This document shows, in pieces, positions 1 through 64,000 of a DNA stretch of 64,000 nucleotides. Below the pieces are notes generated by a model that was not told the origin of the DNA, ran no database searches, and saw nothing but the letters and a program-made list of their open reading frames with translations. The DNA is from Haloplanus sp. XH21 (GTDB taxonomy: Archaea > Halobacteriota > Halobacteria > Halobacteriales > Haloferacaceae). The stretch is from the NCBI RefSeq assembly GCF_023276355.1, contig NZ_JALLPL010000001.1, positions 1,302,001 through 1,366,000 of the forward strand, given 5' to 3'. How positions within the stretch are numbered: the first letter of the stretch is position 1; each line of letters starts with the position of its first letter. The position numbers and the translations under genes were made by a program.

Positions 1-284
1 TTCGACCGTGCGGTCTCGTAGTCGTCGACCCGCAGTTGCACCTGGCCGGTGCGGATGATGGAGCGTCCCGCCCTGGCGGTCGCGTCGGCGCTGCCGCCGT
101 CCCCTCCGCCGCCCTCGTCGTTAGCTGCCCGCTCTTCGGCCCCGGATTGGTCGACGGCGGCCGTCTCCGCGAGGGTCGTCGCATCGCCACCACCGCTGAC
201 CTGGGCGCCGCTGCTTGCCCCGCCACTACATCCGGATAGTACTACCAGCGCCGCGAGCAGTACTACTCCAAGTCGTCGTACCAT
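1..284 (-). CDS. DUF4349-type lipoprotein, N-terminal part (runs off window)
   Basis: Only the first 94 residues are inside the window; the gene continues past base 1. The protein starts MVRRLGVVLLAALVVLSGCS, a short hydrophobic signal with a lipobox (L16-S-G-C19), so it should be exported and lipid-anchored. A low-complexity Gly/Ser/Asp/Glu linker follows. The last visible part (about residues 74-94) reads RSIIRTGQVQLRVDDYETAR, which resembles the start of the DUF4349 domain of bacterial and haloarchaeal surface lipoproteins. The ATG at 284 has a TATA-like box about 25 bases upstream, fitting a leaderless transcript. Function is unknown; the DUF assignment is by eye from a short stretch. Confidence 0.7.
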   Translation of the reverse strand, partial: MVRRLGVVLLAALVVLSGCSGGASSGAQVSGGGDATTLAETAAVDQSGAEERAANDEGGGGDGGSADATARAGRSIIRTGQVQLRVDDYETARS

Positions 285-305
285 ACGTCGCCTACTCCGT
301 GGACG

Positions 306-313
306 GCTATAAC
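306..313 (-). promoter_or_regulatory. TATA-like box of the lipoprotein gene
   Basis: On the minus strand the sequence reads GTTATAG about 25 bases before the ATG at 284. That spacing is right for a leaderless haloarchaeal promoter. Confidence 0.4.
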
Positions 314-447
314 ATCGGGTGAAGCACAAACGACTGTTTGATCAACCAGCGACGCCTCCCATCGTGAATATGTGTCACAACACTCCTCAGCTTCCGATAT
401 ATATTATATAATATACATTTATGCTGGCTCGGCCGTTCGGGACGAGT

Positions 448-1197
448 ATGGCCGTAGACGGCACGATCGACGCTGCCAGGGCAGCGGTCGACGAGGAACG
501 GGCGTGTGTGCGTGCCGAACGCGACGCCTTCGCCGCGTTCAACCGCCGTGTGGCGGATCTGCCGACGGCGTCGGTCTCGGCGTCTCCGCCCGCAGTCCCC
601 GGGTTCGACCGCCCAGACCGGACGACCGACGCCGTCCGCACGGCGTACGTCGAGACGGTGATGGACGTGGCCCATTACGGCGCGGAGTACGGTGACACCG
701 TCCCCGAGAGCCTCGCGGTGGAGTTCGGCGACACGCTGGCGGCCGCCATCGTGAGTGACGCGGTGTTGACACCGGAGATCCGCGGCGCGGTGCGGTCGGC
801 GGCGACGGCAGCCCGGGACGAGCGCGAGGCCTTTCTTGATGTCCTGGACCACGAGCGGTCGGCACTGGCCCGGGCAGCCGACGACATCGACGACCTGTGT
901 GCGACGCTTCGGTCGCTCGACGTGGACTCGCACACCCGGTACGGGTTCGACACCCTGCGTGATCGGTGGTCGACGCTGGACGATCTCGAAGCCCGCGTGG
1001 CGGACCTCGGCGCGCGACGACAGGAGACGATCCGCGGCTATCGGGGCGACCTACCGGGCGTCCCGACGGATCTGACGGAGTATCTCTACGCCGACCTCTC
1101 GGTGTCGTACCCGGTCCTCGACGCCGTCGGGGCTCTCGGAACCCGGATCGATACCGTCCGCGGCCGGATCGAACGAGTGCTGACCGCGACGGCCTGA
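448..1197 (+). CDS. Haloarchaeal hypothetical protein (DUF7260-like)
   Basis: A 249-residue acidic, largely helical protein without signal peptide or membrane segment. It opens MAVDGTIDAARAAVDEERACV and has many Glu/Arg-rich heptad-like stretches (EERACVRAERDAFAAF; LEARVADLGARRQE), suggesting a helical-bundle or coiled-coil cytoplasmic protein. It resembles the haloarchaea-specific DUF7260 group, but I recognise it only by general pattern. An in-frame ATG at 421 exists, but it lies inside the AT-rich promoter patch (about 396-424), so the ATG at 448 is preferred. It faces away from the lipoprotein gene. No function can be assigned. Confidence 0.75.
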   Translation: MAVDGTIDAARAAVDEERACVRAERDAFAAFNRRVADLPTASVSASPPAVPGFDRPDRTTDAVRTAYVETVMDVAHYGAEYGDTVPESLAVEFGDTLAAAIVSDAVLTPEIRGAVRSAATAARDEREAFLDVLDHERSALARAADDIDDLCATLRSLDVDSHTRYGFDTLRDRWSTLDDLEARVADLGARRQETIRGYRGDLPGVPTDLTEYLYADLSVSYPVLDAVGALGTRIDTVRGRIERVLTATA

Positions 1198-1242
1198 TCG
1201 CGACGGGAAACGTTGAGGAGGCCCGCCCGCTGACAGGGTGGT

Positions 1243-2343
1243 ATGCGACCCGAAGACCTCCGGGCGGCGATTCCGGTCTGTGAACGGGGCGTCTACTTCA
1301 ACACCGGCGCCTCGGGGCCGGCACCCCGCCCCGTCGTCGAGGCGACGACCGACTGTCTCGAACACCATGAGTACGTCGCCCCGGTCGAGGAGGGGGCGTA
1401 CCCCGCCGCCTACGAGATTTTCGAGGTGGCGCGCGAGGCCGTGGCCGACTTCGTCGGTGCCCAACCCTCGGAGATCGCGCTCACCAACAGCACCGCCGAC
1501 GGTATCGCGCGCGTCGCCGCGACGGTCGACTGGAACCCCGGCGACGTGGTCGTCCGCACCGACCTCGAACACCCGGCCGGCGTCGTCCCGTGGTGGAACC
1601 TCCGCGAACGGGGGGTCCGGGTTCGCGTCCTCGAAACTCAGTCCGGCCGGATCGACCTCGACGCGGTCGAAGACGCCGTCGCCGACGCGCGCCTCCTCTG
1701 TCTGAACTCCATCACCTGGAGTCACGGGACGCGACTTCCTATCGCCGATGTCGTCGAAATCGCCCACGAACACGACACGCTCGTTCTGGTCGATGCCGTC
1801 CAGTCGCCGGGACAGGTCCCCGTCGACGTCGGGGCGTGGGAAGCGGACTTCGTCGCCGCCGCCGGCCACAAGTGGCTGCTCGGGCCGTGGGGCGCCGGCT
1901 TTCTCTACGTCGACCGCGAGGTGGCCGACCGCCTCACGCCCGGTCTCGCGGGCTACCGCAGCGTCGACGACCCCGGTGCCCAGGAGTTGGAACTCGTCGA
2001 CGGCGCCCCGCGCCTGGAGGTCGGCACCACGTCCCCGGCGCCGTACCGCGGTCTCGTCGAAGCCATCGACACCATCGAGGCGATCGGCTACGATACGATC
2101 ACCGATCGCATCGAGCGCCTGACCGACCGGCTGAAAGCGGGCCTCGGTGACCGCCTGCTGAGCCCCCGCGAGTACGAGTCCGGACTGGTCACCTTCACCG
2201 CCGACGATCCCGCGGCGCTGGTCGACCGACTCGCCGACGAGGGGATTCACATCCGGTCGCTCTCGCATCCCGAGGCGGTCCGGGCGTCGGTCCACGTCTT
2301 CAACACGGCCGCGGACGTGGACGCCCTCCTCGACGCGCTGTAG
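1243..2343 (+). CDS. Aminotransferase class V-fold PLP enzyme
   Basis: This 366-residue protein is a class V (fold type I) PLP enzyme of the cysteine-desulfurase/isopenicillin-epimerase kind. Visible features are the N-terminal YFNTGASGPAPRP (substrate-binding start of the fold), NSTADGIARV around residue 82, DAVQSPG with the PLP-ring Asp184, and GHKWLLGPWG with Lys210 as the Schiff-base lysine. The C-terminal small domain is present (SGLVTF). The loop Cys of true SufS/IscS desulfurases is not evident, so the reaction could be desulfurase-like or a simple aminotransferase/lyase. It stands alone, 45 bases after the previous gene, with no Suf genes nearby. The family is certain; the substrate is not. 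Confidence 0.9.
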   Translation: MRPEDLRAAIPVCERGVYFNTGASGPAPRPVVEATTDCLEHHEYVAPVEEGAYPAAYEIFEVAREAVADFVGAQPSEIALTNSTADGIARVAATVDWNPGDVVVRTDLEHPAGVVPWWNLRERGVRVRVLETQSGRIDLDAVEDAVADARLLCLNSITWSHGTRLPIADVVEIAHEHDTLVLVDAVQSPGQVPVDVGAWEADFVAAAGHKWLLGPWGAGFLYVDREVADRLTPGLAGYRSVDDPGAQELELVDGAPRLEVGTTSPAPYRGLVEAIDTIEAIGYDTITDRIERLTDRLKAGLGDRLLSPREYESGLVTFTADDPAALVDRLADEGIHIRSLSHPEAVRASVHVFNTAADVDALLDAL

Positions 2344-2417
2344 CCAGCCAGCACCTATTTGCCGTGCCGACCGCAAGCGGGTGGCATGTCCCATCGTCAG
2401 CGGAGGGCACCGCCGAC

Positions 2418-2879
2418 ATGAATCGGCTTCACCCGCGCGTCCGCGCCGTCTGGGCCGGGCAGGCGGCCGTTCTCGCCGCCGTTCTCGCCGCCGTTACGCT
2501 GGTCGTCAGCCGGTTTCTCCTTACCCTGCCAGCGTGGGTACCGCCCGCCGTCTTCGTCGTCGCCCTCGTCGTCGGTGTGGGGCTTGCGACGGCCCGCTAC
2601 CGCGTCTGGCGATACGAAGTGCGCGACGACGCGCTCTACCTCGAACGCGGCGTCTTTACGCGGGTTCGGACGGTCGTCCCCTTCGTTCGCATCCAGCACG
2701 TCGACTCGTCGCGCGGGCCGGTCGAACGGCTCGCCGGCCTCGCGAGCACCGTCGTCTACACCGCCGGCTCGCGCGGGGCCGACGTGACCGTTCCCGGACT
2801 GACGCCGACGGGCGCCGACGACCTGCGCGAGCGACTCAAACGCCTCGCGATCGGCGCCGAGGGCGACGACGCCGTATGA
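2418..2879 (+). CDS. bPH2-type membrane protein (YdbS-like)
   Basis: A 153-residue protein with two N-terminal membrane segments (about residues 12-33 and 39-57) followed by one bacterial PH-type (bPH2, formerly DUF304) domain. The domain contains the typical VPFVRIQHVDSSRGPVERL pattern. The ATG at 2418 gives a clean start just before the first membrane helix; a GTG at 2364 would add an unlikely 18-residue leader. It overlaps the next gene by four bases (ATGA), so the two are translationally coupled, like the ydbS-ydbT pair of Bacillus. In that group the proteins sit in the membrane with a poorly defined role. Function in archaea is unknown. Confidence 0.85.
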   Translation: MNRLHPRVRAVWAGQAAVLAAVLAAVTLVVSRFLLTLPAWVPPAVFVVALVVGVGLATARYRVWRYEVRDDALYLERGVFTRVRTVVPFVRIQHVDSSRGPVERLAGLASTVVYTAGSRGADVTVPGLTPTGADDLRERLKRLAIGAEGDDAV

Positions 2880-4465
2880 AGCTCTCGCCGCTCTCGGTGC
2901 CGTACCGCGTGATCGAACGCGGGGCCGGCCTCGTGTTCACCGCCGTCGTCATCTCCTCGGGCGCGTCGGCCGCGCTCGGCCCCATCGGCGGGGTCGTCGG
3001 CGCCGCCCTCGTCGGCCTGGCGATCCTCCTGCTCGTCGGCTACGAGGTGACCTACTACCGCCGGTTCGAGTACGAACTCGGGGACGAGACGCTCGACATC
3101 CGCTCGGGCGTCGTCTCGCGACGCAACCGCGAAATCCCCATCCGACGGATCCAGAACGTCGACATCAGCCGGAACATCGTCCAGCGACTCGTCGGCATCG
3201 CCGCCGTCGACTTCGAGACGGCCGGCGGGAGCGAGACGGAGGCGTCGCTTCGGTTCGTCGATTTCGAGGTGGCCAAACGGCTGCAGCAGGATATCGGCCG
3301 ACTGAAACGGGGTGACGCGGCGGCTGGAGAGACTAGCGACCAGGCGTCCGCGCCGGACCGAGAGAGCGAAGCCCTGTTCGCGCTGTCGGGGCGCGAACTC
3401 CTGCTCGTGGGGGCGCTGTCGTTCGACTTCCGGATCCCGGGCCTCCTGTTCGTGTTGCTCTCCGGGAGCCTCCCCGCGCTGTCGTCGATGCTCGCCACGC
3501 AGATCGGCGTTCTCGCGGCCGGCGTCGTCGCCGTCGCGCTCGTCATCGTCCTCGTCTCGTGGCTCGGTGGCGCGCTCGTCTCCGTCCTCAACTACTACGA
3601 CTTCCGCCTCGCGCGCGTCGGCGACGAACTGCAGTACGAGCGCGGCCTCCTGCGGCGATACGACGGGTCGATCCCCTTGGACAAGGTGCAGACGTTGACC
3701 GTGACCGACGACCCGCTGAAGCGGCTGTTCGGCTACGCGTCGCTCCGCATCGAAACGGCGGGGTACACCCCCGGATCGGGCGAGAGCGGGTCGGAGGCGG
3801 CCGTCCCGCTCGCCAGCCGCGAGCGGGTGTTCGACCTCGCCTCGCGCATCGAGTCGTTCGGCACGCCGGCGTTCGACCGCCCGCCGAAACGCGTCCGCCG
3901 TCGCTACGCCCTCCGCTACTGCCTCGGTCTCGGCGTCGTCGTCGCGCTCCTCTACGGCGTCGACCTTCTCGTGGCGCGGTCGCTCCCCTGGTACGGTCCC
4001 GTGGCGCTCGTTTTGCTCGTCCCCGTCGCTGCCCACTTCAAATGGCGACACCGGGGGTACTGGCTCGGGGAGCACCATCTCGTCACGCGAAACGGCGTCC
4101 TCCGCCGAGAGATAAAGATCGTTCCCTACTACCGCATCCAGACGGTCATCGACTCGCGGACGTTCTTCCAGCGACGCTGGGGGGTCGCGACGGTGACCGC
4201 CGACACTGCTGGCTCCCTCTCGATCGTCGGCAGCGACGCCGCCGCAGTCGACATTGACGACGCGACGGCGGACGACCTCCGGGCGACGCTCGCGACCCGT
4301 CTCCGGGAATCGCTCGCCGCACGCCGGGGCTGGATCGAACCGGGCGCGAACGCCGGCGCGGGCGACGGATCGGTGGCCGCTACCGACGATTCCACCGACA
4401 CGGACGCTCGATCACTCCGTTCGCGGGACGGCGACGGCGCCGGCGACGAAGATCCCGAGGGCTAG
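2876..4465 (+). CDS. bPH2-type membrane protein with three PH repeats (YdbT-like)
   Basis: A 529-residue membrane protein made of three repeats, each a pair of membrane helices followed by a bPH2 domain. The repeat signature is seen three times: EIPIRRIQNVDISRNIVQRL (from about residue 86), SIPLDKVQTLTVTDDPLKRL (about 262) and IVPYYRIQTVIDSRTFFQRR (about 412). This is the YdbT architecture. The ATG at 2876 overlaps the stop of the single-repeat partner, so both are probably made together and may form one membrane complex. The acidic C-terminal tail is low complexity. Its last 54 bases overlap the 3' end of the convergent ABC permease gene. Confidence 0.88.
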   Translation: MKLSPLSVPYRVIERGAGLVFTAVVISSGASAALGPIGGVVGAALVGLAILLLVGYEVTYYRRFEYELGDETLDIRSGVVSRRNREIPIRRIQNVDISRNIVQRLVGIAAVDFETAGGSETEASLRFVDFEVAKRLQQDIGRLKRGDAAAGETSDQASAPDRESEALFALSGRELLLVGALSFDFRIPGLLFVLLSGSLPALSSMLATQIGVLAAGVVAVALVIVLVSWLGGALVSVLNYYDFRLARVGDELQYERGLLRRYDGSIPLDKVQTLTVTDDPLKRLFGYASLRIETAGYTPGSGESGSEAAVPLASRERVFDLASRIESFGTPAFDRPPKRVRRRYALRYCLGLGVVVALLYGVDLLVARSLPWYGPVALVLLVPVAAHFKWRHRGYWLGEHHLVTRNGVLRREIKIVPYYRIQTVIDSRTFFQRRWGVATVTADTAGSLSIVGSDAAAVDIDDATADDLRATLATRLRESLAARRGWIEPGANAGAGDGSVAATDDSTDTDARSLRSRDGDGAGDEDPEG

Positions 4466-5164
4466 CACCGCCAACACGAGCAGCGACCCCATCGGATCGC
4501 CGCCTTCGGTCGCCGCGCGGACGCCACGGGAGAAGTACGTCAGCGGCGAAACGTCCGTCACGGGGCGGAACCAGGCGGGCAGCATCGCGGGCGGGACGAA
4601 CGTCTCCGAGAGCATCCACACCGGGAGCGCGACGGAGTTGCTGGCGGCGATGACGCCGTCCTGGGAGTCGGCGACGCGGCCGATGATCGCCCCCAGTCCA
4701 CAGAACAACGTCACGCCGACGACCACGAGCGGGACCAGCGCGAGCAGTCCGGGGCCGACGACCACCTCGGCGCCCGTCACGAACAACACCAGTACGAACA
4801 GCAGCAGGCCGGCGAGGCCGATGACGACGGCGTTGACCAGCGTGTGGGCGAAGAGCCACTCCCAGCGGCGAAGCGGCGTCGTCGCCAGTTTCTCGAAGCG
4901 GTTGCCGTCGCGGTGGCGCGCGATGGTGCTTCCCACCCGCGACAGCGGCGTGAACACCACGACGATGCCGAGGTAGCCGGGGAGGTAGTACGCCGGTTCG
5001 CGGGCGAACAGGCCGCCGCCGGTGGGTCGGGTCTGCACCAGCGCGCCGAAGATCAGGATGAGCAGGATGGGGAAGAAAAACGTGAAGAAGACGGCCGTCT
5101 TCCGCCGGGTGAACGCGCGGGCCGCGGCAACGAACGTCGACCGGATCCGCCGCTGGCGGCTCAT
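4412..5164 (-). CDS. ABC-2 type transporter permease
   Basis: A 250-residue integral membrane protein with six hydrophobic segments, starting MSRQRRIRSTFVAAARAFTR and a first helix AVFFTFFFPILLILIFG. The order (one helix, an outer loop, then a core of helices around GLAGLLLFVLVLFV and LFCGLGAIIGRVADSQ) is that of ABC-2/DrrB/NodJ exporters. The motif ALPVWMLSETFVPPAMLPAW with DVSPLTYFSRGVR near the end is typical of the family. Its start overlaps the stop of the ATPase gene by four bases, so the pair forms one exporter. The substrate is unknown; drugs, lipids or glycans are usual for relatives. Confidence 0.92.
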   Translation of the reverse strand: MSRQRRIRSTFVAAARAFTRRKTAVFFTFFFPILLILIFGALVQTRPTGGGLFAREPAYYLPGYLGIVVVFTPLSRVGSTIARHRDGNRFEKLATTPLRRWEWLFAHTLVNAVVIGLAGLLLFVLVLFVTGAEVVVGPGLLALVPLVVVGVTLFCGLGAIIGRVADSQDGVIAASNSVALPVWMLSETFVPPAMLPAWFRPVTDVSPLTYFSRGVRAATEGGDPMGSLLVLAVLALGIFVAGAVAVPRTE

Positions 5165-6108
5165 CGCGACGCCTCCCCTTCCGTCTCCGTCGCTGGCTTC
5201 CGGTCCATCCCCGCCGTCAGCGACTCACCCGTCAGGCGGAGGTAGATGTCCTCGAGATCGGGTTCGGCCCAGGTGAACGAATCGAAGTCGACGCCGGCGG
5301 CTTCCAGCTCCGCGACGACACGGCCCACGTCCGCGAGCGCGACATCGTGGACGACGAGATGGCCGTCGCGTTCGTCGATGTCGGCGTCGAGGGCCTCTGC
5401 GGCCACCCGTGCATCCGCGGGGTCGTCCACGTCCACCAGCAGGTGGCTGTCGCCGCCGTGGTCCGCGACCAACTCCGACGGCGTGCCGACAGCGACGAGA
5501 CTCCCGTCACGGAGGAGACCGACGCGGTCGGCCAGTCGTTCGACCTCGCCCATCGAGTGGCTGGTGAGCAACACCGTCGTGCCGCCCGCAGCCAGGTTCT
5601 CTATCAGTTCCCACAGCGACCGTCGGCCCGCAGGGTCGATACCCGTCGTCGGTTCGTCCAGGAAGAGCACGTCGGGATCGTTGACGAGCGCCGTGCCCAC
5701 ACAGGCTCGCCGCCGCTGGCCGCCCGAGAGGTTCTCGTACCAGGTGTCGGCGGCGTCGGTCAGTCCCACGTCGTCGAGGACATCGTCGACGGCGCGGGAC
5801 TCGTCGTAGAGGCCGGCGTAGTACGCGATCAGTTCGCGGGCCGTGAGCCGATCTGCCGGGTGAAACGACTGCGGGAGGAGGCCGATCCGGGACGGATCGA
5901 CGCCCCCCGGCTCCTCGCCGAGCACCCGGATCGCCCCCTCGTAGCGAGTGGTCCCCGTGAGTGCCCGGACGAGCGTGGTCTTGCCCGCGCCGTTGGGGCC
6001 GACCAGTCCGAACACCTCGCCTGCGGGGATCGATAGCGAGACGCCGTCGAGCGCGACGGTGTCGCCGTACTGCTTGCGCACGCCCTCGGCGACGAGTGCC
6101 TCTGCCAT
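5161..6108 (-). CDS. ABC transporter ATP-binding protein
   Basis: A 315-residue ABC ATPase. Visible motifs are Walker A GPNGAGKTTL (about residues 37-46), signature LSGGQRRR, Walker B DVLFLDEPTTGIDP and the switch His in LLTSHSMGEVERL. After the nucleotide-binding domain there is a C-terminal extension (about residues 220-300, with the FTWAEPDLEDIYLRLTG ending) like that of DrrA/NodI/CcmA exporters. It is the first gene of the two-gene exporter operon and is coupled to the permease by an ATGA overlap. Family and pairing are certain; the exported compound is not. Confidence 0.95.
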   Translation of the reverse strand: MAEALVAEGVRKQYGDTVALDGVSLSIPAGEVFGLVGPNGAGKTTLVRALTGTTRYEGAIRVLGEEPGGVDPSRIGLLPQSFHPADRLTARELIAYYAGLYDESRAVDDVLDDVGLTDAADTWYENLSGGQRRRACVGTALVNDPDVLFLDEPTTGIDPAGRRSLWELIENLAAGGTTVLLTSHSMGEVERLADRVGLLRDGSLVAVGTPSELVADHGGDSHLLVDVDDPADARVAAEALDADIDERDGHLVVHDVALADVGRVVAELEAAGVDFDSFTWAEPDLEDIYLRLTGESLTAGMDRKPATETEGEASR

Positions 6109-6158
6109 GCCCGAGGGTCGCGGCGGTGCCGAAGTAAGGATTCCGTTTCCGCGACCGC

Positions 6159-6392
6159 TCAGACGCGCTCCCGCACCGCGTCGACCAGGGCGTCGGTGTC
6201 GTAGTCGCCGTTCTCGTCCTTGTCGTAGATGGTCTCGCCGTCGACGCTGACGCGGAAGACGCCCTTCTCGCCGGTCACCAGCGCGACCGAGTCGAGGTCC
6301 TCGCCGAGCGACGTGAGCAGCGCGTGTTGGACGTCTTCAGCACGTTCCAGGAAGCCACACGGGACGCAGTATTCGATTTCGACATCTGTCAT
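6159..6392 (-). CDS. Rdx family (SelW/SelT-like) protein
   Basis: A 77-residue protein of the thioredoxin-like Rdx family. It starts MTDVEIEYCVPCGFLERAED, with the redox motif C-V-P-C at residues 9-12 in the place where animal selenoproteins W and T have CxxU. The rest (GVFRVSVDGETIYDK, then DALVDAVRERV) matches the usual beta-strand and C-terminal helix of the family, and the length is normal. The cysteine form needs no selenium machinery. It probably takes part in thiol redox chemistry in the cytoplasm, but no partner is known. Confidence 0.85.
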   Translation of the reverse strand: MTDVEIEYCVPCGFLERAEDVQHALLTSLGEDLDSVALVTGEKGVFRVSVDGETIYDKDENGDYDTDALVDAVRERV

Positions 6393-6497
6393 ACGTACTG
6401 GTTGGACGAACGAACAGTTAAATCTGAGCGTGGGTCCGGTGGCGCGTCGCCCCGATCGGTTGGTTTATTGGCCGGGGACGTTCGAATACACACTACG

Positions 6498-6572
6498 GGG
6501 CGCTTAGCTCAGCCTGGACAGAGTGTCTGGCTTCGGACCAGATTGTCGCGGGTTCAAATCCTGCAGCGCCCA
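6498..6572 (+). tRNA. tRNA-Arg(UCG)
   Basis: A complete 75-base cloverleaf. The acceptor arms GGGCGCT (6498-6504) and AGCGCCC (6565-6571) pair perfectly with discriminator A6572. The D arm is GCTC/GAGT, the anticodon arm TCTGG/CCAGA encloses the loop CTTCGGA, and the T arm is GCGGG/CCTGC with TTCAAAT. Anticodon TCG at 6533-6535 reads the CGA (and possibly other CGN) arginine codons. CCA is not encoded. There is no intron. Confidence 0.95.
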
Positions 6573-6656
6573 CTTGCTGCCGCGAACAACCCCGTGAGCG
6601 GCAGCAATGGAACCGCGAAGGATTTGAATCAGGGAGCGAGCGTAGCGAGCGACCGT

Positions 6657-6677
6657 GGTTCAAATCCTGCAGCGCCC
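6657..6677 (+). repeat. Direct repeat of the tRNA-Arg 3' end (att-like)
   Basis: The 21 bases GGTTCAAATCCTGCAGCGCCC exactly repeat the T-loop and 3' acceptor of tRNA-Arg (6551-6571). The copies are 106 bases apart, start to start. An inverted partial copy (GGATTTGAATC, 6620-6630) lies between them. Duplicated tRNA 3' ends are the usual scar of integrase-mediated insertion, so this may be an old attachment site. No integrase gene is present nearby. Confidence 0.6.
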
Positions 6678-6700
6678 CGCCCGGAATACCAGTCGCGCCG

Positions 6701-9574
6701 TTACTCGGTGACTTCCGTCGACGATATGTCGGAATCCCTGACGAGAGCCTTAATCTCGGTCATGTCGAGCGGTTCGATGTCCCGACGAACCCCCGTCTCC
6801 GTATACAGAACACTGGCCGTGATCTCCCGATCCGGGTAGGCGTCGCTGACGACGTGGTAGTAGACACTCAACTGCTTGCGGTACTCCGACTCGCCGTGCC
6901 GGCCGCGGTCAGTCTTGTAGTCGACGATGTCCACGCGGTCCGGCGTCACGTGAACGAGGTCGACCACGCCCGAGATGGTCACGCGCTCGCCATCGACCGT
7001 GAGCGGCAGGTACGCGTCTTCCTCGATCAGTAACGCCCCGTCGAGGCCGTCGATGAACTGCGCGACGTGCGCCTCGTCCGGTTCTGAGTCACGTGGTTCG
7101 ACATCTTCACCGAGCGCGTACGCCTCGGCGAAGTCGTGGACTCGCGTGCCGAACTCGGTCCCGCGACCCCCCTCGACGTCCTCGAACACCTCGTCGCGCA
7201 TGAGCGTATGCGGGGTGTGTCCGCGTGGTCCCTCCGGGACCGGCATCTTGACCTGGAGCGCGGTCTGGTCCGACTCTTCTTGCGTGTGCTCCGCAACGTC
7301 GGGCGTGACTGACTCGACCGCGACCGGGAGCTCCTCAATGAAGGTGTTCGGATCCTCGCCAGCGGTGAAGACGACGTGGCTCTCGGCGCGCGTGATGGCG
7401 ACGTAGAGGAGCCGGCGCTCCTCGTCGTACTCGCGAGGCAGACACGCCCGGAGGACATCGGCTCGCCAGTTGTCGTAGACGTGGGGCAGCCCGTGTGCGT
7501 CTTTCGAGTACACTTTCCGCTGACGCAAGCCAACGGGGTCGTCGTAGGTGACGACGCCGCCACCACCGCCGCCCGGCGGGAACCGCCCGCTGTTCATGTT
7601 CGCCAGGATGACGATGGGGTATTCGAGGCCTTTCGTCGCGTGAATCGTCTGGACGGTCACGGAGTTCGTCCCCGCGCCGGCGTGGACTTCGCGGGTACTT
7701 CCGGCCTCGACACCGCGTTCGATGAATCGGATGAGATCGCCACGCGTCTGCGTGGTCGCGTTGTGGACCGACTGGAGCGTGTGGAGGACGACGTCCGCCG
7801 TCGGCCCGTCGTAGCCGTAGCGAGCGAACACGCGCCGCGCGACGCTGCCGAGCGTCTCCATCGCCCGCAGCTCCTCGCGAAACGCCACCACGTTCTCAGG
7901 GTACGATTCGCGCTCCAGGATCGCGTCGATCTCGTCGAGCGTGTAGCCCGCTCGCTCGAGGACGACGGCCCACCCGCGGTCGATGTCGTCTTCCAGGATG
8001 CGCAGCCAGGCGAGCAGGAGCTTTGCCTGGTCCGTCCGGAAGAGTTCGATCCCGCCCTCGTAGGCCATCGGGAGCCCGTACGCCTCGGCGGTGCCGAGCA
8101 ACTCTCTCCCGAAGTCACGCGTGCGCGTCATCACCGCGATGTCGCCATACTGCGGCGCTCGGAGAGTGCCGTCCTCGTCCTCGACGCGGTAGTTCTCGTT
8201 GCCGACGATCCCTTGGATCTTCGCCAGCACCGCCTCCTGCTCCTCGTCGCTCCGAATCGCCTCGATGGTGGTGTTCTCGTGGTCCGAGTTCGACCGAAGT
8301 GAAACGATACGGTCGTCGACGGCCTCTTCGTCTACGTCATCCAGATTCGCTGCGGGGGCTCGCAGGGCGTGCTCCGAGAAGTCGAGTATCTCCTGAGTGG
8401 AGCGGTAGCTCTCGACGAGTTCGATGGTGGTGACGGGGCTGGTCGGGAACGACACGCGTTCGTGGTCGCGGTTCAACTGGTCGACGAAGCGATCCAGCCG
8501 GCTCTCGAACTCGACGATGTTGTCGACGTCGGCGTACTGGAAGCTGTAGATGCTCTGTTTCCAGTCGCCGACGACGCAGACGTTGTTCGTGCCCGCGAGC
8601 AGGAGCGCGAGCTTGAACTGTATCTCGCTGGAATCCTGAAACTCGTCGATCATCACATACTCGAACGCCACGTCGTCGCGCAGATCGTGGTTCTCACAGA
8701 GCAGGACGAACGCGAACAGCTGGAGCATCCCGAAGTTCAGGTAGTTGCGCCGCAGCGCGAACTGCAGGTACGCGTGGTAGATGTCGTGGACGAACGCCTT
8801 CAGATCCGTGCGGTCTTCCTCGAGGACGCGCCTGGCGAGGTCGTCGGGGACCTGTTTGCCGTCCCCACGAACCGCCGATTTCTCGGGGGCGTCGGGGAGG
8901 TAGCACTTGTTCCGCCCGTAGCGACCGAGCTTCGACCGCAGCACGGACTGTTTGCGCCCGCCGTTTCGCGGTTCGTTCAGCTCGTCGAACACCGCTTTGA
9001 ACGCCGCAAAGTCGCCGTCGAGATGGCGCTCGCCGTCGCGGTACCACCCGTCGGCGTCCGGGAACACGCCCTTCGCCGCGAGCTGGTTGAGCAGGCCGAG
9101 CAACTCGTCCGGATTCGAGAGCGCGCGGAAGAAATCGTCGTACTCGGGATGCTCGTCGCTGAATCGGTCGATGAACTCGCCGAACAGCGCCTCTTCGACG
9201 AGTTCGTCTTCGACGATGCGCGTCGACCCGGTGATGCGGTCGTCGATGCCGAGATACGTCGGGGCGGCGTGCCCGTGCTCCTCGAGGATGTCGTGACAGA
9301 GCGAGTGGAACGTCTGAATTGGGGCGTCCGCGAGTTCGCGCATCCCGTAGTGGCAGTTCCCGACGATGCGCTCTTTCATCTCGGCGGCCGCGTTGTTCGT
9401 AAACGTCACCAGCAGGACATCGTCGGGATCGACGGCATCCTGCGAGACGATGGTGGCGTACCGGCGCGTCACGGTGAACGTCTTGCCCGTCCCGGCGCCG
9501 GCGTCGACGAGATAGAGGCCGTCCGTTCCGTCGATGAGTTCCCGTTGCTGGTCGTTCGGGCCGTGGTCGGTCAT
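6701..9574 (-). CDS. UvrD/AddA-like helicase-nuclease
   Basis: A 957-residue fusion of a superfamily 1A helicase and a PD-(D/E)XK nuclease, as in AddA. Helicase motifs: Walker A DAGAGTGKTF (Lys31), motif II IDEFQDSS (about 309-316), motif III VGDWKQSIYSFQ (about 335-346), motif V TIHATKGLEYPIVIL and motif VI LLYVAITRAE. The C-terminal nuclease (about 808-950) has His813, Asp872 in SGVVDLVHV, Asp885-Tyr-Lys887 in DIVDYKTD and Gln901, so all catalytic residues are present. Together with the next gene it should process double-strand DNA ends for recombination or degrade foreign DNA. It is coupled to its partner by a four-base overlap. Confidence 0.92.
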   Translation of the reverse strand: MTDHGPNDQQRELIDGTDGLYLVDAGAGTGKTFTVTRRYATIVSQDAVDPDDVLLVTFTNNAAAEMKERIVGNCHYGMRELADAPIQTFHSLCHDILEEHGHAAPTYLGIDDRITGSTRIVEDELVEEALFGEFIDRFSDEHPEYDDFFRALSNPDELLGLLNQLAAKGVFPDADGWYRDGERHLDGDFAAFKAVFDELNEPRNGGRKQSVLRSKLGRYGRNKCYLPDAPEKSAVRGDGKQVPDDLARRVLEEDRTDLKAFVHDIYHAYLQFALRRNYLNFGMLQLFAFVLLCENHDLRDDVAFEYVMIDEFQDSSEIQFKLALLLAGTNNVCVVGDWKQSIYSFQYADVDNIVEFESRLDRFVDQLNRDHERVSFPTSPVTTIELVESYRSTQEILDFSEHALRAPAANLDDVDEEAVDDRIVSLRSNSDHENTTIEAIRSDEEQEAVLAKIQGIVGNENYRVEDEDGTLRAPQYGDIAVMTRTRDFGRELLGTAEAYGLPMAYEGGIELFRTDQAKLLLAWLRILEDDIDRGWAVVLERAGYTLDEIDAILERESYPENVVAFREELRAMETLGSVARRVFARYGYDGPTADVVLHTLQSVHNATTQTRGDLIRFIERGVEAGSTREVHAGAGTNSVTVQTIHATKGLEYPIVILANMNSGRFPPGGGGGGVVTYDDPVGLRQRKVYSKDAHGLPHVYDNWRADVLRACLPREYDEERRLLYVAITRAESHVVFTAGEDPNTFIEELPVAVESVTPDVAEHTQEESDQTALQVKMPVPEGPRGHTPHTLMRDEVFEDVEGGRGTEFGTRVHDFAEAYALGEDVEPRDSEPDEAHVAQFIDGLDGALLIEEDAYLPLTVDGERVTISGVVDLVHVTPDRVDIVDYKTDRGRHGESEYRKQLSVYYHVVSDAYPDREITASVLYTETGVRRDIEPLDMTEIKALVRDSDISSTEVTE

Positions 9575-12156
9575 CGCTCACCCTCCAGGAGCAGGTCGCG
9601 GTTGTCCACGTAGCGGTAGTTCGGCTCGCCGCCGAGTCCCCCGATCGGGAAGCGTTCCACCCCGGCGCGTCGGCGGTTCAGTTCCCCGAGGCGCTCGTCG
9701 ACGAAGGCCTCGAACGCGTCGAGATCGTCTTCGAAGAACGTCCGCCCGCGAACGCGCGCCAACTGGCGCATCGCCTGCTTGCAGCCCGACTCGACGTACT
9801 TGTAGTCGCCGACGCGGTCTTTCAGTCGGGCCGTCAGCGTCTCGCCGAACGCCGAGTCGATGAGTTCGCCGCTGTCGGTCGTGTCCGGAAGGTCCGTCTC
9901 GTCGAAGACCGCCGCGTAGTCCTCGTAGTCGACCTGGGAGAGCGTCTTCTGACAGTCGTTCGCGCCGTCTTCGACCAACTCGTCGAAGAACGCCTCGGAG
10001 CGCGCGTGCGCCTCGAACGGCATCGGATGGTAGGAGACCGTCGTCAGCGTGTCGTCGAGATCGACCTCACCGGCGACGACATCGTCGAGCGTATCGAGGA
10101 AGTGGAAGAAGGCGAATTCGAGTCGCTGTTCGGGGTACTGCGAGCGCCAGTGCGTGAGGTACAGGAGCGCTTGGAAGTTCGGCGAGTCGCTGGGTGGGTC
10201 GAGCGCCGAACGTTTGACGATCTGAGCGGCGCTCTTGCGCCGGCCGCTCTTGTGGTCGAGGAGTCGGGACGGCGAGTGAACCAGGTCGATTTTCCCTTTC
10301 ACCCCCAGGTCCTCGTTCTCGAACCACCGTTCGGTGATGGGTGAGTCGATGGGACGATCAAAGCGCTCGGCGAAGACGTTGCTCCCCCAGTCGCTCGTGG
10401 CGGTGAGAAATTCGCCGTCGACTGGCGTGTTCTCATCGAAGAACGCGACGATGGTCTCCACGCCAGCGCGGTATTTCGTCCGGCGCGTCGCCTCGTCGAC
10501 CGACCGGACGAACGGCCGCGTTTCCGCGAGCATATACTCCACCACGTCGTCGATGACGCCCTCGTCGACGAACTCCGGGTGGGTGACGTAGAACTCGGCG
10601 AAGTCGTGGAAGAGGTTCCCTTCTTTGAAGTAGTCCTTGTCGGGGTCGTCGACGAGTCGGTCGAAGAAGTGGTCTCGGGGCGAGTTGACGTAGGTGCCGA
10701 GACTGGATTGGCTGATGGTCGACATCTGGGAGGTGGTGGCCTCGACCGGTTTCTTCTCGAAGCCGTCACCGGAACGGTCGATCCGGGGTGCGTGCGTCGC
10801 CGAATCCAGGTCGCTGAAGCGCTCGAACTCCTCGTCGAGCAGTTCTTCGAAGTAGAGACACGGCGTCACCGGCGACCCGCCTTTCGCGTCTTGGACGAGG
10901 TAGTATTGCGTCGCTCCGCTCTGGAGGAGGAGCTGGAACTGCTGGATGTTGCGCGTGTACTGGGGACCCTGATCGACCCACGGACGGCGCGGCGCCGAAT
11001 GCGTCCAGTCCTCGTCCAGTCCGAGGTAGAAGACGACCGGGCGGTCGACGTAGGCGGCCGACTTCGCGTCGGCGAGCAACACTCCCTCGTTGTCCCGGTC
11101 GATGGGCACCTCGTAACTCTGGAGGTAGAACACAAGCTGGTCCACGGCAGACTCGGTCGCGCGCGTGTCGGCGATGCCGAGCGTCTCCAGTTCGGCACGG
11201 AACCCGTCGAGTCGGCGGTCCACCCTGTCCTCGAACCGGCCGAGCGCCTCAGCGAAAGTCCGGGTTTCGATGTGCCCACAGAAGTCGACGAGCCAGTCGA
11301 GTTCGCGGTCGTCGAGTTCGTACAGGCGCTTCTCGTCGTGCTCGACGTCGAGCGAGATACCGAGTCGCGAGAGGAGCGGCCGTATCTCACCGACGCGCGT
11401 CTCGGTGCCGCCGTGTGCCGCACGGAGCAACTGGACGAACGTGCGGTGGTCGGGGTCGTCGATGAAGCCGGGACCGCCGTAGAACGGGATGTCGTCGGCC
11501 TCCAGCGCGGACTCGATGAGCGCGGAGAACTCGCTCCCTCGGTCGAGCACGACAGCAACGTCGTCGGCGTTCGATTCGGTGACGGCATCGACGACGGTGT
11601 CGACGATGGCCGTGGCGGAGTCGAAGATGTGGAACGGCGGCCGGTCGAACTCCCGTTCACCGAACGTGTCGTACGTCTCGTAGTCGTCGGGGAGGATCGA
11701 TCGCTCCAGCTGCGTTAGTTGGTCGTGTCCGACGACGGCGATATCCTGATCGCCGTCGATGCGGTACTCGGTGAGTCGCCGCGATGTCGTATCGAGACCA
11801 GCGATGTACTCGACCGCCTGGCGCGTGGCGCCGTCGACGTACGCATCGTAGTCGAGGATGGCTTCGAGACGGCCACGGTGTTCCCAGCACTGGAGGATGT
11901 TCCCGATGGCGTAGGCACCGCGCTTCCAGTCGAGGTCGGTCTGCTCGACGAGTTCGAGAAAGGCGATGCGGTCCTCGGCTTCTTCCCGACGGCCCGCCGC
12001 GAGACGACGGGGCGTGATCGCGAACGATCCGAGATGTGGCCGGTCGATGCGACGGTTCAACGCGCTGGCCAGTGGCGCGTCCGGTACCACGACGAGGTCG
12101 TATCCGGCGACGTCCTCGTAGAGGTCGTCGATTGGCTTGGCCCGAGGAAATGACAC
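9571..12156 (-). CDS. AddB-like PD-(D/E)XK nuclease
   Basis: An 861-residue partner of the AddA-like protein. The N-terminal half is divergent (YDLVVVPDAPLASALNRRI) and lacks a Walker A motif; the middle has remnants of an inactive helicase fold (VYLGLDEDWTHSAPRRPW-like region). The C-terminal nuclease is intact: SQSSLGTYVNSPRDHFF, HDFAEFY, then VKGKIDLVHSPSRLLDHKSG with Asp624, Asp634 and Lys636, and a Gln near 662. This layout is like AddB or the family of nucleases paired with UvrD helicases. It is the first gene of the pair. The four-cysteine iron-sulfur staple of bacterial AddB is not evident. Confidence 0.85.
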   Translation of the reverse strand: MSFPRAKPIDDLYEDVAGYDLVVVPDAPLASALNRRIDRPHLGSFAITPRRLAAGRREEAEDRIAFLELVEQTDLDWKRGAYAIGNILQCWEHRGRLEAILDYDAYVDGATRQAVEYIAGLDTTSRRLTEYRIDGDQDIAVVGHDQLTQLERSILPDDYETYDTFGEREFDRPPFHIFDSATAIVDTVVDAVTESNADDVAVVLDRGSEFSALIESALEADDIPFYGGPGFIDDPDHRTFVQLLRAAHGGTETRVGEIRPLLSRLGISLDVEHDEKRLYELDDRELDWLVDFCGHIETRTFAEALGRFEDRVDRRLDGFRAELETLGIADTRATESAVDQLVFYLQSYEVPIDRDNEGVLLADAKSAAYVDRPVVFYLGLDEDWTHSAPRRPWVDQGPQYTRNIQQFQLLLQSGATQYYLVQDAKGGSPVTPCLYFEELLDEEFERFSDLDSATHAPRIDRSGDGFEKKPVEATTSQMSTISQSSLGTYVNSPRDHFFDRLVDDPDKDYFKEGNLFHDFAEFYVTHPEFVDEGVIDDVVEYMLAETRPFVRSVDEATRRTKYRAGVETIVAFFDENTPVDGEFLTATSDWGSNVFAERFDRPIDSPITERWFENEDLGVKGKIDLVHSPSRLLDHKSGRRKSAAQIVKRSALDPPSDSPNFQALLYLTHWRSQYPEQRLEFAFFHFLDTLDDVVAGEVDLDDTLTTVSYHPMPFEAHARSEAFFDELVEDGANDCQKTLSQVDYEDYAAVFDETDLPDTTDSGELIDSAFGETLTARLKDRVGDYKYVESGCKQAMRQLARVRGRTFFEDDLDAFEAFVDERLGELNRRRAGVERFPIGGLGGEPNYRYVDNRDLLLEGER

Positions 12157-12189
12157 GGCGGAACGAGCCGGCTGTCGGCTAATAAATGT

Positions 12190-13245
12190 TCATAGCGCCG
12201 GCAGCGTTATGCTGACGACGGTCCCGGTCGGTTCGTTCGCGTGGAACTCGACCGTTCCGTCGGACATCCTGACGGTCCAGTAGAGGATCCACAGACCGAG
12301 ACCTTGCGTGTGGGCGAGCGGCGTCTCCTCGGGGATGGTTATCGCTTCGAGGTCGGGTTTCGGGATCCCCGTCCCCGTATCAGCCACCTCGAGTGCCACC
12401 GTGCCGTTATTTCGACGATCGAGAGTGACGTGGACGGAGACGTCGCGGGGGTTGTGTTCGATGGCGTTCGTCAGCACCTCGCGGATCGCGAGCGGTAACG
12501 CGACGTGAGCGACCACCCGACACTCCGCCGGGAGCGTCGACGTGACATCTACGTCCGGGTGTTCCTGCCGTAGCTGGTGTAGCTGCTTTTCGAGTATCGC
12601 CGTGAGATCGAGTTCGCTGCGGTCGTCGGTGTCCCAGATAGAGACGATCTTCCGCGTCCGGTCCGTGGTTTCCAGGAGCGCTTCGAGGTGGTCTCGGATC
12701 AGTTCGAGGTCGGCACTGAGATCGTCCGAATCGATTTCGTTCTCGATGTTTCCGAGATAGCCGAGTGCGATCGAGAGTTCGTTCCGAAGGTTGTGTCGCA
12801 GCACCCGCTGATTGATCCGGAGCAGTTTCGTGAGTTCTTGCGTTTTGGCGAGTCGTTCTTTCGACTGCACTGCATAGAGGCTGCTCCGCGTGCCGACCGC
12901 TGCACCGAGTGACGCGGCAAACGAGAGGAGAAAGGAGAACTTCCGATGCGTCCCATCGATCGACCACGTCAGCCAGACGGCAAACGCCAGTGTGGTAAAC
13001 GAGACCGCGACGCCAATCCCTAACAGTAGCGCCCGCCACTGCCCCGCCGCGGATATCGACTGATCCGGGAGCTCATACCCCGTATAAAGCACGATGACCG
13101 AGAGCCCGACAATCATGACCAGTTCGAGAACCGACTCCAGCCCGCCGGGTTCTATTCGGTAATGGATGAGTCCGAGTCCGAAACAGATCCACCCGACGGC
13201 GTAGAATCCGTACCGTGGGTGAATCGATTCGGTTGAAACCCGCAT
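12190..13245 (-). CDS. Membrane sensor histidine kinase
   Basis: A 351-residue kinase with four predicted N-terminal membrane helices (about residues 13-28, 37-57, 70-93 and 103-120) and no sizeable outer domain. The phospho-acceptor region is LRHNLRNELSIALGYLGNIE with His151. The ATPase domain has the N box NAIEHNP, the G1 box DTGTGIPK and the G2-like HTQGLGLWILYW. It has the HNLRNEL pattern typical of haloarchaeal kinases of the HATPase/'HisKA_4TM' type. No response regulator is next to it, so its target is encoded elsewhere. It reads in the same direction as, and lies just downstream of, nothing it obviously controls. Confidence 0.9.
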   Translation of the reverse strand: MRVSTESIHPRYGFYAVGWICFGLGLIHYRIEPGGLESVLELVMIVGLSVIVLYTGYELPDQSISAAGQWRALLLGIGVAVSFTTLAFAVWLTWSIDGTHRKFSFLLSFAASLGAAVGTRSSLYAVQSKERLAKTQELTKLLRINQRVLRHNLRNELSIALGYLGNIENEIDSDDLSADLELIRDHLEALLETTDRTRKIVSIWDTDDRSELDLTAILEKQLHQLRQEHPDVDVTSTLPAECRVVAHVALPLAIREVLTNAIEHNPRDVSVHVTLDRRNNGTVALEVADTGTGIPKPDLEAITIPEETPLAHTQGLGLWILYWTVRMSDGTVEFHANEPTGTVVSITLPAL

Positions 13246-13309
13246 AGTGAACCGTGTGAATTAACCGTTAAATCTCTTCGCTTATAGACATGTCTTCGGT
13301 CGGTGACCG

Positions 13310-13573
13310 TCACTCCTTGACCGAGACGCGTTCCACGCCCTCGTCGGACACCGTCACGTACAACAACACGTCGGCGGTGTCGGAGTCGAACACGTCCGTC
13401 GGTTCGGGGGCACAGCCTGTCATCCCGAGTTCGTTGAAGCCACACGCGCCGCAGACGGCCGCCTCGGGTATCGGCTGATACGTCCCCGACGCGTCGGTCG
13501 CCGGCAGATATCCCGAATCGGTGATCGGCTCGCCGCAGTGCGAACACGTGAGCGCGTCCGGGTCGAGTTCCAT
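13310..13573 (-). CDS. Small zinc-ribbon hypothetical protein
   Basis: An 87-residue protein starting MELDPDALTCSHCGEPI. Two CxxC knuckles (CSHC at residues 10-13, CGAC near residue 41) should bind one zinc ion. The second half (DVLLYVTVSDEGVERVSVKE) looks like a short beta-rich tail. The ATG at 13573 is chosen because a start further upstream would add 25 arginine-rich residues unlike the rest. Its upstream region holds an 82-base structured repeat (13647-13728). Function unknown. Confidence 0.7.
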   Translation of the reverse strand: MELDPDALTCSHCGEPITDSGYLPATDASGTYQPIPEAAVCGACGFNELGMTGCAPEPTDVFDSDTADVLLYVTVSDEGVERVSVKE

Positions 13574-13646
13574 AGCGGGGCTACGACCTGGCGCGTGAAT
13601 ACAGTAGCGGCCGGCCGTGCCGACCCGTCGGTCGGGAGGGGCTCGC

Positions 13647-13728
13647 ATACGGTTTATTGTCAGTCAGTACCGGTGGTTCGCCGAATCGTCTTGACGACCC
13701 ACCGATAGACAGTTACAATACTCCGTAT
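13647..13728 (-). repeat. 82-base structured element, copy A
   Basis: The ends ATACGGTTTATTGT (13647-13660) and ACAATACTCCGTAT (13715-13728) pair over 14 positions with two mismatches. An inner stem (positions 22-30 with 53-61 of the element) also pairs with one mismatch. It shares with copies B and C the boxes TGNNAGYCA (positions 12-20) and GACAGTT (62-68) in the same register, and the same total length. Its outer end coincides with the TGA stop codon of the minus-strand AMP-binding-like gene (13728-13730). No target-site duplication is visible. Confidence 0.75.
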
Positions 13729-14432
13729 CAGACCGTGTCCGGATCGATCCGCCGTGGTTCGGGGGCCGGATCGCTGCCGACGGCCACGTCCGCCGACGCC
13801 CCGCCGCCGTCGGGGATGACGACCGTGCCACCCGCGACCAGCGGCGCCACCACGCCAGCGATCACCGCGTGCGGGTCGGCGAGCGACGCGCGCAGCGCGA
13901 CCGACGTTTCGGCATCGAGGCCGGCGTCGGCGACGATACGCTCCGCCCGCGAGAGGAAATCGCAGTGCGTGAGCGGTGCGTCGTCGGCCGGTCGGTCGAG
14001 CACCGGATCGGCCGGGTCGGGCTCGGCCGGCGGGACCGACGGGTTCTCGCTCCAGACCACGCCCTCCCAGTGGGTCGCCGCCGTCGACGCCGGCGCGTCA
14101 CCGTAGACGACGACTCGCGACGCAGCGGCGTCGAATTCGGCTTCGCGGTCGGCGGGCACCACGACGACCCGGCTCTCGGCGGACGTGTCGAACGCCACTC
14201 GGGCGCCGAGCGACGCGGCGCCGACGCAGGTCTGGAGGATCGGTGGCGACGGATCGGTCGCGAGCGCGACGCGCGAGCCGCGGTGGACGCCGAGGTGGGT
14301 GAGCGCGTGACCGGCTTTCCAGGCGGTCGTGCAGAACTCGTGGTAACTGAACGTCCGGTCACGGGCGTCGATCCGCAGCGCGGGTCGGTCGCTCCGCCGG
14401 TCACGGGCGACCAGGTCGCCGAGGACGCGCAT
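13728..14432 (-). CDS. AMP-binding (acyl-CoA synthetase) N-terminal-like protein
   Basis: A 234-residue protein whose first part resembles the N-terminal domain of acyl-CoA synthetases (RPALRIDARDRTFSYHEFCT, then GVHRGSRVALATDPSPPILQ and ASLGARVAFDT). The ATP-binding P-loop (STG-GTTGxPKG type) and the adenylation motifs are missing, and full enzymes are over 500 residues, so it cannot be a working synthetase by itself. It starts one base after the stop of dnaJ, so it is cotranscribed with the chaperone. The stop codon is formed at the edge of repeat copy A. It may be a conserved short regulator derived from the enzyme, or a gene trimmed by the repeat. Confidence 0.75.
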   Translation of the reverse strand: MRVLGDLVARDRRSDRPALRIDARDRTFSYHEFCTTAWKAGHALTHLGVHRGSRVALATDPSPPILQTCVGAASLGARVAFDTSAESRVVVVPADREAEFDAAASRVVVYGDAPASTAATHWEGVVWSENPSVPPAEPDPADPVLDRPADDAPLTHCDFLSRAERIVADAGLDAETSVALRASLADPHAVIAGVVAPLVAGGTVVIPDGGGASADVAVGSDPAPEPRRIDPDTV

Positions 14433-15587
14433 CTAGAAACTGCTCTTGATCCGCTCGAAGAAGCCCTCGTTCACCTCGACTTCCTCGCCGCCGGCTTCCG
14501 CGAACTGCTCTAAGGCTTCGCGCTGTTCGTCGTTCAGGCTGTCCGGCGTCACGACCTGCACCTGTACGTAGAGGTCGCCGCGACCTCGGCGTCGGAGGCG
14601 CGGCATGCCCTTGTTCTTCAGGCGGAACGTCTCGCCGCTCTGGGTACCCTCGGGGACGTCCATCTCGACGGTGCCGTCGAGCGTCGGCACTTCGACGGTG
14701 TCGCCGAAGGTGGCCTGCGGGAAGGAGATGGGGTGCTGGTAGTGGAGGTCGTCGCCCTCGCGTTCGAAGTCGGAGTGGTCGGCGACGGACACCTCGATGA
14801 GGAGGTCGCCGTTCGGCCCGCGGTTCGACCCGGGCGCGCCCTCGCCTTCCATCCGGAGGGTCTGGCCGTCGCGGATGCCGGCCGGGATGTCGACCGAGAG
14901 CGTCGACTCCTCGCGGACCTGCCCCTCGCCGCCACAGGTGTCACACGTCTCGCTGTAGAGCGTCCCGTCGCCGCCACACCGGCGACAGGTTCCCGTCTGT
15001 TGCATCCGCCCGAACGGCGTCTGCTGGACCTGCGTAACCTGTCCCTGTCCGTCACAGTTGGGACACGTCTCCGCGTCGGCGTCGGGCGGATGTCCCGCGC
15101 CGTCACAGTCCGAACACCGGGTCGGGCGCGTGACGGTGAACTCGCGTTCGACCCCCTCGTACGCCTCTTCGAGGTCGAGTTGGAGCGACGTGCGGAGGTC
15201 CTGCCCCTGTCGGGGTCGGCTGCCGCCGCCGCTGCCGCCCCCGCCGAAGAACTGCTCGAAGATGTCCTCGAAGCCGCCGCCCCCGCCGCCACCGAACGGG
15301 TTACCTCGAGCGCCACCGGCGCCCGCGCCGGGGCCACCGCCGTCGAAGCCGCCGCGCTTCTCGGCCTGTTCGAAGCGCTCGTGGCCCATCTGATCGTACG
15401 CCTGCCGTTTCTCCTCGTCCGTGAGCACCTCTTTGGCCTTCTTGGCCTTCTTGAACTTCTCCTCGGCGTCGGGGTCGTCGCTCACGTCCGGATGGTACTC
15501 GGTGGCTTTCTCTCGGTACGCCTGTTTGATCTCGTCTTCGGAGGCGTCCCTGGACACCCCGAGCACGTCGTAGAAATCCTCAGTCAT
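14433..15587 (-). CDS. dnaJ: Chaperone protein DnaJ
   Basis: A 384-residue type I DnaJ (Hsp40), co-chaperone that stimulates DnaK ATPase and delivers unfolded clients. The J domain (residues 1-70) has the HPD loop in EYHPDVSDD. A Gly/Phe-rich stretch follows (about 80-135), unusually long and glycine-rich. Four zinc repeats come next: CSDCDGAG, CPNCDGQG, CRRCGGDG and CDTCGGEG. The C-terminal substrate-binding domains follow (VEVPTLDGTVEMDVPEGTQ). It lies 53 bases after dnaK on the same strand and is directly followed by the AMP-binding-like gene. Confidence 0.97.
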   Translation of the reverse strand: MTEDFYDVLGVSRDASEDEIKQAYREKATEYHPDVSDDPDAEEKFKKAKKAKEVLTDEEKRQAYDQMGHERFEQAEKRGGFDGGGPGAGAGGARGNPFGGGGGGGFEDIFEQFFGGGGSGGGSRPRQGQDLRTSLQLDLEEAYEGVEREFTVTRPTRCSDCDGAGHPPDADAETCPNCDGQGQVTQVQQTPFGRMQQTGTCRRCGGDGTLYSETCDTCGGEGQVREESTLSVDIPAGIRDGQTLRMEGEGAPGSNRGPNGDLLIEVSVADHSDFEREGDDLHYQHPISFPQATFGDTVEVPTLDGTVEMDVPEGTQSGETFRLKNKGMPRLRRRGRGDLYVQVQVVTPDSLNDEQREALEQFAEAGGEEVEVNEGFFERIKSSF

Positions 15588-15640
15588 CAGTTACTGTGAG
15601 TTACCGTCCCTACCTATTTGAAAAACGTGGCTCGCCGGCG

Positions 15641-17548
15641 TTACTCGTCGTCGTCGCCGTCGTCCGTCTCTTCGAAGTCGGCGTCGACGTACTCGTCGCC
15701 GTCGCCAGCGCCTGCACCGCCGGGACCGGCACCCGGACCCGCGCCGCCCATGCCGCCCGGTCCGGCGCCCGCGCCGCCGGCACCGGCCTGGGCCTGCTGA
15801 GCCTGCTCCTGGTACATCTGCTTGCCGATCTCCTGGAGTTCCGTCGAGAGCGCCTCCGTGGCGTCCTGGATCTCCTCGGTCTCGGCGTCCTCGTCGTCGA
15901 GGACCGCCTCGACCTCACTGATGGCGTCCTCGATGGACTCGCGCAGGTCGTCGTCGACCTCCTCCTCGTTCTCCTCGAGGAGGGTCTCGGCGCGCTGGAC
16001 CGCGCTCTCGGCCTCGTTGCGGGCCTCGATGCGCTCGCGGCGCTGCTGGTCCTCTTCGGCGTGTTCCTCGGCCTCTTCCTGCATCTCTTCGATCTCCTCG
16101 TCCGAGAGGCCGACGCCGCCCTCGATGGTGATGGATTCGGCGTTGCCGGAGCCCTTGTCCTCGGCTTCGACGTTGACGATGCCGTTCTCGTCGATGTTGA
16201 AGCCGACTTCGATCTGGGGCGTGCCGGCGGGCGCGGGCGGAATCCCCGTCAGCTGGAACTCGCCGAGCAGTTCGTTCTCCTCGGCGATTTCGCGCTCACC
16301 CTGGAAGACGCGGACCTGGACCGATGTCTGGTTGTCCGCCGCGGTGGTGAAGATTTTGGACTCCTCGGTCGGGATGGTCGTGTTCTTCTCGATGAGGCGC
16401 TCGAACAGCCCACCCTTCACCTCGATACCGAGCGAGAGCGGCGTCACGTCGAGCAGGACGATGTCGTCGACTTCGCCGCCGAGGACGCCGCCCTGGATGG
16501 CCGCGCCCAGCGCGACGGCCTCGTCGGGGTTGACGTTTTTCTTCGGTTCCTTGCCGATCAGGTCCTCGACTTTCTCCTGAACCTGCGGCATGCGGGTCGA
16601 CCCGCCGACGAGGATGACCTCGTCGATGTCGTCGGTCGCGTAGCCGGCGTCGTCGAGGGCCTGCTTCGTCGGGCCGACGGTCCGCTCGAGGAGGTCGCTC
16701 GTCAGCGATTCGAACTTCGCGCGGGTGAGCGACGTTTCGAGGTGGATGGGGCCGTCGTCCGTCGCGGTGATGAAGGGCAGATTGATGTCTGCCTCCTTGC
16801 GCGAGGAGAGTTCCACCTTGGCCTCTTCGGCGGCGTCTTTCAGGCGCTGGAGCGCCTGGCGGTCCTCGCGGAGGTCGACGCCGTGGTCGGCCTCGAACTC
16901 GTCGGCGAGGTGGTCGATGATCGCCTGGTCCCAGTCGTCGCCACCGAGGTCGTTGTCCCCGTTGGTCGCGACGACTTCGTAGACGCCGCCGCCCAGGTCG
17001 AGGACGGACACGTCGAAGGTGCCGCCACCCAGGTCGAACACGAGGACGGTCTGGTCCGACTCGTCGTCGAGGCCGTAGGCCATCGACGCCGCGGTCGGTT
17101 CGTTGACGATGCGTTCGACCTCGAAGCCGGCAATCTCGCCGGCGTCCTTGGTCGCCTGGCGCTGCCGGTCGTTGAAGTACGCCGGCACCGTGATGACCGC
17201 CTTCTCGACGTCGTCGCCGAGATACTCCTCGGCGTCGCGCTTGATCTTCTGGAGGATCATCGCCGAAATCTGCTCCGGCGTGTACTCGTCGTCGCCGACA
17301 TCGACGGTGTACTCCTCCTCTCCCATGTGGCGCTTGATCGACTGGATCGTGTTCTCCGGGTTCTGGACGGCCTGGTTTTTCGCCGGTTTCCCGACGAGAC
17401 GCTCGTCGTCGTCGGTGAACGCGACGACCGAGGGCGTCGTTCGGTCGCCCTCCCCGTTTACGATGATCTCCGGATCGCCTCCCTCCATCACCGCGAACGC
17501 GCTGTTCGTGGTTCCGAGGTCGATTCCGAGAATCTTGTTGCTCGCCAT
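15641..17548 (-). CDS. dnaK: Chaperone protein DnaK (Hsp70)
   Basis: A 635-residue Hsp70. The nucleotide-binding domain begins [19 protein letters not shown] and contains [31 protein letters not shown] and [11 protein letters not shown]; the linker [15 protein letters not shown] leads to the substrate-binding domain and a helical lid. The C-terminus is a Gly/Ala/Pro-rich tail ending in an acidic run ([14 protein letters not shown]), normal for haloarchaea. It works with GrpE (upstream) and DnaJ (downstream), all on one strand. A near TATA-like CTTTAAC about 27 bases upstream and a strong distal one at 17667-17677 suggest one or two promoters. Confidence 0.98.
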
Positions 17549-17666
17549 CTTGTCCGTGATTACCGGTTTAGGTCGGTTAAAGGTTACTAGACAGGGAGCA
17601 TCACCGCCGACGGACGGGTCGACCCCGTCTGCTGATTAGCGATCGTGGTATCGACTCACACCGACC

Positions 17667-17677
17667 ATATTTATATA
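17667..17677 (-). promoter_or_regulatory. Strong TATA box upstream of dnaK
   Basis: The minus strand reads TATATAAATAT, a near-ideal archaeal TATA box, about 120 bases before the dnaK ATG. If used, transcription would start near 17640 and give dnaK a leader of roughly 90 bases, which would be unusual for a haloarchaeon. Confidence 0.45.
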
Positions 17678-17724
17678 GAACTGCAATTCGCTCCGGCGTC
17701 GTGTCAGGAAGCTGTTGCGAGAGT

Positions 17725-18327
17725 TCAGTTGCCGTCGCTGACCGTCACCTGTGCCTCCTGGATGACGGAGCCTGCCAGTTCGTAGCCGGGACGGTAGACG
17801 TCGACGACCGTCCCCTCGGGGTGGTCGCTCTCGACGCGCATCATCACCTGGTGGCGCGTCGGATCGACCGCGTCGCCAGGGTCGGGTTCGATGGGGGCGA
17901 CGCCCTCCTCTTCGAGCACGCGGTCGAACGTTTCGAGCGTCGATTCGACGCCGTCGCGGATGTCTACGTCCTCGTCCTGATCGAGCGCCCGGACCAGGTC
18001 GTCGCGGACCGGAACGAGGCGCGTGAGGAAGTCCTCCGTCGCGCGCTCTTTGATCTCCTCCTGGCGCTTCTCGGCGCGTTTCTTGTAGTTCTGGAAGTCG
18101 GCCTGTTTCCGCTTCAACCGAGATTCGAGGTCGTCGGCTCGTTCCTCTTCCTCGTCGAGATGGGCTTTCAGCGCGTCGATGCGTTCTTCGAGGTTCGCCA
18201 CGGCCGCGCCGAGTTCCTCGTCGTACTCTCCGACCCGGTCGGCGAGGTCAGTCGCCTCGCCAGCCGCCGATTCGTCGTCGTCCGCGGCGACGTCGCCCGT
18301 CGCCCCGTCGGCCGCATCCTCGTGCAT
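17725..18327 (-). CDS. grpE: Nucleotide exchange factor GrpE
   Basis: A 200-residue GrpE, the exchange factor that removes ADP from DnaK. After an acidic, disordered N-terminus (to about residue 30), a long coiled-coil follows (ALKAHLDEEEERADDLESRL, then KRKQADFQNYKKRAEKRQEE). The C-terminal beta domain shows the family signature DPTRHQVMMRVESDHPEGTV and VYRPGYELAGSVIQEAQVTV. It is upstream of dnaK on the same strand, separated by 176 bases that carry the dnaK promoter signals. Length and motifs are normal. Confidence 0.95.
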   Translation of the reverse strand: MHEDAADGATGDVAADDDESAAGEATDLADRVGEYDEELGAAVANLEERIDALKAHLDEEEERADDLESRLKRKQADFQNYKKRAEKRQEEIKERATEDFLTRLVPVRDDLVRALDQDEDVDIRDGVESTLETFDRVLEEEGVAPIEPDPGDAVDPTRHQVMMRVESDHPEGTVVDVYRPGYELAGSVIQEAQVTVSDGN

Positions 18328-18375
18328 GGTCGAGAGAAGCGCCTCGGATCGCTTAAGACTTGCAGAACGCGGTGA

Positions 18376-19119
18376 CTACTGGTACATCCCGAGTGGCCGC
18401 GCCTGCGAACTCGTCTCGTCCGCCTCCTGCATCTGCTGGGCGAGGCGGTGTTTGGCCTGCTGGATCTCCTCGGCGCGCTCCGTCAGTTCCGTCACCGGCA
18501 CGTCGATACCGAGCAACGGCGAGATGCCCTCCTGGATCAGTTTCGCTGCCGACTCCGGGTCCGGAAAGCGGGGGTCGCATTCGACGACCAGTCCCAGCGC
18601 CTCGTCGTCGTCGCGGACCGCCCGACTCAGCAGCGCGCCCGTCGGCCCGGAGACCAGTCCCGACTCCGGCGGCGGGGCGATCCCTTCCGCTTCGAGGCGC
18701 TCGCCCATCCCGCCCGTCCCGATGCCGTACATGCTGGGCGACGCCGTTTCCTCTCGCTCCTCGCCGAGTCCGCTGAGGTAGATGGGTAACGTCTCGTCGC
18801 TCGCCGGCCAGCCCTCGAAGCAGTCGCCGAACTCCAGGGCGGCCTCGGGCGAGACCGGTACGTCGCTCCGCAGCGCGAGCAGGTCTCGCTCGGGGTCGGC
18901 GTACAGCCGAACCGGCGTCGCGAGATCGTATCTCTCTTCCTGATACGTCGCTACCGGCGGCAACCGCTCACAGTGAACGTTGGCGTAGTGGACCATATCG
19001 AGCGTCTCCGAGAGGTGGTCGGTCGCGAGCTTGCCGACGAGCCCGACGCCCGGCAACCCCTCGATGAGCGTCGGCGAGTCGAGCGACACGTCGTCCCGGA
19101 GGATTTCGATGCGCTCCAT
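18376..19119 (-). CDS. PAC2 family (proteasome assembly chaperone-like) protein
   Basis: A 247-residue member of the archaeal PAC2 / ATP-grasp-like COG2047 family. The start ERIEILRDDVSLDSPTLIEG and GLPGVGLVGKLATDHL are its hallmark, followed by DLLALRSDVPVSP and a glycine-rich SGLGEEREETASPSMYG. The C-terminus is helical with a Gln/Ala-rich tail. Eukaryotic relatives help assemble the 20S proteasome; archaeal members are suspected but not proven to do so. It precedes grpE by 48 bases, which suggests a common protein-quality-control transcript. Repeat copy C lies just before its start. Confidence 0.85.
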   Translation of the reverse strand: MERIEILRDDVSLDSPTLIEGLPGVGLVGKLATDHLSETLDMVHYANVHCERLPPVATYQEERYDLATPVRLYADPERDLLALRSDVPVSPEAALEFGDCFEGWPASDETLPIYLSGLGEEREETASPSMYGIGTGGMGERLEAEGIAPPPESGLVSGPTGALLSRAVRDDDEALGLVVECDPRFPDPESAAKLIQEGISPLLGIDVPVTELTERAEEIQQAKHRLAQQMQEADETSSQARPLGMYQ

Positions 19120-19158
19120 ACCGGCTCTTGTCGGCCGTCGTCAAAAAGCCCATAGCCT

Positions 19159-19240
19159 ATAGTAGCCTTTGTAAGCCATCGCACACCTGCTCACATGCCA
19201 TCCGCCGATCAGGTGTGCGGACAGTTCCAAACGCTACTAT
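19159..19240 (-). repeat. 82-base structured element, copy C
   Basis: The ends ATAGTAGCCTTT (19159-19170) and AAACGCTACTAT (19229-19240) pair with one mismatch. The inner stem GCACACCTG (19181-19189) pairs perfectly with CAGGTGTGC (19210-19218). Although the stem bases differ from copies A and B, the boxes TGNNAGYCA and GACAGTT occur at the same element positions and the length is again 82. It sits between the divergent PAC2 and cofD genes, so it could affect their promoters. No neighbouring stop codon overlaps this copy. Confidence 0.7.
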
Positions 19241-19291
19241 ACACCCACCCCGGTTCCAAAGGCACAAATCGGACCGCGTGCAACGGCCGGC

Positions 19292-20284
19292 ATGGTCACG
19301 TTTCTCGCCGGCGGGACGGGTACGCCGAAACTGCTCGACGGCGTTCGGGCAGCCTTCGACCCCGCTGCGGTGACCGTCGTCGCCAACACCGGTGACGACG
19401 TGGAACTCGGCGGCCACCTCGTCTGTCCCGACCTCGACACCGTCCTCTTTCAGGAGGGTGACGTGCTCGACCGGGAGACGTGGTGGGGGATCGACGGCGA
19501 CACCACCGCGACCCACGACGAACTCGGTCGGTTGGCGGCCGCCGCCGAGTTGGCATCCGGGCCGCGCTATCTCCCCGCCGACCGGCAGACTGCGGGCCGG
19601 CGACTCGCCCGCTGGCGGCGGTTCTCGGGCGTCGCGGAGTTCATGGAAATCGGCGATCGCGACCGGGCGGTCCATCTCACGCGCACCAGCCTCATCGACG
19701 AGGGACACACGCTCACCGAGGTCACGCGAACCCTCGCCGACGCCTTCGGCCTCGACGTGACGCTGCTCCCCATGAGCGACGATCCCGTGGCGACCATCGT
19801 CCACACCGACGCCGGGATGATGCATTTCCAGGAGTACTGGGTCGCGCGCCGCGCGGAACCGGCCGTCGAGGACGTGGAGTTCCGCGGCGCCGCGACCGCC
19901 GAGGCGACGCCCGCCGTCCGCGACGCGCTCGACGATCCGGTGGTGATCGGCCCCTCGAACCCCGTCACCAGTATCGGCCCCATCCGCGCCCTCGACGGCG
20001 TCGACGCCGCGCTCGACGACACGCCCGTCGTCGCCGTCTCGCCCTTCGTCGAGGACCGGGTGTTCTCCGGCCCGGCCGCCGACCTCATGCGTGGCGTCGG
20101 CTGGGACCCCTCGACCGCTGGCGTCGCCGACGCCTTTCCCTTCGTCGACGCGTTCGTCCTCGACGACGCGGACGACACCGACCTCGACCGACCCGTGATC
20201 CGTACCGACACGCGGATCGACGATCCCGCGGACGCCGAACGCGTCGTGGACGCCGTCGCGGACGCGCTCAGGGAGGTGCAGTGA
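19292..20284 (+). CDS. cofD: 2-phospho-L-lactate transferase CofD
   Basis: A 330-residue CofD, which transfers a phospholactyl (or phosphoenolpyruvyl) group from an activated GMP donor to 7,8-didemethyl-8-hydroxy-5-deazariboflavin in coenzyme F420 synthesis. The N-terminal [19 protein letters not shown] is the family's nucleotide-binding start. [17 protein letters not shown] and [12 protein letters not shown] are further conserved blocks. Length is normal. It is the first gene of a tight four-gene operon; its stop codon shares one base with the ATG of the Dus-like gene. F420 is used by many haloarchaeal oxidoreductases. Confidence 0.96.
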
Positions 20285-21057
20285 TGTTCGCGCTCGCCAG
20301 CCTCAGCGGCGCCTCGGACGCGGCGTGGGCGCGGGCCGGCGCTTCGGAGGCCGACCTCGCCGTTCTCGGCGGCATCGCGCTCGACGCCGACTCCCGGGCG
20401 GCCGCCTGTGACCTCGTCGCTCGTGGTCGCGAGGAGTTCCTCCCCGCCGACCCCTTCGCCTTCGTGGACGACCAACTCGCCGCGCTCGCCGACGCGCCGA
20501 TCCGCCCCGGGATGAACGTCCGGAGCGCGACGGTCGAGCCGATTCGCGAGGCGGCGGCGATCTGCACCGAGCACGACGCCGTCCTCGAAATCAACGCCCA
20601 CTGCCGACAGGACGAACTCCGCGCCGTCGGGTGTGGCGAGACGTTGCTCCGGGACACCGACCGCCTCGCGCGCTACGTCGCCGCCGCGGACGCCGCCGGG
20701 GCGACGGTGAGCGTGAAGGTTCGGGCGGAAGTCGAGGGCGTCGACCTGCCCGCGACGGCGCGCCGCATCGCGGCCGCGGGCGCCGACGCCATCCACGTCG
20801 ACGCGATGGATGCCGAACCCGTCGTCGCTAGCGTCGCCGCCGCGGCCCCCGACTGCTTTCTCCTCGCCAACAACGGCGTCCGTGACCGCAAGACGGCGTG
20901 GGAGTATCTCGCCTACGGTGCCGACGGTGTCAGCGTCGGGCGGCCGAGCGACGACCCGGATGTCCGCCGGCGCGTCGCCCGAGCGGTCAAGGGGTGGAAG
21001 CGTCGTCGCGCCGCGGACGATCCGTCGCCCCGTCTCGGCGCGGAGGTGTCGGGATGA
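20284..21057 (+). CDS. Dihydrouridine synthase-like TIM-barrel protein
   Basis: A 257-residue TIM-barrel protein resembling archaeal Dus-like/MJ0144-type proteins. Visible are EINAHCRQDELRAVGCGETL (where tRNA-dihydrouridine synthases have the catalytic Cys region), VSVKVRAEV, GADAIHVDAMD and the phosphate/FMN-binding LANNGVRDRKTAWEYLAYGADGVSVGR. It is shorter than true Dus enzymes and lacks their C-terminal tRNA-binding domain. Reading begins at the ATG that overlaps the cofD stop. Its place among cofD, a CitG-like gene and DUF447 suggests a cofactor-related flavin enzyme and not a tRNA enzyme, but the reaction is unknown. Confidence 0.75.
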   Translation: MFALASLSGASDAAWARAGASEADLAVLGGIALDADSRAAACDLVARGREEFLPADPFAFVDDQLAALADAPIRPGMNVRSATVEPIREAAAICTEHDAVLEINAHCRQDELRAVGCGETLLRDTDRLARYVAAADAAGATVSVKVRAEVEGVDLPATARRIAAAGADAIHVDAMDAEPVVASVAAAAPDCFLLANNGVRDRKTAWEYLAYGADGVSVGRPSDDPDVRRRVARAVKGWKRRRAADDPSPRLGAEVSG

Positions 21058-21905
21058 CACACCCCCGTCCCGACATGACGCCGACCGATCACGCCGAACT
21101 CGCTCTGTTGCTAGAAGTCGCGAGTACGCCGAAACCCGGGAATGTGGATCGCACGCGCGACCACGACGACCTCCGGTTCGAGCATTTCCTCGCGGGCGCC
21201 GTGGGCTCCCGGCCCGGCCTCGCTGCCGCCGAGAGCGACGTGGCGATCGGCGACGCCTTCGATCGCGCGGTCGACGGCATGAGTCACCAGGAGGGCGGCA
21301 ACACCCAGTTCGGCTGTCTGCTCCTGCTCGTGCCGCTGGTGCGAACAGCCGCGCGCGGCGATCTCTCCCCCGAAGGCGTCACCAGCGTCGTCGAGTCGAC
21401 GACCGTCGACGACGCCGCGGGGTTCTACCGCGCGTTCGAACACGTCGATGTCGCGGTGGACGACCCGCCCGCGGAGGCCGACGCGCTCGATGTCCGGCGG
21501 GGGGCAGACGCCATCCCAGCGCTCCGCGAGCAGGGGGTGACCCTCGCCGACGTGATGCATCTGAGCGCCGACCGCGACGGCAACGCCCGCGAATGGACGA
21601 CCGGCTTCGAGCGGACGTTCGCCGCTGCGGAGCGCATCGCCGCCGACGAGGGGCCGATCACCGACCGCCTGGCGCGCATCTTCCTCGACCTGCTGGCCGA
21701 ACGGCCGGACACGCTCGTCGCGGTCGACCACGGAATGGAGCGCGCCCGAGAGGTGAGCCGACAGGCTGAGGCGGTCCGGGGTGACCTCGCCGCCGCCGAG
21801 GACCTGGCCGAGAAGTTCCACGAGGCTGGCATCAATCCCGGGACGACTGCCGACCTCACTGCCGCGGCGGCGTTCATTGCGCTCGAACGGGGGGTGCGGG
21901 TGTGA
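21054..21905 (+). CDS. Triphosphoribosyl-dephospho-CoA synthase-like (CitG family) protein
   Basis: A 283-residue member of the CitG/MdcB family. The diagnostic motifs are VASTPKPGNVDRTRDHDDLR near the N-terminus, then MSHQEGGNTQFGCLLLLVPL and LHS-like VMHLSADRD; the C-terminus has GINPGTTADLTAAAAF. CitG joins ATP and dephospho-CoA, but no citrate lyase or malonate decarboxylase genes are nearby, so the archaeal enzyme probably has another nucleotide-linked substrate. It overlaps both neighbours by four bases (ATGA/GTGA). Relatives occur in the tetrahydromethanopterin gene sets of methanogens and methylotrophs. Confidence 0.85.
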   Translation: MTHPRPDMTPTDHAELALLLEVASTPKPGNVDRTRDHDDLRFEHFLAGAVGSRPGLAAAESDVAIGDAFDRAVDGMSHQEGGNTQFGCLLLLVPLVRTAARGDLSPEGVTSVVESTTVDDAAGFYRAFEHVDVAVDDPPAEADALDVRRGADAIPALREQGVTLADVMHLSADRDGNAREWTTGFERTFAAAERIAADEGPITDRLARIFLDLLAERPDTLVAVDHGMERAREVSRQAEAVRGDLAAAEDLAEKFHEAGINPGTTADLTAAAAFIALERGVRV

Positions 21906-22513
21906 ACGACGATGACGCCGGCTGGCCGGTCGACCTCCGCGGCGTCACCGAGTCCGTAGTGGCGACGCTCGGTCCCAACGAGCGCTGGAACCAGGCGGCA
22001 CTCGGGCTTCACGCGCCGGATGACCCCGCGGATCCCGTGACGGCGGTGACGTGGGGGCGCACCCGGACGCGAGGAAACTTCGAGCGGCGTGGTCGGGGCG
22101 TCGTCCAGTTCGTGACCGACCCGCGGGAGTTCGTCGACGCCGCGCTCGACGTGACCGAAACTGACGACCCCGTCCGCGACGGCGCGGCCGCGTGGGTCGA
22201 GGTGCGCGCCGAGCGCGTGGCCGACGGCGAGGAGTCAGGGACGGGGTGGGTGCGCTGGGCGCTCACGCCGGAATCGGCGACGGTCCGCGAGCGGACGGTA
22301 CCGACCATCAACCGCGGCTTCTACGCCGTCATCGACGCGACCGTCGCGGCCTCTCGGCTCGACGTCCCCGCCTACGACACCGACGCCCTGCTGGATCGCC
22401 TCGAATACTTCGCGGAGACCGTGGCGCGATGTGGTGGACCCCCGGAACGGGAGGCCTTCGCCCGCATCGACGAGTTGACCGGTTGGCGGGAGCGACGGAA
22501 CGACTCGCGGTAG
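21902..22513 (+). CDS. DUF447 family flavin-binding-like protein
   Basis: A 203-residue DUF447 protein, starting at GTG 21902 that overlaps the previous stop. The family's split-barrel (FMN-binding-like) start is seen in ESVVATLGPNERWNQAALGL and VTWGRTRTRGNFERRGRGVVQF. NRGFYAVIDATVAASRLDVP and the helical DALLDRLEYFAETVARCGGP end follow. Solved members of the family bind FMN, but no reaction is established. It is the last gene of the cofD operon, so it may act on a deazaflavin or pterin-like cofactor. This is an inference from context. Confidence 0.85.
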   Translation: MNDDDAGWPVDLRGVTESVVATLGPNERWNQAALGLHAPDDPADPVTAVTWGRTRTRGNFERRGRGVVQFVTDPREFVDAALDVTETDDPVRDGAAAWVEVRAERVADGEESGTGWVRWALTPESATVRERTVPTINRGFYAVIDATVAASRLDVPAYDTDALLDRLEYFAETVARCGGPPEREAFARIDELTGWRERRNDSR

Positions 22514-22553
22514 CCCACGCCGTGGACACCGCGGACCGAAACGGCTTAATGAT

Positions 22554-22569
22554 TTTAGGCCAGCCTAAA
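22554..22569. promoter_or_regulatory. DtxR/iron-type operator before the FAD protein
   Basis: The palindrome TTTAGGCCAGCCTAAA is perfect except for the central two bases. It ends five bases before the ATG at 22574, over the expected transcription start, so binding of a metal-dependent DtxR/SirR/Idr-type repressor would block transcription. The same motif precedes the next gene. Confidence 0.8.
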
Positions 22570-22573
22570 GACG

Positions 22574-23467
22574 ATGCCCAGACACGCGACCGAGTACGAC
22601 CACGACGTTCTCGTCGTCGGCGGCGGCCCCGCGGGTTGTTCGGCGGGCGTCTTCACGTCCCGGTACGGTCTCGACACGGTACTCTTCGACCGCGGCCGCT
22701 CCTCGATCAAGCGGTGTGCCTTCCTCGAGAACTTCCCCGGATTCCCCGGCGGCGTCGACATCGAAACGCTGTACGGGTTGCTACACGACCACGCCGAGGC
22801 CGCGGGCTGTTCCATCGTCGACGACCACGTGGAGTCGGTCGAGCGGGCCGTCGACGGCGACGGATTCGTCGTCACCCCGGCGGACGGTTCCCAGCGCACC
22901 GCCCGACGGGTGGTCGCGGCGACGCGCTACGGCGGCGAGTATCTCCGCCCGCTCGACGGCGACGCGATGTTCCACGTTCGCGGACACGGCGGCGAGGAAC
23001 GGTTCGACAAGAGCTACGCCGACAGCGATGGCACGACGCCGGTCGACGGGCTCTTCATCGCGTCGCCGTACGGCGAGACGGGCTATCAGGCGACCATGGC
23101 CGCCGGTCGCGGCGCCCGGGTCGGCATCACGCTCGTCGAACACGTCCGCCGGGAGCGGGGGTATCCCGATCCGCTGGCGAACTACTACGACTGGCGGCGC
23201 CGCGAGGCGTCGCTCGACGACGGCGACCTCGAGAGCTGGCGCGAGTGGTTCCACGACCGCCTGCCCGACGACCACGGCCTCGACGACGACCGCCTCGCCG
23301 ACCTGTGCGAACGGGACTTGTCGCGCCGGCGCGAGACGTACCTCTCCGAAGACGAGGTCGACCGCCGGACCGAACGCGCCCACGACCGACTGCTCGACCA
23401 CGTCGACGACGACCGTATCCTCGCGGCGGCGCGCGACATCGAAGCCGACCGACGGTCGTCGGAGTGA
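22574..23467 (+). CDS. Thioredoxin reductase-like FAD protein
   Basis: A 297-residue flavoprotein of the thioredoxin-reductase-like fold. The FAD-binding dinucleotide motif is DVLVVGGGPAGCSAG (about residues 10-24), with a second FAD site GLFIASPYGETGYQATMAAG around residue 160. The NADPH-binding domain and the CxxC disulfide of thioredoxin reductase are absent; after residue 190 the protein is a charged helical tail (YDWRRREASLDDGDLESWRE). It is therefore an FAD-only relative. An iron-type operator covers its start and a second one precedes the next gene, so it is probably an iron-starvation protein, perhaps reducing ferric siderophores or iron. Confidence 0.8.
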   Translation: MPRHATEYDHDVLVVGGGPAGCSAGVFTSRYGLDTVLFDRGRSSIKRCAFLENFPGFPGGVDIETLYGLLHDHAEAAGCSIVDDHVESVERAVDGDGFVVTPADGSQRTARRVVAATRYGGEYLRPLDGDAMFHVRGHGGEERFDKSYADSDGTTPVDGLFIASPYGETGYQATMAAGRGARVGITLVEHVRRERGYPDPLANYYDWRRREASLDDGDLESWREWFHDRLPDDHGLDDDRLADLCERDLSRRRETYLSEDEVDRRTERAHDRLLDHVDDDRILAAARDIEADRRSSE

Positions 23468-23488
23468 GCGTTCCGGAAACCGGTGCAG

Positions 23489-23494
23489 TTATAA
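23489..23494 (+). promoter_or_regulatory. TATA box of the iron-binding lipoprotein gene
   Basis: TTATAA lies about 25 bases before the ATG at 23517, so the transcript should be leaderless, and the operator that follows sits between TATA box and start. Confidence 0.6.
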
Positions 23495-23495
23495 G

Positions 23496-23515
23496 TTTTT
23501 AGGCGAGCCTAAAAA
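23496..23515. promoter_or_regulatory. DtxR/iron-type operator before the substrate-binding protein
   Basis: A 20-base palindrome TTTTTAGGCGAGCCTAAAAA with a central GA spacer. It lies directly between TATA box and start codon and has the same core (TTAGGC-NN-GCCTAA) as the site at 22554. This is the textbook position for an iron-dependent repressor. Confidence 0.85.
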
Positions 23516-23516
23516 T

Positions 23517-24677
23517 ATGGCAAGCGACGACGAGACGCGGACGGGACCGACACGTAGAGCGTTCGTGACGTACGGTGGCGCCGTCGCCGGGGCCGGATTC
23601 CTCGCCGGCTGTACCAGTTCGGGGAGTGGCGGCGACGCGGCGACGCCGACGGAGTCATCGAGCGGGTCCTACTCGGTATCGATGGAGCCCGTCGGAACGG
23701 TCGCTTTCGATTCGGTGCCGGAGCGGTGGGCGGCCTACGACGGTGGCTACGCCGACATGGCCGTCGCACTCGGTCACGGCGACGGTCTGACCGGCGTCGG
23801 CGGTGCAGACCGCTACTACACGTACGTCTACGACGAACTTCCGGGCATGGGCGTCGACCGCAGTCGCATCGAGGCCAACCCCGAGGTTCGGTCCAAGGAG
23901 CAGTTCTACGCGCTCGACAGCGACATCCACCTGTACGACCCGCAGATGCTCGTCAACTGGTTCGACTGGGATCAGGCCGACGTCGACGAGGTGGCGAGCA
24001 ACGTCGCGCCGTTCGTGGGCAACCTCATCTTCCGGCGCTCCGACGAGTGGCACGACTACCCGTACTACACGCTGTACGAGGCGTTCGAGAAGGTCGCTGC
24101 GGTGTTTCAGGAACAGGAGCGCTACCGGGCGTTCGAGCGACTCCACGACGAGTTCATCGCGGACGTGCAGTCGCGACTTCCTCCCGCCGAGGACCGCCCC
24201 GAAGTCTTCCTCACGTACGAGGGGACGACCGAACCGGAGACGTTCTCGCCGTACCGACTCGACGACGGGGGAACGAGCAAGAAGCAGTGGCGCGACCTGG
24301 GCGTCACTGACGCCCTCGCGGAGACCGACATCGAGAATCTCAGCACGACCAACCGCGGCGAACTCGACTATGAGAACCTCCTCGAAATCGACCCCGAGGT
24401 GATTCTGATCCGTGGACACGAGCGCAAATCGCCGACCGAGTTCCGCGACACCGTCCTCGCGTACATGCGGGACCACCCGGCCGGCAGTGAACTCACGGCC
24501 GTTCAGAACGGCCGCGTCTACCGCGGCGGCTATCTCTACCAGGGCCCCATCCACAACCTGTTCCTGACCGAACGCGCCGCCCAACAGCTCTATCCCGACG
24601 AGTTCGGCGGCGTGACCGACGACGTCCAGCTGTTCGACCGCCAGCGTGTCGCGGACATCGCCGCTGGCGACGTCTGA
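23517..24677 (+). CDS. Iron-siderophore ABC transporter substrate-binding lipoprotein
   Basis: A 386-residue periplasmic-binding-type lipoprotein (FepB/BtuF class). The N-terminus carries a twin-arginine signal (PTRRAFVTYGGAVAGAGFLA) ending in a lipobox LAGC, so it is exported folded by Tat and anchored to the membrane. A Ser/Gly/Thr linker follows. The body has PVGTVAFDSVPERWAAYDG, ALGHGDGLTGVGGADRYY and LEIDPEVILIRGHE, typical of the iron/siderophore group. The permease and ATPase are not in this window, so the importer genes must be elsewhere. The operator at 23496-23515 predicts iron repression. Confidence 0.88.
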   Translation: MASDDETRTGPTRRAFVTYGGAVAGAGFLAGCTSSGSGGDAATPTESSSGSYSVSMEPVGTVAFDSVPERWAAYDGGYADMAVALGHGDGLTGVGGADRYYTYVYDELPGMGVDRSRIEANPEVRSKEQFYALDSDIHLYDPQMLVNWFDWDQADVDEVASNVAPFVGNLIFRRSDEWHDYPYYTLYEAFEKVAAVFQEQERYRAFERLHDEFIADVQSRLPPAEDRPEVFLTYEGTTEPETFSPYRLDDGGTSKKQWRDLGVTDALAETDIENLSTTNRGELDYENLLEIDPEVILIRGHERKSPTEFRDTVLAYMRDHPAGSELTAVQNGRVYRGGYLYQGPIHNLFLTERAAQQLYPDEFGGVTDDVQLFDRQRVADIAAGDV

Positions 24678-24759
24678 TCCGGGGGCGTGTCACTGTTCAC
24701 TGGTGGCTCGCCGGACCGTTTCGGCGAATCAGTGGGTACCGACGTCATCCACTGGGCGC
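24677..24759 (+). repeat. Possible degenerate copy (D) of the 82-base element
   Basis: The sequence begins at the stop codon of the iron lipoprotein gene (CTGATCCGG) and aligns with the reverse complement of copy A over the core. ACTGT and GGTGG lie in the same register, followed by TTCGGCGAA and a GGTACYGAC box, with one base inserted. The outer stem is poor, so this is at best a decayed copy. Confidence 0.35.
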
Positions 24760-24815
24760 GGCACCCAGCGCGTGCACACCGGTAGCACGATACCGCGGTG
24801 CTACGAAGACGAAAC

Positions 24816-24824
24816 TTTACTAAA
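24816..24824 (+). promoter_or_regulatory. TATA-like box of the S17e gene
   Basis: TTTACTAAA ends 22 bases before the ATG at 24847, fitting a leaderless promoter. Confidence 0.5.
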
Positions 24825-24846
24825 CTCTCCGCGAGGACACAGACAC

Positions 24847-25044
24847 ATGGCCATCAAACCCAAATACGTCAAACAGCTCGGGACCATCCTCCTTGATCGG
24901 TACCCCGAGGCGTTCAACACCGAGTTCGAGACCAACAAGGAGAGCGTCTCCAAACTGACGAACGTCGAGTCGAAGGGCGTCCGCAACCGCATCGCGGGCT
25001 ACATCACGCGCAAGAAGGCGAGCGCCGCGGCCCAGGCCTCCTGA
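24847..25044 (+). CDS. rps17e: 30S ribosomal protein S17e
   Basis: A 65-residue ribosomal protein S17e, a small-subunit protein found only in archaea and eukaryotes. The sequence MAIKPKYVKQLGTILLDRYP, with LTNVESKGVRNRIAGYITRK near the end, is diagnostic, and the length is that of archaeal members. It stands alone with its own promoter. Its stop codon lies in the context CTGATACGG, the same nine bases as at the ends of the genes bordering repeat copies A and B. The following 57 bases contain a hairpin (CGTCGC/GCGACG around TTCGATATTCGATATTCGA) between this gene and the convergent kinase. Confidence 0.97.
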   Translation: MAIKPKYVKQLGTILLDRYPEAFNTEFETNKESVSKLTNVESKGVRNRIAGYITRKKASAAAQAS

Positions 25045-25101
25045 TACGGACTGTTGTACGTCGCGTTCGATATTCGATATTCGACCGCGTAGCGACGGCT
25101 G

Positions 25102-26652
25102 TCACTCCGCTGCGCGCGGGAGTTCGACGACGAAGACGACGCCCGTCGGCTCGTTGGCTTCGACCCACACGCGCCCGTCGTACTCGTCGACGAGGGCGTC
25201 CACGATAGAGAGACCGAACCCGCCCCAACTGCGGGTGTGGACGAACCCGCTGTCGCCGAACAGTTCCTCGCGTCGCTCGGCCGAGATGCCGACGCCGTCG
25301 TCGGCGACGGTGACGGTGACCGTTTCGGCGTCGACTGTCACGTCGACGGTGACCGTGAGCGACGCGGTGTCGTTGTGTTCGACTGTGTTCGTCAGCAGGT
25401 GATCGAAGATGGTCCCTATCATGTCGTCCGCGCGCACGAACACCGCCTCTGCAGGCGGCGAGAACCTGATCGTCGCCTCGGGGTCGGTCCGGCGCACCGC
25501 TTCGACGGCCTCCGAGACGGGGGCGATCAGGTCGACGCGTCGCTCGGTGGCGGCGGGTGCGTCGGTCGCGAGACGTCGGGCGGTCTGAACGAGGTCGACG
25601 ATCTCCTCGCCTCGATGACGGGCGACGGTCAGGTCGTCGTCCGCCTCGGGCGGGAGCGCGGCGTCGACGGCGTCGAGTTTCGCCAACACGAGATTCATCC
25701 CGTTGAGGATGTTGTGCCGGAGGAGCTGGTTGAGGAATTCGATGCGGGCGCGCTCCTCGGCGAGTTCCCGCTCGCGCTCGGTCCGTTCGGTTACGTCGCG
25801 CAGCGCGGACAGGTGGTGTCCGGGGAGGACGTTCGCGGTGGCGGCGAAGGCGACGGTGCGCACCTCGCCGTCGGGACGGTGGAGGCGGAACTCGCCACGC
25901 TGTTTGCCGTCGGCGAGGAAGGCCTCCCAGGTGGTGCCGATGTCCGCATCGCGGGTGGCGAAGTCGGCGACGTGTTTGCCGATGAGTTCCTCGCGCGGGA
26001 GGCCGAACAGATCGGCTGCTGCCGGGTTCGCGGCCACGTACTCCCCGTCGCCGTCCGTGATGACGAGGGCGTCGAGCGTGCCTTCGAACACCGCGCGAAA
26101 CTGCCGTTCTCGACGGCTCAGGCGTTCGTTCCGACGGCGGGCGCGCAGGTCATAGCGGCTGATGAGTAGCCCACCGATCGACCCCGTGGCGGCCACGTCG
26201 TACACGAGAAACCAGGCGGCTTCGACGACGTGTCCGTGGACGGTGTGCAGCGTGAGAAAGTACAGTGAAACGGTGCCGGCAGCGAGAAATCCGGCCGACA
26301 CCCAGAACGCCGACACCAGTGGCATCGCAGTGTCGGGATCGCTTCGCCAGTGTGTCCAGCTACCGGCGTAGAGCAGGATGCTCCCGAACAGCATCGGAAG
26401 GGCGTCACCGAACAGCGCGTCCAGCGACATCGAATGGCGGAGCAGGTGATACAGCGGGATGCTCACGATGACGAGTCCGAGACTGGCGATGACGGTACTC
26501 CCGATTCGCCGGCGCCACACGAACTGGACGGTGTCGGCCTGTGCTTCGAGCCATCCCGAGAGTCCGACCCGGCGGGATTGCTCGTCGAACAGGTCGACGA
26601 AGTCATCACCAACGGGGCGGCCGAGCGGGGCCTCCCTGCGTTGTTCACTCAC
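25102..26652 (-). CDS. PAS-domain membrane histidine kinase
   Basis: A 516-residue kinase if read from GTG 26652, which has a TATA-like box (26677-26683) at leaderless distance; a start further upstream would add 54 Arg-rich residues. About five membrane helices lie between residues 48 and 165. A PAS domain follows (about 182-290: RAVFEGTLDALVITDGDGEY, FRLHRPDGEVRTV, DVTERTERE). The phospho-acceptor is His313 in LLRHNILNGMNL. The ATPase domain has NTVEHND, DDGVGIS and GFGLSIVDALVDEYDG. The signal is unknown and no response regulator is adjacent. It converges with S17e. Confidence 0.88.
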   Translation of the reverse strand: MSEQRREAPLGRPVGDDFVDLFDEQSRRVGLSGWLEAQADTVQFVWRRRIGSTVIASLGLVIVSIPLYHLLRHSMSLDALFGDALPMLFGSILLYAGSWTHWRSDPDTAMPLVSAFWVSAGFLAAGTVSLYFLTLHTVHGHVVEAAWFLVYDVAATGSIGGLLISRYDLRARRRNERLSRRERQFRAVFEGTLDALVITDGDGEYVAANPAAADLFGLPREELIGKHVADFATRDADIGTTWEAFLADGKQRGEFRLHRPDGEVRTVAFAATANVLPGHHLSALRDVTERTERERELAEERARIEFLNQLLRHNILNGMNLVLAKLDAVDAALPPEADDDLTVARHRGEEIVDLVQTARRLATDAPAATERRVDLIAPVSEAVEAVRRTDPEATIRFSPPAEAVFVRADDMIGTIFDHLLTNTVEHNDTASLTVTVDVTVDAETVTVTVADDGVGISAERREELFGDSGFVHTRSWGGFGLSIVDALVDEYDGRVWVEANEPTGVVFVVELPRAAE

Positions 26653-26676
26653 GGCCTCACAGTACGCACGGAAGGT

Positions 26677-26683
26677 GTATATG
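26677..26683 (-). promoter_or_regulatory. TATA-like box of the PAS kinase
   Basis: On the minus strand CATATAC lies 25-31 bases before GTG 26652; this decides the start chosen for the kinase. Confidence 0.45.
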
Positions 26684-26705
26684 CGTACGGGGCGCCGCCG
26701 CGGCG

Positions 26706-26960
26706 TCAGAACCGCTCCGTGCGTCCCGACGCAGTCCACTGATCGGTCGGGGAGCCGTCGGGGACGCGCACCGACCGCGCTTGGAGCGCGTCGATGCGGC
26801 CGGCAAAGGTCCACCGGCGGTCACACCAGTCGTCGCCGTCCGCCTCGGCCGCTGCTGCGGCCGCCGCGTCCTGGTCGTTGAGGTGCGCCCCGATGGCCGC
26901 CGCGATCGCGGCCGCCTCCGCGTCGTCGGCGACGTCGGGGAGTTCGAGCGTGCGGGTCAT
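26706..26960 (-). CDS. pccX: Small acyl-CoA carboxylase subunit (PccX-like)
   Basis: An 84-residue protein directly after pccB, one base apart. It has an Ala-rich helical N-terminal half ([20 protein letters not shown]) and a conserved [16 protein letters not shown] segment. In Haloferax mediterranei a small third subunit, PccX, in this position is needed for propionyl-CoA carboxylase activity; the size, sequence style and location agree. It probably stabilises the carboxylase complex. The assignment rests mainly on gene order and general similarity. Confidence 0.75.
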
Positions 26961-26961
26961 C

Positions 26962-28512
26962 TCAGATGGGGATGTTGCCGTGTTTCTTCTCGGGGTTCGA
27001 CGTTCGCTTGGTCTTGAGCATGTGCAGGTCGTCGATCAGCCGGGTGCGCGTGTCCTGGGGTTCGATCACGTCGTCGATGAACCCACGGTCCGCGGCCGTG
27101 TAGGGGTTGGCGAACTCCTCGCGGTACTCCTCGACGAGAGCCGCCCGCCGCGCCTCGGGGTCGTCGGCCGCCTCGAGTTCGTCGCTGTAGAGAACGTTCA
27201 CCGCACCCTCCGGCCCCATGACGGCGAGTTCGGCGGTCGGCCACGCGTAGTTCACGTCGGCGCCGAGATGTTTCGACGCCATGACGCAGTAGGCGCCGCC
27301 GTAGGCTTTGCGCGTGATGACCGTCAGCAGCGGCACCGTCGCCTCGGAGTAGGCATAGAGGAGTTTCGCGCCGTGGCGGATGATCCCGCGGTGCTCCTGG
27401 TCGGTTCCCGGCATGTAACCGGGCACGTCGACGAAGGTGAGGATGGGGACGTTGAAGGCGTCACAGAAACGGACGAACCGCGAGGCCTTCATGCTCGCGT
27501 CGACGGTCAGCGTGCCGGCGTTCGACCGGGGCTGGTTGGCGACGACGCCGACGGAGTGGCCGTCGAGGCGACCGAAGCCGACGACGACGTTTTTCGCCCA
27601 GTTGTCGTGAATCTCGAAGAACGACCCCTCGTCGACCACGTCGCCGATGACGTCGGTCATGTCGTAGGGTTTCTGTGGCTGGTCGGGGACGACGCTCGTG
27701 AGCGCGTCGGCCGGGCGGTCGGGGTCGTCCCAGGGGTCGACGCGCGGCGGATCCTCGACGTTGTTCTGCGGGAGATAGGAGAGCAGGCGGCGGATGTTGT
27801 CGAGCGCCGTCTCCTCGTCCTCGAAGGCGCGGTGGGCGACGCCCGTCTTCGAGGAGTGGGTGACGGCACCGCCGAGTTCCTCGAAGGTCACCTCCTCGCC
27901 CGTCACCGTCTCGATGACATCCGGGCCGGTGATGAACATGTGGCTGGTGTCGTTCACCATGAACACGAAGTCGGTGATGGCGGGGGAGTAGACCGCGCCG
28001 CCCGCACACGGTCCCATGATGCCCGAGATCTGGGGGACGACGCCGCTCGCCTGTTCGTTGCGGTGGAAGATGTCGGTGAATCCGGCGAGGCTGCGGACGC
28101 CCTCCTGGATGCGCGCCCCTGCCGAGTCGTTGAGGCCGACGATGGGCGCGCCGACATCCATCGCCTTATCCATCACCTTGCAGATTTTCTCGGACATCAC
28201 CTCGCCGAGCGACCCGCCGAAGACGGTGAAGTCGTGGGCGAAGACGAACGTCTTGCGGCCGTTCACCTGGCCGTAGCCCGTCACGACGCCGTCGCCGGGG
28301 AGTTGCTTCTCCTCCATGCCGAACTTGTGGGTTCGGTGGGTGCGGAACTGGTCGAACTCGGTGAACGTCCCGTCATCGAGGAAGTAGTCGATCCGCTCGC
28401 GGGCCGTCATCTTCCCCTTCGAGTGCTGGGCCTCGATCCGGTCTTCGCCGCCGCCGAGGAGCGCTCGCTCCCGCTTTTCGCGAAGCTCCTCGATGCGGTC
28501 CTCCATCGTCAT
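26962..28512 (-). CDS. pccB: Propionyl/acetyl-CoA carboxylase carboxyltransferase subunit
   Basis: A 516-residue carboxyltransferase beta-type subunit that moves the carboxyl group from biotin to propionyl- or acetyl-CoA. The N-terminal [20 protein letters not shown] and the crotonase-fold oxyanion segments are present ([31 protein letters not shown]; in the second half [20 protein letters not shown]). Length is normal. The biotin carboxylase/BCCP gene is not in the window. It forms an operon with the small subunit downstream. Products feed methylmalonyl-CoA metabolism and, in some haloarchaea, polyhydroxyalkanoate synthesis. Confidence 0.94.
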
Positions 28513-28584
28513 GGCCGACCACCTTGCATCGTCTCCTAAGAAGGTCGGACGACTGGCAAAAGGGTTCCGCCGCAGGATGTCGGC

Positions 28585-29997
28585 TCAGACCGCGCCACGG
28601 CCCCACCGCAGACCGACGGCGGCGAGACCGACGACCGCTGCGGCGACGGCGACGGTCACCGGCCCACCGACCGAGGCGGTCACGCCGAACGTCGAGAGCA
28701 GCGTCACCACCAGCACGACCGGAATCACCACGCCGACGGCGACGAGCCAGGGGACGGCAAGGCGGGCCGCCAGCGGTCCGGCGCCGGTGGCGTACTCACT
28801 GATGGCGTCGCGGCCGAGGACCCACGCGACGAACAGGAGGAAGGCGATGAGGCCGAGGGTGAGCAGCGAATCGACGAGCGGTCCGGCGACGAACGCGAAC
28901 AGCGACGGTCGGAGCGCGGTGACGCTGCCGGTAGCCGCGATACCCCCGAGCAGGACCCCGACCGCCGGTCGTCGCTGCCACCCGAATTCGCCGGCGAGGA
29001 CGGCGACGGGTATCTCCAGCATGCTGATCGCCGAGGAGAGCGCGGCGAGGGCGACGACGGCGAAAAACAGGATCGCGAGGAGTTCGCCGCCGGGCATCGC
29101 GCCGAACGCGGCGGCGACGCCGACGAAGAGCGCGCCCGGGCCGCCGGTGCCCGGATCGATGTTCTGGGAGAACAGGAGCGGGAACACCACGAGGCCGGCC
29201 AGGACGCCGACGCCCGTGTTCAACAGGGCGATGACAGACCCGTCGAACGGCAGCGAGCGGTCCTCGCCGATGTAGGAGGCGTAGGTGATCATCGCACCCG
29301 CGCCGAGCGAGAGGGTGAAGAGTGCTTGGCCGGCGGCGGGACCGAGGACCGAGAGGGCGTTTGCCCGGAGGATGTCGAGTTCGAATCCGAGGAAGAAGGC
29401 GTAGCCCGCGGCGGCGCCGGGGCGCGTGGCGACCCAGGCGGCCATCCCGACGAGGAGCGCGAGGATGGCGGGCATCATCACCTTCGTCCCGAGTTCGATG
29501 CCGCGGCGGACGCCGCCCAGAACGACCGCTCCGGTCAGGGCGAGAAAGCCGAGGTGGAAGGCGGCCGCGGCGACGCCGTAGGAGACGGTCTCGAAGTAGG
29601 CTCCCGGCGCACCGAGATAGGCTGCGCCGCCGGTGAACGGCCCCGTGACCGAGACGAGCAGGTACCGCAGGATCCACCCACCGACGACGCTGTAAAAGGA
29701 GAGCAAGGAGATGGCGGTGACGACCGTGAGACCGCCGACGACGCCCCACCAGCGGGACCCGGAGAGCGAGCGGAGGGCGCCGACGGGGTCGCGGCGGGCG
29801 CGCCGCCCGATGACGAACTCCGCGAGCAGGCCGGGCACGCCGACGGCGAGGACGACCAGCAGGTAGACCGCCAGGAAGGCGCTCCCGCCGTTTTCGGCGG
29901 TCATCCAGGGGAATCGCCAGATGTTCCCCAGACCGACGGCGCTGCCGGCAGCGGCGAGGATGAAGCCCGTTCGCGTGGCCCACGTCTCCCGGCCCAT
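28585..29997 (-). CDS. Sodium-dependent transporter, SNF family (copy 2)
   Basis: A 470-residue secondary transporter of the neurotransmitter:sodium symporter (SNF/NSS) family. The N-terminal WATRTGFILAAAGSAVGLGN IWRFPW region is the unwound helix 1 that binds sodium and substrate, and further helices (about 11-12) follow. MITYASYIGEDRSLPFDG and NIDPGTGGPGALFVG are family landmarks. Substrates of prokaryotic members are amino acids or similar. Its ATG shares one base with the stop of the upstream paralogue (29997-31334), so the two are one operon. Confidence 0.92.
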   Translation of the reverse strand: MGRETWATRTGFILAAAGSAVGLGNIWRFPWMTAENGGSAFLAVYLLVVLAVGVPGLLAEFVIGRRARRDPVGALRSLSGSRWWGVVGGLTVVTAISLLSFYSVVGGWILRYLLVSVTGPFTGGAAYLGAPGAYFETVSYGVAAAAFHLGFLALTGAVVLGGVRRGIELGTKVMMPAILALLVGMAAWVATRPGAAAGYAFFLGFELDILRANALSVLGPAAGQALFTLSLGAGAMITYASYIGEDRSLPFDGSVIALLNTGVGVLAGLVVFPLLFSQNIDPGTGGPGALFVGVAAAFGAMPGGELLAILFFAVVALAALSSAISMLEIPVAVLAGEFGWQRRPAVGVLLGGIAATGSVTALRPSLFAFVAGPLVDSLLTLGLIAFLLFVAWVLGRDAISEYATGAGPLAARLAVPWLVAVGVVIPVVLVVTLLSTFGVTASVGGPVTVAVAAAVVGLAAVGLRWGRGAV

Positions 29998-31334
29998 CAG
30001 ACGATGGCCTCAGCGAGGAGTCCGGCGTCGACAGCGAGGGTCTGCAGACCCAACAGGAGCGTCACCAGCACTCCGAGGGGAACGATCGTTCGCACGAACC
30101 AGAGCCAGGCGACGGCGCCCGACTCGCTCAGGCCGGTGCCGCGCCGGAGTTCGGCGACGGCGTCGCCGGTGTCGACCCAGCCGACGAAGACGAGCAGCGT
30201 CAGGACCGACAGCGGCAGGAGCAGGTTGTAGGCGATGGCGTTGTACCACGCCAGAATCGAGAGGCCGAACGCGCTCGGGATGCCGAGCGCGAAGATGGCG
30301 CCCCCGAGGGCGGTGGCGAGCGCCGGCCGCGAGTAGGAGGTGTTGTCGGCGAGATACGACGTCACCACTTCGAGGAGGCTGATCGCCGAGGAGAGCGCGG
30401 CGAGCAGCAGGACGATGAAGAAGACGGCGCCGAGGAGACGCCCCGCGGGCAACTGCGCGAACGCGCCGGCGAGGGTGATGAACGCGGCGCCGAGGCCCCC
30501 GCTCCCGGGTTCGATTCCCAGCGAGAACAGGATGGGAAAGACGACGAGGCCGGCCAGCAGGCCGACGAACGTGTTGAGGACGACGATGGTCGCGCCGTCG
30601 ATCGGTAGGGAGTCGTCGCGGCCGAGATAGGAGGCGTAGGTGATCATCGCCCCCATGCCGAGCGAGAGGGTGAAGAAGGCCTGTCCAACCGCAGCCGGGA
30701 GGATCGAGCCGATGTTCGACACGAGGGTGTCGACATCGGGCGAGAGGTAGTAGGCGTAGCCGGCGCCGCCGCCGTCGAGCGTGGTCGCCCAGATGGCGAG
30801 GCCACCGAGCAGGAGGACGATGCTCGGCACCATCAGTTTCGTCGACCGCTCGATGCCACCGGCGATGCCGAAGGCGACGATGCCGACGGTTATCGCCATG
30901 AACAGCGCGTGGAAGGCGACGGCTTCGGGGCCGGCGGAGACGGCACCGAAGTAGGCTTCGGAGCCGGAGAAGTAGGCCCCGCGAACGCTGCCGATGATGT
31001 ACCGGATGACCCATCCGCCGACGACGCTGTAGAACGCGAGGATCCAGAACGCCGAGAGCGTGCCGAGGATGCCGACGACGCGCCAGTTGCGGTGCCCGAG
31101 GCGGGCGAAGGCGTCGATCGGATTCCGCTCGGCCCGCCGTCCGATGACGAACTCCGCGAGCATGGCGGGAAAGCCGATGAGGAAGACGGCGAGGAGGTAG
31201 ACGACGATGAACGCCGCCCCTCCGTTTGCTCCCGTCTGGAAGGGGAACTGCCAGACGTTACCCAGTCCGACCGCGCTGCCGACGGCCGCGAGGATGAACC
31301 CCACCCTCGTTGCCCACGTCTCTCTTTGTGACAT
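29997..31334 (-). CDS. Sodium-dependent transporter, SNF family (copy 1)
   Basis: A 445-residue NSS-family sodium symporter, clearly a paralogue of the next gene. It starts MSQRETWATRVGFILAAVGS with AVGLGNVWQFPFQTGANGGA, the sodium/substrate-binding helix 1. The matching block MITYASYLGRDDSLPIDG occurs as in its neighbour, with Gly-rich GIEPGSGGLGAAFITLA. Small differences at the substrate site (QFPF here, RFPW in the other) could mean different substrates. Both are read together. The 146 bases upstream hold GC-rich inverted stretches but no clear promoter. Confidence 0.92.
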   Translation of the reverse strand: MSQRETWATRVGFILAAVGSAVGLGNVWQFPFQTGANGGAAFIVVYLLAVFLIGFPAMLAEFVIGRRAERNPIDAFARLGHRNWRVVGILGTLSAFWILAFYSVVGGWVIRYIIGSVRGAYFSGSEAYFGAVSAGPEAVAFHALFMAITVGIVAFGIAGGIERSTKLMVPSIVLLLGGLAIWATTLDGGGAGYAYYLSPDVDTLVSNIGSILPAAVGQAFFTLSLGMGAMITYASYLGRDDSLPIDGATIVVLNTFVGLLAGLVVFPILFSLGIEPGSGGLGAAFITLAGAFAQLPAGRLLGAVFFIVLLLAALSSAISLLEVVTSYLADNTSYSRPALATALGGAIFALGIPSAFGLSILAWYNAIAYNLLLPLSVLTLLVFVGWVDTGDAVAELRRGTGLSESGAVAWLWFVRTIVPLGVLVTLLLGLQTLAVDAGLLAEAIV

Positions 31335-31480
31335 TGGTGAGACGTATCACTCCGCGGAAAAAAGGCTCACGGTCCGGTCGCACTGCTGACGCGCCGCAGT
31401 ATACGGCTCCGTTGAACCGGCATTCCGGCGGTCGGCAACACGGAGGTGCCGGCTGCCGGAACTGACTCCGCCAGGCCGTC

Positions 31481-32188
31481 TCAGGCCTCGCCGTAGACGG
31501 GGATGGCGGCGCCACTCGTCACCGGCGCTGCGTCCGAACAGAGCGCCAGCACCGTCCGCGCGATGTCGGCGGGGTCGACCCACGCGTCGTGGTCGGCGTC
31601 GGGCATCATCTCGCGGTTCATCGGCGTGTCGATGACGCTCGGCATGATCGCGTTCGCGCGCACCTCGCCCTCGTTCTCCTCGGCGATGGTTTCGGTCAGG
31701 AGGCGCACCCCCGCTTTCGACGCCCGATAGGGACCGTCGCCCGCGCCGCCCGAGAGCGACGACCGCGAGGCGACGCTCACGACGGTGCCCTCACGCTCCT
31801 GGAGGTGTGGCAGGGCGTGTTTCGACGCCAGGAACATCGTCTTCAGGTTCACGTCGAACAGGAACTCGAACGTCTCGAGGTCGGTCTCGTGGATGGGGTC
31901 GCCGCCGCGCCACGTCCCGGCGATATTACAGAGGTGGTCGAGGCCGCCGTGGTCGGCGACCACCGCCTCGATGACCCGCGACACGTCGTCTTCGTCGGTG
32001 AAATCGCCGCGGTAGTAGTCGATGACGCCTGGGTCGACGTGAGCGTCTTCGTCGTCCGGCGCGACGATGTCGGCGCCACAGACGGTTCCCCCGGCGTCGT
32101 CGAACGCCGCGGCGATCGCGCTGCCGAGCGCGCCGCTCGCGCCCGTCACCAGGACGACGCGATCGGAGAAGTCGAAACTAGCTGACAT
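31481..32188 (-). CDS. SDR family oxidoreductase
   Basis: A 235-residue classical short-chain dehydrogenase/reductase. The NAD(P)-binding motif is VLVTGASGALGSAIA (TGxxxGxG), the Asp after strand 2 in ADIV favours NAD, NIAGTWRGGD is the NAG-like strand-4 motif, and the active site is Ser in SVASRSS with Tyr-x-x-x-Lys in YRASK. The C-terminus ends with the typical TSGAAIPVYGEA segment. The substrate cannot be predicted. It stands alone between the transporters and the quinone reductase, all on the minus strand. Confidence 0.92.
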   Translation of the reverse strand: MSASFDFSDRVVLVTGASGALGSAIAAAFDDAGGTVCGADIVAPDDEDAHVDPGVIDYYRGDFTDEDDVSRVIEAVVADHGGLDHLCNIAGTWRGGDPIHETDLETFEFLFDVNLKTMFLASKHALPHLQEREGTVVSVASRSSLSGGAGDGPYRASKAGVRLLTETIAEENEGEVRANAIMPSVIDTPMNREMMPDADHDAWVDPADIARTVLALCSDAAPVTSGAAIPVYGEA

Positions 32189-32230
32189 ACGGTGCCAATG
32201 GGTGACACGAACGGATAAGCGCGGCGGGGC

Positions 32231-33193
32231 CTACGGCGTCACGACGAGCTTGCCGAGGAAGCTCTCTTCCATCACGTCGCGGTGGGCGTCGGCCACCTCG
32301 TCCAGGTCGTACGTGCGGTCGACGGCGATCTCGATGTCGCCCTCGCCGAGCAGGTGGGCCACGCGCTCCAGCGGCCGAGCCAGGGCCGGCGTGTTGAACA
32401 TACTCATGAACTGGTAGGAGAGCTCCTTGCTCCGGGCGACGCCGTCGTTCGTGAAGCCGACTTCGGGGTCGTTCTCGCCGATGCCGACGATGCGGGCGCC
32501 CTGGGCGGCCACGTCGGCGTCGAACTGCAGGTAGTCGTCGAGGCGGTGGTCGAGGATCACGTCGGGGCTGCCCGCACTCGACTCCGTGACCGCCGCCTGC
32601 AGGTCGTCACGGGCGTAGTCGAGGACGGTGTCGGCGCCGAGCGCCTCGAGGCGGTCGTGGTACTCGGGCGCGGCGGTGGTGACCACCTGGGCACCGGTCG
32701 CGGCGGCGACTTGTACCGCTGCGTGGCCGACGCCACCGCTGCCGCCGTGAATCAGCGCGCTCTCGGCGGGTTCGAGGCCCGCGTGGTCGATGAGCGCGCG
32801 CCACGCGGTGACCGTCGCGACGCCCGCGCCGCCGGCTGCGACGGGGTCGACGCCCGCCGGAAGGCGCGCGAGGCGATCCGCCGGGACGGCGACGTACTCC
32901 GCGCAGGCGCCGTAGTGGTCCTTGCCCAGACCGGTGGCGACCACGCCGTCACCGACGCTCACGGAACCGACGGCGTCGCCGACGCCGACTGCCTCGCCCG
33001 CGGCGTCGACGCCGGGAATCATCGGGCGGGTGAAGGGCTGATACGCCCCCTCGCGGAAGTAGGTGTCCACGGGGTTGATCCCCGCGGCCGCGACCTCGAT
33101 CAGCACCTCATCCTCGGCCGGTTCCGGTCGCTCGATGTCGTCGACCTGCAGTACTTCGGGGCCGCCGTGTTCGTGGTATCGGACTGCGCGCAT
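32231..33193 (-). CDS. NADPH:quinone reductase / zinc-type alcohol dehydrogenase-like
   Basis: A 320-residue medium-chain reductase of the quinone-oxidoreductase (zeta-crystallin) type. It starts MRAVRYHEHGGPEVLQVDDI, has the GroES-like half with AAGINPVDTYFREGAY, and the nucleotide-binding GGSGGVGHAAVQVAAATGAQ (AxxGxxG variant). Zinc-binding cysteines of alcohol dehydrogenases are absent, as usual for quinone reductases. The ATG at 33193 has a TATA-like GTATTTATCC 25-30 bases upstream; an earlier ATG at 33310 would run through that promoter. The physiological acceptor is not known. Confidence 0.92.
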   Translation of the reverse strand: MRAVRYHEHGGPEVLQVDDIERPEPAEDEVLIEVAAAGINPVDTYFREGAYQPFTRPMIPGVDAAGEAVGVGDAVGSVSVGDGVVATGLGKDHYGACAEYVAVPADRLARLPAGVDPVAAGGAGVATVTAWRALIDHAGLEPAESALIHGGSGGVGHAAVQVAAATGAQVVTTAAPEYHDRLEALGADTVLDYARDDLQAAVTESSAGSPDVILDHRLDDYLQFDADVAAQGARIVGIGENDPEVGFTNDGVARSKELSYQFMSMFNTPALARPLERVAHLLGEGDIEIAVDRTYDLDEVADAHRDVMEESFLGKLVVTP

Positions 33194-33216
33194 AGCCGAA
33201 CCGTCGGTACAGGACG

Positions 33217-33226
33217 GGATAAATAC
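33217..33226 (-). promoter_or_regulatory. TATA box of the quinone reductase gene
   Basis: GTATTTATCC on the minus strand, about 24-33 bases before ATG 33193, supports that start. Confidence 0.5.
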
Positions 33227-33311
33227 TGTCGACTGCGGCGTCGAGTACTGGTGACGACTGTAACGATCGATACTACTAACTCCCGTTCGCCGAAACCTCC
33301 GATCGTTCACG

Positions 33312-34457
33312 ATGAAACTCCACGAGTACCAGGCGAAGGATGTCTTCGCCGACGCCGGGATTCCGACGCCGGAGTCCCGGCTTGCGACGAGCGTCGACGA
33401 GGCCGTCGACGCGGGGGGCGAGTTGGGCTACCCCGTCGCCGTCAAGGCGCAGGTGCACGTCGGCGGCCGCGGCAAGGCCGGTGGGATCGAGATCGTGACC
33501 GACGCGGACGGCCTCCGCGCGGCCGCCGACTCGATCCTGGGCATGGACCTCAAGGGCTATCACGTCGACCGCGTCCTGGTCGAGTCGGCGGTCGATTTCG
33601 TCGACGAACTCTATCTCGGCGTGACGATGGACCGGAGCGAGGGCGACCCCGTCGCGATGGTCTCCTCCGAGGGCGGCGTCGACATCGAGACGGTGGCCGA
33701 GGAGACGCCCGAAGCCATCGCCCGCGAGCATATCGACCCCGCGTTCGGGATGCATCCGTTCCAGGCGCGAAAGGCGGTGTACGAGGCCGGCATCCCGCGT
33801 GATGTCTCCCGCGCCGTCTCGAACGTCCTCGAGACGCTCTACGATCTCTGGGAGGACAACGACGCCAGCGAGGCCGAGATCAACCCGCTGATGGTGACCG
33901 ACGGGGGCGACGTCGTCGCCGCCGACGCAGTGATGAACGTCGACGACGACGCGCTCTTCCGCCACCCCGACCTCGCCGAGATGGAAGAGGAGTCGTACAC
34001 GGACGAACTCGAACGCAAAGCCGGCGAGTACGGCTTCGACTACGTTCGCCTCTCCGGCAACGTCGGAATCATCGGCAACGGCGCCGGTCTGGTGATGACG
34101 ACGCTCGACCTGGTGGATTACTACGGCGGCGAGCCCGCGAACTTCCTCGACATCGGCGGCGGCGCGAAGGCCGAACGCGTTGCCAACGCGCTCGATATGG
34201 TGTTCTCCGACGACAACGTCGACAGCGTCGTCTTCAACATCTTCGGAGGCATCACCCGCGGCGACGAGGTGGCCCGCGGCATCAACGAGGCGCTTCAGCA
34301 GTTCGACGGCATCCCGAAACCCGTCGTCGTCCGCCTCGCGGGCACCAACGCGGAAGAGGGCATGGAGATTCTGAACACCGACCTCGTGCTCGTCGAACGG
34401 ACGCTTGAGGGCGCGGTTCAGCGTGCCGTCGCCGAGGCCGAGGAGGTGGCGGAATGA
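33312..34457 (+). CDS. sucC: Succinate-CoA ligase (ADP-forming) subunit beta
   Basis: A 381-residue ATP-grasp subunit of succinyl-CoA synthetase, which makes ATP from succinyl-CoA in the citric-acid cycle. Landmarks: [19 protein letters not shown] at the start, [19 protein letters not shown] (nucleotide-binding), [20 protein letters not shown] (metal-binding) and [14 protein letters not shown] with [17 protein letters not shown] in the CoA-ligase domain. Length is normal. It pairs with SucD 82 bases downstream. Confidence 0.97.
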
Positions 34458-34539
34458 GTTCCGTCGATCGCTTCCTCGCTCGCGGTGCTCGCGAGACTGC
34501 GCCCGACGACCTCACCCTCGCCACCGTGGGGTGGTTCGC

Positions 34540-35409
34540 GTGAGCGTCTTAGTCGATTCCGACACCCGCGTCGTGGTGCAGGGCATCACGGGCGGCGAGG
34601 GCGAGTTCCACGCCGAACAGATGATGGACTACGGCACGAACGTCGTCGCCGGCGCGGTGCCGGGGAAGGGCGGCCAGGCGGTCAACGGCGTCCCCGTCTA
34701 CGACACGGTTCACGAGGCGGTGCGCCAGGAGGACGCCGACGCCTCCGTGGTCCTCGTCCCGCCGGCGTTCGCGGCCGACGCCCTGTTCGAGGCGCTCGAC
34801 ACCTCGCTCGACCTGATCGTCGCCATCACCGAGGGCATTCCGACGCAGGACATGGCGACGGTGAACCGCCGGTTATCGGAAACCGACACCCACCTCGTCG
34901 GGCCGAACTGCCCCGGTCTCATCACCCCGGGCGAGGCGAAACTCGGCATCCTGCCGGGCAACATCTTCTCCGACGGCAACGTGGGGCTGGTCTCCCGGTC
35001 CGGGACGCTCACCTACCAGGTGGTCGACAACCTGACCAAACGCGGCATCGGGCAGACCACCGCCATCGGCATCGGCGGCGACCCCATCATCGGCACCTCC
35101 TTCATCGACGCCCTCGAACTCTTCGAGGACGACGAGGAGACGGAGGCCGTCGCCATGTGTGGCGAAATCGGCGGCGAAGACGAGGAGGCGGCCGCGAAGT
35201 TCATCGCCACCGAGATGGACACCCCCGTCGCTGCCTTCATCGCCGGGCGGACGGCACCACCGGGCAAGCGCATGGGACACGCCGGCGCTATCGTCTCCGG
35301 GAGCGGAACGGGCACCGCCCAGAGCAAGATCGACGCGCTCAACGACGCCGGCGTCCCCGTCGGTGACACGCCCGAAGAGGTCGCGGACCACATCGAGGGC
35401 TACCTGTAG
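34540..35409 (+). CDS. sucD: Succinate-CoA ligase (ADP-forming) subunit alpha
   Basis: A 289-residue alpha subunit starting at GTG 34540 ([20 protein letters not shown]). It has the CoA-binding Rossmann start ([15 protein letters not shown]), [20 protein letters not shown], and the second half with [24 protein letters not shown] and [17 protein letters not shown], where His is phosphorylated in the reaction. The length matches other SucD proteins with this start. The 82-base spacer after sucC includes GC-rich alternating CGCTCGCGG-type sequence of the kind common in haloarchaeal spacers. Confidence 0.97.
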
Positions 35410-35428
35410 TCCGCGCCCGACGCCGACC

Positions 35429-36061
35429 GTGACCGACCCCGTTCGACGCTGTCCCGATCACGGCTACGTCGCCGGCGCGTGTCCCGACTGCGGGGCTGCC
35501 GGCGAGACGGTGCTTTCCGCCGACCGCCGCACCCGTCTCTCGAAGTTTCTGAGCGGCGCGCTTCGGCATTTTCCGGACGACGTGGGTCTCTCGCTCGACG
35601 ACCAGGGCTGGGTCGCGTGGGCGGATCTGGTGGCGGCCGTCCGTGATCACTACTCGTGGGCCGACGCGGATGCGGTTGCGGCCGTGGTGGCGACGGACCC
35701 GAAGGGGCGGTTCGAGCGCGAGGGCGACCGAATCCGGGCGGCCTACGGCCACTCCGTCGACGTGACGCTCGAACCGACCGACGCGCCGGTGCCGGACTGC
35801 CTGTATCACGGGACGGCGACGGAGAACGCCGACGCCATCGAGGACGAGGGACTGAAGCCGATGGGTCGCCAGCAGGTTCACCTCTCGGCGTCGGTCGAGG
35901 ACGCCCGCGAGGTGGGGCGGCGACACGCTCCCGACCCCGTGGTGTTCGCGGTCGACGCGGCGTCGCTCGTCGCCGACGGCCATCGGGTGACGAAACGCGG
36001 CCGTCAGACGTACACCGTCGACCGCGTGCCGCCGGCGTATCTATCGCGGCTGGACGGCTAG
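35429..36061 (+). CDS. kptA: RNA 2'-phosphotransferase KptA with N-terminal zinc ribbon
   Basis: A 210-residue KptA/Tpt1 enzyme, which removes an internal 2'-phosphate from RNA using NAD+, giving ADP-ribose cyclic phosphate. The conserved pieces are RRTRLSKFLSGALRHFPDDV (with the R-H pair), CLYHGTATENADAIEDEGLK, and QQVHLSASVEDAREVGRRH. Before the domain is a short zinc-ribbon-like segment with CPDHG and CPDCG near residues 8 and 18. It begins at GTG 35429, 19 bases after sucD. Its role in archaea, which splice tRNA without a 2'-phosphate, remains unclear. Confidence 0.92.
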   Translation: MTDPVRRCPDHGYVAGACPDCGAAGETVLSADRRTRLSKFLSGALRHFPDDVGLSLDDQGWVAWADLVAAVRDHYSWADADAVAAVVATDPKGRFEREGDRIRAAYGHSVDVTLEPTDAPVPDCLYHGTATENADAIEDEGLKPMGRQQVHLSASVEDAREVGRRHAPDPVVFAVDAASLVADGHRVTKRGRQTYTVDRVPPAYLSRLDG

Positions 36062-36897
36062 TCGGTCGTCACGTCGTCGGCGATGCGCTCGGTGTGGCTG
36101 TCGGTCGTCGAGTGGACCGCCGAGAGCGGGCCGCGGTACTGCGACCGGTAGCCGAACAGGACGCGGTGGCCCTCGTCGGACATGAGAACGGGCCAGAACT
36201 CCTCGTCCGCGGTGAGTGGGCCGCCGTCGACGGTGGCGAACGTCTCGCCCGGTTCGACGCGCTCGAAGTTCTCGCCGAGGAAGCGGTAGGTTCGCGTCGG
36301 CTCCTTGTGGATCGGTGCCGTCACCTGGTAGAAGTCGGGGTCGGGCGCCGGCGGGTCGCCCGGCAGCACGTCGGTCGTTCGGAGGAAGGCGAGCAGACAG
36401 TCGTGGGCGTTGTCGACGGCCGCCTCTGAGCCCTGCTTGCCGGCCTCGATGTCGACGAACCGGGGGAGTTCGACCGACCGCCCGTCGGAGACGACGCTGA
36501 AATCGACGACGGCCTCGACGGACAGGTGAGCGACCAGTTCGCGTTTTCGCTCGTTCAGATACGCCACGTTGGCGAAGGCGCGGTCGTACGACACCGTCGA
36601 GTGGATGCCGAGGGCGGTACAGCCCTCGACTTCGGCCATCAGCTCGGCCGCGAGTCGTTCCTCGTACTGGTCGCTGTCGGGGTCGCCGGGCAGCGATCGG
36701 TTCAGATCGGCGTCGATATACCGGACGCCCCGATCCAGCGCCCGTTCGTTGGCGACGATCAACTTCACCGGCCGGTCGACGTCGGGATCGGTGTCGAGAA
36801 AGCGATCGATGGCCCGGGCGCCACAGGGTTCGTCCCCGTGGACGGCACCCACGACGGCGACCTCGGGGGCCCCATCACCGATCGTGTGGACCTGCAT
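36058..36897 (-). CDS. Succinylglutamate desuccinylase/aspartoacylase family protein
   Basis: A 279-residue zinc hydrolase of the AstE/aspartoacylase (M14-like) family. Zinc and catalytic residues can be seen in VGAVHGDEPCGARA (His-Gly-Asp-Glu), YIDADLNRSLPGD (Asn-Arg substrate binding) and LGIHSTVSYD (zinc His). The C-terminal barrel domain is present (PIHKEPTRTYRFLGENFERV). These enzymes cleave N-acyl amino acids; the substrate here is not known. The ATG at 36897 is preferred to one 7 codons earlier. It overlaps the convergent kptA end by four bases. Confidence 0.87.
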   Translation of the reverse strand: MQVHTIGDGAPEVAVVGAVHGDEPCGARAIDRFLDTDPDVDRPVKLIVANERALDRGVRYIDADLNRSLPGDPDSDQYEERLAAELMAEVEGCTALGIHSTVSYDRAFANVAYLNERKRELVAHLSVEAVVDFSVVSDGRSVELPRFVDIEAGKQGSEAAVDNAHDCLLAFLRTTDVLPGDPPAPDPDFYQVTAPIHKEPTRTYRFLGENFERVEPGETFATVDGGPLTADEEFWPVLMSDEGHRVLFGYRSQYRGPLSAVHSTTDSHTERIADDVTTD

Positions 36898-37053
36898 ATA
36901 TATCGGTGGTCGGCCCACCCCCGAAAATCTGTCCCATCGCCGTGGACGATAACAAGGTTGATTGCCGTCGCCGGGGACACCACGCCTAATGAGGATTCGA
37001 TCCAGTAGGCCGGAGGTGAGGACGGCCGGCGCGACGCGCGGCCGTCGTCGCCG

Positions 37054-38235
37054 GTGAGCGGGTCACCGCTGCGGGCGCTCGCTCGCCGTCTCGCCGCCAG
37101 TGAGCCGCTGCCGACCGCGCCGCGCGCGATCCTCGGCCACTACGCCGACTCCGGGGAGTTCGACTACCGCGCGCTCCGGATCAAATCCGCTGTCGACGAC
37201 CGGATGGACGCCATCCTCGACGACGTGTACGCCGACATCGAGGCGGCGCTCGCAGACGAGTTCGGCGTCGCCGAGGACGCGATCGACTTTCGCTACGAGA
37301 CGAAACTCACGCTCCCCGCCGAACTGACGCTCGGGTACCTCTATCGCCGGGCGCTCTCGCGGTCGACGGCGGGCTACGACCCCATCGACGACGAGACGGG
37401 GATCCGCGCTCTCCTCGGCGACGGCGACGCCGATGCCCCCGCCAACCGCGAGGCACGGACGTACGTCGAACGCGCCGAGGAGGCGACGGCGCTCATCGTC
37501 CAGGCGCTGCTGGACGGCGACATGCGCGACGCGATCAACGACGACGAGTTCGAGGACTTCCACGTGTCGATACCGGAGACCGATCCAGCGCCACGACGCG
37601 TCGCGACGTGTGCCCAGACACACCTTCAGGGCGTCGTGGAGGCGGCGTTCGACCGCGCGCCCGACGCGGTTCGGGGCGCCTACGACGACGCCGTCGAACG
37701 CTCCGAGGCCCACCAGGAGCGCGACGCGGAGTTTCGGGCCATGTTCGCGGACGCCCTCGCGGGCGACGAGCGAGCGGTCGAGCGGATCGAGACGGAGTAC
37801 AAGTTCGCGCCGGTGTCGGACGAGGCGCCGTTTACCGGCCCGGAGCGCGACCTGCCGTATCTGAAAACCCAGTACGACCGGGTCGGCGTCATCTACGACG
37901 GGATGCTCGACGCCTATCGCGGCATCGGCTTCGACATCCCCGAGGCGTTCGGTCGGTCCATCGTCCTCGCCATCATCGGCGCACAGATCTGGCTGGACGA
38001 CATCGACGACTACGCCGACGACGTGGCCGAGGAGCAACTCACGCCGGTCACTGCGGAGTACGTACTCGCACCGAGCGACGAGGTCGCCTACGAGAACGTC
38101 GTCGACATCACGACGCGGTATTTCGACCTGGCTCGGGAGTACGCCGACGAGGCGGGGTCGCCACTCAACGGCATCGCCATCGAATATATTCTGCGGTCAG
38201 GGGATCCGTCGCGGCTACCGGGAAGCGGGACGTAG
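37054..38235 (+). CDS. Unknown protein with a prenyl-synthase-like aspartate motif
   Basis: I do not recognise this 393-residue protein. It is acidic and almost wholly helical, with no signal or long membrane segment. A first region (FDYRALRIKSAVDDRMDAIL DDVYADIEAAL) and the mid part are Glu/Ala-rich. Near the C-terminus it has IVLAIIGAQIWLDDIDDYAD (Asp run at about residues 315-323). This resembles the second aspartate-rich motif (GxxxQxxDDxxD) of isoprenoid synthases, which bind magnesium-diphosphate, but the first motif is not in a normal position. Start GTG 37054 is tentative. It is a single gene with no informative neighbours. Confidence 0.7.
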   Translation: MSGSPLRALARRLAASEPLPTAPRAILGHYADSGEFDYRALRIKSAVDDRMDAILDDVYADIEAALADEFGVAEDAIDFRYETKLTLPAELTLGYLYRRALSRSTAGYDPIDDETGIRALLGDGDADAPANREARTYVERAEEATALIVQALLDGDMRDAINDDEFEDFHVSIPETDPAPRRVATCAQTHLQGVVEAAFDRAPDAVRGAYDDAVERSEAHQERDAEFRAMFADALAGDERAVERIETEYKFAPVSDEAPFTGPERDLPYLKTQYDRVGVIYDGMLDAYRGIGFDIPEAFGRSIVLAIIGAQIWLDDIDDYADDVAEEQLTPVTAEYVLAPSDEVAYENVVDITTRYFDLAREYADEAGSPLNGIAIEYILRSGDPSRLPGSGT

Positions 38236-38436
38236 TTACGCGACGCCGCCGCCGCCGCCGGCGTACATCCGACCCACTTCCTCCAGATCCGTCGACCCAC
38301 AGCCGTCACACGACACTTCGTCCGGCCCGTCGCTGGTCGTGAACGTGGTGTCGCACTCGGTACATTCGTAGTCGTAGAGGACGGTCTCTTCTTCGTCAGG
38401 CGCCAGTAGTTCCTTCACCTTGTCCATGAGGCTCAT
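38236..38436 (-). CDS. FmdB-like small zinc-ribbon protein
   Basis: A 66-residue protein with one zinc ribbon: YECTECDTTF near residue 23 and CDGCGSTDLEEV near residue 43 supply four cysteines. The N-terminus MSLMDKVKELLAPDEEETV is acidic and the C-terminus is glycine-rich (MYAGGGGGV). It resembles the FmdB/zinc-ribbon 'regulatory' family. Its stop codon (38236-38238) starts directly after the stop of the convergent unknown gene. Function unknown. Confidence 0.75.
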   Translation of the reverse strand: MSLMDKVKELLAPDEEETVLYDYECTECDTTFTTSDGPDEVSCDGCGSTDLEEVGRMYAGGGGGVA

Positions 38437-38534
38437 ACACTACCACCAGATGGACGTTATCGATAATCATCCATAATTGTTCGTGTTACGAGGGCCAGCA
38501 AATCCTTTTGGTGCCCCGCTCGTTACGTCGGACC

Positions 38535-39119
38535 ATGTACGTCCGGGATGCCAAGAACCGAGACGAGGTCTGGTTGCTCGACCACATCGAGGAGATGGCC
38601 CTGGACGACGCCGCGTTCCGCTCTCGGGATTACGTCATCGCCGTCGACGAGGAGACGAACGAGCGGGCCGGCTTCGGCCGCGTGCGCATCCACAAGACCG
38701 ACGACGGCGACTACTGCGAACTCACGGGCGTCGGCGTCTTGCCCGCGTGGCGGGATCAGGGCGTCGGCGCCCACGTGATCGAACGCCTCGTCGAGACGGC
38801 CGCTGCCGACGGGTTCGACACGGTGTATTCGATCACCGACCGACCGAACTACCTCGCGCAGTTCGGCTTCGACCCCGTCGACACCGACGACCTCCCCGAG
38901 AAGATCCGCGATCGGGTGGAGACCAAACGCGAGACGGTCCAGCCCGACGCCGTGGCGATGCGACTCGCCGTCGACGACTTCACGATGCCCGACAGACTGC
39001 GCGACCGGTTCAAGGCCGCCACGCCACACGAGACGACCGAGGAGTCGGGACCGGAGGACGCCGAGGACTTCGGCATCGACCCCGAGAGCGCGACCTACAA
39101 GTACGACACCGGGAGCTGA
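38535..39119 (+). CDS. GNAT family N-acetyltransferase
   Basis: A 194-residue GNAT acetyltransferase, using acetyl-CoA. The core shows GFGRVRIHKTDDGDYCELTG (strand 4 region), GVGVLPAWRDQGVGAHVIER (the R/Q-x-x-G-x-G/A pyrophosphate loop, here RDQGVGAH) and FDTVYSITDRPNYLAQFGF (the YxxxGF end of the fold). The C-terminal 70 residues are an acidic helical extension (ESGPEDAEDFGIDPESATYK). Substrate unknown. The ATG at 38535 is preferred to one 9 codons earlier. Repeat copy B starts 12 bases after its stop. Confidence 0.9.
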   Translation: MYVRDAKNRDEVWLLDHIEEMALDDAAFRSRDYVIAVDEETNERAGFGRVRIHKTDDGDYCELTGVGVLPAWRDQGVGAHVIERLVETAAADGFDTVYSITDRPNYLAQFGFDPVDTDDLPEKIRDRVETKRETVQPDAVAMRLAVDDFTMPDRLRDRFKAATPHETTEESGPEDAEDFGIDPESATYKYDTGS

Positions 39120-39130
39120 ACCCCTCGCTT

Positions 39131-39212
39131 ATACGGATTAGTGGAAGTCAGTACCGGTGACTCGCCGATCCGTCTTGGCCACTCACCCGCAGACAGTTAC
39201 ACTAAGCCGTAT
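39131..39212 (-). repeat. 82-base structured element, copy B
   Basis: The ends ATACGGATTAGTG (39131-39143) and CACTAAGCCGTAT (39200-39212) pair over 13 positions with one mismatch. The inner stem (positions 24-30 with 53-59) pairs with one mismatch. It shares about three quarters of its bases with copy A. The end at 39212 is the TGA stop codon of the following minus-strand gene (39212-39214), in the context CTGATACGG. It lies between the 3' ends of two convergent genes. Confidence 0.75.
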
Positions 39213-39427
39213 CAGGTCCGGTCGTCGAGGAAGTCGGTGCTGAACGCGAGCCACGCCAGCACCGAACAGAAGAGGATGGGCGGGAGGATGGCGAAGGCCC
39301 ACAGCGGTTCGATCCCCCAGAACAGGAGCAAGAGCACGTCCGCCAGCCCCAGCAACAGAAACGGCGTCACCGCCAGCAGTGCGCGTCGCCGGTTCGGCGT
39401 CGTTTCCTCGCCCTGCGAGAGTGCCAT
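39212..39427 (-). CDS. Small two-helix membrane protein, unknown
   Basis: A 71-residue membrane protein. After a polar start (MALSQGEETTPNRRRALLAV) come two hydrophobic helices, about residues 15-36 (TPFLLLGLADVLLLLFWGI) and 41-63 (LWAFAILPPILFCSVLAWLA), then a short acidic end (STDFLDDRT). It resembles other haloarchaeal small membrane proteins of unknown role. Its stop codon coincides with the end of repeat copy B. No partner can be inferred; it faces away from cdd. Confidence 0.7.
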   Translation of the reverse strand: MALSQGEETTPNRRRALLAVTPFLLLGLADVLLLLFWGIEPLWAFAILPPILFCSVLAWLAFSTDFLDDRT

Positions 39428-39496
39428 ACTCGACCTGTGGCGGCCGCGAGTAAAAGCCCCTCGGGTGTACAGAGGGGAATCGCGACACGGCCGAGA

Positions 39497-39504
39497 GTAT
39501 ATAC
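39497..39504 (+). promoter_or_regulatory. TATA box of the cytidine deaminase gene
   Basis: GTATATAC lies 25-32 bases before the GTG at 39529, fitting a leaderless start. Confidence 0.5.
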
Positions 39505-39528
39505 CCGACCCGAGCGTACGCGACGAGC

Positions 39529-39957
39529 GTGACCGACGAACTCATCGAGCGCGCTCGCGACGCCCTCGACGCGGCGTACGTCCCCTACTCCGAGTACACG
39601 GTCGGTGCGGCGCTCCGCGCCGCCGACGGCACCGTCTTCGTGGGCTGTAACATCGAGAACGCCAACTTCAGCAACAGCCTCCACGCCGAGGAAGTCGCCA
39701 TCAGCGAGGCGATCAAAACCGACTACCGCGAGTTCGACCGCCTCGCGGTCACGTCGGGCGCCCGCGACGGCATCACCCCCTGTGGCATGTGCCGACAGAC
39801 GCTCTCGGAGTTCTGTGACGACGACCTTCGGATCGTCTGTGACGAGGGCGGCGACGAGACGAGCGAGTACACGCTCGGCGAACTGCTCCCGGCCGCTATC
39901 GGCCCCGAAACCCTCGCCAACGCCGCGCAGCAGCGCTCTGTCGGGGACTCTTCCTGA
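39529..39957 (+). CDS. cdd: Cytidine deaminase
   Basis: A 142-residue cytidine deaminase, converting (deoxy)cytidine to (deoxy)uridine with a zinc-activated water. The active site is complete: SLHAEEVAISEAI (zinc ligand His/Cys position and proton-donating Glu) and TPCGMCRQTLSEF (two zinc cysteines). YVPYSEYTVGAAL and GCNIENANFSNS bind the nucleoside. It starts at GTG 39529. With the uridine phosphorylase-like gene 240 bases on, it forms a pyrimidine nucleoside salvage locus. Confidence 0.96.
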   Translation: MTDELIERARDALDAAYVPYSEYTVGAALRAADGTVFVGCNIENANFSNSLHAEEVAISEAIKTDYREFDRLAVTSGARDGITPCGMCRQTLSEFCDDDLRIVCDEGGDETSEYTLGELLPAAIGPETLANAAQQRSVGDSS

Positions 39958-40002
39958 CGACCCCGAATCTTTTTGTGGGACCGATGACACTGTTTCGATA
40001 CG

Positions 40003-40134
40003 ATGGTACCGCTCACCGGTTCGGCGGACCCGACGGCACCAGCGACGTGCCCGTCCTGTGGGGCTGACGTGTTGAACGTTCAGGGGATCCACGCCTGTTC
40101 GGCCTGTCGCTGGATCGACCCGGACCACCGGTAG
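40003..40134 (+). CDS. Very small zinc-ribbon protein (43 residues)
   Basis: A 43-codon reading frame, MVPLTGSADPTAPATCPSCG at the start and ending CSACRWIDPDHR. It has two knuckles (CPSC at residues 16-19 and CSAC about 18 residues later) that should bind a single zinc ion, as in the many small CPxCG-type proteins of haloarchaea. A T-rich TCTTTTTG box lies about 27 bases before the ATG. It lies between cdd and udp on the same strand. Its function is unknown. The compact paired CxxC pattern makes chance unlikely. Confidence 0.65.
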   Translation: MVPLTGSADPTAPATCPSCGADVLNVQGIHACSACRWIDPDHR

Positions 40135-40198
40135 CCGCGTCGCTCCGGCCTGGACAGCACCCCGTCGCTATTTCACTGCCGTCCGCGTACGCCTGCGC

Positions 40199-41005
40199 AT
40201 GACCGATGAGGCCGACAGCCAGCAGTATCACCTCGAAGTGTCCCCCGACGACGTGGCCGAGACGGTGCTGCTCCCCGGCGACCCCGAACGCGTCGACATC
40301 GTGACCGACCAGTGGGACACGGCAGAGACCGTGGCCCACCACCGCGAGTACCGCACGGCGACGGGCACGTTCGAGGGCGCGCCGGTGTCGGTCACATCGA
40401 CCGGAATCGGCAGTCCGTCAGCGGCCATCGCCGTCGAGGAACTCGCCAGCGTCGGCGCCGAGACGTTCATCCGGGTCGGCTCCTGTGGGGCGATCCGCCC
40501 CGAAATCGATGTCGGCGACCTCGTCATCACGACGGGCGCGGTCCGGGGCGAGGGGACGAGCGACGAGTACGTCCGCGGGGACTACCCTGCCGTCGCGGAT
40601 CACGCCGTCGTCTCGGCGCTCGTCGCTGCCGCCGAACGCCTCGACTACGACTACCACTGCGGTATCACGATGAGCACCGACAGTTTCTACGCCGGGCAGG
40701 CGCGCCCCGGGTTCGACGGGTTCGCGGCCAGCGCGAGCGAGTCGCTGCTCGGCGATCTGCGCAACGTGAACGTCGCGAACGTCGAGATGGAGGCGAGCGC
40801 CGTGCTCACGCTGGCGAACATCCACGCCCTCCGTGCCGGTGCGGTGTGTACCGTCTTCGCCAACCGGACGACTGGCGAGTTCCGGACCGAAGGCGAGGCG
40901 CGCGCTGCGGAAGTCGGGAGTCTCGCGGCCAACATTCTCCACGAGATGAACGCCCGGCGCACCGAGGCCGGCGCCGACGCCTGGCACGCCGACCTCTCCC
41001 TATAG
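40199..41005 (+). CDS. udp: Nucleoside phosphorylase (uridine phosphorylase-like)
   Basis: A 268-residue trimer/hexamer-type nucleoside phosphorylase (PNP/UDP family 1). Landmarks: VLLPGDPERVDIV (phosphate site), TSTGIGSPSAAIAVEEL, IRVGSCGAIRPEIDVGDLVI and EMEASAVLTLAN with the ribose-binding Met-Glu. The sequence suits uridine phosphorylase, in keeping with the nearby cytidine deaminase, but purine specificity cannot be excluded. It splits nucleosides to a free base and ribose 1-phosphate. Confidence 0.93.
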   Translation: MTDEADSQQYHLEVSPDDVAETVLLPGDPERVDIVTDQWDTAETVAHHREYRTATGTFEGAPVSVTSTGIGSPSAAIAVEELASVGAETFIRVGSCGAIRPEIDVGDLVITTGAVRGEGTSDEYVRGDYPAVADHAVVSALVAAAERLDYDYHCGITMSTDSFYAGQARPGFDGFAASASESLLGDLRNVNVANVEMEASAVLTLANIHALRAGAVCTVFANRTTGEFRTEGEARAAEVGSLAANILHEMNARRTEAGADAWHADLSL

Positions 41006-41064
41006 AGCCGGCGGCGGTAACTGGTTTCCAACACCTCTATAACGGGTGATGGCTGAGTGGGGGC

Positions 41065-42243
41065 ATGACCTCTCAGGTCGTCGTTCTCGGGTCCGGGTAC
41101 GCGGGCGCCGGCGCCGTCAAGAGCTTCGAGGAAGCCAACGACGACGCCGCCGAGCTGACCTGGATCTCCGAGCACGACTATCATCTCGTCCTCCACGAGT
41201 CCCACCGCGTCATCCGCGATACGAGCGTCGCCTCCAAGATCACCATCCCCGTCGACGAGATCAAGTCACCCGAGACCACCTTCCGCCAGGGGCGCGTCGC
41301 GGGCCTTGATGTCGATGACCGTGTCGTTCACCTCGAAGACGGCGAGACCGTCGACTACGACTACCTCCTCATCGCCCTCGGAAGCCGGACCGCGTTCTAC
41401 GGGATCGAGGGACTCGAAGCGTACTCACACACGCTGAAAGGCCTCGACGACGCCCGCGAGATCCACGACGACGTGGCTGCGGCGGCCACCGACGCCACCC
41501 AGTCCGAACCCGCACAGGTCGTCGTCGGCGGCGCCGGCCTCTCCGGTATCCAGTCGGCGGGCGAACTCGCCGCCTACCGCGACGAACACCGCGCCCTCAT
41601 CGATGTCACGCTCGTCGAGGGTCTCGACAGCGTGTTGCCCGGACAGGACCCCGAACTCCAGGGCGCGCTCCGGCAACGCCTGGAGGACGCCGATGTCGAC
41701 ATCATGTGCGGCGAGTTCGTCTCCCGCGTCGATGAGGACACCATCTTCATCGGCGGCGGGGAGGACGACGAGCCGACGGAACTGGACTACGATGTCTTCA
41801 TCTGGACCGGCGGCATCACGGGCCAGGACGAACTCGACGACGCGGGCGTCGACAAGGACGACCGGAGCAACCGGGTGTACGCCGATCGCGACTTCCGGAC
41901 GAGCGACGACCGCGTGTTCGCCATCGGCGATACGGCGCTCGTCGAACAGGGTCCCGAGGAGTTCGCGCCGCCGACCGCCCAGGCCGCCTGGCAGGCCGCC
42001 GATGTCGCCGGCGAAAACCTGGTGCGTGCGGCCAAAGGGCAGTCGCTCCGGACGTGGACGTACGACGACAAGGGGACGCTCGTCTCGGTCGGTGAGAAGG
42101 CCGTCGCCCACGGCGTCGATCCACTACCAATCGATACGTTCGGGGGTGTCGGCGCGACGACCCTCAAAAAGTTCGTTGCGGCGCGGTGGATCGCGGACGT
42201 TTCTTCTGTCGGCCGGGCGATCGACGCCTGGTCCGATATGTGA
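41065..42243 (+). CDS. NADH dehydrogenase-like FAD oxidoreductase (NDH-2 type)
   Basis: A 392-residue two-dinucleotide-binding flavoprotein. The FAD site is VVLGSGYAGAGAVKSFEEAN at the start, DYLLIALGSRTAFYGI follows, and the NAD(P) site is QVVVGGAGLSGIQSAGELAA. The second FAD contact is RVFAIGDTALVEQGPEEFAP and TAQAAWQAADVAGENLV. This is the NDH-2/sulfide-quinone-reductase-like family; the sulfide-specific cysteines are not apparent. The enzyme probably passes electrons from NADH to membrane quinones. The C-terminus is a short amphipathic end. Confidence 0.9.
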   Translation: MTSQVVVLGSGYAGAGAVKSFEEANDDAAELTWISEHDYHLVLHESHRVIRDTSVASKITIPVDEIKSPETTFRQGRVAGLDVDDRVVHLEDGETVDYDYLLIALGSRTAFYGIEGLEAYSHTLKGLDDAREIHDDVAAAATDATQSEPAQVVVGGAGLSGIQSAGELAAYRDEHRALIDVTLVEGLDSVLPGQDPELQGALRQRLEDADVDIMCGEFVSRVDEDTIFIGGGEDDEPTELDYDVFIWTGGITGQDELDDAGVDKDDRSNRVYADRDFRTSDDRVFAIGDTALVEQGPEEFAPPTAQAAWQAADVAGENLVRAAKGQSLRTWTYDDKGTLVSVGEKAVAHGVDPLPIDTFGGVGATTLKKFVAARWIADVSSVGRAIDAWSDM

Positions 42244-42777
42244 TCAGTGGGTCGGCTCCTCGGCCGGCGCCTTCATGTCGTCGATGCGGAGGATGAGGAC
42301 GTTGTCGGTGTCGTCCTTGCCGTCGACGGTCCCCTCGATGACGAGTTTCGAGAGCGGCGTCGGCCCGACGCGCACCTTATCGCCCTCGTGGAACTCCTTG
42401 ACTGAGCCCTGGATGTGGATCTCGGCGCGGCAGAGGTCAGGGTGGTGGACGGACGAGAGGTCGATCTCGTCGACGTTTGCGGTGTCGACGGGCTCGCCGT
42501 CGTGAAGCAGCGGGACGGCGGCGGGTTCGTCCATCCGCTCGACGTCGAGCGCCTCGTAGGCGTTGGCCGTCGGCTTGTAGCCGCCTTTCGGCCCCGGTAC
42601 ACCTTCGACCAGTTGGAGTGCTTTCAGACTCTGCATCTGGTTGCGGATCGTTCCCGGGTTTCGGTCGACCTCTTCGGCGATGTCCTCACCCTTGACCGCG
42701 TCTTCGGTTTCGCGATGGAGATTGATGAGGGCCGTCAGGATCGTTTTCTGACTCGATGTCAGTTCGATTGATGACAT
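42244..42777 (-). CDS. Winged-helix transcriptional regulator with C-terminal beta domain
   Basis: A 177-residue regulator. The N-terminal part is a winged helix (ELTSSQKTILTALINLHRET, then DIAEEVDRNPGTIRNQMQSL as the recognition helix and VEGVPGPKGGYKPTANAYE as the wing), of Rrf2/MarR-like appearance. The C-terminal 80 residues (DLCRAEIHIQGSVKEFHEGD and VGPTPLSKLVIEGTVDG) form a small beta domain that may sense a ligand. The ATG at 42777 has a TTTTAATAATG box upstream. It faces the epimerase gene, so it may regulate that promoter or its own. The ligand is unknown. Confidence 0.8.
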   Translation of the reverse strand: MSSIELTSSQKTILTALINLHRETEDAVKGEDIAEEVDRNPGTIRNQMQSLKALQLVEGVPGPKGGYKPTANAYEALDVERMDEPAAVPLLHDGEPVDTANVDEIDLSSVHHPDLCRAEIHIQGSVKEFHEGDKVRVGPTPLSKLVIEGTVDGKDDTDNVLILRIDDMKAPAEEPTH

Positions 42778-42797
42778 ACGTTCGAGTTGGCGTCTCG

Positions 42798-42808
42798 CAT
42801 TATTAAAA
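42798..42808 (-). promoter_or_regulatory. TATA-like box of the winged-helix regulator
   Basis: TTTTAATAATG on the minus strand, 21-31 bases before ATG 42777, supports a leaderless start for the regulator. Confidence 0.5.
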
Positions 42809-42898
42809 TCGATGGATGTTCGAAACACGCCGTAATTCCATCCTTCGTGTCGATACGAAAGCGATACGACTTTGCATCCGTCGGGATTCGACGTGGGT

Positions 42899-43849
42899 AT
42901 GAACGGCAAGCGCGTCCTCGTCACGGGTGGGGCGGGGTTCATCGGGTCGAACCTCGCGAACCATCTCGCTGCCGACAACGAGGTTATCGCACTCGACGAC
43001 TGCCACCTCGGTACGCCGGAGAATCTCGACGGCGTCGACGCCGACGGCAACCCAACCGACGCCGAGAACGCCGTGGAGTTCGTCGACGGAAGCGTCCTCG
43101 ACGACGACCTGCCCACCGACGTTGATGTGCTCTTCCACCTCGCGGCCTACTCCTCATACACGATGGCCGAGGAGAACAAACGCGAGGCGACGCGCGTCAA
43201 CGTCGAGGGGTTCGTCAATACGGTCGAACAGGCCATCGAGGACGGCTGTGACACCGTCGTCTACGCCTCGACGTCCTCCATCTACGGCTCTCGAACCGAA
43301 CCATCGCCCGAAGAGATGGCCGTCGAGGCCCACACCTGTTACGAGGCGTCGAAACTCGCCCGCGAGCGCTACGCCGAATACTTCAGCAACCACTACGACA
43401 TCACCGCCGCCGGCCTGCGCTTTTTCTCGGTGTACCAGGGCTACGGCGGCGCCGAGGAACACAAAGGCGAGTACGCCAACACCGTCGCGCAGTTCGCGGA
43501 CGCCATCGCCAACGGCGAGGCACCCGTCCTCTTCGGCGACGGCACGCAGACCCGCGACTTCACCCACGTCAGCGACGTGGTGCGGGCCATCGAACTCGCG
43601 GCCGACCACGAACTCGACGAGGTGTACAACGTCGGCACCGGCGAGAGCTACGACTTCAACACGATGGTCGAGATGATCAACGACGCACTCGGCACCGACA
43701 TCGATCCCGAGTACATCGAGAACCCGCTCCCCGTCTACGTCCACGACACCATGGCCGACGCCTCGAAACTGCACGAGGCGACGGGCTGGGAGCCCCAAAT
43801 CGACTTCGAGGACGGCGTTTCGCGGGTGTGTGCGCCCTACACGGACTGA
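42899..43849 (+). CDS. NAD-dependent epimerase/dehydratase (UDP-glucose 4-epimerase-like)
   Basis: A 316-residue extended SDR. The NAD site is RVLVTGGAGFIGSNLANHLA, with DDCHLGTPENL following, and the catalytic triad is in STSSIYGSRTEPS (Ser) and CYEASKLARERYAEYF (Tyr-x-x-x-Lys). LRFFSVYQGYGGAEEHKG and VARA-like VVRAIELAADHELDEVYNVG are family features. It probably changes a nucleotide sugar for surface glycan or S-layer glycoprotein synthesis, but the sugar cannot be named. The ATG at 42899 is preferred to one nine codons earlier. Confidence 0.9.
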   Translation: MNGKRVLVTGGAGFIGSNLANHLAADNEVIALDDCHLGTPENLDGVDADGNPTDAENAVEFVDGSVLDDDLPTDVDVLFHLAAYSSYTMAEENKREATRVNVEGFVNTVEQAIEDGCDTVVYASTSSIYGSRTEPSPEEMAVEAHTCYEASKLARERYAEYFSNHYDITAAGLRFFSVYQGYGGAEEHKGEYANTVAQFADAIANGEAPVLFGDGTQTRDFTHVSDVVRAIELAADHELDEVYNVGTGESYDFNTMVEMINDALGTDIDPEYIENPLPVYVHDTMADASKLHEATGWEPQIDFEDGVSRVCAPYTD

Positions 43850-43918
43850 CCGTTCGCCACCCCGGCCTCGGCGTCCAACCGACATTACTGCCTTCCGACC
43901 GCCCGACGCCCGGGCGGC

Positions 43919-43924
43919 TTTTTA
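43919..43924 (+). promoter_or_regulatory. TATA-like box of the arginase gene
   Basis: TTTTTA lies 25-30 bases before GTG 43949, fitting a leaderless promoter. Confidence 0.45.
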
Positions 43925-43948
43925 CCGCGTCCGATCCAACCGACGCCC

Positions 43949-44832
43949 GTGACCTCCGTTCGCCTCATTGGCGTCCCCACCGACTACGGCGCGAGTCGCC
44001 GCGGCGTCGACATGGGCCCGTCGGCCGTCCGCTACGCGGGTCTCGCGGCCACGCTCGCCGACCTCGGTATCGACGCACGGGACGCGGGCGACCTGGCCGT
44101 CCCGAAGACAGAGCGCACCGACCCCGGCCGGCCCGACGCGAAGTATCTCCCGGCCATCGAATCGGTCTGTACCCGTCTGGCCGACGACGTGAGCGACGCC
44201 ATCGCCGACGGCGAGACGCCGCTCGTCCTCGGTGGCGACCACTCCATCGCCATCGGCACGCTCGCCGGGACGGCCCGCGACGCCGACGTCGGCGTCCTCT
44301 GGTTCGACGCCCACGGCGACTTCAACACGCCCGCGACGACGCCGAGTGGCAACGTCCACGGCATGTCGCTTTCGGCGGCGCTCGGCCGCGGCGAGTTCGC
44401 GTCGCTGCCCTGGGCGCAGGCCCCGGGACTCGACGCCGAGCAGGTCGCCCTCGTCGGACTCCGCGACCTGGATACCGAGGAACGGGCGGCGATTCGGGAG
44501 AGCGATGTCACCGCGTTCACGATGAGCGACATCGACGAGCGGGGGATCACCCCCGTCGTCGACGACGCCCTCGACACCATCCGCGGCACCGACGGCGTCC
44601 ACGTGAGTCTGGATCTGGACTGGCTCGATCCGACCGAAGCGCCGGGCGTCGGAACGCCCGTGCGCGGCGGCGTCACCTACCGCGAGGCGCACGCGGCGCT
44701 CGAACGGGTCGCGACGGCGGGCGAAGTGCGCTCGCTGGAGCTGGTGGAAGTGAATCCGATCCTCGACGACCACAACGGGACGGCGGCACTCGCGGTGGAC
44801 CTCGCCGCGAGCGCGCTCGGAAAACGGATCCT

Positions 44833-44836
<4 letters not shown>
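43949..44836 (+). CDS. rocF: Arginase family protein
   Basis: A 295-residue ureohydrolase. The two manganese sites are visible: [11 protein letters not shown] (His), [20 protein letters not shown] (Asp-x-His-x-Asp) and [16 protein letters not shown] (Asp-x-Asp). The N-terminal [28 protein letters not shown] matches arginase (RocF) more than agmatinase. Arginase hydrolyses arginine to ornithine and urea, a route of arginine use in haloarchaea. It starts at GTG 43949 with a TTTTTAC box about 25 bases upstream. Its last four bases overlap the convergent gyrA end. Confidence 0.9.
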
Positions 44837-49304
<4,468 letters not shown>

Positions 49305-49376
49305 TCACCAAGCCGACTTTCGGTTCGACGGCTCACGCCCCTCGCCACGCTTCACTTCCACCCTGCTGGCGGTGGC

Positions 49377-49385
49377 CTTTTAAAC
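49377..49385 (+). promoter_or_regulatory. TATA-like box of top6B
   Basis: CTTTTAAAC lies 26-34 bases before ATG 49411. The 205 bases between gyrB and top6B thus hold both divergent promoters. Confidence 0.5.
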
Positions 49386-49410
49386 GTCGTCCCGGTACGC
49401 CTACCACAGG

Positions 49411-51825
49411 ATGACATCGTTCCAGTCGACGCTCGGCGAGGAGGCCGGCATCGCCGAGGAGCTGGCCGAGAATCAGCGGGCCATCTCCATCGCCGAGTTC
49501 TTCGAGAAGAACAAACACATGCTCGGCTTCGACTCCGGGGCCAGGGGGCTGGTGACCGCCGTCAAGGAGGCGGTGGACAACGCCCTCGACGCCACGGAGG
49601 AGGCCGGCATCGCGCCCGACATCTACGTCGAGATCGCGGAGGCGGGCGACTACTACCGGCTCATCGTCGAGGACAACGGCCCCGGCATCACGCGGGAACA
49701 GATCCCTCGTGTGTTCGGGAAACTGCTGTACGGCTCCCGGTTTCACGCCCGCGAACAGTCCCGTGGCCAGCAGGGTATCGGTATCTCCGCGGCGGTTCTC
49801 TACTCTCAACTCACCTCCGGCAAACCCGCGAAGATCACCAGCCGAACCCGTGGCAGCGACGAGGCGCAGTATTTCGAACTCGTCGTCGACACCGACGACA
49901 ACGAACCCGAAATCAGGAGCGAGCAAACCACCTCGTGGGACCGTCCCCACGGGACCCGCATCGAACTCGAGATGGAGGCGAACATGCGGGCGCGCGCTCA
50001 ACTCCACGACTACATCAAGCACACGGCGGTCGTCAACCCGCACGCCCGGGTCGAACTCCGCGAACCCGGACTTGACGAACCGCTGAAGTTCGAGCGCGGC
50101 ACCGACCAGCTGCCCGCCGAAACCGAGGAGATCCGCCCCCACCCCCACGGCGTCGAACTCGGCACCCTGCTGAAGATGCTCGAGGCGACGGAGTCGTACT
50201 CGGTGTCCGGGTTCCTGCAGGGGGAGTTCACCCGCGTCGGCGGCAAGACGTCGACCAAGGTCTGTGACCGGTTCCGCGACCGGCATTACGGCCGGGAGAT
50301 GGCGTGGGCGACGCCGAGCGTGGCCCCTGGCACCGTGGACGATATCGACGTGGAAGACGCCCTCGTCGACGCCGTGGCCAACAAGAGCAGTGACGCGACC
50401 GACTGGTTCGCCGAGCAGGTGACCGAAACGGTCGGTGACCGCGAGCGCATCGCCCACCATGTCCTCGTGGAAATCGTCGGCAACGTCGCCGACGCGGCCG
50501 AAGACGAGTTCGACGAGACGTTCGGCGACACCGTTCGCGAGAACGCCGTCGCCGCGGCCTGGGACGAACTCACCCACCCCGACCTGTTGACGGCGTCGCT
50601 CTACGAACGCATCGACGACGCGACGAGCACGCGGAAGGACGACGCGGCGATTCAGGGCCTGGCCGAACGGGTGGCCGAGAAGTTCGCCGAGGCCGACGAC
50701 CCGCGCCACCGGGCGACCCGGGACGAACTCGCCGGCTACGTCGACCGCTCGGCCGACCGCGTCGCGGAGGCGACCGAGGCCACCTTCGGCGACACCGCCC
50801 GCGAGAACGTCGTCGAGTCGCTCTGGGCGGTCATGTGGACCGTCCCCGACGACCTTCCCAAGGTGAAAGCGGCGGCCGGCGACCGCGACACCGCCTCCGA
50901 ACTCCTCGAGGCGATGCGCGAGACGGACATCCTCGCGCCCCCGACCGACTCCCTCTCGCCCATCACCGCCGACCTGGTCGAGGCGGGCCTGCGCAAGGAG
51001 TTCGACGCCGACTTCTTTGCGGCAGCGACCCGCGACGCCGAGGTCCACGGTGGCGACCCCTTCATCGTGGAGGCCGGCATCGCCTACGGCGGCGACCTGC
51101 CGAGCGACGGATCGGCCCAGGTGATGCGTTTTGCCAACCGCGTCCCCCTCGTCTACCAGCGCGGGGCGTGTGCCATCACCGACGTGGTGAAAGACATCGG
51201 CTGGCGCAACTACGGCCTCGACCAACCGGGCGGAAGTGGCCTCCCCTCCGGTCCCGCCGTCGTGATGGTACACGTCGCCTCGACGAACGTCCCCTTCACC
51301 AGCGAATCGAAGGACGCGGTGGCCAACGTCCCGGCAATCGAGGACGAGATCGAACTCGCCATCCGCGAGGCCGCCCGCGAGTTGAAGTCGTATCTCAACC
51401 GGCGGCGCTCGCTGGAGAAGCGCCGGCGCAAGCAGGACGTCCTCGGACAGATCCTGCCGGAGATGGCCGACAAACTCGCCGAGGTGACGGACCGCGAGCG
51501 CCCGAACATCGACGGTGCCCTCGGACGCATCATGAACAACGTGGTCGTCGAACGGTCGGTCGATGCGGGGACGGTCACACTTGCGGTGCGGAACCATTCG
51601 GACCGCACGGAGACGCTGGAGGTGACGGACATCGTCACCGCGGAACCGACGGCCGTGAGCGACGGCGCGTCGGTCGTCGACCTCGACGGCGAATGGTTCG
51701 TGCAGTGGTCCCCGTCGGTGTCGGCGGGTGAAACGGCGACGCTCACTTACGAGGTGAGCACGGAGACGACCTTCGACATCGATGTCGAGGGCGTCGAGGC
51801 GGAGAAACTCACGGTGGATACATGA
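49411..51825 (+). CDS. top6B: DNA topoisomerase VI subunit B
   Basis: An 804-residue Top6B, the ATPase half of archaeal topoisomerase VI. The Bergerat fold motifs are [33 protein letters not shown] and [20 protein letters not shown]. The middle contains the H2TH region and the C-terminal transducer domain ([20 protein letters not shown]). Residues about 300-480 carry an additional acidic haloarchaeal insertion ([20 protein letters not shown] and so on), making the protein longer than the roughly 530-620 of many archaea. A C-terminal beta domain ([17 protein letters not shown]) follows. It overlaps top6A by four bases. Confidence 0.97.
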
Positions 51826-52910
51826 GCACACAGGACGAGCGCGCACGACAGCAGTTGATCGACCTGGCGGCGGAGTTCTACGAGCAGTTCGAACGGGGCG
51901 ACGTCCCCGAGATGACGCTCCCCACCCGGACGAAAAGCAACATCGAGTACGACGAGGAAAGCGGCGTGTGGGTCTACGGCGACCGCACCTCGACCCGCTC
52001 TGCCAACTCGGTGCGGGGCGCCCGCAAACTGCTCAAGGCGACCTACACCATCGACTTCCTCGTCCGGCAACTGGAGGAGGGGCGCTCCTCGACGCTCCGA
52101 GAACTCTACTACCTCTCGGAGTCGTGGGACGCCGACGAGGCCGGCTTCTCGGATCAGGACGAGTCCAACCAGTTGATCGAGGACCTCGAAATCGTCTCCG
52201 ACGTGACCCGAGAGGACTTCCACATGCGCCCCGAGGAGTCGGGCGCGACGTTGATGGGGCCCCTGGAGCTGCGCGAGCAGACCCGGCGCGGCGAGCGTGA
52301 AATCCACTGTCAGAAAGACGTCGGCGAGGGCGGCTACCAGATTCCGAACAACCCCGACACCATCGACTTTCTCGACCACGACATCGACTTCATCCTCTGT
52401 GTCGAGACCGGTGGGATGCGGGACCGCCTCGTCGAGAACGGCTTCGACACCGACCACAACGCCCTCGTCGTTCACCTCAAGGGTCAGCCCGCACGGGCAA
52501 CCCGCCGCATCGTCAAGCGTCTCCACGACGAACTCGACCTGCCCGTCGTGGTCTTCACCGACGGCGACCCCTGGTCGTACCGCATCTACGGCTCCGTCGC
52601 CTACGGCTCCATCAAGAGCGCCCACCTCTCGAAATACCTCGCCACGCCCGAGGCGCAGTTCGTCGGTATCCAGCCCGAGGACATCGTGGAGTACGACCTG
52701 CCGACCGACCCGCTCGCGGATTCGGACGTGAACGCCCTCGAATCCGAACTCGACGACCCCCGGTTCACGACCGACTACTGGAAAGAGCAGATCGAACTCC
52801 AGCTCGACATCGGCAAGAAGGCCGAACAGCAGGCGCTCGCCTCCCGTGGCCTGGATTTCGTTACCGACGAGTACCTGCCCGAACGGCTGGGCGAAATGGG
52901 CGTTCTGTAG
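51822..52910 (+). CDS. top6A: DNA topoisomerase VI subunit A
   Basis: A 362-residue Top6A (Spo11-like), the DNA-cleaving half of topoisomerase VI. The catalytic tyrosine is expected at Y97 in [16 protein letters not shown]. The Toprim domain follows with [16 protein letters not shown] and [20 protein letters not shown] (Asp-x-Asp metal site). It starts inside the end of top6B (ATGA), so both subunits are made together in the A2B2 enzyme, which relaxes and unlinks DNA with ATP. Length and motifs are normal. Confidence 0.97.
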
Positions 52911-52911
52911 G

Positions 52912-54579
52912 TCACTCGACGAGGCGATCGATCCGCGACAGCGAGTCGGCGTCCGCGGGTGACTTGTCGTCACGGACGGCCACGAACCGGGGGAACCGGA
53001 GCGCGTACCCCGACTCGTAGGTGGGCGATTCCTGAATCTCTTCGTAGCCGACCTCGAACACCACCGCGGGGTCGATGTCGACCTCGGTGCCGTCCCGTCC
53101 CTCGATCCGCGGTTCGAGCAGGTCGGTCAGTTCGGCCAATCGTTCGTCCGTGATCCCCGTCGCGACCTTGCCGATGGTGGCGAACCCGCCGTCTCCGCTT
53201 CCGCCCCCGTCCTCGACGCGGGCCGACAGGAGGAAGGTGCCGAGATGGTTCGCCCGCCGGCCCTCGCCCCACTCCGCGCCCGTCACGACGAGGTCGAGCG
53301 TCTCCACGTCGGGTTTTCGCTTCAGCCAGTTCTGCCCCCGCTTGCCCGGCGTGTACGCCGACTCGGGGTTCTTGAGCATGATGCCCTCGTGGCCGTCCGA
53401 CAGCGCCGCCGCCTCGCGGTCGGCGATGTCGTCCACGTCGTCGGTGAGGGTGAGCGGCGAGACGTGTGTCGCGAGCGTGTCGGCCAACCGCTCGCGGCGC
53501 TCGCGAAGCGAGGCGTCCAGCAGGTCCGTCCCGCCGACGTGGAGGCAGTCGAACGTCCGGAGTTCGACGGCGACTTCCTCGCGCATCCGTTCGATGTCGT
53601 GCTTGCGCCGGAAGCGCCGCAGCACCTCCTGGAAGGGCAGGGGGTCGCCGTCGTCGTCGACCGCGACCACCTCTCCGTCGAGGATGACGGGTACCTCGAG
53701 TTCGGTCTCGGCGAACTCGACGACTTCCGGGAGGGCGTCGGTCACGTCCTCCATGTTCCGGGAGAAAATCCGCGTCTCGCCAGCGGGGTCGTGGTGGACC
53801 TGCACCCGCGCGCCGTCGTATTTGGTCTCGACGGCGACGGTCCCCCAGGCGTCGACGGCGTCGGCGGCGGTCCCCGTCTGGGCGAGCATCGCCCGTACCG
53901 GCCGCCCGACGGTCAGGGTCACGTCCGTCAGTCCCGGTACGCCCTCGTCGCGGGCCCGGACCGCGACCGCGCCGTAGTCGTTTTCGACCTGCAGGGCGCG
54001 TTCGACGGCGTCGACGGGCACGTCGAACGCCTCGGCGATGGCGTCGCGGACGGTTCCCTCGCCGACGCCGATCCGCATCTCCGAGAGGACGAGTCGCGCG
54101 AGATACCGCGTCGCCGGGGGGTCGGCTCGGTTGAACAGGTCGAAGAGCACGTCGACCTTGTGGTCCTGGCTCCCCGATCCGTCGGCGGCGGCCAGGTCCC
54201 GGAGGCGGTCGTTCACCTCGGCGACGGTCAGCGGGTCACGACCCCCGGCGCCGAACGCGCCGAGTCCTTGCTGGCCGCCCAGGTCGAGCGACTCCGCGAC
54301 CGCACCGATTTCGCCGGCATCGGCGAGGCGATCGGCCACGTCGTCGGGGGTGACGTTCGGCCCTGCGGCGCGCGCGAGCGCCGCGTGACAGAGCGCCGGC
54401 CCGACGTCGAGCGTGGTCGAGTCCCAGGCGGGGAACACCCGCCCGAGCAGCAGTCGAGCCACGACCGGCAGGTCGTCGTCCGCGTCGGCAAACAGCGTCG
54501 CGACCAGCGTCGTGATTTCGAGGTCGGCCGTCTCGGCCTCGATGTCGGCGACGCGGTCGGCGAAATCGGCGAAGTCCAT
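52912..54579 (-). CDS. lig: ATP-dependent DNA ligase
   Basis: A 555-residue archaeal/eukaryotic-type ligase that seals nicks during replication and repair. The nucleophile is Lys253 in VETKYDGARVQVHH (motif I). Further motifs are FSRNMEDVTDALPEVV (III), PVILDGEVVAVDDDGDPLPF (IIIa), EGIMLKNPESAYTPGKRGQN (IV) and WLKRKPD (V), followed by the OB domain. The N-terminal DNA-binding helical domain spans about residues 1-220. The ATG at 54579 matches the family start; an earlier ATG at 54666 would add a poor leader. It converges on top6A. Confidence 0.97.
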   Translation of the reverse strand: MDFADFADRVADIEAETADLEITTLVATLFADADDDLPVVARLLLGRVFPAWDSTTLDVGPALCHAALARAAGPNVTPDDVADRLADAGEIGAVAESLDLGGQQGLGAFGAGGRDPLTVAEVNDRLRDLAAADGSGSQDHKVDVLFDLFNRADPPATRYLARLVLSEMRIGVGEGTVRDAIAEAFDVPVDAVERALQVENDYGAVAVRARDEGVPGLTDVTLTVGRPVRAMLAQTGTAADAVDAWGTVAVETKYDGARVQVHHDPAGETRIFSRNMEDVTDALPEVVEFAETELEVPVILDGEVVAVDDDGDPLPFQEVLRRFRRKHDIERMREEVAVELRTFDCLHVGGTDLLDASLRERRERLADTLATHVSPLTLTDDVDDIADREAAALSDGHEGIMLKNPESAYTPGKRGQNWLKRKPDVETLDLVVTGAEWGEGRRANHLGTFLLSARVEDGGGSGDGGFATIGKVATGITDERLAELTDLLEPRIEGRDGTEVDIDPAVVFEVGYEEIQESPTYESGYALRFPRFVAVRDDKSPADADSLSRIDRLVE

Positions 54580-54667
54580 CGGTTCGGGGTGCGTTCGCGG
54601 TCCGGTTAAGCGCGACGGGTTCGTGTCGGAAAACCGTTCAGATTGGGACGATTGAATTGAAAACATC

Positions 54668-54777
54668 TCGAAAGCCCCGCTTCGCTGGAGTCGGGGGCCT
54701 CGCTGTGCGCGCTCGCTTCGCTCGCGTGCTTGCGTCGGCCGCCTTCCTCCAGCGAAGCGCCCCTTTCAGTCCCACCC
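54668..54777 (-). repeat. 110-base structured element, unit 1 (inverted)
   Basis: On the minus strand it reads GGGTGGGACTGAAAGGGGC, then a perfect 12-bp stem (54747-54758 with 54679-54690, GCTTCGCTGGAG/CTCCAGCGAAGC), a loop rich in GCGAGCGAAG-type sequence, and the end GGGGCTTTCGA. It lies head-to-head with unit 2, 27 bases apart. The flanks match unit 2 almost exactly but the stem sequence is entirely different, so the fold is conserved. The pair fills most of the 419-base gap (54580-54998) between DNA ligase and the GCS2-like gene. Confidence 0.75.
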
Positions 54778-54804
54778 ATATCGACTGACCGACCGGCCGC
54801 CGCT

Positions 54805-54913
54805 GGGTGGGATTGAAAGGGGCCGTCGTCTCGGCTCCCGGGACTCGCTGCGCTCCTCACTTCGTTGCGGTGCTTGCGTCGTCCAGGTTCGCCGAGACGA
54901 CGGGGGCTTTCGA
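54805..54913 (+). repeat. 109-base structured element, unit 2
   Basis: GGGTGGGATTGAAAGGGGC (54805-54823), then a perfect 12-bp stem (CGTCGTCTCGGC 54824-54835 with GCCGAGACGACG 54891-54902), then GGGGCTTTCGA (54903-54913). The long apical region is GC-rich with GCGCTCCTCACTTCG-type sequence. The conserved flanks can themselves pair (GAAAG with CTTTC). Unit 1 is its inverted partner. It lies upstream of the GCS2-like gene, whose start is 86 bases further. Confidence 0.75.
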
Positions 54914-54998
54914 GGTGGTCCCAACCTCATCTGCTTATCTGAATACTACCCGTGTCGGAGTCACCGGATTGAAGACGATGTGTTGTCCAGGGAGGGGT

Positions 54999-56543
54999 AT
55001 GGACGGAGACCTGGCGGCGCGCGTCCGGGACGTACTCGACGTGGATGTCGAGGAGTTTCGCGCGCAAGCACAGGCCGATGCCGAGGTCGTCAAGACCGAA
55101 CTCAGAGACGGCACCTTCGACAACCACCGCTCGATCGTCGGTCTGGAGTACGAGTTCTACGCCGTCGCCGACGGCCGCTGGCGACAGGAGAGCGACACCG
55201 ACGAGGCGGGTGCGGAGCTGGTGCGGGTGCCGCGCCGACTGCTCGAACTCATCCGTTTCGAGAAGGAACTCGGCCTCCACAACGCCGAGTTGACGACGAG
55301 TCCGCAACCGCTGAACGCCGAAGGGCTTCGGGCGCAGGCGGCGGGCGTCCGTTCGCATCTCGAATCCGCCCTCCAGACGACCCGCATCGAGGGGATGCGT
55401 CTCGTCAGCGACGGCATGTGGACCATCCCGCCCTCCGGCGAGACGGCGCGACGCTATCTGACCGACAGTATCACCGATCAGGGCGTGCGCGTGGCGACGA
55501 ACATGACCGACGCGGTGCGGTATCACGCGATGGCCAACGGGGAGAACGCGCCGACGCCGTTCGTCCTCGACGCGCCACACGTGAGCCTCGAGGCCGACAC
55601 CGTGATGCCCGAGAGCCTCATCACCTCGATCCAGCCCCACTACCAGGTCCCCCACGCCTCCGACCTGCCCATCTACCACAACTACGCGCTGCGCGTCGCC
55701 GGCCCGCTACTCGCGCTCGGCGTCAACTCCCCGTTTTTCCCGCCCGACCTCTACGACGAGGACGTCGATCCGACCGCCGTCGTCGACGACGCCCGCGCCG
55801 AGAACCGCATCTTCGTCTTCGAGTCCGTCCTCAACGACGACGACGCGGAGAAAGTGCGCTTCCCGCGCGACCTCGAGACGGTCGAAGAAGCGGTCGACCG
55901 GGTCGCGCGGGATCCGACGGTCGTCCCCATGCCGGTCAGCGAGGGCGACCGCTTCGACGACAAGTTCGCGACGCTCCGGCGCAAACACGGCACGTTCTGG
56001 CGGTGGGTCCGGCCGGTCTTTGACGGCGCCGATCGCTCGTCGGCCAACGCCCGTATCGAGTTCCGGCCGATCGCCGCTCAGCCGACCGTCCGCGACTCGA
56101 TGGCGTTCATGGCGACCTTCGCCGGCCTGATGGAGAGCCTCCCGCAACACGAACACCCCGTCATCGGCCTGGACTGGGATATCGCCGAGGAGAACTTCTA
56201 CGCCGCCGCTCGCCACGGCGCCGAAAGCGAGCAGCGCTGGATCACCAACGCGGGTCACGAGACCACGGATCCGGAGCGGATCTACGACGACCTGCTCTCA
56301 CACGCGGTCGAAGGACTCCGCGGCGCCGGCTGTTCGACCGAGCAGGCGGAAGCGTACGTCGCACCACTGCGGGCACGCGCCGAATCGGGCGTCACGCCGG
56401 CGGCGTGGAAACGCGACCGGGTCCGAACCCGGATCGACGCGGGCGAGCCGCTGGGGCGGGCAATCCCCGCAATGCAACGAGAATACGTCGCCAACCAGAC
56501 GGAGACGCTGCTCGACGGGGCGTTCGTCGACTGGGAATCGTAG
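54999..56543 (+). CDS. Glutamate-cysteine ligase (GCS2)-like protein
   Basis: A 514-residue protein of the GCS2-like carboxylate-amine ligase superfamily. The metal/ATP-binding start SIVGLEYEFYAVADGRW is seen near residue 47, followed by LHNAELTTSPQPLN, GPLLALGVNSPFFPP and RIEFRPIAAQPTVRDSMAFM. These are the blocks seen in haloarchaeal gamma-glutamylcysteine synthetase, but this protein is longer (514 versus about 360 residues) and diverged. It could act in thiol synthesis or another amide/peptide ligation. The ATG at 54999 is used because the 64 residues upstream translate the structured repeat. Alone, with no thiol genes nearby. Confidence 0.72.
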   Translation: MDGDLAARVRDVLDVDVEEFRAQAQADAEVVKTELRDGTFDNHRSIVGLEYEFYAVADGRWRQESDTDEAGAELVRVPRRLLELIRFEKELGLHNAELTTSPQPLNAEGLRAQAAGVRSHLESALQTTRIEGMRLVSDGMWTIPPSGETARRYLTDSITDQGVRVATNMTDAVRYHAMANGENAPTPFVLDAPHVSLEADTVMPESLITSIQPHYQVPHASDLPIYHNYALRVAGPLLALGVNSPFFPPDLYDEDVDPTAVVDDARAENRIFVFESVLNDDDAEKVRFPRDLETVEEAVDRVARDPTVVPMPVSEGDRFDDKFATLRRKHGTFWRWVRPVFDGADRSSANARIEFRPIAAQPTVRDSMAFMATFAGLMESLPQHEHPVIGLDWDIAEENFYAAARHGAESEQRWITNAGHETTDPERIYDDLLSHAVEGLRGAGCSTEQAEAYVAPLRARAESGVTPAAWKRDRVRTRIDAGEPLGRAIPAMQREYVANQTETLLDGAFVDWES

Positions 56544-56562
56544 AGAAGAGAGAGAGACCGGC

Positions 56563-57294
56563 TTACAGCAGCGATTCGAAGTCCTTGTGCTTCGTAATCT
56601 CGACGCCCTCGTCGGTGACGACGGCGACGTTGATCCCGTTGCCGGAGGCCAGGTCGCGCTCGACGGCGCTCTGGATGGCGTGGGCGGCGACGGACTTCGC
56701 CTCGTCGATCGAGAGGTCCACGTCGTACTCCTGTTCGAGGACACCGAGCGCGTACTGGCTCCCGGAGCCGGAGACGGCGTAGTCCTCTTCCATCATCCCG
56801 CCGAGGGGGTCGAGGCTGTAGACGTGCGCTCCGTCTTCGTCGACGCCGCCGAGCAGCGGCGAGACGATGAAGAAGGCGCCCGAGCGGAGGAAGTTGCTCG
56901 TGAGCGTCGACAGCGCTTCCATGCTCATGTCCTTCCCGCGCCGGGTCTCGTAGAGGCTGGTCTCCGAGCGGAGCGACCGGATGAGCGACTGGGCGGCCGA
57001 CACCGAGCCGGCGATGGTGAGCGCGGCGTTCGGGTGGATCTGTTCGACCTTCTGGACGTCCTTGCTGGAGACCATGTGACCGGCGCTCGCGCGCATGTCG
57101 GTCGCCATCACGACGCCGTTCTCGGTCGAGAGACCGACCGTCGTGGTGCCGGTTTTCATCTCCTCGTCCCCGGCGGCGGCGGAGCGGCGCTGCTCGGTGT
57201 CGGTGAATTCGCCGATCTCCGGCCCGAACACCGGCTGATCGCCGTCAAGCCGTTCCTGCGTTCGTGAAAAGTCCTCGTTCGTAGGGGTACGCAT
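56563..57294 (-). CDS. psmB: Proteasome subunit beta
   Basis: A 243-residue beta subunit of the 20S proteasome. A 49-residue propeptide (MRTPTNEDFSRTQERLDGDQ...) ends at KTG, and self-cleavage would expose Thr50 of TTTVGLSTENGVVMATDMRA, the catalytic threonine; the Lys is in DMRASAG-type context. SGSGSQYALGVLEQEY is the typical GSGS segment. The ATG at 57294 is used (a GTG precedes it). A TTTATC box lies 25-31 bases upstream. The alpha subunit is encoded elsewhere. Confidence 0.97.
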   Translation of the reverse strand: MRTPTNEDFSRTQERLDGDQPVFGPEIGEFTDTEQRRSAAAGDEEMKTGTTTVGLSTENGVVMATDMRASAGHMVSSKDVQKVEQIHPNAALTIAGSVSAAQSLIRSLRSETSLYETRRGKDMSMEALSTLTSNFLRSGAFFIVSPLLGGVDEDGAHVYSLDPLGGMMEEDYAVSGSGSQYALGVLEQEYDVDLSIDEAKSVAAHAIQSAVERDLASGNGINVAVVTDEGVEITKHKDFESLL

Positions 57295-57318
57295 CACCTG
57301 CCCTTACAGAGGGTCGCT

Positions 57319-57325
57319 GATAAAT
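57319..57325 (-). promoter_or_regulatory. TATA box of psmB
   Basis: On the minus strand ATTTATC lies 25-31 bases before ATG 57294, typical for a leaderless haloarchaeal promoter. Confidence 0.5.
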
Positions 57326-57350
57326 GCAACCCTTCCCCTGCGTCAGCCCA

Positions 57351-57524
57351 TCACTTCGCCTTCGCGTTCTCGTAGGCCCGAGTCGTCGCCTCGACGAGGT
57401 CGCCAAGCGGGATGCGGACGCCGAGATGGCGGGCCATCAGGACCAACGGCATCAGGACGATGCCGAGGACCAGGGTCGTCTGATACAGGGTGAACACGCC
57501 AGCGCGATACAGTGACCCGAACAT
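57351..57524 (-). CDS. Small single-helix membrane protein, unknown
   Basis: A 57-residue protein starting MFGSLYRAGVFTLYQTTLVL. One membrane helix spans about residues 12-35 (LYQTTLVLGIVLMPLVLMAR), followed by a short amphipathic end (VRIPLGDLVEATTRAYENAK). A strong TATA box (57551-57561) at leaderless distance supports the ATG at 57524 rather than an earlier ATG at 57608. It is read in the same direction as psmB and lies 56 bases before it. Function unknown. Confidence 0.65.
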   Translation of the reverse strand: MFGSLYRAGVFTLYQTTLVLGIVLMPLVLMARHLGVRIPLGDLVEATTRAYENAKAK

Positions 57525-57550
57525 CTGCGTAGCCGAGCACGGGTGGTCGG

Positions 57551-57561
57551 TGTATATAAGC
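57551..57561 (-). promoter_or_regulatory. TATA box of the small membrane protein
   Basis: GCTTATATACA on the minus strand, 27-37 bases before ATG 57524. It decides that start. Confidence 0.55.
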
Positions 57562-57775
57562 TTTCCTGCTTCCGGGTGCGAATCATCCCGACGCCATCCA
57601 TCGATCACCCCAACACCTCACCTGCGACCTCCGCACACCCGCCGTCCGGCGACCCACGCCGATACTGGACGTGGCTTCCCGGCGTCCTACGCATACGTTA
57701 TGGCTATCGTCGAGGGGACGTACGCACATCGGTCGAACCGCCAGGATCATACGTCGTCTCATCATAGCCTCCCCC

Positions 57776-58216
57776 ATGTCGAACTGGACCGATAGGATCG
57801 TCAGCGACCGGATGGCCGTCGACCGGGAGTTCAGCGATCGGGTCCGTGCCTCCGAGTTCACGAACCAGGAGTGGGGTCTGATCATGACTGCCGTCGAGTT
57901 CGAAATCGAACACGCCGACGACCCGGAGCAGGCCCGTATCGTCCCCGACACCGAGAACCTTCCGCAGATGATTCCGGAGCTGGAGAAGGTGGGCGGGCAG
58001 ATGGGTCCCGGTGGTCCGACACAAGGTGGGAACAGCGGCGGGAGTGGCGGCGGCGTCTTCGACACCATCCGGAGCGCGCTCGGGATGGGCGGCTCGGACG
58101 ACGAGGACAAACTCGACGCGGCCGAGCGGCTCGTCGACGAGTACGCCGACGCGTTACAACAGCGTCTGGAAGAGACCGGCAAATGGGACGACGTTCGCGA
58201 CGCGTACGAGGACTAG
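57776..58216 (+). CDS. DUF5799 family protein
   Basis: A 146-residue haloarchaeal protein of the DUF5799 group. It begins MSNWTDRIVSDRMAVDREFS; the conserved part is RVRASEFTNQEWGLIMTAVE FEIEHADDPEQARIVPDT. A Gly/Ser-rich linker (GPGGPTQGGNSGGSGGG) separates it from a helical C-terminus (DAAERLVDEYADALQQRLEE). Soluble, acidic; role unknown. The ATG at 57776 is used because upstream in-frame sequence is Arg-rich and unlike the gene. It overlaps the convergent small gene by four bases. Confidence 0.8.
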   Translation: MSNWTDRIVSDRMAVDREFSDRVRASEFTNQEWGLIMTAVEFEIEHADDPEQARIVPDTENLPQMIPELEKVGGQMGPGGPTQGGNSGGSGGGVFDTIRSALGMGGSDDEDKLDAAERLVDEYADALQQRLEETGKWDDVRDAYED

Positions 58217-58362
58217 ATTTCGTCGCCGCTGTGGAACAGCGTGAGCTCTTCGGCCTCGTAGATATTGATCAGTTCCGTGATGATCTCGTCGTACTCTTCG
58301 TCGTCCTGTCGCAGGCCATCGAGGCGTTCGAGCGTCCCCTCGTCGAGATGCACTTGCGGCAT
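58213..58362 (-). CDS. Small DUF7557-like protein
   Basis: A 49-residue acidic protein, MPQVHLDEGTLERLDGLRQD then a helical EEYDEIITELINIYEAEELT. The opening strand followed by two helices resembles a ribbon-helix-helix (RHH) or antitoxin-like fold, as in the haloarchaeal DUF7557 group. A TTAAGG box lies about 25-30 bases before ATG 58362. It overlaps the end of the DUF5799 gene. It has no toxin-like neighbour, so an antitoxin role is not supported. Confidence 0.65.
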   Translation of the reverse strand: MPQVHLDEGTLERLDGLRQDDEEYDEIITELINIYEAEELTLFHSGDEI

Positions 58363-58509
58363 ATTCGAAGAAGGGCGCCGCACCCCCTTAACACTCATGC
58401 AGAGGGTTGTAAGGCGACCGCCGAGAACTCGGTATCGTCGCGTCTGGAATGTTTGCACACCGTCCAGCGATCGGGCGTACACTGTCTGACAAAAGCCACT
58501 CAACCCGCA

Positions 58510-59496
58510 TCAGGGGAGCCGGTCGACGACCGCGGTGGCGACGGCCTCGGTGGAGGCCGACCCGCCGAGATCGGGCGTCCGCGGCCCGTCGGCCAGCACC
58601 GATTCGACGGCCGTTCGCACGTCCGCCGCCGCGTCGTCGTAGTCGAGGAACTCCAGCAGCATCGCCGTCGAGAGGATGGTCGCCGCCGGGTTGGCGATAC
58701 CCTCGCCCGCGATGTCGGGCGCGCAGCCGTGGACGGGTTCGAAGATGCCCCGCTCGGCGCCGACGTTCGCGCTCGGCAGGAGGCCGAGCCCGCCGACCAG
58801 GCCCGCCGCCAGGTCTGACAGCACGTCGCCGGCCAGGTTGGGGCAGACGATGACGTCGTACTGCGCGGGATCCATCGCGAGATGGGTCGCCATCGCGTCC
58901 ATGTACGCGGTGTCGATGTCGACGCCGCGGTCGGCCGCCACCTCGCTGATGGTGTCGACGAACAAACCGTCGGTCACGCGCATCACGTTGTTCTTGTGGG
59001 CGATGGTGAACTCGTTCGTCCCGTCCGCCGCGACGTAGTCGCAGGCGAACTCGCCCAGGCGACGGGACGCCGTCTGGGTGACCAGTCGCGTCAGCGTCGA
59101 CACGTCCTCGGAGAGGCGGTTCTCGATGCCCGCGTACACGCCCTCCGTGTTCTCGCGCAGGATGACCAGATCGGTCTCCGGTTGGACGGCGTCGACGCCC
59201 GGATACGTCCGGGCGGGGCGGATGTTGACGAACGAGCCGACCGCCTCGCGGAGCGGCAGGATGACATCGGCTGATGTCTCGCCGGTCGCGCCGAACAGCG
59301 TCGCGTCGGCCGACGTGACCGCCTCTAGGGTCTCCGCCGGGAGGGGGTCCCCCGTCCGTTCCGCGACGGCGTCGCCCGCCTCGACGTGGTCGTACTCGAA
59401 GTCGGCGACTTCGTCGAGGACGCGCAGGGCTGCGGGGACGACTTCGTGGCCGATGCCGTCGCCCGGGATCACTGCGATGCGTTCGTCGCCGCTCAT
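58510..59496 (-). CDS. leuB: 3-isopropylmalate dehydrogenase
   Basis: A 328-residue isocitrate/isopropylmalate dehydrogenase family enzyme, oxidising 3-isopropylmalate with NAD in leucine synthesis. Landmarks: [20 protein letters not shown] at the start, [37 protein letters not shown]-like segment (here [19 protein letters not shown]) and the metal site [20 protein letters not shown] / [20 protein letters not shown]. It is the last gene of the ilv-leu operon; its ATG overlaps the leuD stop. Specificity for isopropylmalate is taken from the operon. Confidence 0.95.
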
Positions 59497-60113
59497 CGTG
59501 ACTCGACGTACGGGAGGTCCGCCGCCGTCTCGTCGATGGCGTCCATGTTCGAGCGGAGCAGCGCGACGGTGTCCCAGATGCCCTGCACGAGCGCGCCGTG
59601 CATCGCCTCGTCGATATCGATGTCGACGGTCCGCTGATCGTACGTGACCGTCTTATCGACCACGTCGAGTTCGATGCCCGCGTCGGGGTGTTCTTCGATG
59701 AACGACTGCAGGTCTTCGACCGTCTCGGCGTCCGTCGTGGCCGCCGGGATGCCGAGCGACTTGCAGTTGTCCGCGAAGATTTCGGCGAAGGACTCGCCGA
59801 TGATGGCCTCGACGCCCCACCGAGCGAGCGCGCGCGGTGCGTGCTCACGCGAGGAGCCACAGCCGAAGTTCTCGTTGACGACGAGGATGTTCGCCCCCTT
59901 GTACTCGTTGAACGGGTGGTCGTTGAGTTCGCCGTCTTCGTCGCGTCGCGCGTCGTAGAAGGCGTACTTGTCCATCCCTTCCCAGGTCGTCGTCTTGAGG
60001 AACCGGGCGGGGATGATCTGGTCGGTGTCGATGTCGTCGCCGCGGAGGGGGACGCCCGTGCCGGCCACGCGGCGCACCTTCATCTCCTCGACGCCGACGC
60101 TGTCGTCGCTCAT
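59493..60113 (-). CDS. leuD: 3-isopropylmalate dehydratase small subunit
   Basis: A 206-residue swivel-domain subunit of isopropylmalate isomerase. The signature is [20 protein letters not shown] at the N-terminus and [20 protein letters not shown], which binds the substrate. It overlaps leuC (start 60113, leuC stop 60110) and leuB by four bases each. With LeuC it isomerises 2- to 3-isopropylmalate. Confidence 0.96.
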
Positions 60114-61528
60114 ACGTCTCCCTCCAGGTCGCGCACGTCACACACTTCGCCTTCGACGGCCGCCGCGGCGACCATCGCCGGACTCATCAGCACGGTGCGG
60201 CCCTCCTTGCTCCCCTGTCGGCCCACGTAGTTGCGGTTCGACGAGGACGCACACCGCTCGTCGCCCTCCAGGGAGTCGTCGTTCATGGCCAGACACATCG
60301 AACAGCCCGCTTCGCGCCAGTCGAAGCCGGCCGCACGGAACACGTCGTCGATACCCTCGGCTTCCAGTTTCGACTTCACCGTCTGAGAGCCGGGGACCGC
60401 GAGCGCGCGCACGTCGTCAGCGACTTCGCGACCGTCCAGCACCGCGGCGGCCTCGCGGAAGTCGCTCACGCGGCCGTTCGTACAGGTGCCGAGGAAGGCA
60501 ACGTCGATGGGGTAGCCCGCCATCGTCTCGCCCGGTTCGACGCCCGTATGTTCCTGGGCGGTCCGAGCGGCGTCGCGTTCGTCCTCCGGCAGGTCCTCTG
60601 GCGCGGGAACGGGATCGGAGATGCCGACGGCCTGCCCGGGGTTCGTCCCCCAGGTGACCATCGGGTCCAGGTCGCTCGCGTCGAGATGGACCACGTCGTC
60701 GTAGTCGGCGTCGGGGTCGCTCCGGATGGACTCCCAGTACGCCTTGCGCTCCTCGAAGGCGTCGCCCTCGGGGGCGAACTCGCGGCCCTCCAGGAACTCG
60801 TAGGTGGTCTCGTCGGGGTTGATGTAGCCCGCGCGGGCGCCGCCCTCGATGGACATGTTGCACACCGCGAGCCGCTCCTCCATCGAGAGGTCGCGCACCG
60901 CTTCGCCGCCGTACTCGTAGACGTAGCCGACGCCGCCGTCGACGCCGAGTTCGGCGATGATCTTCAGGATGAGGTCCTTCGAGTGGACCCCCTCGCCGAG
61001 CGTGCCGTCGACCTCGACGCGCCGAACCGCTGCCTTGTCGGCGGCGACACACTGCGAGGCGAGCACGTCGCGCACCTGACTCGTGCCGATGCCGAAGGCG
61101 ATGGCGCCGAAGGCGCCGTGGGTGGCGGTGTGAGAGTCGCCACAGACCACGGTCATCCCGGGCTGGGTGAGGCCGAGCTCGGGCGCGACGACGTGGGTGA
61201 TGCCCTGCTTGTCCGAGTCGAGGCCGTAGAACTGGATGCCGGCCTCCTCGGTGTTTTGCTCTAGGGCCGTGAGCATCCCCTCTGCCGACTGGTCGGCCAG
61301 CGGGCGCTGGCGGCCCTCGGGACGGGTCGGGACGATGTGGTCCACCGTCGCGATGTTGCGCTCGGGGTACGGCACCTCGATGCCCCGCTCGCGCAGCTCC
61401 GAGAACGGCTGGGGGCTCGTCACCTCGTGGATGAGGTGCAGGCCGATGAACAGCTGGTCCTGCCCGTTGGGCAGGTCGGCCACCTTGTGTCGGTCCCACA
61501 CCTTGTCGTAGAGCGTGCCCTCACTCAT
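60110..61528 (-). CDS. leuC: 3-isopropylmalate dehydratase large subunit
   Basis: A 472-residue aconitase-family subunit with a [4Fe-4S] cluster. The cluster ligands are in VVCGDSHTATHGAFGAIAFG-type core with FLGTCTNGRVSDFREAAAVL (Cys) and DWREAGCSMCLAMNDD (Cys-x-x-Cys). YDKVWDRHKVADLPNGQDQL is the usual start. It follows a 25-codon frame that ends seven bases inside its start region (ATGAGTGA), so translation may be coupled. Confidence 0.96.
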   Translation of the reverse strand: MSEGTLYDKVWDRHKVADLPNGQDQLFIGLHLIHEVTSPQPFSELRERGIEVPYPERNIATVDHIVPTRPEGRQRPLADQSAEGMLTALEQNTEEAGIQFYGLDSDKQGITHVVAPELGLTQPGMTVVCGDSHTATHGAFGAIAFGIGTSQVRDVLASQCVAADKAAVRRVEVDGTLGEGVHSKDLILKIIAELGVDGGVGYVYEYGGEAVRDLSMEERLAVCNMSIEGGARAGYINPDETTYEFLEGREFAPEGDAFEERKAYWESIRSDPDADYDDVVHLDASDLDPMVTWGTNPGQAVGISDPVPAPEDLPEDERDAARTAQEHTGVEPGETMAGYPIDVAFLGTCTNGRVSDFREAAAVLDGREVADDVRALAVPGSQTVKSKLEAEGIDDVFRAAGFDWREAGCSMCLAMNDDSLEGDERCASSSNRNYVGRQGSKEGRTVLMSPAMVAAAAVEGEVCDVRDLEGDV

Positions 61529-61598
61529 CGTCGTTCGGCCCTCGTACTGCGGATGTCGCGGCGGCGCTGGCGGCGCCGGCGTAGCTCTCTACGTCCAT
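61521..61598 (-). CDS. 25-codon ORF between ilvC and leuC
   Basis: A short frame reading MDVESYAGAASAAATSAVRG PNDDE. Its ATG lies four bases after the ilvC stop and its TGA overlaps the leuC start (CGATGAGTGA), so it exactly fills the intergenic gap and would couple translation of ilvC and leuC. A small gene in this place is annotated in other haloarchaea. It carries no run of Leu/Ile/Val codons, so it is not a classical attenuator peptide. Whether it encodes a working peptide cannot be told from one genome. Confidence 0.4.
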   Translation of the reverse strand: MDVESYAGAASAAATSAVRGPNDDE

Positions 61599-61602
61599 CC
61601 GC

Positions 61603-62637
61603 TCAGTCATCCGCCGGTGCCTCTGCTTCCTGGGACTCCTCGGCCCAGGAGAACAGCGCTCGCAGGCGCTCGCCGACCTCCTCGATCTCGTGGTTCCGGT
61701 CGGCGCGGTGGAGCTGCGTGTAGGACGGTCGCCCGGCCTGGTTCTCCGCGATCCATTCGCGGGCGAACTCGCCGTTCTGGACCGCTTCCAGCGCCTCGTC
61801 CATGTTCTCGCGGACGCCCTCGTCGACGATCTCGGGGCCGACGGCCAGGCCGCCGTACTCGGCGGTGTCGGAGACCGAGTTCCACATCTCGGCCATCCCG
61901 CCCTCGTACATCAGGTCGACGATGAGCTTCATCTCGTTCAGACATTCGAAGTACGCCATCTCGGGGCTGTAGCCCGCGTCGACCAGCGTCTCGTAGCCCT
62001 TCTTGATGAGCGACGTGATGCCGCCACAGAGGACGGCCTGCTCGCCGAAGAGGTCCGTCTCGACCTCTTCCTGGAACGATGTCTCCACGACGCCCGCGCG
62101 GGTGCAGCCGATGGCCTGGGCGTACGCCAGCGCCTCTTCCTGTGCCTCGCCCGTGGTGTCCTGGTAGACGGCGAGCAGGGCCGGCGTGCCCGTGTTCTCG
62201 ACGTAGTTCCGGCGGAGGAGATGCCCCGGCGTCTTGGGGGCGATCATCGTCACGTCGATGTCCTCGGGCGGCTGGATCTGGTTGTAGTGGATGTTGAAGC
62301 CGTGGGCGAACTGGAGGGTGTCGCCGGCCTCAAGCCCGTCGCTGATGGCTTCGAACACCGCCGGCTGGACGGTGTCGGGGACGAGCATCGAGACGATGTC
62401 GGCCTCGGCGGCCGCGTCGTCCGGCGTCGCCACGCGCAGGCCGTCGTTTTCGGCCTGCGACCAGGAGTCGGAATCCTTCCGGAGACCGACGATCACGTCG
62501 ATCCCGCTGTCCGCGAGGTTCTGCGCGTGGGCGTGGCCCTGACTGCCGTAGCCGAGGACGGCTACGGTCTTGCCGGCGATTGCGTCACGATCCGCGTCGT
62601 CGTCGTAGTACACTGGGGTGGTGAATTCGTCTGTCAT
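61603..62637 (-). CDS. ilvC: Ketol-acid reductoisomerase
   Basis: A 344-residue class I enzyme of isoleucine and valine synthesis, which rearranges and reduces acetolactate with NADPH. The NADPH site is [20 protein letters not shown], the magnesium and catalytic residues are in [18 protein letters not shown] and [13 protein letters not shown] with [20 protein letters not shown] (Glu/Asp). The C-terminal acidic extension ([12 protein letters not shown]) is haloarchaeal. Two bases separate it from ilvN. Confidence 0.97.
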
Positions 62638-62639
62638 GG

Positions 62640-63230
62640 TTATGTCGTCTTCTGGGTTCCGCGTTCGAGCGCTGCCGTCCCGGTCCGAACGATCTCGTGG
62701 ATGCCGAATCGGCCGAACGTCTCGACGGCGGCGTCGATCTTCTGCTCGCTGCCCGTAATCTCGACCGTCACCGACTCGCGCGAGACGTCGACGGTCTTGC
62801 CGTCGTACATCTCCGCGACGGCGCCGACCTGATCCGGTGCGGTGCCGTCCACCTTGATCAGCGCGAGTTCGCGCCGGATCGCGGTGGATTCGAGTTCGGT
62901 CACGGCGATGACCGGAACGAGCTTCTGGAGCTGTTTTTTCGCCTGTTCGATACCCGGCTCGGTTTCCTCGATCTCGAGGGTGATTCGTGCCCGGTCGGGA
63001 TCAGTGGTCGGCCCCACGGTGAGGCTTTCGATGTTGAACTGACGCCGCCGGAAGAGACCGGAGACGTTGGCCAACACGCCGGGTTCGTGTTTCACGAGCA
63101 CCGAGAGGACGGCTCGCTTGCGCTCCGGCTCCGCCTCGACTTCGGGGTCGATACGAATGCCCTGGGCGTTGCGTCGCCCCTCGGGCGTCTTGCGTTCCTC
63201 TGGTTCTGGGCCTTCCAGTCCACCGCTCAT
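62640..63230 (-). CDS. ilvN: Acetolactate synthase small (regulatory) subunit
   Basis: A 196-residue regulatory subunit of acetolactate synthase. After a charged haloarchaeal N-terminal extension ([20 protein letters not shown]) comes the ACT domain ([20 protein letters not shown] and [20 protein letters not shown]), which binds valine for feedback control, and the C-terminal domain ([10 protein letters not shown] region). The ATG at 63230 overlaps the ilvB stop (63227). Confidence 0.95.
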
Positions 63231-64000
63231 AGTTGCTCCTCCGAGAGTGCGAACTTGTCGTTTGCGCCGCCACTGGGCACCATCGGGTAGACGTTCTCCG
63301 ACGGGTCGATATGGAAGTCGATGACCGACGGGCCGTCGTACGCCAGCGCCTCCTCGATGGCGTCGGCCACCTCGTCGTAGTCGTCGACGCGCCAGCCGCG
63401 GGCGCCGAACGCCTCCGCGAGTTTGTCGAACTCCGGGATCCAGCTGTAGCCGGCGGCCATGTGTCGGCCCTCGAAGAAGGCGTCCTGCCACTGGCGCACC
63501 ATCCCGATGTACTCGTTGTTCAGGATAGCGACGGTGATGTCCAGGTCCTCGCGCACCGCGACCGAGAGTTCCTGGACCGTCATCAGGAAGGAGCCGTCGC
63601 CGTCGACGCAGACGACCTCTTCGCCGTCGTCGGCCGCCAGGCGCGCGCCGATGGCCGCGGGCAGGCCGTAGCCCATCGTCCCGAGGCCGTGCGAGGAGAT
63701 CCATTTCCGCGGGTCGCGGAACGTCCAGTACTGCGACGCCCACATCTGGTGCTGGCCGACGCCCGAGGTGACGATCGCCTCGTCGCTCGTGGCCTCGTCC
63801 AGCGCCTCGACGACGAACTGCGGTTTGAGCGGCTCGTCGTCCGGGGCGGCGTAGTCCATCGGATACTCCTCGACCCAGGTGTCACACTGCTCGCGCCACG
63901 CGGCGGCGTCCGGCGCCTCGGTCATCTCGTCGTCGAGCTGTTCGAGGACGCGACCGGCGTCGCCGATGAGCGGGTAGTCTGCGTGGATGTTCTTGCTGAT
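63227..64000 (-). CDS. ilvB: Acetolactate synthase large subunit, C-terminal part (runs off window)
   Basis: The last 257 residues of the catalytic subunit; the gene begins beyond base 64000. The thiamine diphosphate-binding domain is visible: SGVGQHQMWASQYWTFRDPR, SHGLGTMGYGLPAAIGARLA, then the ThDP/Mg motif VVCVDGDGSFLMTVQELSVA and AILNNEYIGMVRQWQDAFFE. It makes acetolactate or acetohydroxybutyrate from pyruvate. It is the upstream member of the ilvB-ilvN-ilvC-leuC-leuD-leuB operon, so the operon promoter is outside the window (unless leuA or another gene precedes). Confidence 0.96.
   Translation of the reverse strand: MSKNIHADYPLIGDAGRVLEQLDDEMTEAPDAAAWREQCDTWVEEYPMDYAAPDDEPLKPQFVVEALDEATSDEAIVTSGVGQHQMWASQYWTFRDPRKWISSHGLGTMGYGLPAAIGARLAADDGEEVVCVDGDGSFLMTVQELSVAVREDLDITVAILNNEYIGMVRQWQDAFFEGRHMAAGYSWIPEFDKLAEAFGARGWRVDDYDEVADAIEEALAYDGPSVIDFHIDPSENVYPMVPSGGANDKFALSEEQL

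Follow-up and report, generated by a model that had tools for sequence, protein, structure and literature searches.

RFAP synthase (RFAPS) is the first committed enzyme of tetrahydromethanopterin (H4MPT) biosynthesis. This pathway, which also includes a DHPS-like protein (TIGR00284), DmrX and MptN, extends to the C1 islands of H4MPT-using bacteria. In methanogen-side and bacterial genomes, genes for RFAPS, CitG-like and DUF447 proteins occur together and in physical linkage. Haloarchaea differ in having folate and no methanogenesis enzymes, and their RFAPS homologues form a divergent, unlinked clade. Other parts of the system studied here also have described relatives. The CitG and MdcB triphosphoribosyl-dephospho-CoA synthases belong to the same Pfam family (PF01874) as the haloarchaeal CitG-like protein. 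MJ0144-family and methanogenesis marker 9 proteins share a homologous TIM barrel and its Cys, Lys and Arg residues with a haloarchaeal Dus-like flavoenzyme, whereas the haloarchaeal form is without the Cys-rich domain and is tied to cofD instead of CitG–DUF447. About seven enzymes of methanopterin-type biosynthesis are still to be identified (PMC3087415). Haloarchaea have been reported to use tetrahydrofolate and to be without H4MPT-specific enzymes, a folate substrate being assumed for their homologue of Mer, the F420-dependent methylene-H4MPT reductase (PMC8305020), while the way in which mch and mer function in these organisms has been stated to be unclear (PMC7599335).

Here we have analysed a four-gene operon in a window of 64,000 nucleotides from Haloplanus sp. 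XH21 (Table 1). The Dus-like gene overlaps cofD by 1 bp (TGATG), and the starts of the CitG-like and DUF447 genes each overlap the end of the preceding gene by 4 bp. Coordinates and frames thus bear out the overlaps of one to four bases given in a preliminary description of this DNA, and its identification of cofD as an F420 gene agrees with a score of 377.7 bits for CofD against the TIGR01819 equivalog (cut-off 257). In a survey of 59 Halobacteria genomes, CitG and DUF447 were adjacent in all 56 genomes with the pair and cofD adjoined the Dus-like gene in 57 of 58. The genes are not scattered and unlinked to cofD in most haloarchaea: as read from coordinates, 47 of the 56 genomes having CitG–DUF447 contain all four on the same strand in a stretch of approximately 5 kb. 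Given this conserved adjacency, chance is ruled out as an explanation for the four-gene arrangement. The cluster consists of two modules, one of cofD and the Dus-like gene and the other of CitG and DUF447.

Table 1. Genes of the cluster, with positions in the window
Gene or product	Position	Strand	Family model
cofD, 2-phospho-L-lactate transferase (F420 biosynthesis)	19292..20284	+	TIGR01819 equivalog
Dus-like TIM-barrel flavoenzyme (MJ0144 family), cofD module partner	20284..21057	+	TIGR00736
CitG-family (deoxy)nucleotide-ribosyl transferase-like protein	21054..21905	+	PF01874
DUF447 protein, GTG start	21902..22513	+	PF04289/PF20766

Phylogenetic profiling against F420 and methanopterin genes, an approach put forward in the preliminary description, was applied to the 59 Halobacteria genomes with Sulfolobus acidocaldarius as a control, and showed that CitG and DUF447 track RFAP synthase and Mer. 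Each of these four families is present in the same 56 genomes and missing from G001, G007 and G018; RFAP synthase, for example, occurs in 56/56 genomes with CitG–DUF447 and 0/3 without. CofD, Mch and a PF00809 folate-synthesis/DHPS-type gene are kept in these three genomes (59/59 overall for each), and the co-loss is therefore not a consequence of general gene loss. In a cofD tree, G018 groups with the CitG–DUF447-bearing G023 (support 98/96) and G001 and G007 are placed elsewhere; loss of the four families happened independently at least twice, and the co-loss argument comprises only about two loss events. Mch was rejected as a member of the co-lost set due to its universal presence, and PF00809 likewise provided no additional co-lost pterin gene.

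The co-lost families sit at three unlinked genomic places, the RFAP synthase copy of the source genome being found at G000:C1:330985-331935, unlinked to the operon. These unlinked partners, RFAP synthase and Mer, were absent from the preliminary description and carry the argument. In G018 and G007, precisely CitG–DUF447 has been excised while cofD–Dus and the genes downstream stay. This pattern may have arisen incidentally if the lineages of G001, G007 and G018, being small or anaerobic, shed methionine and other anabolic genes in parallel, as might be indicated by their genome sizes (2.1-2.2 Mb for G007 and G001; 2.4 Mb for G018 versus 3.0-3.2 Mb in its genus) and by the resemblance of G007 to the anaerobe Halodesulfurarchaeum (compared with PMC5437934). 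We view incidental loss as improbable, however, because four families match exactly across three places and two separate lineages, two genes were cleanly removed from an operon that was otherwise kept, the Dus-like gene was retained along with CofD, Mch and PF00809, and G007 still has a MetE-like methionine synthase domain.

The Dus-like gene (58/59 genomes) has the profile of cofD and not that of CitG and DUF447, and its 1 bp overlap with cofD persists in genomes lacking the four co-lost families. The preliminary description had grouped the Dus-like, CitG-like and DUF447 proteins as a trio that might modify a deazaflavin. Because of this difference in profile the trio is not a single unit, and deazaflavin modification is not indicated because S. 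acidocaldarius has CitG, DUF447 and RFAP synthase while CofD, and also Mch, are absent. The statement there that members of all three families also occur in methanopterin-related gene sets is supported for CitG-like and DUF447, based on co-occurrence with RFAPS and Mer, proximity to dihydromethanopterin reductase and presence in bacterial islands; the Dus-like gene goes with cofD. The accompanying hint of a relic pterin holds up, CitG and DUF447 being tied to methanopterin-type genes.

The Dus-like protein has 257 aa and stops after the barrel, with no C-terminal RNA-binding region. Its scores are 27.7 bits against PF01207, 125 bits against TIGR00736 (MJ0144 family; under the 218.7 cut-off) and 22.3 bits against the DusB equivalog (cut-off 293), which does not identify it as a tRNA dihydrouridine synthase. 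The Dus-type residues Cys107, Lys145 and Arg147 are conserved across 29 homologues, and methanogen relatives carry an additional C-terminal domain (TIGR03277, 'methanogenesis marker 9'). The cofD and Dus-like module probably acts in making or maturing F420. In one specific version of this role, the Dus-like protein would be the dehydro-F420-0 reductase still missing in archaea ('CofX') and would reduce the enolpyruvyl group once CofD has acted. Such a role would fit the tight association with cofD, including in genomes without CitG–DUF447, the retention of Cys and Lys in a flavin TIM-barrel family member devoid of the RNA-binding tail, and the separate reductase expected in archaea by Bashiri et al. 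(PMC6450877). We nevertheless consider this role quite unlikely, as G002 has CofD and Mer without a Dus-like gene, the methanogen Dus-like gene adjoins CitG–DUF447 more often than cofD, and 2-phospholactate has been re-established as the likely archaeal substrate (PMC8764529), in which case no reductase is needed.

The CitG-like protein matches PF01874 with 214 bits, and also matches PDB 3h9p (1.7e-24), which is annotated as a triphosphoribosyl-dephospho-CoA synthase. These matches would suit a true synthase for the prosthetic group of an acyl carrier protein, located in this operon by chance. This explanation is scarcely credible because, on the CitG and MdcB equivalog models, the protein reaches no more than 27.1 and 27.5 bits, tenfold short of the cut-offs (272 and 282), genes for citrate lyase or malonate decarboxylase, the usual partners, are absent from the operon and its neighbours, and the gene is invariably paired with DUF447 in haloarchaea and is found in bacterial C1 islands. 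Instead, CitG-like is proposed to be a phosphoribosyl/triphosphoribosyl transferase of a methanopterin-type pathway. DUF447 (DUF447_N, 62.9 bits; DUF447_C, 64.6 bits; PDB matches 2iml at 2.5e-14, 2ptf, 2nr4 and 3b5m) is the proposed flavin reductase of this pathway; searches of openly accessible literature yielded no relevant link of DUF447 to H4MPT or CofD.

Linkage of these genes extends outside the Halobacteria. Of 158 genomes surveyed in the phylum, 146 have both CitG and DUF447, and in approximately 126 of these the two genes are neighbours. The gene following CitG–DUF447 in G175 and G059 encodes a dihydromethanopterin reductase (TIGR02700, 410.6 bits; cut-off 251), and a TIGR00284 DHPS-like gene is close to the pair in four loci; neither gene was seen beside the haloarchaeal operon. 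The gene order in G059 (cofD–Dus–CitG–DUF447–DmrX) implies that the operon may be older than the haloarchaea. Coupling is looser beyond Halobacteria, with G141 having CitG and DUF447 without RFAPS, and with RFAPS present only as a distant homologue in G108, G180 and family f27. DUF447 occurs within methanopterin/methanofuran C1 islands in Burkholderiales, Rhodocyclales and Rhizobium, and genes for RFAP synthase, CitG, DUF447, DHPS-like and AfpA-like proteins fall within approximately 11 kb in Cupriavidus, Paraburkholderia and Rhizobium, the Rhizobium island also including Fae. For 53 bacterial DUF447 loci with full flanks, the genes within 10 kb included MfnB-like (53/53), the H4MPT-linked TIGR03123 protein (48/53), FhcB (42/53), CitG (26/53) and RFAPS (7/53), and hence linkage of the latter two is looser than that of MfnB-like.

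Haloarchaeal RFAPS falls below the NF040726 equivalog cut-off (172.7 bits versus 328) and exceeds that of the TIGR00144 subfamily (168.4 bits versus 113.5); the Rhizobium C1-island enzyme is similarly under the equivalog cut-off (167.7 bits). Among 13 sampled haloarchaeal sequences, a GLGSGTQ-type PRPP loop is present in 12 and the Arg26 equivalent in 13, and Asp19 is replaced by Asn in all 13. In MTH0830 the D19N substitution leaves the enzyme active, with KM three times as high (PMC6787355), and the homologue HVO_2628 has been judged not to carry out the RFAPS reaction (PMC8305020). RFAPS neighbourhoods were searched for further partners, and the only recurring genes, such as those for KaiC-like, TFS and IlvD proteins, are unrelated. 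The haloarchaeal Mer homologues score 276-334 bits, under the F420_mer equivalog cut-off of 348.7, and mer adjoins or overlaps cofE at 4/5 loci.

An alternative is that CitG-like, DUF447 and RFAPS-like proteins make a small molecule other than a C1 carrier, such as a C-riboside or charged halopterin, which cells with Mer happen to require or which is shed under the same selection. Other C-ribosides can be products of RFAPS homologues, the nearest solved relative of the haloarchaeal proteins being ForT of formycin synthesis (6yqq, 1.8e-11), and both the uniform Asp19 substitution and the absence of Mch from the co-loss point in this direction. We think this unlikely because, as well as Mer being itself a C1-carrier enzyme, these families are found together in bacterial C1 islands, alongside genes for Fae and for MfnB-like, DHPS-like and AfpA-like proteins, and the archaeal CitG–DUF447 pair is found beside dihydromethanopterin reductase.

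Our favoured explanation, which we consider probable though far from certain, is that haloarchaea, alongside folate, use for the Mer step a C1 carrier of methanopterin type that is made by CitG, DUF447 and RFAP synthase, and that the Dus-like protein belongs with F420. The two functional modules would meet at one reaction. The carrier would be a pterin on an aminophenyl-ribose/ribitol arm, replacing p-aminobenzoyl-glutamate. By analogy, RFAP synthase would join p-aminobenzoate and PRPP, a DHPS-type enzyme would add the pterin, the DUF447 flavoprotein would perform a reductive step on the riboside and the CitG-like protein, as with CitG acting on dephospho-CoA, would draw on a nucleotide donor to attach a second ribosyl phosphate in alpha linkage. 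The Mer homologue would then convert the methylene to the methyl form of the carrier using F420H2, which would explain the links of the operon to cofD and of mer to cofE. The methyl form would probably feed methionine synthesis by a split MetE, with folate covering the remaining C1 metabolism. As Mch is kept where CitG, DUF447, RFAPS and Mer are lost, Mch does not need the proposed carrier.

More tentatively, haloarchaea may run two C1 carriers in parallel. Besides folate, a pterin of methanopterin type, made by RFAP synthase, CitG-like and DUF447, would serve only the F420-dependent methyl branch (Mer and then methionine synthase); it would have come down from the methanogenic ancestor and would have been given up only in lineages that gained or depended on a folate-type MTHFR. 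Such an MTHFR (PF02219) was found in the half of G007 that was read, and none was seen in a partial sample of the G018 genome. The G007 protein was missed by an E. coli MetF query and detected by Pfam; used as a query itself, it gave no match in a scan of genome contigs.

These patterns of gene content suggest that haloarchaea still make a methanopterin-like methyl-group carrier. The co-loss would assign DUF447 and archaeal CitG, families of unknown role, to methanopterin-type biosynthesis, and provides a concrete prediction that can be tested cheaply by Haloferax volcanii genetics. Finally, this result bears on the transition from methanogen to aerobic halophile.

The preliminary description proposed a four-gene operon of cofD, a Dus-like gene, CitG and DUF447, and its ends were borne out by coordinates and reading frames, with overlaps of 1 bp (cofD/Dus-like), 4 bp (Dus-like/CitG) and 4 bp (CitG/DUF447). 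Family model searches identified CofD as a clear equivalog and placed the Dus-like protein distantly within the MJ0144 family (TIGR00736); the CitG protein is a strong PF01874 match that falls below the CitG and MdcB equivalog models, and both Pfam halves of DUF447 were matched. Downstream of DUF447, the perfect palindrome TTAGGCNNGCCTAA occurs twice (no occurrence expected by chance); the two copies flank an FAD-dependent oxidoreductase gene, 5' of an iron-binding-protein-like gene; we take these to resemble a DtxR/SirR-type iron box.

Positions of the operon and of related features (C1 is a contig of the Haloplanus sp. XH21 genome unless stated)
Feature	Window	Genome or plasmid	Strand
cofD, Dus-like, CitG, DUF447	19292-22513	about C1:1321295-1324500	+
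First TTAGGCNNGCCTAA palindrome	22555-22568		
Second TTAGGCNNGCCTAA palindrome	23499-23512		
RFAPS (beta-RFAP synthase homologue)		C1:330985-331935	
Mer (F420-dependent methylene-H4MPT reductase homologue)		C1:187149-188093	
cofD-Dus and CitG-DUF447, Natrinema thermotolerans (L256)		CP031304.1 647918-653206	
Corrinoid methyltransferase and MTHFR genes, genome G007 (L196, L198)		G007:C1 about 1.72-1.78 Mb	

Separate searches for each family in 59 Halobacteria genomes detected CofD in all 59, the Dus-like protein in 58 (missing in genome G002), and CitG and DUF447 in 56 each. Coordinates show CitG next to DUF447 in 56/56 genomes and cofD next to the Dus-like gene in 57/58, the exception being G021, which has the latter two on different contigs. 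All four genes lie together in 47 of the 56 genomes having CitG-DUF447; the two pairs are separated in G029, G032, G045, G046 and G052, and in G004 and G034 they occupy opposite strands at a distance of ~6 kb. The units are therefore cofD-Dus and CitG-DUF447, with a linkage between them that is common but breakable. In Natrinema thermotolerans both pairs occupy a 987-kb plasmid record, with an iron transporter and a cupin gene between them. In G002 (locus L040), the sole haloarchaeon of the 59 without a Dus-like gene, CitG-DUF447 directly follows cofD.

The Dus-like protein belongs with cofD. Dus-type Cys and Lys are kept in 29/29 aligned homologues; the protein has no RNA-binding tail and falls below all Dus equivalog models. 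The methanogen-side protein carries a Cys-rich methanogenesis-marker-9 domain (TIGR03277) as the C-terminal 110 aa of the gene (by model at locus L143, by eye at L138, L136 and others), a domain lost from the haloarchaeal protein. The Dus-like protein may act as the dehydro-F420-0 reductase (PMC6450877), although G002 lacks the gene and archaeal CofC/CofD pairs favour 2-phospholactate (PMC8764529).

CitG and DUF447 are both missing from G001 and G007, members of one genus, and from G018, of another genus. A TIGR00144 search detected RFAPS in the same 56 Halobacteria genomes and not in these three; beta-RFAP synthase catalyses the first committed step to tetrahydromethanopterin (H4MPT) in methanogens. 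Each of these 56 genomes also has a single Mer (TIGR03555) match, of 276-334 bits, whereas G001 and G007 have no match and G018 just a 133-bit paralogue. In the Haloplanus genome, RFAPS and Mer are both distant from the operon. Mch, CofD and PF00809 are kept in all 59 genomes, including these three. The cofD tree places G018 beside G023 (support 98/96), which bears the trio of CitG, DUF447 and RFAPS, and G001 and G007 in another clade, and therefore two separate loss events are required. Comparison of the G018 and G007 loci indicates that cofD-Dus and the following genes were retained, CitG-DUF447 alone being missing. This evidence of co-loss is strong in pattern and small in number (two events), and a probability calculated naively from all 59 genomes would make it look stronger than it is.

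About half of the G007 genome was examined; it encodes an MTHFR-family protein (PF02219, 48.8 bits) adjoined by a gene that is FolD-like in appearance, a MetE-like catalytic protein, and a cluster of corrinoid methyltransferase genes that includes RACo, such that a folate-type route to methyl groups is available in this genome without Mer and the trio. This MTHFR-FolD order matches HTSR_1746-1747 of Halodesulfurarchaeum (PMC5437934), and G007 therefore probably belongs to that genus. Loci L196 and L198 of G007 hold RACo, URO-D-type and B12-binding corrinoid methyltransferase genes, MTHFR and a pterin-binding CdhD-like protein. By the coordinates of the PF00809 and Mer matches, a second gene for a pterin-binding protein (DHPS-type) is frequently located a few kb away from a luciferase-family paralogue that is Mer-like, and in G018 (contig C3, L205) an MptE-like gene, recognized by eye, stands between them.

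In Cupriavidus oxalaticus, Paraburkholderia caribensis and a Rhizobium, plasmids carry CitG in the company of RFAPS, DUF447 and genes for a DHPS-like protein and an AfpA-like flavoprotein, all at distances of up to about 11 kb; models confirmed Fae, an MfnB-FolB fusion and TIGR03123 ('H4MPT-linked C1 transfer pathway protein') at the Rhizobium locus. Within 10 kb of 53 full-flank chromosomal DUF447 loci of Burkholderiales and Rhodocyclales, phmmer searches with the plasmid-locus proteins detected genes of the MfnB-like (53/53), TIGR03123 (48/53), FhcB-like (42/53), DHPS-like (33/53), AfpA-like (27/53), CitG (26/53) and RFAPS (7/53) types. Among 158 genomes of the haloarchaeal phylum, DUF447 occurs in 149, CitG in 150 and RFAPS in 154. 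Both CitG and DUF447 occur in 146 of these genomes, and their coordinates place them side by side in about 126; the exceptions come mostly from family f13, two are from f28 and one from f21, and one is a genome of unlisted place. The usual order is Dus-like, CitG, DUF447. G059 has cofD, Dus-like, CitG, DUF447 and dihydromethanopterin reductase, followed after one intervening gene by a DHPS-like gene, and in G175 the reductase directly follows DUF447; the operon form may therefore predate the haloarchaea. In families f18 and f27, complete genomes (G108, G180, G137, G145, G161; L122-L126) keep CitG-DUF447 but lack a canonical RFAP synthase, a distant 357-aa homologue (60-80 bits) being present alone; this homologue lies ~2 kb from DUF447 in G180 and may be an alternative enzyme. 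Several families of the phylum have loci (L107, L108, L115, L116 and others) at which RFAP synthase is preceded in frame by ~190-230 aa of additional N-terminal sequence (open frames of 509-592 aa), which suggests a fusion.

Haloarchaeal RFAPS forms a single clade with a long stem branch; close to it lie divergent copies, the only ones that could be detected in certain other genomes of the phylum. The haloarchaeal equivalog score is 172.7, versus 167.7 for the Rhizobium island enzyme. Among 13 sampled haloarchaea, the glycine-rich loop is kept in 12 (G002 has GFGTGT) and the Arg26 equivalent in all, and Asp19 is replaced by Asn in all; the methanogen enzyme retains activity as D19N, its KM for pABA being tripled (PMC6787355). 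Function of the haloarchaeal enzyme is plausible. A different aromatic substrate is possible, because the nearest solved relative is ForT, a C-ribosyl transferase of formycin synthesis. The RFAPS of G002 is the most divergent (111 bits).

H4MPT synthesis proceeds through RFAP synthase, pterin attachment and then conversion of the riboside to a 1-deoxyribitol bearing alpha-ribosyl 5-phosphate. For attachment of the second ribosyl unit, the natural candidate is a CitG-type transferase; for the reduction, it is a flavoprotein like DUF447. Given the co-occurrence, linkage, families and kept residues observed directly, we consider it somewhat probable that the trio makes the carrier for Mer, and each individual step is a tentative assignment that may well prove wrong. 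Mer would use F420H2 and so bring F420 into the pathway, which would explain why cofE overlaps or adjoins mer in 4/5 loci and why cofD heads the CitG-DUF447 operon.

The mch and mer genes of haloarchaea have been described as survivals from a methanogenic ancestor whose functioning is unclear (PMC7599335), and an annotation review assigned both to folate and considered H4MPT-specific enzymes absent (PMC8305020). Our data agree with this assignment for Mch, which stays when the rest is lost, and disagree with it for Mer; a carrier for Mer made by the trio is our working hypothesis.
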